Of a DNA stretch of 32,034 nt, positions 1-32,034 are shown in pieces (positions within the stretch are counted from its first letter, which is position 1; each line of letters begins with the position of its first letter). The stretch is taken from positions 1-32,034 of the forward strand of contig JAGHSY010000109.1 of NCBI GenBank assembly GCA_018065615.1, written 5' to 3'. The DNA is from Candidatus Colenecus caballi. GTDB lineage: Bacteria > Bacteroidota > Bacteroidia > Bacteroidales > Bacteroidaceae. Made by a program: the position numbers and the translations under genes. The notes under the pieces are model-generated. The model was given only the letters and a program-made list of their open reading frames with translations, was not told the origin of the DNA and did not search any database.

Positions 1-99
1 CAATGAAGAACCGCCGTATGCCGAACGGCACGTACGGTGGTGTGAGAGGTCGGAAAACGAAAGTAGGAAGAAAACTACTTCGTTTTCCTCCTACTCGAT
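1..99 (+). mobile_element. 3' end of a group II intron (domains V and VI)
   Basis: Domain V folds from a10-t41: nine pairs (10-18 with 33-41), the canonical two-base bulge C31-G32, then TGCC/GGCA closed by a GAAC loop. The triad in the lower stem reads CGC (12-14). GTGAGAGG follows, then domain VI: 44-49 pairs with 90-96 leaving A93 bulged, and 52-66 pairs with 75-88 with one extra A (62). A bulged A in the 3' strand, seven bases from a terminal AT, is the expected branch point, so the intron should end near T99. The intron-encoded reverse transcriptase would lie upstream, outside the window. The fold is seen directly; the family assignment is from known domain V/VI structure. Any reading frame through this stretch is ribozyme sequence, not a gene. 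Confidence 0.85.
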
Positions 100-130
100 T
101 CGGCTCAGTCGCAAAAGTATGGGGCTGGCG

Positions 131-271
131 TTTTGCCAAACTTGCAGCCAGAAAGCTCCCAAGGCCGATTCCTTGCAAGTTTGGCATCGATACAGCCACA
201 AAAGCCGCTTTTCGTTACCAGACTTGCACAAAAAACGCACTACAAACTTTCCGGCTGCAGGATTGGCAAAC
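131..271. repeat. Cluster of imperfect inverted repeats (TGCCAAACTTGCA family)
   Basis: TGCCAAACTTGCA at 134-146 is matched by its exact reverse complement at 174-186. The longer stretch 131-157 matches the reverse complement of 245-271 at 22 of 27 positions. One left arm can therefore pair with either of two right arms. No convincing protein is encoded here. It may be remnant mobile DNA next to the intron, or a structured intergenic element. Confidence 0.6.
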
Positions 272-348
272 GTTTGGTGGGCGCAGAAGTCCAGAATGGG
301 GATTCGCTCCCTAACCTTGCCGTCCAGCCGGCTTCAATGCACGTTCCC

Positions 349-469
349 GCCATTTCTTGGTACCACAAATCCTTGCTGTAGCGCTTATGGTGGTACCAAC
401 CCCGTCATTTTTGCATGGTTGGTACCACCACAAGCTGTACAACGGCAATTCCCGGTACCAGGAAATGGC
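349..469. repeat. 121-bp imperfect palindrome with nested GGTACC arms
   Basis: Arms 349-401 and 417-469 are equal in length (53 bp) and flank a 15-base centre. The outer 16 bases match 15 of 16 and the inner 14 bases (388-401 against 417-430) are a perfect inverted repeat. The middle 23 match 12 of 23, giving about 41 of 53 overall. Four GGTACC hexamers fall inside. The design resembles a small non-autonomous (MITE-like) or REP-type element, but no transposase or target duplication is visible. Confidence 0.6.
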
Positions 470-640
470 AAAAGGCACAAATCCGTAATATTCAGTTTGA
501 CGCACACGGCACAACGGATTGAATCTGATAATGGAATCAATGTTTTCCCCTGCAAATTTCCGCTGATCCGAGACTATGCTTTGCTCCACTGTTTTCGACT
601 GAGCCGATTTTATTCACCAATCCGTTTGAAAACATAAAAA
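470..640. other. Intergenic DNA without a recognisable gene
   Basis: Between the palindrome and the promoter of the first esterase I see no coding sequence with a family signature, no RNA gene and no clear terminator. Reading frames crossing it have no start signals and run through the palindromes, so they look like chance frames. Confidence 0.5.
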
Positions 641-653
641 AGATGTATCTTTG
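625..653 (+). promoter_or_regulatory. Bacteroidetes-type promoter of the 671-1627 esterase
   Basis: TATCTTTG at 646-653 is a perfect TAnnTTTG -7 box. TTTG at 625-628 may be the -33 element, though the 17-base gap is a little short. Transcription would start around 659, leaving a very short leader before the ATG at 671. Confidence 0.6.
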
Positions 654-670
654 GCGTAGCAACAATTTAT

Positions 671-1627
671 ATGCTTATGAAAATTATGAAGCACTTTCTG
701 GCAGCTTTCATGATGATGACTGCAGTCAGCGTATGGGCGGTGGAACCCATAGAAATCAAGATCTGGCCGAATGGCGCACCCAACAGTAACGGATCTACCA
801 AAGAGAAACCTGCATCGAACAACCAGGCATGGGACTTTGAGCCTGTTCTGACAATCTGGCCTGCTGAGAATCCCAACGGACTTGCTGTCCTCGGACTTCC
901 GGGCGGCGGATATTCTGTCCTGTCAAACACTCACGAATGCAAGCAGTTCAACACATATTACAATGAGCAGGGCATTACCTTTGCATGTCTGGACTACCGT
1001 ATGCCGGGCGGACACAAGGATGTTCCCCTGAGTGATGTCCAGCAGGCAATGCGCATTCTGCGTGAACATGCTGAAGAGTGGGGTTTCACAAAGCTTGGTG
1101 TCATGGGTGCCAGCGCAGGCGGTCATCTGGCTTCAACGGCAGCTACTCACTATGTTGACGATGCGACCAAGCCCGATTTCCAGATACTTTTCTATCCGGT
1201 CATCTCAATGGATATGGAAATCACACATCAGAGTTCACGTGAACTGCTTCTTGGCCAGAATCCAAGTGAAGAGGACGTGCTTCTGTTCAGCAATGAGAAG
1301 CAGGTGACCAAAGATACTCCAAAGGCATTCATCATTGCCTGTGAGGATGATTTCCTTGTTCCGGTTGAAAACAGCATACGCTATTATCAGGCCCTTGTCA
1401 AGAACAGGGTTCCGTCAGCCATGCATCTCTACCCCAAGGGCGGTCACGGCTTTGGCGCCGGTATGAATTTCGGTTATGCCGAGCAGTGGCGTGACGAACT
1501 CAAGCAGTGGTTCAAGAACGAAATCCTGAATGAAGGCGGTAACGGCGGCGGCTTTGGCGGCTTTGGCGGATTCGGTGGCGTTGGCGGCGGATTCCCGGGG
1601 GGCGGTTTTGGCGGCGGCAACCGGTAA
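671..1627 (+). CDS. Secreted alpha/beta-hydrolase (esterase) with glycine-rich C-terminal tail
   Basis: 318 residues. An N-terminal signal peptide (about 1-23, ending VWA) indicates export. An oxyanion-type PGGGY lies at 77-81, the nucleophile elbow GASAG at 146-150 (Ser148), the acidic residue near Asp227 (EDDFLVP) and the catalytic His259 in GGHGFG. This is the acetyl-xylan-esterase/BD-FAE-like carbohydrate esterase architecture common in gut Bacteroidetes; the real substrate cannot be read. After the fold ends near residue 287, about 30 residues are almost only Gly and Phe (GGFGG repeats), unusual for this family. The gene has its own promoter and terminator, so it is separate from the polyketide operon. 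ATG 671 is used here; ATG 677 is an equally possible start. A second member of the same broad fold lies at 19765-20625. Confidence 0.85.
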   Translation: MLMKIMKHFLAAFMMMTAVSVWAVEPIEIKIWPNGAPNSNGSTKEKPASNNQAWDFEPVLTIWPAENPNGLAVLGLPGGGYSVLSNTHECKQFNTYYNEQGITFACLDYRMPGGHKDVPLSDVQQAMRILREHAEEWGFTKLGVMGASAGGHLASTAATHYVDDATKPDFQILFYPVISMDMEITHQSSRELLLGQNPSEEDVLLFSNEKQVTKDTPKAFIIACEDDFLVPVENSIRYYQALVKNRVPSAMHLYPKGGHGFGAGMNFGYAEQWRDELKQWFKNEILNEGGNGGGFGGFGGFGGVGGGFPGGGFGGGNR

Positions 1628-1651
1628 GCGCCATTTGGGTTTTGTTACACA

Positions 1652-1682
1652 GGGCAGACGCTTTTGCGCCTGCTCTTTTTTT
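1652..1682 (+). terminator. Intrinsic terminator after the esterase
   Basis: GGGCAGACGC (1652-1661), a TTTT loop and GCGCCTGCTC (1666-1675) form a ten-pair stem with one A/C mismatch and one G-T pair. Seven T follow. It separates the esterase from the operon starting at 1764. Confidence 0.8.
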
Positions 1683-1690
1683 GTGCTCTT

Positions 1691-1722
1691 CTTGCTTGTG
1701 TGGCCCTTTTTAACTAAATTTG
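1691..1722 (+). promoter_or_regulatory. Main promoter of the polyketide operon
   Basis: CTTG at 1691-1694, a 20-base gap, then TAAATTTG at 1715-1722, a perfect TAnnTTTG box with normal -33/-7 spacing for the Bacteroidetes primary sigma factor. Transcription should begin near 1728, about 35 bases before the first ATG. No other convincing promoter is seen until 23106, so this probably drives the whole 21-kb unit. Confidence 0.75.
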
Positions 1723-1763
1723 CTCACTTATTATATTTATATTGAAATTTATCTTACTATTCA

Positions 1764-2492
1764 ATGAAATACGCACTGGTAACCGGCGGGTCTCGCGGAC
1801 TGGGAAGGGCCATCAGCCTCAGACTGTCCGGGCAGGGATACCCAGTCATCATAAACTACAAGTCGAATTCCGATGCTGCCCAGGAGACAAAGCGTCTCAT
1901 TGAGGAGCAGGGCGGACAGGCAGAGCTGCTTCAGTTTGACGTATCGGACAAGCAGCAGGTGGAAAAGGCCATTGACGCATGGATGGAAGCGCACCCGGAG
2001 GACTATGTGGCCGTTCTGGTCAACAATGCGGGCATACGGCGGGACAACCTGATGGTTTTCATGCAGGATGATGACTGGAACAGCGTGCTCAATACCAATC
2101 TGAACAGTTTCTTTTACATAACCCGACGCCTCCTGAAGGGGATGATGACAAAGCGCTGGGGCAGGATAATCAATGTGGCATCCCTGTCAGGCCTCAAGGG
2201 ACTGGCGGGTCAGACCAACTATTCTGCCGCAAAGGCTGCTCTTATTGGCGCCACCAAGGCTCTGGCTCAGGAGGTGGCCCCGCGCAAGATAACGGTCAAT
2301 GCGGTGGCTCCCGGATTCATTGCCACTGACATGACCAGTGAACTGAATGAAGATGAACTCAAGAAGATGATTCCTGTGGGCCGTTTCGGCAAGCCCGAAG
2401 AGGTTGCCGCAGCAGTGGCATTCCTGGCCCAGGAGGACGCTTCATATATAACCGGCAACGTCATTTCAATCAATGGCGGCCTTTACACTTAA
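1764..2492 (+). CDS. 3-oxoacyl-ACP reductase (FabG-like ketoreductase of the polyene cluster)
   Basis: 242 residues, the normal length for a short-chain dehydrogenase. TGGSRGLG at 7-14 binds NADPH, NNAG is at 87-90, and the catalytic Ser140, Tyr153 and Lys157 (YSAAK) have exact FabG spacing. It reduces the 3-keto group of ACP-bound intermediates after each condensation. As first gene of the operon, with ketosynthases, ACPs and dehydratases behind it, it most likely corresponds to the single ketoreductase of aryl-polyene clusters (ApeQ in E. coli nomenclature, recalled from the literature) and not the housekeeping FabG, although the sequence alone cannot exclude dual use. The next gene begins 12 bases after the stop. 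Confidence 0.9.
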   Translation: MKYALVTGGSRGLGRAISLRLSGQGYPVIINYKSNSDAAQETKRLIEEQGGQAELLQFDVSDKQQVEKAIDAWMEAHPEDYVAVLVNNAGIRRDNLMVFMQDDDWNSVLNTNLNSFFYITRRLLKGMMTKRWGRIINVASLSGLKGLAGQTNYSAAKAALIGATKALAQEVAPRKITVNAVAPGFIATDMTSELNEDELKKMIPVGRFGKPEEVAAAVAFLAQEDASYITGNVISINGGLYT

Positions 2493-2504
2493 CTTGGAGA
2501 CTGT

Positions 2505-3050
2505 ATGAAAAAACTGTTATTTGCAATCGCAATGCTGGCAGTGCCGGCATTGGTTTCAGCTCAGAACAATGTTGAAGGTGTGCGTGTTCCAAGCGGATAC
2601 CAGGCGCACATAGAGTATTCGAATGTGTTTTTCCTGAATGACGGCAAGACCGGCATGTCCCTGACCACGACCCACGGTTTCTTCTACACCAGCAATATGC
2701 ATGTGGGCCTTGGTATCGGCGTCATTGTTGCACCACAGGAAACTTATGTGCCCGTGTTCACATCGGCCAAGTATATTTTCCAGCCGGTTGGAAAGAAGGT
2801 TTCACCGACCGTGCAGATGCGTCTGGGCTCATTTTTCAATGAAGGAGCAAAGCCTTATGCGGACCTTGCATTCGGTTTCAGATTCGCATCGGAGCGTGAT
2901 TTTGCATTCTCAATTCTCCTGGCCGGTTCATATTATGCCCCGTTCGATGTGGAGGATTGGGTCTATGATCCTGCAACGGACCGCAGCAACATGACCGTTG
3001 AAGAACGTAACCTGTCATGCATTTCACTGCGTGTGGGTATTGAATGGTAA
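2505..3050 (+). CDS. Small outer-membrane beta-barrel-like protein of unknown role
   Basis: 181 residues with a clear Sec signal peptide (MKKLLFAIAMLAVPALVSA, then Gln20). The mature part alternates polar and hydrophobic residues, with many aromatic and Gly positions, and ends in GIEW, an aromatic C-terminus typical of barrels inserted by the BAM complex. Its size would suit an 8-stranded barrel. I do not recognise a named family. It starts 12 bases after the ketoreductase and ends 3 bases before a ketosynthase, so it is co-expressed with the pathway and may help place the product in the outer membrane. That role is inference only. Confidence 0.7.
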   Translation: MKKLLFAIAMLAVPALVSAQNNVEGVRVPSGYQAHIEYSNVFFLNDGKTGMSLTTTHGFFYTSNMHVGLGIGVIVAPQETYVPVFTSAKYIFQPVGKKVSPTVQMRLGSFFNEGAKPYADLAFGFRFASERDFAFSILLAGSYYAPFDVEDWVYDPATDRSNMTVEERNLSCISLRVGIEW

Positions 3051-3053
3051 GAT

Positions 3054-4274
3054 ATGGGTAGGGTAGTAATTACAGGAACAGGAATCTGGAGTTGTCTTGG
3101 ACAGACTCTGGACGATGTGCGCCAGTCGCTTTTTGAAGGGCGTTCCGGCATAGGCACTGATCCCGAACGTAGGGAGTACGGTTACCGCTCAATCCTGACT
3201 GGCATTGTTCCGCAGCCGGCACTGAAGGGGCTGCTGGACCGTCGTCTGCGTGCAGGCATGTCACAGGAGGCCGAATATGCGTTCATGGCATCGGCTCAGG
3301 CATTCAAGAATGCGGGCATTGATGACGATTACCTGCTGCAGAATGAGGTCGGTGTCATTTTCGGCAACGACTCCAGCGCAAAGCCGGTCATTGAGACTGA
3401 CCAGCGCATGCGTGAGTACAAGGATTCGGCCATGGTGGGTTCGGGACTGATTTTCCAGTCCATGAATTCGACCGTGAACATGAACATGAGCACCATTTTC
3501 CACCTGCGCGGAGTGAATTTCACACTGAGCGCCGCATGCGCCAGCGGTTCACACGCAATAGGAATAGGGTACATGATGATACAGCAGGGCCTGCAGGAAA
3601 TGGTTCTGTGCGGAGGCGCTCAGGAGACCAACTACCTGTCAATGGCGTCGTTCGATGCCCTTTCGGCCTTTTCGGTCCGTATGGACGAACCTGCAAAGGC
3701 GTCACGTCCGTTTGACCGCGACCGTGACGGACTGGTTCCCAGCGGCGGCGCTGCGGCTCTGGTGCTTGAGGACTACGACCATGCAGTAAGGCGCGGTGCG
3801 CACATCATTGCCGAGGTCTGCGGCTACGGCTTCTCGTCAAACGGCAGCGGCGGCATATCACAGCCCAATTCCGATGCGTCATACCTGGCCATGGTACGCG
3901 CCATGAAGGCCGCAGGCGTCACGCCCGATGACATTGACTACATAAACGCACATGCCACATCGACCCCACAGGGTGACATGTATGAGGCCGTTGCGCTGGC
4001 ACGTCTGTTTGAAGGACGCCGTGCCCTGATAAGTTCCACCAAGTCAATGACGGGTCACGAATGCTGGATGGCCGGCGCAAGTGAAATTGTCTATTGCACG
4101 CTCATGATGGAGAACGGCTTTGTGGCTCCGAACATCAATTTCGAGAATCCTGACGAATATTCCGCAAAACTGAACATTGCCGCTGAAACAAAGCAGACGG
4201 AACTCAAGACAGTCCTGTCCAACTCATTCGGCTTTGGCGGCACCAACAGCGCACTTGTAATCAAAAAGATATGA
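3054..4274 (+). CDS. Beta-ketoacyl-ACP synthase (KS1, FabB/FabF family)
   Basis: 406 residues with a complete thiolase-fold ketosynthase. Cys162 (SAACASG) is the acyl-accepting nucleophile, and His300 (NAHATST) and His335 (SMTGHECWMAG) complete the Cys-His-His decarboxylative set. The TGHECWMAG form resembles FabB more than FabF. The Gly-rich end FGFGGTNSALV is present. It catalyses malonyl-ACP condensation on a growing chain. It is one of three intact ketosynthases in the operon. Aryl-polyene systems use one KS as a homodimer and another as a KS:CLF pair; with no Cys-less partner adjacent, this one may be the homodimeric enzyme (ApeR-like). Its stop overlaps the next start as ATGA, suggesting translational coupling. 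Confidence 0.9.
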   Translation: MGRVVITGTGIWSCLGQTLDDVRQSLFEGRSGIGTDPERREYGYRSILTGIVPQPALKGLLDRRLRAGMSQEAEYAFMASAQAFKNAGIDDDYLLQNEVGVIFGNDSSAKPVIETDQRMREYKDSAMVGSGLIFQSMNSTVNMNMSTIFHLRGVNFTLSAACASGSHAIGIGYMMIQQGLQEMVLCGGAQETNYLSMASFDALSAFSVRMDEPAKASRPFDRDRDGLVPSGGAAALVLEDYDHAVRRGAHIIAEVCGYGFSSNGSGGISQPNSDASYLAMVRAMKAAGVTPDDIDYINAHATSTPQGDMYEAVALARLFEGRRALISSTKSMTGHECWMAGASEIVYCTLMMENGFVAPNINFENPDEYSAKLNIAAETKQTELKTVLSNSFGFGGTNSALVIKKI

Positions 4275-5374
4275 ACCTTTCACCCGCATTACAGAAAGCA
4301 TATACAAAGGACACCATGAAGGCCGGTGACGCCCAGCGTCTGGCCGAATTCATTGCGTGGGGTCCGGTCATTTTCCAGGCATCGCGCCTCATGGTCAAGT
4401 TCGGAATTCTGGACCTGCTGCGTGACAGCACAGAAGGAATGACAGAAGAAGAACTGGTAAAGGCTACCGGCCTGTCAGCATACGCAGTCAAGGTGCTGCT
4501 TGAGGCATCGCTTTCGGCCGGTACTGTCATTGTCAACCCTGAGACCGACCGTTTCAGCATGACCAAAACGGGCTTTTTCCTGCTGACAGACAAGGCTACA
4601 CGCGCCAATATGGACTTTAACCATGACGTGAACTATGAAGGCTGGTTCAGGCTGGAGGAGTCGCTCAAGGAAGGCCGTCCCGCCGGTCTGGAGCACTTTG
4701 GCAGCTGGCCTACGGTCTATGAAGGCCTGTCGCAGCTGCCCGAACAGGTAAAGAAGAGCTGGTTCGGCTTTGACCATTTCTATTCCGACAGTTCTTTTGA
4801 AGAGGCCCTGAAGATTGTGTTCGATGAACACGAAACCAAGTCACTTGTCGATGTGGGCGGCAATACAGGCCGATGGGCAATGCGCTGCGTGGGTTACAGC
4901 GATGACGTCAGGGTTACAATCATGGACCTTCCGCAGCAGCTGGAAATGATGCGCAGTCAGACGGCAGGGCAGAAGGGCGCCGACCGCATTGAAGGATACG
5001 GAATAAACCTGCTTGACAGGAACGCCGCGTTCCCGCAGGACCGCCATTTTGATGCCATCTGGATGAGCCAGTTCCTGGACTGCTTCAGTGAGGACGAGAT
5101 ACTGTCAATCCTGCAGCGCGCCGTGAAGGCAATGGACAGCGGCACACGCCTCTACATTATGGAGACATTCTGGGACCGCCAGCGCTATGAGGCTGCAACA
5201 CTGTGTCTTACAATGACAAGTCTGTACTTCACCGCAATAGCCAACGGCAACAGCAAGATGTACCATTCGGACGCAATGGAGCGCCTTGTCAACAAAGCCG
5301 GAATGAAGGTCGAAAGGATATATGACATAATGGGCCAGGGCGGCCACAGCATTATGGTCTGCACTAAAGAATAA
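4271..5374 (+). CDS. SAM-dependent O-methyltransferase-like protein
   Basis: 367 residues. An N-terminal winged-helix dimerisation region (about 25-105) precedes a Rossmann SAM-binding domain. Motif I is LVDVGGNTG near 191-199, and a motif like the HDW(S/D)DE of plant-type O-methyltransferases is seen as FLDCFSEDE near 265. Aryl-polyene and flexirubin head groups often carry ring methyl or O-methyl groups, so the aromatic head of the product is the likely substrate; that is inferred from context. The usual HDW catalytic His is not seen, so O-methylation is less certain than SAM binding. It overlaps the upstream ketosynthase by four bases and lies 8 bases before the ACP gene. Confidence 0.8.
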   Translation: MNLSPALQKAYTKDTMKAGDAQRLAEFIAWGPVIFQASRLMVKFGILDLLRDSTEGMTEEELVKATGLSAYAVKVLLEASLSAGTVIVNPETDRFSMTKTGFFLLTDKATRANMDFNHDVNYEGWFRLEESLKEGRPAGLEHFGSWPTVYEGLSQLPEQVKKSWFGFDHFYSDSSFEEALKIVFDEHETKSLVDVGGNTGRWAMRCVGYSDDVRVTIMDLPQQLEMMRSQTAGQKGADRIEGYGINLLDRNAAFPQDRHFDAIWMSQFLDCFSEDEILSILQRAVKAMDSGTRLYIMETFWDRQRYEAATLCLTMTSLYFTAIANGNSKMYHSDAMERLVNKAGMKVERIYDIMGQGGHSIMVCTKE

Positions 5375-5382
5375 TACACAAT

Positions 5383-5625
5383 ATGGAAAGAAGCGAAATT
5401 GAAGCCAAGGTCCGTAATTTCATGATTGAGGACCTGGAGATTGATGAGGAGAAGATTGCTCCCGATGCACTGCTAAAGAAGGATCTGGGCATTGACAGCC
5501 TTGATTTCATTGACATTGTGGTCATTGTGGAGAAGACCTTCGGAGTCAAGATCAAGAGTGAGGAAATGGCTGGAGTGAAGACTTTCAGCGCATTCTGTGA
5601 CTATCTGGAGACAAAGCTTGGCTGA
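5383..5625 (+). CDS. Acyl carrier protein 1
   Basis: 80 residues, standard ACP size. DSLDFID carries Ser39, the phosphopantetheine attachment site, in the usual place at the start of helix II, and the protein is strongly acidic. It carries pathway intermediates for the neighbouring ketosynthases and transferases. Two ACPs in one cluster match aryl-polyene systems, where one may carry the primer and the other the chain. It ends inside the start region of the acyltransferase that follows. Confidence 0.92.
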   Translation: MERSEIEAKVRNFMIEDLEIDEEKIAPDALLKKDLGIDSLDFIDIVVIVEKTFGVKIKSEEMAGVKTFSAFCDYLETKLG

Positions 5626-6499
5626 AGAGAGACAGTGGAAAGGCCGGACTGACGGACTCCCCTGGATGATCCGTTGCCTGGTGGCCGTGATGCGTGTGGT
5701 TGACCGCCGCGTCATATACTGCTTCATGGCCCTGATTGTGCCTTTCTACATGCTTTTCAACCACAAGGGCTACATCTCCATCTACCGGTTCTTCCGCCGG
5801 CGTTTGGGCTTCGGACCGCTCAAGTCGTTCTGCAAGGTCTATGCAAACCATTTCCGTTTCGGCCAGGTAATAATTGACCGTTACGCCGCCTACGCGGGCA
5901 AGAAGTTCAGCTACACCATTGACGGTAATGAGCTGTTTCTCAAACTCATGGAGTCCGATGGCGGATTCGTGCAGCTCAGTTCGCATGCAGGCAGTTTCGA
6001 GATGGTTGGCTACGGCCTGACATCGGACCTTAAGAGGATAAACGGACTGCTGTTTGCGGGTGAGAGCCAGGTCATGAAGGATTTCCGCCGCAGCATTCTG
6101 GCAAGTCACAACATTGGCCTGATTGAGGTTGACGGCACAATGTCACACATCTTTGCCATGAATGCGGCGCTTGACCGCGGTGAGATTGTGAGCATGACCG
6201 GTGACCGCCTGCTGGGTTCGCCCAAAGCCCTGAAATGCATGTTCATGGGGGCCGAGGCAAAGTTTCCCATGGGGCCGTTTGCACTTGCCGTACAGAAGGA
6301 GGTGCCCATGCTGGCAATGTTCGCCATGCGTGAGAACGCCCGCAGCTACAAGGTCTTTGTGCGCCGCATAGAGTCCGATGCAGAGCTGCCGCTCCGTGCC
6401 CGCATGACGGCCATGGCGCAGCGCTTTGCCGCAGAACTTGAAGAGATTGTAAGACTATATCCCACACAGTGGTTCAACTATTATGACTTCTGGGCTTGA
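5618..6499 (+). CDS. LpxL/HtrB-type acyltransferase
   Basis: 293 residues from the chosen TTG start. His123-Glu128 in SSHAGSFE form the HX4(D/E) motif of the lipid A late acyltransferase superfamily. An N-terminal hydrophobic segment (about 31-48) suggests membrane attachment. It probably moves an ACP-bound acyl or polyene chain onto a lipid or head group; an acyltransferase at this place is standard in aryl-polyene clusters. TTG 5618 is preferred because GGAG (5607-5610) precedes it by 7 bases and the protein then begins close to a conserved-looking WKGRTDG stretch. GTG 5597 gives seven more residues but has no ribosome-binding site. The start overlaps the end of the ACP gene by 8 bases. Confidence 0.83.
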   Translation: MAEERQWKGRTDGLPWMIRCLVAVMRVVDRRVIYCFMALIVPFYMLFNHKGYISIYRFFRRRLGFGPLKSFCKVYANHFRFGQVIIDRYAAYAGKKFSYTIDGNELFLKLMESDGGFVQLSSHAGSFEMVGYGLTSDLKRINGLLFAGESQVMKDFRRSILASHNIGLIEVDGTMSHIFAMNAALDRGEIVSMTGDRLLGSPKALKCMFMGAEAKFPMGPFALAVQKEVPMLAMFAMRENARSYKVFVRRIESDAELPLRARMTAMAQRFAAELEEIVRLYPTQWFNYYDFWA

Positions 6500-6908
6500 G
6501 AACATAAATGTGCTTGACCTGCTGCCGCAGCGTCCGCCTTTCGTCATGATTGACCGTCTGGTCCATTATGATCCGGTGGTCACCGTCAGCATGCTGGAAG
6601 TGCGTAAGGACAACATTTTCGTTGATGACGGACTGTTTTCCACAGCCGGTCTCAATGAGAACATTGCCCAGACCTGCGCCGCCAGGATGGGATACATCAG
6701 CCTGTCAAGGAATGACCGCGTCAAGCTTGGTTTCATTGGAGCAGTAAGCAATTTTCATGTGCTCCGCTGTCCGGCTGTGGGGCAGGTCCTTACCACACGC
6801 ATAGAAGTGATTGAGGAAGTGTTTCAGATAACGCTGGTCCACGCCACCGTATGCTGCGGTGACGAACTGCTTGCTGAAACAGATTTGAAGATAGCATTGG
6901 AAGACTGA
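6483..6908 (+). CDS. Hot-dog dehydratase-like protein lacking the catalytic His (ApeP/FabZ-like)
   Basis: 141 residues. LLPQRPPFVMIDRL (13-26) is the FabZ/FabA-family opening, and GLNENIAQ (56-63) matches the helix carrying the acidic catalytic residue (Glu59, as in EAMAQ of FabZ). The segment that should contain HFPGxP (His about 14 residues before Glu59) instead reads NIFVDDGLFSTAG and has no His. The second hot-dog protein of the operon (12418-12786) has the opposite pattern, keeping His and replacing the acidic residue with Gln. Since FabA/FabZ active sites take His and the acid from different hot-dog folds, the two could form a heterodimer with shared active sites. It overlaps the acyltransferase gene by 17 bases and ends one base before the thioesterase. 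Confidence 0.82.
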   Translation: MTSGLENINVLDLLPQRPPFVMIDRLVHYDPVVTVSMLEVRKDNIFVDDGLFSTAGLNENIAQTCAARMGYISLSRNDRVKLGFIGAVSNFHVLRCPAVGQVLTTRIEVIEEVFQITLVHATVCCGDELLAETDLKIALED

Positions 6909-6909
6909 T

Positions 6910-7326
6910 ATGGCAGAATTGAAGATTAGCGTTCCGTTGAAGATCCGTTTCAGTGAAGTGGATTCCATGCGCATTGTCTGGCACGGACACTATGCCACCT
7001 TTTTTGAAGACGCACGTGAGGCGTTCGGCAGACAGTACGGGCTTGGATATCTGGACGTTTACGGCCAGGGTTACTACACGCCGCTGGTCGAACTGTCTGC
7101 AAAGTACAAAAAGCCCATAATGTATGACATGGAGCCGGTCGTGACAATAACTTACCGCCCGACCGATGCGGCAAAGATTGTGTTCGACTATGAGATAACG
7201 GACCCCAGGGACGGTGAGGTGCTTGCAACCGGCCATTCCGTACAGGTATTTATGGATATGGACTACCGGCTGGTTTGGGCCAATCCTGAGTTTTATGAGA
7301 ACTGGAAGAGGAAATGGAACGTCTAG
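6910..7326 (+). CDS. Acyl-CoA/acyl-ACP thioesterase (4HBT, YbgC-like hot-dog)
   Basis: 138 residues. RFSEVDSMRIVWHGHYATFF (13-32) is the 4-hydroxybenzoyl-CoA-thioesterase signature, with catalytic Asp18 followed by IVWHGHY as in the YbgC/FadM group. It would hydrolyse thioesters, either releasing the polyene chain or clearing stalled ACPs; aryl-polyene clusters regularly carry one (ApeK-like, from memory). It starts one base after the preceding dehydratase gene and its last 13 bases overlap the following ketosynthase start. Confidence 0.87.
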   Translation: MAELKISVPLKIRFSEVDSMRIVWHGHYATFFEDAREAFGRQYGLGYLDVYGQGYYTPLVELSAKYKKPIMYDMEPVVTITYRPTDAAKIVFDYEITDPRDGEVLATGHSVQVFMDMDYRLVWANPEFYENWKRKWNV

Positions 7327-8444
7327 TGCAGTGTATCGCGGATAATGTGGTCTCACCGCTGGGACTTGATTCGGCATCGAACTATCAGAGTGTCAAGGCC
7401 GGAAAGAGCGGCCTGCAGCACTATGAGGGTATTGCCATGTCAAAGATAGACCGCATGGCAGTTGACGTGGCCTGCAAAAGGCTGGACATTCCGTCAGACC
7501 GTTATACGTTCTTTGAAAAGATTCTTCTTGTAAGTTCGGTTCAGGCTGTAAGGAATTCGGGTATTGACGCTTCAAGTGAGCGTGTGCTGTTCATAGTTTC
7601 CACAACCAAGGGCAACGTAAGTCTGCTGGGCAGTCCGGCCGGATTCCCGGGTGAACGTGTGCTGCTTGGCGTGGCAGCGCGTCAGGTATCGGACTTCTTT
7701 GGAAACCCCAACAGCCCGCTGGTGGTGTGCAACGCGTGCATTTCAGGCGTGTGCGCCCAGATTGAAGCCATGCGCGCCCTGAAGAGCGGCAGGTATGACT
7801 ATGCGGTTGTAATGGGGGCCGATGAGCAGTCGCAGTTCATTGAGTCCGGCTTCAAGTCGTTCAAGGCTGTCAGTGACGATTTCTGCCGTCCGTTTGACAG
7901 GGACCGCAAGGGGCTGAACCTGGGCGAGTGTGCCGCTACGGTGGTTCTGAAGGCATCGGACTCAGTGCCTGATGACTGCTGGGAACTGGTGACGGGCGCC
8001 ATACGCAATGACGCCAACCACATTTCCGGTCCGTCACGTACGGGCGAGGGCAGTTACCTGGCCCTGATGGAGACGCTGCGCTGCTGCCGTCCGGAAGACC
8101 TTGCCTTCGTGAACGTTCACGGGACAGCGACAGCATATAATGATGAAATGGAATCCATAGCCCTTTACCGGGCCGGACTGACTGATGTTCCGGTGACAGG
8201 ACTGAAGGGCTATTACGGACATACAATGGGTGCGGCAGGCATAATGGAGAGCATTCTTTCCATGTATGCCGTAAGGGACCATACGGTTCTGGCCACCCGC
8301 GGATTTGCCGTGCAGGGTACCACATATCCTGTAAGTGTAAGTCCGGAATTGAGAGTGACAGACGGAAGGCAGTTCATAAAGCTGCTGTCCGGATTCGGCG
8401 GCTGCAATGCAGCTTTGTTGTACAGACTGAACGGCACATGGTAA
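7314..8444 (+). CDS. Beta-ketoacyl-ACP synthase (KS2)
   Basis: 376 residues, slightly short but complete. Cys142 (CNACISG), His269 (NVHGTAT) and His303 (YYGHTMGAAG) form the triad, and the end reads SGFGGCNAALL. The N-terminal third is divergent. ATG 7314 is supported by AGAGGA 7 bases upstream, overlapping the thioesterase gene. The gene overlaps the next one, a short Cys-less ketosynthase-like protein, by 7 bases. That arrangement suggests an obligate pair like the KS:CLF heterodimers of type II polyketide systems. Confidence 0.88.
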   Translation: MERLVQCIADNVVSPLGLDSASNYQSVKAGKSGLQHYEGIAMSKIDRMAVDVACKRLDIPSDRYTFFEKILLVSSVQAVRNSGIDASSERVLFIVSTTKGNVSLLGSPAGFPGERVLLGVAARQVSDFFGNPNSPLVVCNACISGVCAQIEAMRALKSGRYDYAVVMGADEQSQFIESGFKSFKAVSDDFCRPFDRDRKGLNLGECAATVVLKASDSVPDDCWELVTGAIRNDANHISGPSRTGEGSYLALMETLRCCRPEDLAFVNVHGTATAYNDEMESIALYRAGLTDVPVTGLKGYYGHTMGAAGIMESILSMYAVRDHTVLATRGFAVQGTTYPVSVSPELRVTDGRQFIKLLSGFGGCNAALLYRLNGTW

Positions 8445-9055
8445 AGGATTATGTAATACTGGAATCGGACCGCGCTGTTGTGAACGGGCGCGTTCTTGAG
8501 CATGAGACTGCAGGCAGTGCCATGCTTGCCGAACTGTACCGTGCCCACATAGCTGACTGGCCAAAATTCTTCAAGATGGACACCTTGAGCAAGGTGGGTT
8601 TTGTGGCCAGTGAACTGCTGCTCAAAGAATTGGGCGAAACACGCCACGAAGGCGAAGAGTTTGTTCAGAGCCGCGCCGTGGTACTATTCGGCACTACGGC
8701 ATCGCTTTGCGCAGACAGAAACTATCAGGAAACCATCAGTGACAGGGACAATTACTATCCCAGTCCGGCTCTTTTTGTGTACACTCTGCCCAACATTGTG
8801 ACGGGCGAAATTGCAATACGTAACCACTACCGCGGCGAGACATCGTTCTATGTCGTTGAGAAGGCCGATGCCGCACAGATGGCGTTCCACCTGTCATGCG
8901 CATTTGCCGATACGGTTACGGAAAGTGTGCTTGCCGGTTGGGTGGACAGCCGTCACAATGATGATTTCCAGGCCTTCTTCACACTGGTCAGACGTGATGA
9001 ACTGGAAGGGCTTGAAGACAGACTCAAGACAATAATGGACAATTTAAATATTTGA
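8438..9055 (+). CDS. Short ketosynthase-like protein without active-site Cys (chain-length-factor candidate)
   Basis: 205 residues, half the length of a ketosynthase. ALFVYTLPNIVTGEIAIRNH (about 109-128) matches the KS stretch that precedes the nucleophile elbow (PxxxxNxxxGxIA), and the following region keeps the AxxxA helix pattern, but the TACSSG elbow is gone (GETSFYVVEKADAAQ instead). The C-terminal half with both His motifs is missing and no frameshift is visible, so it appears to be a naturally short protein of the Ketoacyl-synt_2 type. From memory, ApeC of aryl-polyene systems is a shortened chain-length factor; this could be its equivalent, pairing with KS2 encoded immediately upstream (7-base overlap). 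Confidence is good for ketosynthase ancestry and moderate for function. Confidence 0.7.
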   Translation: MVKDYVILESDRAVVNGRVLEHETAGSAMLAELYRAHIADWPKFFKMDTLSKVGFVASELLLKELGETRHEGEEFVQSRAVVLFGTTASLCADRNYQETISDRDNYYPSPALFVYTLPNIVTGEIAIRNHYRGETSFYVVEKADAAQMAFHLSCAFADTVTESVLAGWVDSRHNDDFQAFFTLVRRDELEGLEDRLKTIMDNLNI

Positions 9056-9063
9056 AAAAGACT

Positions 9064-9321
9064 ATGGAAGAAATGATTCTCAAACTGAAGCAGGAGATTA
9101 TTGAAGTTCTCAACCTTGAAGACGTGCAGCCGTCAGACATTGACAATGACGCACCTCTGTTCGGCGAGGGTCTGGGTCTCGACTCGATTGACGCCCTTGA
9201 ACTGATTGTGCTCATGGAGAAGAACTACGGCATCAAGCTGCAGGATCCTGCAAAGGGCAAGGAGATATTCAAGTCAGTCAACGTGATGGCTGACTACATT
9301 CAGAAGAACCGCACAAAGTGA
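9064..9321 (+). CDS. Acyl carrier protein 2
   Basis: 85 residues from ATG 9064. GLDSIDALEL contains Ser41, the phosphopantetheine site, and the protein is acidic with typical three-helix spacing. A TTG at 9052 in the same frame overlaps the preceding stop and would add four residues; ATG 9064 is preferred as a normal ACP start, but neither has a strong ribosome-binding site. It differs clearly from ACP1, so the two probably have distinct jobs, such as primer and chain carrier. It ends 1 base before KS3. Confidence 0.9.
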   Translation: MEEMILKLKQEIIEVLNLEDVQPSDIDNDAPLFGEGLGLDSIDALELIVLMEKNYGIKLQDPAKGKEIFKSVNVMADYIQKNRTK

Positions 9322-9322
9322 T

Positions 9323-10528
9323 ATGAGACGTGAACCGGTGCTGATTACGGGCTGCGGCATAACCTGTGCCATAGGTCTGGACAAGAGTCAGGTGCTGGAG
9401 TCCCTGCTGGCAAACCGCACAGGGGTGGGGCCCATAAGGTATCTGAAGACCGGCCACACCGAATTTCCGGTGGGCGAGGTCAGTATGTCCGATGAGGAGA
9501 TGGAGCGTGCCATGGGCATAGCTCCCGGCACTCCGACAACCCGTACGGCACTGATGGGCATGATGGCCATGCACGAGGCTCTGGCTCAGGCTGGCCTTTC
9601 CAAGGATGACCTGAACGCAGTTGGCTTTGTTGACGGTACGACGGTCGGCGGCATGGACAAGAGCGAGCAGTATTATCTGGATTTCATTGGGAACGACAGC
9701 CGCAACGCGTACATAAGCACGCATGACTGCGGGTCCTGTTCGGAGATGATAGCTGACCGTTTCGGCCGCTTCAAGTTCATCACGACCATATCGACCGCTT
9801 GTTCATCGGCCGCAAACGCCATTGAACTGGCTGCAGACATGATACGTCTGGGAGAGGCCGATATTGTTGTGGCAGGCGGGAGTGAGTGCATTACCAAGTT
9901 CCACCTGAACGGCTTCAATTCCCTGATGATTCTGGACCATGGGCAGTGCCGTCCGTTCGATGCGCGCAGAGCCGGTCTGAACCTGGGCGAGGGGGCTGCC
10001 TTTATTGTGCTGGAGTCGGCGCGTTCTGCCGCAAGGCGTGGCGTGAAGCCTGTAGCACAGCTGTCAGGCTATGGAAACGCATGTGACGCATTCCACCAGA
10101 CGGCTTCGTCACCGGACGGAGAGGGCGCGTATAGGGCAATGATGAAGGCTCTTGACGATGCTGGTCTCAGGCCGCAGGACATTGACTACATCAACGCGCA
10201 CGGAACGGGAACGCCCAACAATGACCTCAGTGAGAGCCAGGCCATGAAGCGCGTGTTCGGTGAATGCCTGCCGCAGGTGTCATCGACAAAGTCACTGACG
10301 GGACATACCACCAGCGCATCGGGCTCAATAGAAACGGTGATATGCATACTTGCGCTGCAGAACGGTTTCACCCCGGCCAACTATGCCTTCGAGCAGCCGG
10401 ACAACGGCGTCATTGTTCCCAACATGAATCTGGAACCTGAGCGTGAAATGAAGCATGTCCTTTGTAATTCATTTGGATTTGGCGGTAATGATTCATCATT
10501 GGTAATTAGCAATGTATCAGAGTATTGA
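9323..10528 (+). CDS. Beta-ketoacyl-ACP synthase (KS3, FabF-like)
   Basis: 401 residues. Cys160 (ISTACSSAANA), His293 (NAHGTGTPNND) and His328 (SLTGHTTSASG) are intact, and the FGFGGNDSSLV end is present. This is an elongating ketosynthase of the FabF/KS-alpha type. The overlapping downstream gene encodes a KS-like protein without the Cys, the gene order of KS-alpha/KS-beta (CLF) pairs in aromatic type II polyketide clusters, so this pair is a good candidate for the core polyene elongation complex. Confidence 0.92.
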   Translation: MRREPVLITGCGITCAIGLDKSQVLESLLANRTGVGPIRYLKTGHTEFPVGEVSMSDEEMERAMGIAPGTPTTRTALMGMMAMHEALAQAGLSKDDLNAVGFVDGTTVGGMDKSEQYYLDFIGNDSRNAYISTHDCGSCSEMIADRFGRFKFITTISTACSSAANAIELAADMIRLGEADIVVAGGSECITKFHLNGFNSLMILDHGQCRPFDARRAGLNLGEGAAFIVLESARSAARRGVKPVAQLSGYGNACDAFHQTASSPDGEGAYRAMMKALDDAGLRPQDIDYINAHGTGTPNNDLSESQAMKRVFGECLPQVSSTKSLTGHTTSASGSIETVICILALQNGFTPANYAFEQPDNGVIVPNMNLEPEREMKHVLCNSFGFGGNDSSLVISNVSEY

Positions 10529-11501
10529 CATACTTTCAGTAAAGCAGATTTCCATTCAGCAGCCGCTTTGTGAGGAATGGATGGAGACCCCGCTCACCTA
10601 TACCGGTGACTTTGTCCGTGCCATCGATCCTGATTTCAGGCAGTTCGTTTCACCGGCCGAGGCAAGGCGTCTCGGCAAGTTGCTCAAGCGTGCTCTTGCC
10701 ACGTCCTTATCGGCCTTGAGTGAAGGGGGGATACAGAATCCCGATGCAATAATTACCGGAACCGGATTCGGCAGCATTGAGAACACGGAACTGTTTCTGG
10801 ACGCGCTGGTGCGTGAGGGTGAACAGATGCTCAAGCCTACGCAGTTCATGCAGTCCACGCACAATACGGCATCGTCACTTGTGGGAATCAATACCAGGAG
10901 CCACGGCTACAACTCCACATACTCGCAGAAAGGCCTTTCATTTGACAGCGCCCTGTATGACGCATGGCTGCAGTTCCGTCTTGGCAAGATAGAGAACGCT
11001 CTTGTGGGCGCCCATGATGAGATGTCACCCGTCTTTTCCGGGTTTGTAAGCAAAGCCGGACATGTAAAGAAAGGTGAGATATGCAGTGAGGCGGCCGTAT
11101 CGGCGCTTCTTGAGGCCGACAGCGGCAAACCGGCCATGTGCACTCTCAAGTCAGTTCAGATACTCAACAGGCCGACAGCGCAGGAACTCTCAGATGTCAT
11201 GGCAGGGATAAAGGCCGATGCTATAATAACCGGACGCAGCGGCAACCCTGAGAACGATTCGTGGTATTCGTTCCTTGGAAACGAAGTTCCGCAGTGCAGC
11301 TACAAGCCCCTGTTCGGCGTGAACTTCTCGTCATCGGCCTTGGGGTTCTATACTGCCGCATGCAGTCTGAAGGCAGGAAGGATACCGTCTGTCATGAACG
11401 CCGGCAAAGGGCCTGTTCCGTGCCGCAGCATACTGCTTGTCAACGTGGTTGAAGGCCGTCATTACTCATTTACAGTACTTGAAGCCGTATGTGGAAAATA
11501 A
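10512..11501 (+). CDS. Ketosynthase-like chain-length factor (KS-beta, Cys-less)
   Basis: 329 residues. ATG 10512 overlaps the KS3 gene by 17 bases. FMQSTHNTASSLVGI (about 114-128) aligns with the ketosynthase stretch before the elbow, but where TACSSG is expected the sequence reads STYSQKGLSFDSA, with no Cys. The two catalytic His motifs of an intact KS are not recognisable either, and the protein is about 70 residues short. It is therefore probably a non-condensing partner that shapes the chain-length pocket. Similar coupled KS/KS-like genes are known in Bacteroidetes flexirubin-type clusters. Confidence 0.78.
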   Translation: MYQSIDILSVKQISIQQPLCEEWMETPLTYTGDFVRAIDPDFRQFVSPAEARRLGKLLKRALATSLSALSEGGIQNPDAIITGTGFGSIENTELFLDALVREGEQMLKPTQFMQSTHNTASSLVGINTRSHGYNSTYSQKGLSFDSALYDAWLQFRLGKIENALVGAHDEMSPVFSGFVSKAGHVKKGEICSEAAVSALLEADSGKPAMCTLKSVQILNRPTAQELSDVMAGIKADAIITGRSGNPENDSWYSFLGNEVPQCSYKPLFGVNFSSSALGFYTAACSLKAGRIPSVMNAGKGPVPCRSILLVNVVEGRHYSFTVLEAVCGK

Positions 11502-11842
11502 TACCTTTCTCATTGCTGCAGAGCCTTTTACTGGCTGCCGGACAGCTTATGCTCAAGTTCGCGATGAACAACATGAGCCCGTACACCGGTTTCTGGCGTT
11601 TCATTGGCCATGAAGTGACCAACTGGTGGTGGCTGGGCTGCGGTGTGACAATGGGCGGTGCCACGGTGCTCTGGCTGTACATTATTAAGAATTTCCCGTT
11701 CAGCATAGCATATCCTCTAAGCTGCCTGAGCTTTGTGTTCGGCATGATAGGGGCCATGCTGTTCCTGGGCGAACAGATACCGCTGGGCCGCTGGGTGGGC
11801 ATCGGACTTATTCTGGTCGGCGCGGCATTCATAAGCAGGTGA
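11489..11842 (+). CDS. EamA/SMR-like four-helix membrane protein
   Basis: 117 residues with four hydrophobic segments (about 4-24, 47-66, 70-92, 97-115) and an EamA/SMR-type end: YPLSCLSFVFGMIGAMLFLG followed by E and a final glycine-rich helix. Proteins of this size include ArnE/ArnF-type flippase subunits and small multidrug transporters. Next to a glycosyltransferase and lipid-handling proteins, flipping a lipid-linked intermediate is a reasonable idea but is not shown. It overlaps the preceding gene by 13 bases and is followed after one base by the LolA-like gene. Confidence 0.78.
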   Translation: MWKIIPFSLLQSLLLAAGQLMLKFAMNNMSPYTGFWRFIGHEVTNWWWLGCGVTMGGATVLWLYIIKNFPFSIAYPLSCLSFVFGMIGAMLFLGEQIPLGRWVGIGLILVGAAFISR

Positions 11843-11843
11843 T

Positions 11844-12434
11844 ATGAAGAAATATATTGCAATACTGGCGGCAGTGCTTCTGCTCGCGGTCGGGACCGTA
11901 AAGGCCGATGATGTGCGCATTGAGACCATAATCAGCGCGTGCAGTGACATGAAGTCCATGAAGTGTGACTTTACTGAGACCAAGCGTGTGCCGCTTCTTG
12001 AGGATGAGCAGTTTTCAAAAGGATACATGCTGTACGTGCAGCCGTCAAGGCTGAAATGGGCCTATACAGAGCCGAATACAGTGTCTTTGGGCGTTGACGG
12101 TGAGACTGTCACCATTGACGGCACTGATGTGTCAGGTGACGGCAGCCGCATATTCCAGGGCATTGCAGGCGTAATGCTGGGCTGCATGTCGGGCCAGTGT
12201 CTCAAGGACAGCCGCATGTTCAAGGTGAGCATGTCCGATGCTGACGGGCTCTGGATTGCAACAATGATTCCGGTGCGCCGTGACATGAAGAAGATGTTCC
12301 AGCAGATAGTTCTGAGTTTCAGTTCCGAAACCGGACTGTTGGAGAAGATTGACATGACAGAAACTGGCGGCGGAAACACCGTCATTGAGATATGTAATGT
12401 ACAGCTGAACGGCAACTATGAAGCTGAGTGGTGA
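11844..12434 (+). CDS. LolA-like periplasmic lipoprotein/lipid carrier
   Basis: 196 residues. The signal peptide (about 1-21, ending VKA) is followed by a mature domain with SMKCDFTETKRVPLL and GYMLYVQPSRLKWAYTEP, the pattern of LolA-family half-barrels (early strand, FxQxK-like strand, then the RFRW-like PSRLKW motif). LolA paralogs in aryl-polyene clusters are thought to carry the lipidated product through the periplasm with the MMPL protein. The last 17 bases overlap the second dehydratase gene. Confidence 0.83.
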   Translation: MKKYIAILAAVLLLAVGTVKADDVRIETIISACSDMKSMKCDFTETKRVPLLEDEQFSKGYMLYVQPSRLKWAYTEPNTVSLGVDGETVTIDGTDVSGDGSRIFQGIAGVMLGCMSGQCLKDSRMFKVSMSDADGLWIATMIPVRRDMKKMFQQIVLSFSSETGLLEKIDMTETGGGNTVIEICNVQLNGNYEAEW

Positions 12435-12786
12435 TTTCTTTAATGTGGACAGTGCTGACGGACAGCGTTTTACGGTTACACTGAACGCTGACCACTACAT
12501 TTACAGGGCACATTTTCCGGGCCACCCGGTGACCCCGGGCGTATGTCTTGTCCAGATGGTCCAGGAACTGCTTGCACAGTCTCTTGGCTGCGGGCTTTTC
12601 CTAAGGACTGTAAAGAACGTCAAGTTTGTCAGCATTGTGTCTCCGCTCACAGATGCAAAGATTGCCGTCAACGTAACAAAACTGAATGTTGATGAAGGTC
12701 AGGTGACAGCCCAGGCGCAGATTGTAAGCGCTGCGGACAGTGCGCGTCTGTTTGCAAAGATGTCACTTGTATTTGAAAGGATATGA
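12418..12786 (+). CDS. Hot-dog dehydratase-like protein with Gln in place of the acidic residue (ApeI/FabZ-like)
   Basis: 122 residues. AHFPGHPVTPGV (31-42) matches the FabZ motif HFPGxPxMPG with catalytic His32. In FabZ the next helix gives the acid (GVLIVEAMAQ); here it is GVCLVQMVQE, placing Gln46 at the Glu position. Alone it would thus lack a normal acid, while the product of 6483-6908 has the acid and lacks His. A heterodimer combining both halves would restore a complete dehydratase site, in line with the two-subunit dehydratases described for aryl-polyene synthesis. It overlaps LolA by 17 bases and the glycosyltransferase by 4 bases. Confidence 0.82.
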   Translation: MKLSGDFFNVDSADGQRFTVTLNADHYIYRAHFPGHPVTPGVCLVQMVQELLAQSLGCGLFLRTVKNVKFVSIVSPLTDAKIAVNVTKLNVDEGQVTAQAQIVSAADSARLFAKMSLVFERI

Positions 12787-13493
12787 ACCGATACTGCGTC
12801 ATAATACCCACATACAACAACGGCGGCACTGTTACAGATGTCTTAGACCGTGCGCTGAAGGTGTGCCCGGACGTGTTTGTGGTCGATGACGGCAGTACGG
12901 ACGGAACCGAGGTTGAAGGCGTGACGCTTCTCAGACATGACAGGAACCGCGGCAAGGGTTGTGCCCTGAAGACCGGTTTCAAGGCAGCATCGGCCGCCGG
13001 ATTCACCCACGCCATTACCCTTGATGCTGACGGACAGCATTTCCCCGAGGATATTCCCGCTCTAGTGGAGGCATCGGACCTGAATCCCGATGACTTCATT
13101 ATAGGACTGAGGAATCTGACAAGTGACAACATGCCGCGTCAGAATACTGCAGCCAACCGTTTTTCAAATTTCTGGTTCCGCCTGCAGACAGCACAGAAAC
13201 TGGAGGACACGCAGTCAGGTTTCCGCATTTACCCGCTTTCAGGGCTGCACGGACTTGGACTGCTGACATCAAGATATGAGGCCGAACTGGAACTCATGGT
13301 GTTTGCCGCATGGCACGGGGTACGGATGAGAGGCGTTCCGGTGCGCGTCTGGTATGCCCCGGACGGCGAAAGGGTGTCACATTTCCGTCCGTTCCGTGAC
13401 TTTTTCAGAATTAGTGTGCTGAATTCGGTGCTCTGTTTCGGCGCCCTGTTTGTGGGGCTGCCGCTTGGTCTGTGGCGTAAGATAAAGGGATAG
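12783..13493 (+). CDS. Family 2 glycosyltransferase (dolichyl-phosphate-mannose-synthase-like)
   Basis: 236 residues. The GT-A opening CVIIPTYNN, VVDDGSTDGT (about 33-42) and the metal/sugar-nucleotide motif LDADGQH (about 80-86) are all present. RNRGKGCALKTGF is typical of the dolichyl-phosphate mannose synthase/undecaprenyl-phosphate subfamily. A hydrophobic C-terminal segment (about 207-230) could anchor it in the membrane. It probably adds a sugar to a lipid carrier or to the polyene lipid itself. It overlaps the dehydratase by 4 bases and lies 3 bases before the transporter fusion. Confidence 0.88.
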   Translation: MNRYCVIIPTYNNGGTVTDVLDRALKVCPDVFVVDDGSTDGTEVEGVTLLRHDRNRGKGCALKTGFKAASAAGFTHAITLDADGQHFPEDIPALVEASDLNPDDFIIGLRNLTSDNMPRQNTAANRFSNFWFRLQTAQKLEDTQSGFRIYPLSGLHGLGLLTSRYEAELELMVFAAWHGVRMRGVPVRVWYAPDGERVSHFRPFRDFFRISVLNSVLCFGALFVGLPLGLWRKIKG

Positions 13494-13496
13494 GGT

Positions 13497-16400
13497 ATGG
13501 TGCAGTTCTTCCTTAAGATATATGACCGGCTTGTGGGCCGCAGGCGCCTGGCGGCGGTTCTTGTTACCGTCATCATGCTGCTGTGCGCCGTCTCCATCTG
13601 CCGTCTCCACTATGAGGAGGACATTGCCCGTTTCCTGCCAATTGACACGCGTGACAGCCGTCAGACAGAATTCATGGAGAGTCTGTCACAGCAGAACCGG
13701 GTGGCTGTCATTTTCCGTGGCACGGATACAGAAGACGTGATTGGAACCATGGACCGCTTTGAGGAGCTGTGGTTTGAGTATGACACGCTTGAAATGGTGC
13801 CGGACATGAGTGCTGTGGCCGATGAGAGCATGGCGCTGGAGCTTATACAGTTCGTACAGGAGCATTACGCCAGTTTCCTTTCCAAGTCCGATTATGACAG
13901 AATGGATTCGCTCCTTTCACAGCCCGGATACGTGGAAAGCCAGCTTGAGGCGGACCGCCGTTCGCTGCGGATGATGACCGGCAGCTTTACAAAGAACACC
14001 ATACCTTATGACCCTTTGAATCTGTTCTCGCCCATACTGCTCCGTCTGGCCGATGTTGGCGGAAACGGCGGATACCGCATGGAGGACGGCCATATTATGC
14101 ATGCCACTGAGCCTATAGGATTCCTGTTCTTTGAATCACCTTTCGGTCAGAGCGAGTCAAACCGCAACTCAGATCTTGTAAGACTGGTGGAGACGGTAGC
14201 TGCAGCGGCCGGTACTGGAATTTCTGTGGTGGGCGCACCGGTTATTGCGGTCACAAACGCACAGCGCATAAAGACGGACAGCACAGTTGCGGTGCTGCTG
14301 GCTGTCATAGGCATATTCCTTGTGCTGTGGTTCTCGTTCAGGCGCATTGGAGACATGCTGTGGATAGCATTCACGCTGCTGTTCGGCGCTGTGTTCTCAC
14401 TGGGAACAATAGGAACGTTCAAGGACAGCATTTCGGTCATTGTCATAGGACTTGGTTCCATTATTGTTGGCATTGCAGCCAACTATCCGCTGCATTTCCT
14501 GCATTCGCTGCGCGACACGGGTGACAGCCGCCGCACGCTCAAGGAGATGGTCACACCGCTTCTGGTGGGAAATATCACGACCGTAAGCGCTTTCCTGTGC
14601 CTTATTTTCCTCAAGGCCCAGGCCATGCATGACCTGGCGCTGTTCGGGTCGTTCATGCTGGTGGGCACCATACTGTTCACGCTGATCTTCCTGCCTGTTC
14701 TGGTCAGGCCGCGCATTACGCAGGCATCGGACTGCGGTCAGGAAAAGGCAGACATCAAGACCAATGTGGCTGGCCGCTGGATTTCACGCGCCGTGATTCT
14801 GATAACCGTTGCAATGCTGGTCTGGGGCGGGACCGCAGGGTTCGACACCAACCTGAACCACATAAACTACATGACGCGGCAGCAGGCTGAAGATCTGGAG
14901 CTGCTGTCATCGGGCATTGATACTGAGTCCATGAGCCAGACGGCCGTGCTTGCGTCAATGCTGCCACAGGAGACCGGTGACTGGCTGGAGTTCTGGAACG
15001 CACACCGTGACATTGTCACAGAACTGGCGGAGAAGAGCCGTGACTACGGGTTCACGGCATCGGCCTTTGATCCGTTCATAAGCGCTACAGGGCAGGAGCC
15101 CGATATATTGACGCGTCAGGACCTTGTCCCGGAGAGCATGAGCAGCGTCATGGCGGCTCTTGTAGAGTCTCTGTCCGATGATTTCAACATGGTGCTGTTC
15201 ATGTGCGGATTCATTGTGTTCGTGTTCCTGTGGATATCATTCTCAAGTCTGGAACTGGCGCTGCTGTCTTTCCTGCCGCTGACTGTGGGCTGGATATGGA
15301 TTCTGTGCCTTATGAACATGCTGGGCATACAGTTCAACATTGTGAGCATAATTCTGGCCACATTCATTTTCGGTCAGGGTGACGACTATACCATATTCAT
15401 TACCGAGGGTCTGATGCACGAATATGCTTATGGTGTCAGGACGCTGGACGACCGCCGCCGCAGCGTCATAATATCGGCCGTGATAATGTTCATTGGCATT
15501 GGCACCTTGATTCTGGCAAAGCATCCGGCCATGCGTTCTCTGGCCGAGATTACAATCCTTGGCATGCTGGCAGTGGTAGTCATGGCGCATTACCTGCCGG
15601 AATGGTTGTTCGGGTGGCTGACCATGAAGAAAGGGCGGCTGCGTGAAATGCCTGTAACACTGGCGCGCCTTGGCCGTACGGTATTTGCGTTCGCCTTTCT
15701 TATACTGTCGGTTCTTGTGGTCACCCCGGTGGCCGTCATTCTGTTCCTGGGCCGCAGGACAGAACGTAAGGAACGCTGGCTGCACGGTGTGCTGTACCGG
15801 TTCTCGAATCTTGTAATACGCCGTGTGCCCGCAGTGAAGTTCACCCTTGACAACAGTGTGGCTGAGACTTTTGAAAAACCGGCGGTGATAATAAGCAACC
15901 ACCAGTCACATCTGGACCTTATGTGTCTGCTCATGCTCAGTCCCAAGATGGTGGTCATAACCAATGACTGGGTATGGCGCAACCCCATATACGGCGCTCT
16001 GATACGCCGTGCCGAATTCATTCCGGCGGCTGATGGCATTGACCGTTACATGCCGCAGTTGCGCAGCCTGGTGGAGCGCGGATATTCCATTGTGGTGTTC
16101 CCAGAGGGCACACGGTCTGAAGACTGCAGCATTCTGCGCTTCCACAAGGGCGCTTTCCATATGGCAAAGGAACTGGGACTGGACATAGTGCCCGTATGTC
16201 TGCACGGCGTTGGACATGTGCTGCCAAAGATGGACTTCATGCTGCGCCCGGGCCATATTGCAGTCAAAGTTGGCAGGCGTGTTGCCTTTGACGATTCTGA
16301 TGCCCGTGAGCAGACAAAGTCCTGGCACAGGTTCTACATTGACTGGTATGCCCGCATGTGCCGCGAGTGTGAGGACGCTGAATACTGGAAGGAGTACATA

Positions 16401-16661
16401 CGCCACCAGTATCTCTATAAGGGCACGGATATTTACCGCAATTGCAGACGCGCGCTTGCCACATTGACGGATTCCGATGTGCATGAGAACGCCATCATGT
16501 TTACCCTGAATGAAAAGGGACAGGGCGAGCAGAGCCTTCTGACCGCACTGCTGCATCCCGATGTCAGTGTGACCGGGTTCGTTTCCGATGAGGAGACTCT
16601 CATGCTGGCCTCATCGGTCCCCGGAAAGCCGGACAATCTTAAATTTGAACTGAAGAGATGA
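13497..16661 (+). CDS. MMPL/RND-type transporter fused to a PlsC-like acyltransferase, with a methyltransferase-like stub
   Basis: 1054 residues. Residues 1 to about 765 form an MMPL-type RND protein: a first membrane helix, a large periplasmic loop, a block of helices (about 260-410), a second periplasmic loop and a second helix block (about 560-720). The acyltransferase domain follows with NHQSHLD (His802, Asp807; HX4D) and FPEGTRS (868-874), the lysophosphatidate acyltransferase motifs. The last 60 or so residues contain GQGEQSLLTALLHPDVSV and then TGFVSDEE, which looks like motif I and the following strand of a class I SAM methyltransferase but stops after one Rossmann unit. From memory, databases list trifunctional MMPL/acyltransferase/methyltransferase proteins in Bacteroidetes; this would be a shortened member. 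It probably transfers and exports the lipidated polyene. Confidence 0.87.
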   Translation: MVQFFLKIYDRLVGRRRLAAVLVTVIMLLCAVSICRLHYEEDIARFLPIDTRDSRQTEFMESLSQQNRVAVIFRGTDTEDVIGTMDRFEELWFEYDTLEMVPDMSAVADESMALELIQFVQEHYASFLSKSDYDRMDSLLSQPGYVESQLEADRRSLRMMTGSFTKNTIPYDPLNLFSPILLRLADVGGNGGYRMEDGHIMHATEPIGFLFFESPFGQSESNRNSDLVRLVETVAAAAGTGISVVGAPVIAVTNAQRIKTDSTVAVLLAVIGIFLVLWFSFRRIGDMLWIAFTLLFGAVFSLGTIGTFKDSISVIVIGLGSIIVGIAANYPLHFLHSLRDTGDSRRTLKEMVTPLLVGNITTVSAFLCLIFLKAQAMHDLALFGSFMLVGTILFTLIFLPVLVRPRITQASDCGQEKADIKTNVAGRWISRAVILITVAMLVWGGTAGFDTNLNHINYMTRQQAEDLELLSSGIDTESMSQTAVLASMLPQETGDWLEFWNAHRDIVTELAEKSRDYGFTASAFDPFISATGQEPDILTRQDLVPESMSSVMAALVESLSDDFNMVLFMCGFIVFVFLWISFSSLELALLSFLPLTVGWIWILCLMNMLGIQFNIVSIILATFIFGQGDDYTIFITEGLMHEYAYGVRTLDDRRRSVIISAVIMFIGIGTLILAKHPAMRSLAEITILGMLAVVVMAHYLPEWLFGWLTMKKGRLREMPVTLARLGRTVFAFAFLILSVLVVTPVAVILFLGRRTERKERWLHGVLYRFSNLVIRRVPAVKFTLDNSVAETFEKPAVIISNHQSHLDLMCLLMLSPKMVVITNDWVWRNPIYGALIRRAEFIPAADGIDRYMPQLRSLVERGYSIVVFPEGTRSEDCSILRFHKGAFHMAKELGLDIVPVCLHGVGHVLPKMDFMLRPGHIAVKVGRRVAFDDSDAREQTKSWHRFYIDWYARMCRECEDAEYWKEYIRHQYLYKGTDIYRNCRRALATLTDSDVHENAIMFTLNEKGQGEQSLLTALLHPDVSVTGFVSDEETLMLASSVPGKPDNLKFELKR

Positions 16662-18106
16662 AGGAAACGCTGATCATAGGTGCCGGACTTGGCGGTCTTT
16701 TCACTGGTGCGCTGCTTTCAAGGCAGGGCGTCAGGGTCAAGGTGCTTGAAAAGAACCGCACCATTGGCGGCGGGCTGCAGAACTTTGTGCGCGGCGGCGA
16801 AATGTATGAGACAGGCATGCACGTGGCGGGCGGTTTCGCTCCCGGTGACTCTCTGTACCGCATCTGCAACTATCTTGGCATCATGGACAATCTGGACATA
16901 GTGCAGTCCGATGCGGTTGCAAGCGTGACTTTTGCCGACACCGGCCGCACATATAACCTGCCTGCCGGACGTGACGCGTTCGTGGAATATCTCTCAGGCC
17001 TGTTTCCTGAAGAAAAGGACAGTCTGGAACGCTACATGGAGGCCATAGTGCGCCTGTCACATGAAGAGAACCTGTTCTATCTGGAAAGCGGTTACCGCGA
17101 ACATACCGATGAGTTCCTGATGCCGGCAGACCGGTTCATAGCGAAATATGTTTCCAACCCCGAACTGCAGGCACTGCTTGCCTTTGTAAATCCGCTGTAT
17201 GCCGGTGTTCCGGGACATTCTCCTGCGTACCTGCATGTCATGACGTCTGTGCTGTTCATTGAAAGCCCGTGCCGTTTCGGCAGCGGTTCGTCACGTCTGG
17301 CCGCTGAACTTGAACGTGTCATAGAGCAGGGCGGAGGTCAGGTCCTGACAGGCTGTGAGGTGGCAAAGGTCACTGTTCGTGACATGCGTGTGACAAGTGT
17401 AACAGATACCAAGGGCCGCGAATATACGGCTGACACCTTTGTATCGGACATACATCCGCAGTCACTGCTGGAGCGTCTTGACGGAAAGGCCTTCACGACC
17501 GGATATTCAAGCCGGCTTATGAGCATACCTGACACGGCATCGGCCTTCAAGGTGTTCATCAGACTGAAGCCGGGTGCAATTGAAAATCCGGGCTGTCCTG
17601 TTTCTGTTACAGACAGCTTTGCAAATGTCTGGAAACGTGACGGAGAGTGGCCGCATACAGTCAACTGCTTCATGTCCGGTTCACACATGACGGTGTTCTG
17701 TCTGATGGATTTCAGTGAGGTCCGTAAGTGGGAGAACACGCGCACCGGTCATCGCGGTGCAGAATATGAGGCCTGGAAGAAGGAACGTACGGACAGGGTG
17801 CTTGACCTTGTGGAGAAGCGTTTCCCCGGAATAAGGGACAAGTCCGATGATATATTTGCCGCCAGTCCGCTTACTTTCCGTGACTGGTACGGCACGAAAA
17901 ATGCGGGCGCATACGGCTATTTCAAGGACTGTGAGAACCTGATGCTTTCACAGGTGCCGGTACGCACAAAGGTAGGCAATCTGTTTCTTACAGGCCAGAA
18001 CGTGAACATGCACGGCATAGGAGGCGTGCCCATGACGGCCATTGAGACAGCCTGTGCGGTGTTGGGGAATGACTTTATACTGAATGATATAAAACAAACA
18101 AAATAA
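16658..18106 (+). CDS. FAD-dependent CrtI/retinol-saturase-like oxidoreductase
   Basis: 482 residues. GAGLGGLFTGALL (8-20) is the FAD dinucleotide motif, with LEKNRTIGGGLQNF completing it, and a C-terminal FAD-contact stretch GNLFLTGQNVNMHGIGGVPM lies near 447-466. The length and layout match carotenoid desaturases and all-trans-retinol saturases, which act on conjugated polyenes. A polyene tailoring or desaturation step is therefore a sensible inference, though such genes are not a universal part of aryl-polyene clusters. It overlaps the transporter fusion by 4 bases. Confidence 0.88.
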   Translation: MKETLIIGAGLGGLFTGALLSRQGVRVKVLEKNRTIGGGLQNFVRGGEMYETGMHVAGGFAPGDSLYRICNYLGIMDNLDIVQSDAVASVTFADTGRTYNLPAGRDAFVEYLSGLFPEEKDSLERYMEAIVRLSHEENLFYLESGYREHTDEFLMPADRFIAKYVSNPELQALLAFVNPLYAGVPGHSPAYLHVMTSVLFIESPCRFGSGSSRLAAELERVIEQGGGQVLTGCEVAKVTVRDMRVTSVTDTKGREYTADTFVSDIHPQSLLERLDGKAFTTGYSSRLMSIPDTASAFKVFIRLKPGAIENPGCPVSVTDSFANVWKRDGEWPHTVNCFMSGSHMTVFCLMDFSEVRKWENTRTGHRGAEYEAWKKERTDRVLDLVEKRFPGIRDKSDDIFAASPLTFRDWYGTKNAGAYGYFKDCENLMLSQVPVRTKVGNLFLTGQNVNMHGIGGVPMTAIETACAVLGNDFILNDIKQTK

Positions 18107-18113
18107 ACAAGTT

Positions 18114-19400
18114 ATGAATTTCAAACTGAAACTGATTTATCCAAAGTGGCAGAAACTGAAAGGGCAGACTACCTTCAACCTTCCGCCTCACGGACCTGTT
18201 GCCTTTGCAGCCACACTTCCCGACTGGGTTGACGTGTCATTTACCGATGAGAACGTCGAGGCCATTGACTTTGATGAGGAGTGTGACGGCGTTGCACTGT
18301 CAATGATGCTCTCAACCCAGGTCAAACGCGGCTGGGAGATTGCTGACGAATACCACAAGCGCGGCAAGCTGGTCTTTGCCGGCGGCATTTCGACCATGCT
18401 CCATGCCGAGGAGATGGTGAACCACGTGGACAGCGTGTTCCTTGGCGAGTCCGAGGGCCGCATGGAGCAGGTCATGCTTGACTGGACCCGCGGCGAACTG
18501 AAGAAACTGTACAATTTCATGGGCAACATGCCTCCAATCGAGTCTGTAGGCCCGTGCCGCCGTGACCTTTACAAGCGCGAACTGTACAACCACAAGGGTG
18601 TGCAGATGGTGGACCTTTTCCACGCCAGCCGCGGATGCCGTTTCAGCTGCTATCCATGCGCCGTCTCCTACCTTGGAGGACGCTGTTTCCGTCCGCGTCC
18701 GATAGACAAGGTGGTCGAGGACATGGCAGGCATAGAGAACAACCGCCTGTTCATTGTTGACAATTCGCTAGCACAGAACAAGGAGTGGGAGAAGGAACTG
18801 TTCCGCGCCATTGCTCCGCTCAAGAAGAAATGGATAAGCCATACCATTGAGGACGATCCCGAGGTGCTGGATCTGGCTGCAAAGGCCGGCGCATGGTATG
18901 TTTATCAGGCTGTCTATGACACATCGGACTACATTAAGGAGCGTGTCAAGCGCTATCACGACTATGGAATCGGGGTTGAGGGAACCATTCTTCTGGGTCT
19001 TGACAACCAGACGGTCGATGACTGCAAGCGACTGATTGACTTCCTGGGCGAAATTGACCTTGACCTGGCCGAATTCACCGTGCTGACTCCGTTCCCGCAC
19101 ACCAAGGTCTATGACGACCTGCTGCGCCAGGGCCGCATATTTGATTTTGACTGGAACCATTACAATGCCGGTCAGGTCGTGTTCCAGCCCAAGAAGATGA
19201 CGCCCGATGAACTGCAGGACGTTTACGAATACGCATGGAAGAGCTTCTACAGGGATGAGAGCCAGGAGCAGAAGATGTTCCGCCTGTTCTGCAACGTGGC
19301 TCTGCGTGAAATGGAGGAGGGCACATACCGCCCGCGTGACAGAAAGCTTGCAAACAAGTCTTTCGGAAAGGATGTAGTAAGAAATATCAAGAAGAGCTGA
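18114..19400 (+). CDS. B12-binding-type radical SAM protein
   Basis: 428 residues. The N-terminal 150 residues look like the Rossmann domain of BchE-type enzymes: DENVEAIDF, then GKLVFAGGISTMLHAEEM and VDSVFLGESEG. The classical DxHxxG cobalamin motif is not seen. The radical SAM cluster is CRFSCYPC (Cys175, Cys179, Cys182; CX3CX2C). The core barrel continues to about residue 380 (VEGTILLGLDNQT, TVLTPFPHTKVYDDL). Such enzymes methylate or cyclise unactivated carbons. Its position suggests a tailoring step on the head group or polyene. It starts 8 bases after the FAD enzyme gene and lies three bases before the small unknown gene. Confidence 0.87.
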   Translation: MNFKLKLIYPKWQKLKGQTTFNLPPHGPVAFAATLPDWVDVSFTDENVEAIDFDEECDGVALSMMLSTQVKRGWEIADEYHKRGKLVFAGGISTMLHAEEMVNHVDSVFLGESEGRMEQVMLDWTRGELKKLYNFMGNMPPIESVGPCRRDLYKRELYNHKGVQMVDLFHASRGCRFSCYPCAVSYLGGRCFRPRPIDKVVEDMAGIENNRLFIVDNSLAQNKEWEKELFRAIAPLKKKWISHTIEDDPEVLDLAAKAGAWYVYQAVYDTSDYIKERVKRYHDYGIGVEGTILLGLDNQTVDDCKRLIDFLGEIDLDLAEFTVLTPFPHTKVYDDLLRQGRIFDFDWNHYNAGQVVFQPKKMTPDELQDVYEYAWKSFYRDESQEQKMFRLFCNVALREMEEGTYRPRDRKLANKSFGKDVVRNIKKS

Positions 19401-19402
19401 AA

Positions 19403-19765
19403 ATGAAAGTATCACCGGACTATTATGATGAGATATTCAGTTTCAGGGGCGAATGGGACATGCCTTCGACCTGCGGACTGAAGATACGCTGCTGCAGCGG
19501 CAGGACCTGTGTCATTGTTACAGAACTGTACCAGGACAACCCGGGCACGTCCGTTACATACGCAGGAAAAAAACTGGCGGAACAGATATGTGAGGCCAAG
19601 GGGCTTGACATCAATGAAATAGTATATCTGGAATGTAATCCGGACACAAACTCCAAACTGTCATTCTATGATGAGGAGTTCTTCCAGGTTGACTTTGGTG
19701 CTGATCCTGCCCACCGTTACCGTCAGCTGGACCGCAATGAAGTGATGGATCTTGTCGGCAGGTGA
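19403..19765 (+). CDS. Conserved-looking protein of unknown function, Cys-containing
   Basis: 120 residues; I do not recognise a family. It has no signal peptide or membrane helix. Cys residues occur in STCGLKIRCCSGRTC (about 22-36), followed by the segments VIVTELYQDNPGTSVTYAG, AEQICEAKGLDINEIVYLEC and a C-terminal acidic half. It is translated from ATG 19403, three bases after the radical SAM gene, and its TGA overlaps the following start. The tight coupling suggests it works with the radical SAM enzyme, for example as a partner or substrate-binding subunit, but this is speculation. Confidence 0.65.
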   Translation: MKVSPDYYDEIFSFRGEWDMPSTCGLKIRCCSGRTCVIVTELYQDNPGTSVTYAGKKLAEQICEAKGLDINEIVYLECNPDTNSKLSFYDEEFFQVDFGADPAHRYRQLDRNEVMDLVGR

Positions 19766-20625
19766 TGCTGAAGGTACTTGCGCTGCTGGTAAGCCTGACA
19801 GTCTCGGCGCCATGGGCTGGAGAGGACAGTCGGGCAAAGGATGTGCTTCTGACTCCGTATCTGTGTGAAGACAGTCAGAATGCGCCTACGGTTATTGTAT
19901 GTCCGGGTGGCAGCTACCACTGGCTGGACGTGAAAGGTGAGGGCATTGAGGTGTCCGAATGGCTGCAGCGGAATGGAGTCAACGCATTTCTGCTCCAGTA
20001 CAGGACCGCAGGTTTTGCATCGTATTTCTGGCATTACCGTTATGTGGCCCGCGGACACCGTCATCCGGACATGATATGTGACATTCAGCGCACCATACGT
20101 CTGATCAGGGAAAATGCCAGTGAATACGGAATAGATGCGGACAGGCTTGGTGTGCTTGGCTTTTCGGCCGGTGGACATCTGGCGTTGTCATCGGCCTGTT
20201 TCTCTGATACGGACTATACAGATCTGAAGGCAGGCCCGTCACAGGTGTCACTGAGGCCCGATTTTGTGGGCGCCATCTACCCGGTCGTTACCATGACCGA
20301 AGATTTTGCACACAAACGTTCCCGCCGCGGACTGCTGGGTGAATGGGGTAAATACAGTGACAGAAAGCGGAAGGCGCTTTCTATTGAGCGGAATATTCCG
20401 CAGGACTGTCCGCCTGTATTTCTTGTAAATTGTCTTGATGATCCTGTTGTGGACTGGCAGAATTCTGTAATTTTGGACGAGGCGCTGACTGTAGCCGGCA
20501 TTTCACACGAATATCACCAGTATGAAACGGGCCGTCACGGATTTGGCGTGAGTGAGATTTACGGTTCTAAGGAATGCCGGAAATGGAAGTATGAATTTCT
20601 GAGATGGCTGGGAGAATTGAAATGA
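19765..20625 (+). CDS. Secreted alpha/beta-hydrolase (esterase), pathway-embedded
   Basis: 286 residues from ATG 19765, which shares one base with the preceding stop; a GTG at 19762 adds only one residue. A short hydrophobic leader (MLKVLALLVSLTVSAPWA) points to export. Oxyanion-type CPGGSYHW (46-53), the nucleophile elbow GFSAGG, the acidic NCLDDPVV and the His in GRHGFG give a full Ser-Asp-His triad. It belongs to the same carbohydrate-esterase-like family as the protein at 671-1627 but lacks the glycine-rich tail. Inside the operon it may hydrolyse an ester on the exported lipid. The last four bases overlap the ligase gene. Confidence 0.83.
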   Translation: MLKVLALLVSLTVSAPWAGEDSRAKDVLLTPYLCEDSQNAPTVIVCPGGSYHWLDVKGEGIEVSEWLQRNGVNAFLLQYRTAGFASYFWHYRYVARGHRHPDMICDIQRTIRLIRENASEYGIDADRLGVLGFSAGGHLALSSACFSDTDYTDLKAGPSQVSLRPDFVGAIYPVVTMTEDFAHKRSRRGLLGEWGKYSDRKRKALSIERNIPQDCPPVFLVNCLDDPVVDWQNSVILDEALTVAGISHEYHQYETGRHGFGVSEIYGSKECRKWKYEFLRWLGELK

Positions 20626-21923
20626 AAATGACTGAAGATATAGAATTTGAAAGTCCTGAAAAGATAAAGGAGTTCCAGGAAGAACTGCTGCAGAAGCACC
20701 TTGTTTATCTGCAGAAGAAGTCACCTTATTACAGGAGGCTGTTTTCCAGTTACGGGATAAACATTGAAAAGATAAGGCATCTGGAGGACCTGACAAGGAT
20801 TCCGTTCACGGAGAAGAAGGACCTGCAGCTGTACAATGACGATTTCTGCTGTGTTCCAAAGAAGAAAATCGTTGACTACATAACCACATCGGGCACTCTT
20901 GGTGACCCTGTGCTGTTCGGATGCACGGAAAAGGACCTGCGCCGGCTGGCATACAACGAAAAGAAGTCTTTCATGTGTGCGGGTCTTGCTCAGGACAGCG
21001 TGGTGCAGCTCATGACTACTTTGGACAAGCGGTTCATGGCAGGCATGGCATATTTCCTGGGACTCAGGGAGATGGGTGCGGGTGTGATACGAGTTGGCAA
21101 CGGCATCCCTGAACTTCAGTGGGACACCATACGCCGTTTCAAGCCCGATGCAATCATGTGCGTGCCATCATTCATCCTGAAACTGATAGATTACGCCGAA
21201 GCGCATGGTATTGACTACCGCAGCAGCAGTATTCGCAGAATTATCGGAATTGGAGAAGGACTGCGTGAGCAGAATTTCGACCTTAATCTGCTTGGTCGCC
21301 AGATTCATGAGCGCTGGCCCGAGGTCCAGCTGTTTGCCACATATTCGTCAACTGAAATGGGAGCCACTTTCAGCGAATGCGAATACGGGATGGGCGGTCA
21401 CGTGCATCCGGAACTGATTATTGTCGAGATAATTGGTGATGACGGAATGCCTGTTGCTGACGGTCAGCCGGGTGAAGTCGTGGTGACAACACTTGGTGTC
21501 GAGGGCATGCCGCTGCTAAGGTTCCGCACGGGTGACATAGCCTGCAAGCATGTGGAACAGTGCCGCTGCGGACGCTGGTCCTACCGCCTGTCACCGCTGC
21601 TTGGACGCAAGAACAATATGATCAAACTCAAGGGAACGACACTGTATCCGCCTGCAATATATGATGTGCTGGACAATACTGACTATGTTGAGAATTATGT
21701 GGTCATTGTCCGCAACAGTGCTGCCGGCACTGATGACGTTCTGGTTCAGGTGGGCCTGAAGAAGGAACAGGACTTTGACGTTGTCAAGTTTCTCAAGGAC
21801 AGTTTCCGTTCCCGCATCCGCGTTGCACCGGAAATTGAAATCTGTCCGGTAAAGGAAATTGCAGCGGTCAATTTTCCGCCAACAGGACGCAAACCTGTCA
21901 AATTCATAGACCAGCGCAAGTAA
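20622..21923 (+). CDS. Adenylating ligase of the phenylacetate-CoA ligase (PaaK) type
   Basis: 433 residues from ATG 20622, which overlaps the esterase stop as ATGA and has GGGAG upstream (20610-20614); ATG 20604 would add six residues. Motifs: TTSGTLGDPVLFG (P-loop type AMP motif), YSSTEMGATF (core A5), FRTGDIA (A7) and GRKNNMIKLKGTTLYPPAIYD (A8 region). The region with CRCGRW keeps the Cys pair seen in PaaK. It most likely activates an aromatic acid such as 4-hydroxybenzoate or coumarate and loads it on an ACP as the polyene starter; the substrate is inferred from pathway context. Confidence 0.88.
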   Translation: MKMTEDIEFESPEKIKEFQEELLQKHLVYLQKKSPYYRRLFSSYGINIEKIRHLEDLTRIPFTEKKDLQLYNDDFCCVPKKKIVDYITTSGTLGDPVLFGCTEKDLRRLAYNEKKSFMCAGLAQDSVVQLMTTLDKRFMAGMAYFLGLREMGAGVIRVGNGIPELQWDTIRRFKPDAIMCVPSFILKLIDYAEAHGIDYRSSSIRRIIGIGEGLREQNFDLNLLGRQIHERWPEVQLFATYSSTEMGATFSECEYGMGGHVHPELIIVEIIGDDGMPVADGQPGEVVVTTLGVEGMPLLRFRTGDIACKHVEQCRCGRWSYRLSPLLGRKNNMIKLKGTTLYPPAIYDVLDNTDYVENYVVIVRNSAAGTDDVLVQVGLKKEQDFDVVKFLKDSFRSRIRVAPEIEICPVKEIAAVNFPPTGRKPVKFIDQRK

Positions 21924-21927
21924 GCTT

Positions 21928-23049
21928 ATGACTGACGAATCCCGTTTTGATGACATACGTCCGTACCGTGACGATGAGATAAATGCCGCCATGCAACGCA
22001 TTGCACAGCATCAGTCCTTCCCGTTTCTGGCATCGTTCATTTATCCGGACCTAAGTGTGGAGCAGGCACGTGAGAAAGTGTGTTCGTTCAACAGCATATT
22101 TGACTACCAGTACGGAGCCATGGCACCTATGAACCGTCAGATAATTGACGGAACCATATCGGACTTCACGATTGGCGGTGTTGAGAAACTGGATCCGTCA
22201 AAACGCTATCTGTATGTGAGCAATCACAGGGACATTGTGCTGGACTCATGTCTGCTGTATTACGCACTGTACTGGCACGGCCATGAAACGGGTGAAATCA
22301 CTTTCGGTTCGAATCTCATGCAGGGACAGCTGCTTGTTGACATTGGCAAAAGCAACAAGATGTTCCGCGTGGAGCGCGGCGGTACGCCCCGTGAAATGTA
22401 TGCCAGTTCTGTGCACCTGTCAGAATATATAAGGTATGCGCTGACTGAAAAGCGGCAGTCCGTCTGGATTGCCCAGCGCAACGGTCGCACCAAGGACGGC
22501 ATTGACCGCACAGATGTCGGTGAAATCAAGATGTTCTCAATGAGCGGCCCCAAAGACCGTGTCGATAATCTTGCCCAGCTCAGCATTGTTCCGGTATCGG
22601 TCTCATACGAATGGGAGTCATGTGACATTCTCAAGGCGCTGGAACTGTACGCCACAAGGGACGGACAGCCGTACGTCAAGAAACAGGGTGAGGACCTGAA
22701 CAGCATACTGACAGGAATAAGTCAGGACAAGGGCAGGGTGCATTTCCAGATATGTGACCCAATTACGCGCGCAGACCTTGAATCCAAGTCCGATGAACCC
22801 GGTGCGCAGTTCTACCGCAGCGTGGCCGCTCTCATTGACAGCCGTATCTGCAGCGCCTACCGCCTGTTCCCGAATGCATATATTGCCCATGACCTGAAAA
22901 ACGGAACCCGTTCAGACCGATATACGCAGCTGGAATATGACGCATTTGTGAAACACATGGCAGAACTGGACAGATACAGCCCCGATCCGCTTCTCAAGGA
23001 CATATTTCTTGGAATATACTGCAATCCTATAGACAATAACATAATTTAA
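21928..23049 (+). CDS. Glycerophosphate-type acyltransferase
   Basis: 373 residues. YLYVSNHRDIVLDSCLLYY holds the HRDxxLD acyltransferase motif. The later blocks FRVERGG and IAQRNGRTKDG match the block II and III positions of the PlsB/PlsC superfamily (the latter in place of FPEGTR). No membrane helix is obvious. It is the third acyltransferase-type domain of the operon and probably assembles the lipid to which the aryl polyene is attached. It is the last gene of the unit; no terminator directly follows its stop, and the next hairpin lies 160 bases on. Confidence 0.85.
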   Translation: MTDESRFDDIRPYRDDEINAAMQRIAQHQSFPFLASFIYPDLSVEQAREKVCSFNSIFDYQYGAMAPMNRQIIDGTISDFTIGGVEKLDPSKRYLYVSNHRDIVLDSCLLYYALYWHGHETGEITFGSNLMQGQLLVDIGKSNKMFRVERGGTPREMYASSVHLSEYIRYALTEKRQSVWIAQRNGRTKDGIDRTDVGEIKMFSMSGPKDRVDNLAQLSIVPVSVSYEWESCDILKALELYATRDGQPYVKKQGEDLNSILTGISQDKGRVHFQICDPITRADLESKSDEPGAQFYRSVAALIDSRICSAYRLFPNAYIAHDLKNGTRSDRYTQLEYDAFVKHMAELDRYSPDPLLKDIFLGIYCNPIDNNII

Positions 23050-23105
23050 TATTTCCCTGTTGAAAACAATTGCGCCGCAGGGGTATCACGGATTTCAAAA
23101 AGTTG

Positions 23106-23113
23106 TACCTTTG
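23106..23113 (+). promoter_or_regulatory. Promoter -7 box of the purF-like/carAB unit
   Basis: TACCTTTG is a perfect TAnnTTTG box 26 bases before the leader ORF start. I see no good TTTG at the -33 position. Transcription would start near 23119, so the transcript begins with the leader ORF and the attenuator. Confidence 0.65.
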
Positions 23114-23138
23114 CGGCATGTTTAGAAAAGGAGATATT

Positions 23139-23204
23139 ATGACTTGTTCAACCAAGCAAAAACATACTGGCGGAGGCAGTGTCTGCATCCGCATTGTTTT
23201 GTAA
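23139..23204 (+). CDS. 21-residue leader peptide upstream of the attenuator
   Basis: ATG 23139 has AGGAG five bases upstream (23129-23133), the strongest ribosome-binding site in this part of the window. The peptide begins MTCSTKQKHTGGG and ends IVL before TAA (23202-23204). Codons GGC to CGC lie inside a strong hairpin (23170-23192) and the stop is three bases before the terminator stem, so a ribosome at the stop codon would cover the 5' arm of the terminator. No run of a single regulatory amino acid is present, so classical amino-acid attenuation is not obvious. The coding call rests on the start signals and position only. Confidence 0.55.
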   Translation: MTCSTKQKHTGGGSVCIRIVL

Positions 23205-23245
23205 AGGGGGGAATGTGTAAGCCATATTCTCCCTTTTTCTTTTTT
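23170..23245 (+). promoter_or_regulatory. Two-hairpin leader with attenuator terminator before the purF-like gene
   Basis: Hairpin 1 is 23170-23179 with 23183-23192: nine pairs and one G/A mismatch around a TGT loop. Hairpin 2 is GGGGGAATGTG (23207-23217) with CATATTCTCCC (23223-23233): eleven pairs, two of them G-T, a five-base loop and a T-rich run to 23245. Hairpin 2 is a proper intrinsic terminator 33 bases before the purF-like ATG. It may also end transcripts arriving from the polyketide operon. The likely logic is conditional readthrough into purF-like/carA/carB; the signal sensed is unknown. Confidence 0.65.
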
Positions 23246-23278
23246 GTATGACAATACAGTTTTGAAACAATATTTAGA

Positions 23279-25159
23279 ATGGAACCGTTGAATCATGAGT
23301 GTGGTATGGTAATGATAAGGCTTCTCAAGCCCATGTCATATTACCGCAAGAAGTATGGTGATTTCCAGTATGGTCTGGGTCGTCTCTATCTGATGATGGA
23401 GAAGCAGAAGAACCGCGGACAGGAAGGTGCCGGCATAGCCTGCGTCAAGCTTAAGGCCAATCCCGGTGAGGATTACATGTTCAGAGACCGTGCTCTGGGC
23501 TCCGGTGCCATATCGGAAATGTTCGACAAGATCCAGGCCGAGATAGGCCAGTGCACAAAGGAACAGCTTGCAGATAACAACTGGCTGTGCAAGAACCTGC
23601 CGTTCATAGGTGACCTGTATCTGGGACATCTGCGTTACTCGTCAGGCGGCACCAAGAGCATTCAGGAAGTGCATCCGCTTCTGCGCCGCAACAACTGGAG
23701 GGCCAAGAACCTGGCCATCTGCGGCAACTTTACAATAACCAACAATGATGAGGTGTTCAAGGAAATCGTCTCCAAGGGACAGCATCCGCGTGACAATGCA
23801 TCGACCTATTTCATGCTGGAACAGATGGGACACCGTCTGGACCGTGAAGTGGAGCGCGTCTTCCACATTGCCGAGGACAAGGGCCTGCAGGGACTGGACA
23901 TCACCCAGTACATTGAGGACCACATGGACATTGCCAACGTCATGCGCACATCGGCCCCAATCTGGGACGGCGGTTATGTTGTGGGCGGAATTACCGGCAG
24001 CGGAGAATCATACGTGATACGTGACCCGTGGGGCATACGCACCGCATTCTGGTATGCCGATGATGAAGTGATTGTGACTGCATCGGAACGTGCCGCCATC
24101 CAGACAGCAATGAACGTTACATCGGACAAGGTCAACGAACTGCAGCCCGGTCAGGCACTTTGCATAAACAAGAAGGGAAAATACAAGCTTGAACAGATAA
24201 TAGAACAGAAGGCCAACCTGTCATGTTCATTCGAACGCGTGTATTTCAGCCGCGGCAATGACATAGACATCTACCGTGAACGCAAGGAACTGGGACGCCA
24301 GCTGGTGCAGCCGGTTCTTGATGCCGTTGAGGGTGATCTGGACCATTCCGTATTTTCATTCATCCCCAATACGGCCGAGGTCGCTTCATTCGGTCTGGTC
24401 CAGGGCTTTGAGGAATATCTGAACAGGGAAAAGATGCAGCAGATAAAGGCTCTGGGACCAAATCCAAGTGATGCCGATCTGGAAAGGATACTGTCCCGCC
24501 GTGTCCGCAACGAGAAGGTGGCGTGGAAGGACATCAAACTGCGTACGTTCATCACGGCCGGTGACAGCCGTAACGCTCTTGCCGCCCATGTGTATGACAT
24601 TACATACGGAACCATAGAAAAGGGTGTTGACAATCTGGTTGTCATTGACGACAGCATTGTACGCGGCACCACACTGCGCGAACAGATTCTGCGCATTCTG
24701 GACCGTCTGGAACCAAAGCGCATTGTCATTGTCAGCTCATCGCCCCAGGTGCGCTACCCGGACTATTACGGAATTGACATGTCAAGCATGGACCACTTTA
24801 TTGCCTTCAAGGCTGCCATGGCTCTTCTTGAAGAACGCGGAATGTGGAATGTGGTTACTGACGTTTACTGCAAGTGCCGTGAACAGCTGACCAAGCCTGC
24901 CGCAGAACGCGTAAACTGCGTCAAGGAGATTTACGCTCCTTTCACGGTCGATGAGATTTCAGACAAGATACGTGAACTCCTGACTCCGGCTGACTGCAAG
25001 GCCCAGGTCAAGATTGTCTATCAGACACTTGACGGACTGCACAAGGCTTGTCCCAACCATCTTGGAGACTGGTATTTCAGCGGCGATTTCCCGACTCCCG
25101 GCGGAACACTGCTTGTGAACAAGGCATTCATTGACTATTACGAAAAATACAACAAATAA
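23279..25159 (+). CDS. PurF-like protein: class II glutamine amidotransferase plus phosphoribosyltransferase domain
   Basis: 626 residues, longer than standard PurF (about 470-505). Cys8 in NHECGMV would be the N-terminal nucleophile after removal of a seven-residue propeptide. EKQKNRGQEGAGIA matches the HRGQDxAG segment, and GHLRYSSGG and GNFTITN are further glutaminase motifs. The PRPP loop is VVIDDSIVRGTT near 453-464. The C-terminal 100 residues (from about 525) have no PurF counterpart that I recognise. Known PurF makes phosphoribosylamine from PRPP and glutamine. Its place directly before carA and carB (one-base overlap) fits a paralog tied to carbamoyl-phosphate synthesis. Both domains look intact, so its own catalytic role is probable. 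Confidence 0.85.
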   Translation: MEPLNHECGMVMIRLLKPMSYYRKKYGDFQYGLGRLYLMMEKQKNRGQEGAGIACVKLKANPGEDYMFRDRALGSGAISEMFDKIQAEIGQCTKEQLADNNWLCKNLPFIGDLYLGHLRYSSGGTKSIQEVHPLLRRNNWRAKNLAICGNFTITNNDEVFKEIVSKGQHPRDNASTYFMLEQMGHRLDREVERVFHIAEDKGLQGLDITQYIEDHMDIANVMRTSAPIWDGGYVVGGITGSGESYVIRDPWGIRTAFWYADDEVIVTASERAAIQTAMNVTSDKVNELQPGQALCINKKGKYKLEQIIEQKANLSCSFERVYFSRGNDIDIYRERKELGRQLVQPVLDAVEGDLDHSVFSFIPNTAEVASFGLVQGFEEYLNREKMQQIKALGPNPSDADLERILSRRVRNEKVAWKDIKLRTFITAGDSRNALAAHVYDITYGTIEKGVDNLVVIDDSIVRGTTLREQILRILDRLEPKRIVIVSSSPQVRYPDYYGIDMSSMDHFIAFKAAMALLEERGMWNVVTDVYCKCREQLTKPAAERVNCVKEIYAPFTVDEISDKIRELLTPADCKAQVKIVYQTLDGLHKACPNHLGDWYFSGDFPTPGGTLLVNKAFIDYYEKYNK

Positions 25160-26220
25160 TGACGGTATCACTGATTTTGGCCGACGGCACCTGCTTCAAG
25201 GGTGAATCATTCGGCTTCCAGCAGCCTGTCAGCGGCGAACTTGTGTTCAACACCGCAATGACCGGCTATCCCGAACTGCTTACTGATCCCGCATCACGCG
25301 GACAGTTGCTGGTAATGACCTATCCCGTTATCGGAAACTACGGCATTCAGCCAATTGAGTCCGATGAATTCGGACTTCCGACAAACGCCGAGAGCTTTCA
25401 TGCTCAGGCAAGAGCACTGATTGTCAGCGACTACAGTGATTTCTACAGCCATTGGAACGCTAAGGAGTCCCTTGAGGACTGGATGAAGCGTGAAAAGGTT
25501 GCCGGCATTTGTGGCGTTGACACCCGCGAACTTACAAAGCACATTCGCCAGCACGGCAGCATGACTGCAAAGATCATGTTAGAGGGCAAGAACAAGCCTG
25601 AAGAGTATTCATATACCAACATGCTTCCGGAAGTCTCATGCAAGGAGCCTGTCACGTACAATGAGGGAGCATCAAAGAAGGTGGTTCTTGTTGACTGCGG
25701 TGTCAAGGCCGGCATGATACGCTGCCTTCTGAATGAAGACCTTGAAGTGGTACGCGTCCCCTGGAACTATGACTATTCCAAGATGAAGTTTGACGGACTT
25801 GTCATATCGGACGGTCCTGGCAATCCCAGCTACTGCAGTGAGGTTGTGACAAAACTCCAGAAATTCATGGCAAAGTCCGATACTCCGGTCCTTGGCGTAG
25901 GCATGGGCTGCCTGCTGCTGGGTCTTGCAGGCGGCATGGACACATACAGGCTCAAGTTCGGTCACCACACCCATAACCAGCCGGTCAGGCTGGAGGGCAC
26001 AGACCGCTGCTTCATTACCACACAGAACCACAACTATGCAATACGTGAGGAATCTGTGGTCGGTCAGTGGAAGGTATATCTCAAGAACCTGAATGACGGA
26101 TCGGTTGAGGGAATCTACAACACGCGCAAGCCGTTTGTGGGCGTCATGTTCCATTCCGAGTCCGACAGCATTCCTACAGATACCGAGTTCATTTATTCAG
26201 ATTTCATTTCAAAACTCTAA
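25159..26220 (+). CDS. carA: Carbamoyl-phosphate synthase small subunit, glutaminase Cys missing
   Basis: 353 residues, close to normal. The N-terminal CPSase small-chain domain is intact (SFGFQQPVSGELVFNTAMTG and GICGVDTRELTKHIRQHG). In the C-terminal class I glutaminase the nucleophile loop, normally GICxGxQ, reads GVGMGCLLL: Gly248 (codon GGC at 25900-25902) replaces the Cys, and Cys251/Leu252 replace the residues that bind glutamine. His332 and Glu334 (FHSES) are kept. Glutamine hydrolysis by the usual mechanism looks impossible, so the complex may use free ammonia, or ammonia from the PurF-like neighbour. The gene starts within the stop of the purF-like gene (TAATG) and ends 12 bases before carB. 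Confidence 0.9.
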   Translation: MTVSLILADGTCFKGESFGFQQPVSGELVFNTAMTGYPELLTDPASRGQLLVMTYPVIGNYGIQPIESDEFGLPTNAESFHAQARALIVSDYSDFYSHWNAKESLEDWMKREKVAGICGVDTRELTKHIRQHGSMTAKIMLEGKNKPEEYSYTNMLPEVSCKEPVTYNEGASKKVVLVDCGVKAGMIRCLLNEDLEVVRVPWNYDYSKMKFDGLVISDGPGNPSYCSEVVTKLQKFMAKSDTPVLGVGMGCLLLGLAGGMDTYRLKFGHHTHNQPVRLEGTDRCFITTQNHNYAIREESVVGQWKVYLKNLNDGSVEGIYNTRKPFVGVMFHSESDSIPTDTEFIYSDFISKL

Positions 26221-26232
26221 CACCGCGGAATT

Positions 26233-29200
26233 ATGGCAATGAAGAAATACAAGAAAGTACTGCTGCTTGGTTCAGGCGCACTTAAGATTGGTGAAGCCGG
26301 TGAGTTTGACTATTCAGGATCACAGGCGCTGAAAGCCCTTAAGGAAGAGAATATTGAAACCATTCTGATCAATCCGAACATTGCAACCGTCCAGACCAGT
26401 GAGGGCGTTGCGGACAAGGTATATTTCTATCCGGTAACCCCGTTCTTTGTAGAGAAGGTCATTGCAAAGGAACGTCCCGATGCAATCCTGCTGGCTTTTG
26501 GCGGTCAGACCGCACTGAACTGCGGTGTGGCTCTGTATCAGAACGGCGTTCTTGACAAGTATAAGGTCAAGGTTCTGGGTACACAGGTCAAGGCCATCAT
26601 GGACACTGAAGACCGTGAGCTCTTCATTGAACGCCTTGATGAGATTGGCGTACAGACAATAAAGAGCCATGCTGTCGAGACCATGGAGGATGCCCGCGCA
26701 GCCGCTCTGGAACTTGGTTATCCCGTCATCATCCGTTCCGCATACGCACTTGGCGGACTTGGATCAGGTTTCTGTGACAATGAGGAGGAACTGAACAGGC
26801 TGGCTGAAAAGTCATTCTCGTTCTCACCCCAGATTCTTGTCGAGAAGAGCCTGAAGGGCTGGAAGGAAATAGAGTTCGAATGTGTAAACGACAAGAGCGG
26901 CAACTCAATCATTGTCTGCTCAATGGAGAACTTCGACCCGCTGGGCATACATACCGGTGAAAGTATAGTCGTAGCTCCCACACAGACCCTTACACAGCAC
27001 GAGGTCCAGAAACTTGAAGAGATAACCATCCGCATTGCCCGTCACGTTGGCATTGTAGGTGAGTGCAACATCCAGTTCGCATTTGACCCCCAGTCCGAGG
27101 AATACCGCGTGATTGAGGTCAACGCCCGCCTTAGCCGTTCATCGGCCCTGGCATCGAAGGCTACCGGCTATCCTCTGGCATTCGTTGCCTGCAAACTGGG
27201 TCTGGGCTACAACCTGTATGAACTGACAAACTCCATAACAAAGTCCACCACCAACTTCTTTGAACCGTCTGTTGACTATGTGGTAGCCAAGATTCCGCGC
27301 TGGGACCTTTCCAAGTTCCATGGCGTTGACCGCGAGATAGGTTCAAGCATGAAGTCCGTAGGTGAGGTCATGTCAATTGGCCGCAGCTTTGAAGAGGTTA
27401 TCCAGAAGGGTATCCGCATGATAGGCCAGGGCATGCACGGATTCGTCGAGAATAAGAGCGTGAAGTTCGCTGACCTTGACAAGGCACTGAAGGAGCCTAC
27501 CGACAAGCGTCTGTTTGCCATCAGCCAGGCTTTCCAGGAAGGTTACAGCATAGACCGCGTCTGGGAACTGACCAAGATTGACAAGTGGTTCCTGAACCGT
27601 CTTATGGGTATTTATAAGGTGTCACAGGAACTGCATAAGGTCAAGGGCATTGACAAGCTGCCGGAGGACCTGCTGCGCAAGGCTAAGAAGATGGGCTTCT
27701 CGGACTTCCAGATTTCACGTGCGCTTGGTATGGAGAAGGTTCAGGGCTCGCAGGCCGGCCAGCTGGCAGTCAGGGCTCTGCGCAAGAAGCTGGGCATCAT
27801 GCCTTTCGTCAAGCAGATTGATACTCTTGGCGGCGAATATCAGGCAAAGGCCAACTACCTGTACCTGACATACAACGGCTGTGCTCATGACATTGAATTC
27901 TTTGATGACAAAAAGTCCATCATCGTAATAGGTTCAGGCGCATATAGAATAGGTTCTTCAGTCGAATTTGACTGGTGCGGCGTCCAGGCCCTGAACACCA
28001 TCCGCAAGGAGGGCTACCGCAACATCATGATCAACTGCAACCCTGAGACGGTAAGTACAGACTACGACGTGACCGACCGCCTGTTCTTTGACGAACTGAC
28101 ATTCGAACGTGTCATGGATGTCATCGAACTTGAGAATCCTTACGGTGTGATTGTATCGACCGGCGGACAGATTCCCAACAACCTGGCCATGAAGCTCGAT
28201 GCAATGAACGTTCCTATCTTAGGTACCAGCGCAAAGGACATTGACAATGCTGAAGACCGTGAAAAGTTCTCAGCCATGCTTGACCGCATAGGAGTTGACC
28301 AGCCCGAATGGAGCGAACTGACTTCAATGAAGGAGATTGGCAAGTTCATTGACCGCGTGGGATTCCCTGTTCTGGTGCGTCCTTCATACGTGCTGTCAGG
28401 CGCTGCCATGAACGTATGCAGCAATCAGGATGAACTGGAGCGTTTCCTGCAGCTTGCTGCCGATGTCTCCAAGGAACATCCGGTAGTAGTCAGCCGTTTC
28501 ATTGAAAACGCAAAGGAGGTGGAGATGGATGCCGTTGCCAAAGACGGTGAAATAATAGCATACGCAATCAGTGAGCACATTGAATTTGCCGGCGTTCACT
28601 CAGGTGATGCCACTATCCAGTTCCCGCCCCAGAAGCTGTATGTTGAGACAGTGAAGCGCATCAAGCGCATAAGCCGTCAGATTGCCAAGGAACTGCACAT
28701 AAGCGGTCCTTTCAACATCCAGTACCTGGCACGTGAGAACGACATCAAGGTGATTGAGTGCAACCTGCGCGCATCACGTTCGTTCCCGTTCGTGAGCAAG
28801 GTGCTCAAGATCAACCTTATTGAGATTGCAACCAAGATCATGCTGGGCATTCCCGTAAGCGCACCTGAAAAGAGCCTGTTTGACATTGACTACGTGGGTA
28901 TCAAGGCATCACAGTTCTCATTCAACCGTCTGCAGAAGGCCGATCCCGTATTGGGCGTAGATATGGCTTCTACCGGCGAGGTAGGCTGCCTGGGTGATGA
29001 CCAGCGCTATGCAATTCTTGAGTCCATGCTGTCTGTCGGACATCGCATTCCCAAGAAGAACATTCTGCTGTCAACCGGTACCGCAAAGCAGAAGGCCGCC
29101 ATGCTTGATGCTGCCAAGATGCTTCAGGAACATGGCTACAATATCTATGCTACCGGCGGAACATCAAAATATCTGGCAGAGAACGGCATTCAGAACACAC

Positions 29201-29460
29201 GCGTGTTCTGGCCCAGTGAGGAAGGCCAGAAGCCGCAGGCGCTTGACATGCTGCATGGCAAGCAGATTGACATGGTGGTCAACATCCCCAAGGATCTGAC
29301 ACAGCACGAACTGACCAACGGATACAAGATACGCCGTGCCGCAATAGATTTGAACATTCCGCTCATTACCAACGCACGTCTTGCAAGTTCGTTCATCAAC
29401 GCGTTCTGCACCGTTGACGTTGATGACATTCCAATCAAGAGCTGGGACGGATTCAAATAA
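26233..29460 (+). CDS. carB: Carbamoyl-phosphate synthase large subunit
   Basis: 1075 residues, full length. The N-terminal ATP-grasp half (about 1-400) starts LLGSGALKIGEAGEFDYSGS and contains IRSAYALGGLGSGF. The oligomerisation region is about 401-550. The second ATP-grasp half (about 551-940) repeats the pattern (VIGSGAYRIGSSVEFDWCG, LVRPSYVLSGAAM). The C-terminal MGS-like allosteric domain (STGTAKQKAAML, YATGGTSKYLAENG) is about 941-1075. It makes carbamoyl phosphate from bicarbonate, ammonia and two ATP for pyrimidine and arginine synthesis. ATG 26233 is used; ATG 26239 (MKKYKKV) is also possible. Unlike carA, no catalytic loss stands out. Confidence 0.95.
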   Translation: MAMKKYKKVLLLGSGALKIGEAGEFDYSGSQALKALKEENIETILINPNIATVQTSEGVADKVYFYPVTPFFVEKVIAKERPDAILLAFGGQTALNCGVALYQNGVLDKYKVKVLGTQVKAIMDTEDRELFIERLDEIGVQTIKSHAVETMEDARAAALELGYPVIIRSAYALGGLGSGFCDNEEELNRLAEKSFSFSPQILVEKSLKGWKEIEFECVNDKSGNSIIVCSMENFDPLGIHTGESIVVAPTQTLTQHEVQKLEEITIRIARHVGIVGECNIQFAFDPQSEEYRVIEVNARLSRSSALASKATGYPLAFVACKLGLGYNLYELTNSITKSTTNFFEPSVDYVVAKIPRWDLSKFHGVDREIGSSMKSVGEVMSIGRSFEEVIQKGIRMIGQGMHGFVENKSVKFADLDKALKEPTDKRLFAISQAFQEGYSIDRVWELTKIDKWFLNRLMGIYKVSQELHKVKGIDKLPEDLLRKAKKMGFSDFQISRALGMEKVQGSQAGQLAVRALRKKLGIMPFVKQIDTLGGEYQAKANYLYLTYNGCAHDIEFFDDKKSIIVIGSGAYRIGSSVEFDWCGVQALNTIRKEGYRNIMINCNPETVSTDYDVTDRLFFDELTFERVMDVIELENPYGVIVSTGGQIPNNLAMKLDAMNVPILGTSAKDIDNAEDREKFSAMLDRIGVDQPEWSELTSMKEIGKFIDRVGFPVLVRPSYVLSGAAMNVCSNQDELERFLQLAADVSKEHPVVVSRFIENAKEVEMDAVAKDGEIIAYAISEHIEFAGVHSGDATIQFPPQKLYVETVKRIKRISRQIAKELHISGPFNIQYLARENDIKVIECNLRASRSFPFVSKVLKINLIEIATKIMLGIPVSAPEKSLFDIDYVGIKASQFSFNRLQKADPVLGVDMASTGEVGCLGDDQRYAILESMLSVGHRIPKKNILLSTGTAKQKAAMLDAAKMLQEHGYNIYATGGTSKYLAENGIQNTRVFWPSEEGQKPQALDMLHGKQIDMVVNIPKDLTQHELTNGYKIRRAAIDLNIPLITNARLASSFINAFCTVDVDDIPIKSWDGFK

Positions 29461-29495
29461 GTGCGGCTTGTTCAGATCCTGGAATCTGTTTTATA

Positions 29496-29527
29496 AGAGA
29501 GGTGACTCCGTTCCGGGTCACCTCTCT
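29496..29527 (+). terminator. Terminator after carB
   Basis: AGAGAGGTGAC (29496-29506) and GTCACCTCTCT (29517-29527) form a perfect 11-pair stem with a ten-base loop, 36 bases after the carB stop. The run after it (ATTTGT) is only moderately T-rich. Confidence 0.75.
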
Positions 29528-29689
29528 ATTTGTAGGCATTCTTTGGTTCAGTTGTTGCCAATATTGCAACCATATTGCCTGTAGATTCGATTATGTGCAT
29601 TATTGGCAGGCAATACGCATCCGTAATCAACTGATAGGATTTTCCGGTAAGCCCATCCTTCCCGAATCTCCAATTGATAGGGGTAGAAA
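29528..29689. other. Intergenic DNA between convergent genes
   Basis: Together with the two flanking terminators this forms a 330-base gap. I see no gene here. Short inverted repeats are present (GTTGC/GCAAC around an AT core, and ATTGCCTG with CAGGCAAT further on), too weak to name. Confidence 0.4.
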
Positions 29690-29721
29690 AAAGCCATCCT
29701 CCGCTGTAAGAGGATGGCTTT
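29690..29721 (-). terminator. Strong terminator of the minus-strand lipoprotein gene
   Basis: AAAGCCATCCTC (29690-29701) and GAGGATGGCTTT (29710-29721) form a perfect 12-pair stem with an eight-base loop. On the minus strand it is followed by a run of T (plus-strand GAAAAAAG), about 70 bases after the lipoprotein stop. It may also stop residual transcription from carB. Confidence 0.85.
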
Positions 29722-29791
29722 AAAATGCCCGATGTATATCTTTTCAGCGCATTGAAACTGGGAAAAGTTTCAGATAAAGGTACTGTTTGAA

Positions 29792-30826
29792 TCAATAATA
29801 TATGTATTCGAATCTTGCAACAGTGGCTCTTGACTCGTCACCGTTATATATGGTGACAATCTCAGTGGGGTTGCCCTTCGAATCGTAGGTGTTCCTGTAC
29901 TCAATGATATTATCCTGGTTGTATCCGTCCGAATATGTTTCCTTCTCCTGAATAAGGAAACCGTTGGAATCGTAGGTGTTTTTGGTCGAGCGGAAGTTAT
30001 GGTTCTCATACCTTTTATCATTGTCATAATAGACGCTTTGGTACTCCTCTGACCATGAGTCCAGAAGCATATAGTCTCCGAACTTCTTGTAATTGTAGGT
30101 ACGATATGTATAGGAACCGTCAATCCACTCTCCTTTTTCATTGTACTCCCTGTAGTCGAATCCCTCGTGGTAGACCGAGAACATACCGTTGTCCATATAT
30201 TCGATGGGTCCCATGAACATTTGGACTCCATCGGCAGTCTTATAGACATACTTGTCTTTTAGAGCCATGACTCCCATTACATAGGTTTCCCCATCATATT
30301 CATCAGTGAATCTGACAGAATCTCCGTCAATCCGGATAAGTGTCACATCTTCTTTTCCTTCTTCATATTCGTTCGTCACCTTTGAAATGCCGTTCACCAG
30401 GCCTGACTCCATAACATGGAAAGGCTGCATGGGCAGGTAGTATCCCAGGTTGTCGTATTCATAGGTTTCCTTGCTGACGAAGTCGCTATAGGGGGTCTTG
30501 AATGATTTGGACACCAATATTCCCGCAGAATTGTATTCATATTCCGTCACATCGGGGTTGTCATTCCAAAAGTACGTTTCGGACAGAATGTTGCCATCCT
30601 TGTTGAACTCCACAACAGCGTCAGGTGTCTCACTGCCATCGTAATACGTCTTGACAGTCTTGACATTGCCAAGAATATGGTAACGGGTCAGGGCATTGGA
30701 CTCCCAGTAGTTTGAAGGCTTCTTGCCGCCATCTCCATCTTCCTCGTCATTGTCTTTGTTGCATGACACACAGAAAAGGCATGGCGCTGCCATTGCCAAC
30801 ATCCACAGCATAATGTTCTTTTTCAT
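29792..30826 (-). CDS. Surface-type lipoprotein with YD-like repeats, function unknown
   Basis: 344 residues from the ATG at 30824-30826; a longer frame from 30883 would begin inside the promoter and is not used. The signal peptide ends CLFCVSC with lipobox Cys22, followed by NKDNDEEDGDGG, an acid-rich stretch like Bacteroidetes lipoprotein export signals for the cell surface. The mature part has at least six repeats of the YD type (EYEYNSAG, YEYDNLG, REYNEKG, NTYDSNG, NTYDSKG and a FNKDG form), each followed by a beta-strand, which suggests an elongated beta-hairpin structure. No catalytic domain is recognised. It is convergent with carB and divergent from the GH3 gene. Confidence 0.8.
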   Translation of the reverse strand: MKKNIMLWMLAMAAPCLFCVSCNKDNDEEDGDGGKKPSNYWESNALTRYHILGNVKTVKTYYDGSETPDAVVEFNKDGNILSETYFWNDNPDVTEYEYNSAGILVSKSFKTPYSDFVSKETYEYDNLGYYLPMQPFHVMESGLVNGISKVTNEYEEGKEDVTLIRIDGDSVRFTDEYDGETYVMGVMALKDKYVYKTADGVQMFMGPIEYMDNGMFSVYHEGFDYREYNEKGEWIDGSYTYRTYNYKKFGDYMLLDSWSEEYQSVYYDNDKRYENHNFRSTKNTYDSNGFLIQEKETYSDGYNQDNIIEYRNTYDSKGNPTEIVTIYNGDESRATVARFEYIYY

Positions 30827-30880
30827 AAATTGAATGTAATAAAGTTTTGATTGATAAATGGTCCGGTCTGAATTGTACGG

Positions 30881-30888
30881 CAAATATA
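30881..30888 (-). promoter_or_regulatory. Promoter -7 box of the minus-strand lipoprotein gene
   Basis: On the minus strand this reads TATATTTG, a perfect TAnnTTTG box. It lies 54 bases upstream of the chosen ATG and so supports the start at 30826 over 30883. No clear -33 element. Confidence 0.6.
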
Positions 30889-31009
30889 ATAAGTATCTGT
30901 TATGAAATGATAAATTATAAAAAAATGATTAACAGGGACCCTACAGGCAATCCGGGTGCAAGTTTGTCATATCCAAAGCGTGGCAACCTATGTTGTGCAC
31001 GTTTTTTTG

Positions 31010-31017
31010 TATGTTTG
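31010..31017 (+). promoter_or_regulatory. Promoter -7 box of the GH3 gene
   Basis: TATGTTTG matches TAnnTTTG exactly, 21 bases before the GH3 ATG. A TTG at 30993-30995 is too close to be an ideal -33 element. Together with the minus-strand box it makes the 30827-31038 gap a divergent promoter region. Confidence 0.55.
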
Positions 31018-31038
31018 TATGTCCAACATAATCACAGA

Positions 31039-32034
31039 ATGAGAACTATTGCAAAATTGACGGTAATTTGTGCAGCCATGGCGCTGACAGCATGCGGAAA
31101 CGGTATGGAAAAGGAAATAGACGCTCTTTATGGGAAAATGTCACAGCCCGAGCGCATAGCGCAGCTGTGCAGCATGTACATGGATGACCTGTTTGATTCC
31201 GACGGCCGCCTGGATGAAGAGGCATGCCGCAGGCTTATTCCCAACGGAATTGGACATTTCTCGCAGTACGCCAGCCAGAAGCCGCTCCAGGCCGATGTGC
31301 TGCGCGACCGTGTTGCGGCAGTCCAGAAATGGCTTATGGACAATACTCCGAACGGCATACCGGCCCTTTTCCATGAGGAGGTGCTGTCAGGCATCAATAC
31401 GCTTGACGCCACGGTCTATCCGCAGCAGATAGGTCAGGCAGGTTCATTCAATACGGAACTGGCTGAACTCAAGACAAGGCAGACCGGTCAGGGCATGCGC
31501 AGAATGGGCGGAATCCTGTCCCTGTCACCTATGGTCGATGTGTGCCGCACGCCCAGTTTCAACCGTCTGGAAGAGTCATACGGTGAGGACGGCTATCTGT
31601 CAGCTGCCATGGGAACGGCTTTTGTGAAAGGCCTGCAGCAGGGAGATCTGAAGAAAGGAGTAGGGGCATGCTCAAAGCATTATCTTGGATATGGTGGCGG
31701 TGGTGATGCCGATGAAAAGGAACTGATGGAGGAAATCCTGCTGCCGCATGAGACTATGATACGTCTGGCTGGCAGTAAGGCACTGATGCCCGGCTACCAT
31801 AGCGTTCATGGAATTAACTGCGTTGGCAACAAGGAGATACTGACCGATATACTGCGCGGATACCTGGGCTTTGACGGAATGGTGGTAAGCGACTACACCG
31901 CAGTGGGACAGCTGCCGGAAAAAGGTGCCGCACAGAAAGCTGCCGCCGCTATAAATGCCGGCAATGACGTGGATTTCCCGACAGGAGACAATTACAAGAT
32001 GCTGGCTCAGGCTCTGGAGAAAGGACTTGTTGGG
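31039..32034 (+). CDS. Glycoside hydrolase family 3 lipoprotein, N-terminal part (runs off the window)
   Basis: 332 codons, open to the last base, with no stop inside the window. The signal peptide ends ALTAC with lipobox Cys19. The GH3 N-terminal barrel is clear: FHEEVLSG, SLSPMVDVCRTPSFNRLEESYGED, a KHYLGYGGG loop and GFDGMVVSDYTAV with nucleophile Asp285 (usually SDW). The acid/base residue would be in the missing C-terminal domain. GH3 enzymes release beta-linked glucose, xylose or N-acetylglucosamine; the closest pattern is the beta-glucosidase/xylosidase group. It is transcribed away from the minus-strand lipoprotein and has its own promoter. Confidence 0.88.
   Translation, partial: MRTIAKLTVICAAMALTACGNGMEKEIDALYGKMSQPERIAQLCSMYMDDLFDSDGRLDEEACRRLIPNGIGHFSQYASQKPLQADVLRDRVAAVQKWLMDNTPNGIPALFHEEVLSGINTLDATVYPQQIGQAGSFNTELAELKTRQTGQGMRRMGGILSLSPMVDVCRTPSFNRLEESYGEDGYLSAAMGTAFVKGLQQGDLKKGVGACSKHYLGYGGGGDADEKELMEEILLPHETMIRLAGSKALMPGYHSVHGINCVGNKEILTDILRGYLGFDGMVVSDYTAVGQLPEKGAAQKAAAAINAGNDVDFPTGDNYKMLAQALEKGLVG

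Follow-up and report, generated by a model that had tools for sequence, protein, structure and literature searches.

A CarA subunit without its catalytic cysteine suggests an ammonia-using CPSase in a genus of gut Bacteroidaceae

Introduction

The locus described here raises the question of where a CPSase obtains its nitrogen when its small subunit, CarA, has lost the residue that attacks glutamine. The window, i.e. the whole stretch of 32,034 nucleotides that was analysed, belongs to a lineage of uncultured gut Bacteroidaceae. Its initial annotation proposed either that a PurF-like protein encoded next to carA supplies the ammonia or that the enzyme is ammonia-dependent as in CPS I. PMC6245113 extends the description as glutamine enzymes from E. 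coli to bacterial CPSases, and CPS1 is described in PMC4655335 as the sole CPS type not using glutamine. Among the titles and abstract openings listed for the open-access literature, subscription papers being outside this scope, neither a bacterial CarA without the Cys nor a joint amidotransferase loss of this kind was found described. The features concerned are the following.

23279..25159, forward strand: PurF-like protein (divergent amidophosphoribosyltransferase), 626 aa; TIGR01134 115 bits against a curated cut-off of 350
25159..26220, forward strand: CarA, CPSase small subunit without catalytic Cys, 353 aa; identified by TIGR01368 and E. coli alignment
25885..25926, forward strand: former nucleophile elbow of CarA, residues 243-256, PVLGVGMGCLLLGL
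25900-25902, forward strand: Gly248 codon of CarA, GGC
26152..26160, forward strand: CarA His332-Ser333-Glu334, HPE in intact relatives; positions derived by counting from 25159, where the ORF begins
26233..29460, forward strand: CarB, CPSase large subunit, complete, 1075 aa; TIGR01369 1509 bits

Results

Loss of the catalytic cysteine in CarA

In a profile search CarA scores 377 bits against TIGR01368, above the curated cut-off of 307. Alignment with E. coli CarA places Gly248 at the position of the catalytic Cys269 (VLGVGMGCLLL here, VFGICLGHQLL in E. coli), as the initial annotation had stated, and His332 and Glu334, which it had reported as remaining, align with the triad His and Glu. Among 37 genomes of the genus, the 33 readable copies have Gly (29), Asp (2) or Glu (2) at position 248, and a 34th copy, which ends before this position, is outside the count. 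Since all 33 agree on the absence of Cys, Gly248 is no read error, a possibility that had been raised at the outset. The same 33 copies all keep His332 and Glu334 and all carry P333S, which turns the Pro of the triad HPE into Ser, as well as Q252L, G292N, N251C and Q330M. Positions 252 and 292 match E. coli Gln273 and Gly313, which we take to be glutamine-site residues; Leu and Asn have thus replaced both throughout the genus.

Outside the genus the picture is different. The Cys, Gln252 and Gly292 are present in 40/40 family copies among the matches listed and in 20/20 type B copies. With one further locus (L099), the Cys is kept in 41 of the 42 family copies read among those matches, the sole exception being L097 of genome G074, a g22 copy with Gly at this position. 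L097, L099 and the outgroup form long branches in the CarA tree, and the PurL tree gives better support for nesting.

The Cys-less CarA has a mean dN/dS of 0.067 (136 pairs of 17 copies from genomes without the PurF-like gene), with 0.054 for its GATase half, and a mean of 0.08 in group 1 (7 usable of 10 pairs), group 1 being the 12 genus genomes with the PurF-like gene and no canonical set. Judged from these alignments and substitution ratios, the loss of the Cys and the two glutamine-site changes have become fixed throughout the genus in a gene under purifying selection. The initial annotation had called for a search for a second, Cys-containing carA; none was found in the assembly to which the window belongs, which is 90.8% complete. 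The window is best read as encoding both CPSase subunits, of which the small one would be unable to hydrolyse glutamine.

Other amidotransferases of the genus

Each of the 12 group-1 genomes has one GMP synthetase, of about 330 residues and in a frame of 328-371 aa, with no glutaminase domain as judged by frame length and motif; that of G000 covers all 310 positions of guaA_Cterm (1-310) and gives no match to a GATase family. No GuaA-type GATase over the cut-off was found in the 7 group-1 genomes scanned. Domain loss probably gave rise to the short GuaA, and G074 has a remnant of the domain. PyrG (CTP synthase) is absent from 10/12 and has Gln in place of its Cys in the other 2/12. The PyrG of G014 has the Cys (GLCLGMQ). 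On this sequence evidence, glutaminase elements have been lost in parallel in GMP synthetase and CTP synthase. Furthermore, neither GlmS nor canonical PurF was found in any of the 12. The chance that incompleteness hides a present gene from all 12 genomes is ~ 3e-12 under independence. AsnB is apparently gone as well, the sole sign being that these genomes give no class-II hits of ~ 55-62 bits such as were seen in 21 other genomes, which makes its absence less certain than the absence of GlmS.

HisH keeps its Cys in the 7/7 group-1 genomes read and PurL in 12/12, where the site is GICNGCQ or GVCNGCQ; glutamine has therefore not been wholly given up, and a complete loss of its use is ruled out where these enzymes were read. 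An apparent loss of the PurL Cys was dismissed as an artefact of a GVC-only pattern. Carbamoyltransferase N-domains (PF02729) are present in 21 genomes, with two in 19, three in one and one in one, so the product of the CPSase can be used.

The majority of the other genus genomes have Cys-intact CarAB, canonical PurF, GlmS and PyrG. Two genomes are exceptions to the pattern: G010 carries both sets, possibly through mis-binning, and in G018 (100% complete) the Cys-less CarA is present without PurF-like, type B CarA or a canonical PurF over the cut-off, although the PurL tree counts this genome with group 2. G001, G013 and G034 have the Cys-less CarA and neither PurF-like nor type B, G013 being also without GlmS, and G009 (62% complete) is without PyrG or any CarA. 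Fisher values calculated in the analysis take no account of the kinship among genomes.

Possible sources of ammonia other than free ammonia

A separate glutaminase that escaped recognition, either simply missed or of a different fold such as the nitrilase or amidase type, might feed the CPSase and the other synthetases. The genome-wide glutaminase searches covered PF00117 (11 genomes), TIGR01134 and GlmS, and a further GATase-like frame of 587-624 aa occurs in 6 of the 7 group-1 genomes scanned. However, such an enzyme would need to supply several dissimilar synthetases simultaneously, and a like frame also occurs alongside intact glutaminases in G006, G010 and G018 and was not found in G021. 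The frame of G000 is nearest to gamma-glutamyl-GABA hydrolase and scores 61 bits for GMP synthase subunit A against a cut-off of 198. We consider a separate glutaminase unlikely.

The PurF-like protein could itself be the glutaminase of the CPSase, splitting glutamine at Cys8 and handing the ammonia on to CarB, either through the dead CarA or beside it. Its gene lies directly upstream of carA with a one-base overlap (TAATG), as initially annotated, and of the 40 family loci outside the genus that were read among the matches listed, 30 have a PurF-like gene in the vicinity of carA. Cys8, at the N-terminal nucleophile position after seven residues, is kept in the 12/12 genus copies read (11 from group 1 and that of G010). 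The description of the protein as an intact PurF-type glutaminase holds for this Cys and fails for the residue aligned with the Asp of E. coli PurF TSDSEILL, presumably the glutamine-binding Asp127. That residue is Ser175 in the window, Ser in 10 and Glu in 2 of the 12 full-length genus copies, and Asp in 10/10 copies outside the genus; the PRPP-binding loop VIDDSIVRG is intact. Moreover, the CarA of those 30 family loci has its Cys, and 24 of the 37 genus genomes have no PurF-like gene, while 21 of these 24 keep the Cys-less carA, under selection in the 17 copies measured. When four loci with Cys-less CarA and no PurF-like gene were listed gene by gene, two kept the window's upstream genes with another ORF replacing the PurF-like one and two had different upstream genes. 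The long CarA frames are not PurF-CarA fusions, as the partner proved to be CarB: frames of roughly 950-1000 aa join CarA to the N-terminal half of CarB and those of 1461-1567 aa join it to all of CarB. Supply of ammonia by the PurF-like protein is thus unsupported and appears very unlikely, save perhaps within a transient complex.

The sequence and distribution of the PurF-like protein fit better with a PRPP amidotransferase, the only one found in the genomes that carry it. Its PRPP loop and its standing as the sole PurF found in 12 group-1 genomes that keep PurL mean that a purine role explains it. We infer that it would be the cell's PRPP amidotransferase, using mainly NH3 too. Its glutaminase part has a dN/dS of 0.07-0.15 in usable pairs, which indicates purifying selection. 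An AlphaFold2 model of the protein (mean pLDDT 61.5) was left unused.

It is highly improbable that the nucleophile has moved, with Cys251 acting together with His332 and Glu334 so that CarA would still be a glutaminase of altered geometry. Cys251 is present in all 33 genus copies, as are the His and Glu, and also in L097. However, in the intact enzymes read residue 251 is Asn, His, Gln, Met or Ala (GICMGNQ, GICLGHQ, GICLGQQ, GICLGMQ, GICYGAQ) and, because it varies among them, this position is unlikely to line the active site; Gln252 and Gly292 are lost too, and L097 has Ala in place of His332.

Finally, a decaying, functionless paralogue or a MAG artefact is scarcely credible: nearly all the genomes compared are MAGs and 19 of the 24 genus genomes without the PurF-like gene have a second, intact CarA, but 33 assemblies agree, dN/dS is ~ 0.07 for CarA and 0.013-0.033 for CarB (3 pairs), and no CarA other than the Cys-less form was found in the 12 group-1 genomes.

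Discussion

Of the two alternatives offered at the outset, the ammonia-dependent CPSase is the better supported by the comparisons made here. Since the glutamine-splitting site of CarA has been lost alongside similar losses in other nucleotide enzymes, free ammonia is probably used, and we regard as likely a CPS I-like bacterial CPSase in a lineage where glutamine has in part been abandoned as nitrogen donor. CarA would be retained for a structural or regulatory role beside CarB, which would itself take free NH3 in what is presumably an ammonia-rich gut. According to PMC6245113, the ammonia concentrations that the E. coli enzyme requires are very high and likely unphysiological, and for this reason CarB would need a better ammonia site. 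Counting against an ammonia-using enzyme are the Cys kept in HisH and PurL, the conserved CarA His332 and Glu334, and the Cys8 and selected glutaminase part of the PurF-like protein.

The genus ancestor may have given up glutamine for these steps, a derived subclade later regaining the canonical set. A broader scenario, which we advance tentatively and hold at somewhat under an even chance, is that the ancestor of this herbivore-gut genus of Bacteroidaceae left the glutamine economy for nucleotides and amino sugars. In CPSase, GMP synthetase, CTP synthase and PRPP amidotransferase the glutaminase would have been disabled, cut off or lost, with GlmS, canonical PurF and apparently AsnB gone and ammonia as the direct donor. 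A derived clade would then have regained glutamine use through a gene island (ammonium transporter, GSIII, GOGAT, AsnB, CarAB, PurF), lost the PurF-like gene and kept the ammonia CPSase as a second isoenzyme.

If true, the transition seen in CPS I would have taken place independently in a bacterial CarA that lacks the Cys and is under selection, and the ancestor's exit from the glutamine economy would provide a bacterial counterpart of CPS I; as close Cys-intact relatives are available for comparison, the path from glutamine to ammonia could be tested step by step. The joint change of several amidotransferases would link the evolution of enzymes with the supply of ammonia in the gut and would warn against annotating such genes as glutamine-hydrolysing.

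Comparison with known systems

Over nearly its whole length the best PDB match of CarA is human CPS1 [ammonia] (299 bits), E. coli CarA matching with 195 in two pieces, although this likeness may be common to Cys-intact CarAs of the family too. Human CPS1 has Ser294 at the triad Cys position and cannot use glutamine, as stated in the excerpt of PMC4655335. As in the genus CarA, vertebrate CPS I, which works on free ammonia and is activated by N-acetylglutamate, keeps the GATase part with the triad Cys replaced and the His and Glu retained. Unlike the single vertebrate polypeptide, the small and large parts are here separate ORFs in a bacterium, the replacement is Gly, Asp or Glu instead of the human Ser, and the change arises inside a Cys-intact bacterial family. 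The protein resembles glutamine-type bacterial CarA (TIGR01368) in length, domain order, a neighbouring carB and a score over the cut-off, but differs in that the catalytic Cys, Gln252 and Gly292 are all replaced. The short GuaA, a synthetase part alone, is like the ATPPase subunit of archaeal two-subunit GMP synthetase, a type whose ATPPase parts can use external ammonia in vitro, as the seen part of PMC10526850 reports; unlike the archaeal enzyme, it has no matching GATase subunit over the cut-off in the 7 group-1 genomes scanned. Another bacterial amidating enzyme working on free ammonia is the single-domain NAD synthetase, for which an excerpt of PMC3376133 describes lineage-specific loss and horizontal transfer of forms. 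NAD synthetase is one enzyme whose ammonia form, going by that excerpt, is thought to be ancestral, whereas in the genus several enzymes are concerned and the ammonia form looks derived.

CarA of the window and its gene neighbours

The carA gene of the window lies between carB and a gene for a divergent amidophosphoribosyltransferase (PurF-like), in the order PurF-like, carA, carB and with a one-base overlap between the first two:

23279-25159, one strand with carA and carB, PurF-like gene (ORF, 626 aa)
25159-26220, one strand with PurF-like and carB, carA (TIGR01368 match)
26233-29460, one strand with PurF-like and carA, carB (ORF)

Its product scores 377 bits against TIGR01368 (cut-off 307) and is by score a family member. 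The initial annotation had placed Gly248 at the CarA nucleophile position with His332 and Glu334 kept, and the alignment to E. coli CarA bears this out: LGVGMGCLLL is aligned with FGICLGHQLL, hence Gly248 stands where the nucleophile should be, and both other residues are retained. The observation of a Cys-less CarA is confirmed. A second, Cys-containing carA, for which a search had been suggested, was not found in the window's own assembly (90.8% complete), which has one CarA only. Upstream of the PurF-like gene, at 1764-23049, a cluster looking like the flexirubin/aryl-polyene type can be seen (eight neighbours scanned), with ketosynthases, a transporter-acyltransferase and a FlxY-like CoA ligase at 20604-21923 (685 bits).

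Gly248 across the genus and the family

Within the genus (37 genomes), CarA of this Cys-less kind (type A) was found in 34 genomes and was readable at the nucleophile site in 33, displaying Gly in 29, Asp in two and Glu in two, which rules out a sequencing error as the source of Gly248. All 33 also show Gln252 to Leu, Asn251 to Cys, Gly292 to Asn, Gln330 to Met and Pro333 to Ser (positions named after the residue in intact relatives), with His332 and Glu334 unchanged. A second kind (type B), ~47% identical to type A and present in 20 of the 37 genomes, keeps the Cys in every copy. The family search gave a CarA match in 170 of 199 genomes, and outside the genus Cys was read in 41 of 42 copies from among the matches listed; the single exception, G074 of genus g22, has Gly at the site and His332 replaced by Ala. 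Among the named relatives, 28 of 29 loci are from uncultured Bacteroidales, including MAGs from horse faeces and from sheep, yak and water buffalo (rumen, reticulum or omasum). The one remaining locus holds a distant CarA from Syntrophomonadaceae.

Two gene sets within the genus

PurF-like is present in 13 of the 37 genomes. In twelve of them (group 1: G000, G004, G007, G012, G015-G017, G019-G023) neither type B CarA, canonical PurF nor GlmS, SIS part included, was found, and PyrG was not found in ten; the PyrG of the other two, G021 and G023, reads GIQLGMQ where GICLGMQ is expected. The thirteenth carrier besides these, G010, has type B CarA, canonical PurF, GlmS and PyrG as well. The 24 genomes lacking PurF-like hold type A CarA in 21 cases, type B in 19, and canonical PurF, GlmS and PyrG in 23 each. 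The exchange of gene sets is thus nearly complete, with group 1 on one side of it; G018, G013, G009, G010, G001 and G034 each depart from it in at least one point. The 26 PyrG found in the genus carry Cys (22) or Gln (2) or are cut before the site (2); the remainder of the G018 gene sits on another contig, with the Cys present.

Mean NG86 dN/dS of CarA is 0.067 over 136 pairs (17 copies from genomes without PurF-like) and 0.054 for the GATase half of the same copies; it averages 0.08 in group 1 (7 usable of 10 pairs), and CarB gives 0.013-0.033 (three pairs).

In G000, G004, G007, G012, G015, G016, G017, G019, G020 and G022 no CTP synthase was found with PF06418. These genomes still have CPSase and carbamoyltransferases, and would have to take up cytidine or make CTP by some other route. 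One in-frame TAG each, an assembly error or real, interrupts the otherwise long PurL of G016 (L313) and canonical purF of G014 (L130).

GMP synthetase and other amidotransferases

GMP synthetase was surveyed in 21 genomes. Each group-1 genome has one match (12/12), in frames of 328-371 aa. That of G000 covers guaA_Cterm 1-310 of 310, aligns with the whole-protein model from position 196 onwards but not before it, and gave no GATase family match; the other 11 were classed as short by frame length and missing GATase motif. Full forms carry GICYGAQ. Short and full forms occur together in G006, G010, G018, G027 and G088, G036 has a full form plus a frame of 133 aa that holds just the C-terminal domain, and G042 and G096, of other genera, have the full form only. 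In G074 the GMP synthetase is a 451-aa frame with a GATase remnant (positions 1-76 of 190) and PyrG has Cys replaced by Gly, whereas its sister G088 has CarA with the Cys intact; genus g22 therefore repeats the contrast.

In G000, three class-I GATases score above the cut-off: CarA, HisH and a frame of 616 aa that comes closest to gamma-glutamyl-GABA hydrolase. HisH retains GICLGQQLM in the seven group-1 genomes read, and PurL retains GICNGCQ or GVCNGCQ in all twelve. No TrpG/PabA-type GATase was found in the seven group-1 genomes scanned (G000, G007, G016, G019, G021, G022, G023); G006, by contrast, has a 204-aa GICLGHQ frame (L160) flanked by frames of 473 and 338 aa. Carbamoyl phosphate has users, since carbamoyltransferase N-domains are found in all 21 genomes (two in 19, three in G015, one in G012).

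History of the two sets

The PurL tree unites G006, G018, G027 and G036 in a clade (96/94) that sits inside group 1, and the CarA tree, long branches present, concurs for G006, G018 and G036. Contigs of G018 (L337) and G008 (L338) share the window's upstream genes (esterase-like, CoA ligase, acyltransferase) with another ORF replacing purF-like; at L327 and L336 the genes upstream of carA are different ones. A single G008 contig carries type A CarAB and, ~70-100 kb away, an island of ~31 kb, read through in this genome only, with GlmS, PyrG, an ammonium transporter, AsnB, GSIII, GltB, GltD, a DapF-like frame, DapL, type B CarAB and PurF. A comparable cluster for ammonium assimilation has been reported in Prevotella ruminicola 23 (PMC5552732). 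Loss in the genus ancestor with later gain in group 2, the derived clade with the canonical set, is favoured, the full story of ancestral loss and regain being held tentatively, at slightly below an even chance. Several independent losses from an ancestor carrying both sets are possible. Simple contamination is disfavoured because G025 likewise has both CarA types on the same contig.

PurF-like and the proposed use of ammonia

PurF-like reaches 115 bits against TIGR01134, below the cut-off of 350, and no Pfam family is listed for it at 0.001. Its PRPP loop is retained. The proposal of an intact glutaminase does not hold as worded: Cys8 is kept, but phmmer aligns Ser175 with the Asp of E. coli PurF TSDSEILL, which we take to be the glutamine-binding Asp127, and this position is Ser in ten and Glu in two of the 12 full-length genus copies (the gene of G004, the 13th carrier, is in two pieces), compared with Asp in 10/10 read outside the genus. 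G020 and G022 have Lys in place of the Arg in GHLRY. For the Asn of the PurF motif HNGN, presumably the oxyanion hole, every PurF-like read apparently has Cys; as this is so outside the genus too, it is uninformative for the genus. The altered glutaminase part is under purifying selection (dN/dS 0.07-0.15, usable pairs). PurL points to a probable purine pathway, which would need a PRPP amidotransferase; PurF-like is the only candidate for it found in group 1. Its suggested role as ammonia-supplying partner of CarA is not supported.

Ammonia dependence as in CPS I, the other initial suggestion, is supported by sequence comparison, and we regard an ammonia-using CPSase as quite probable. Published work reports that vertebrate CPS1 has lost the same Cys (human Ser294) and draws ammonia from solution (PMC4655335), that the E. 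coli enzyme accepts ammonia only when very high concentrations are supplied (PMC6245113) and that E. coli GMP synthetase has a listed Km of 103 mM for ammonium (PMC10526850). The synthetases of the genus would have improved ammonia sites, or the cells would live in ammonia-rich fluid, or both.

Comparison with known CPSases

In other genera (g9, g11, g13, g17) the loci L081 and L084-L094 join CarA to the N-terminal CarB half only (951-1001 aa per frame). A close match to the C-terminal half was not found within these 7-11 kb; the loci possibly encode a CPSase with a single synthetase domain, or one part of a split CarB whose other half lies elsewhere. L080, L082 and L083 have CarA and full CarB in a single frame (1461-1567 aa), a fusion resembling eukaryotic CPS. 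Unlike CPS I, the window CPSase has separate subunits and for this reason is not a member of CPS I, the control of the predicted enzyme being part of the same reservation; like vertebrate CPS1 it has the GATase Cys replaced, and it would likely work as CPS I does.
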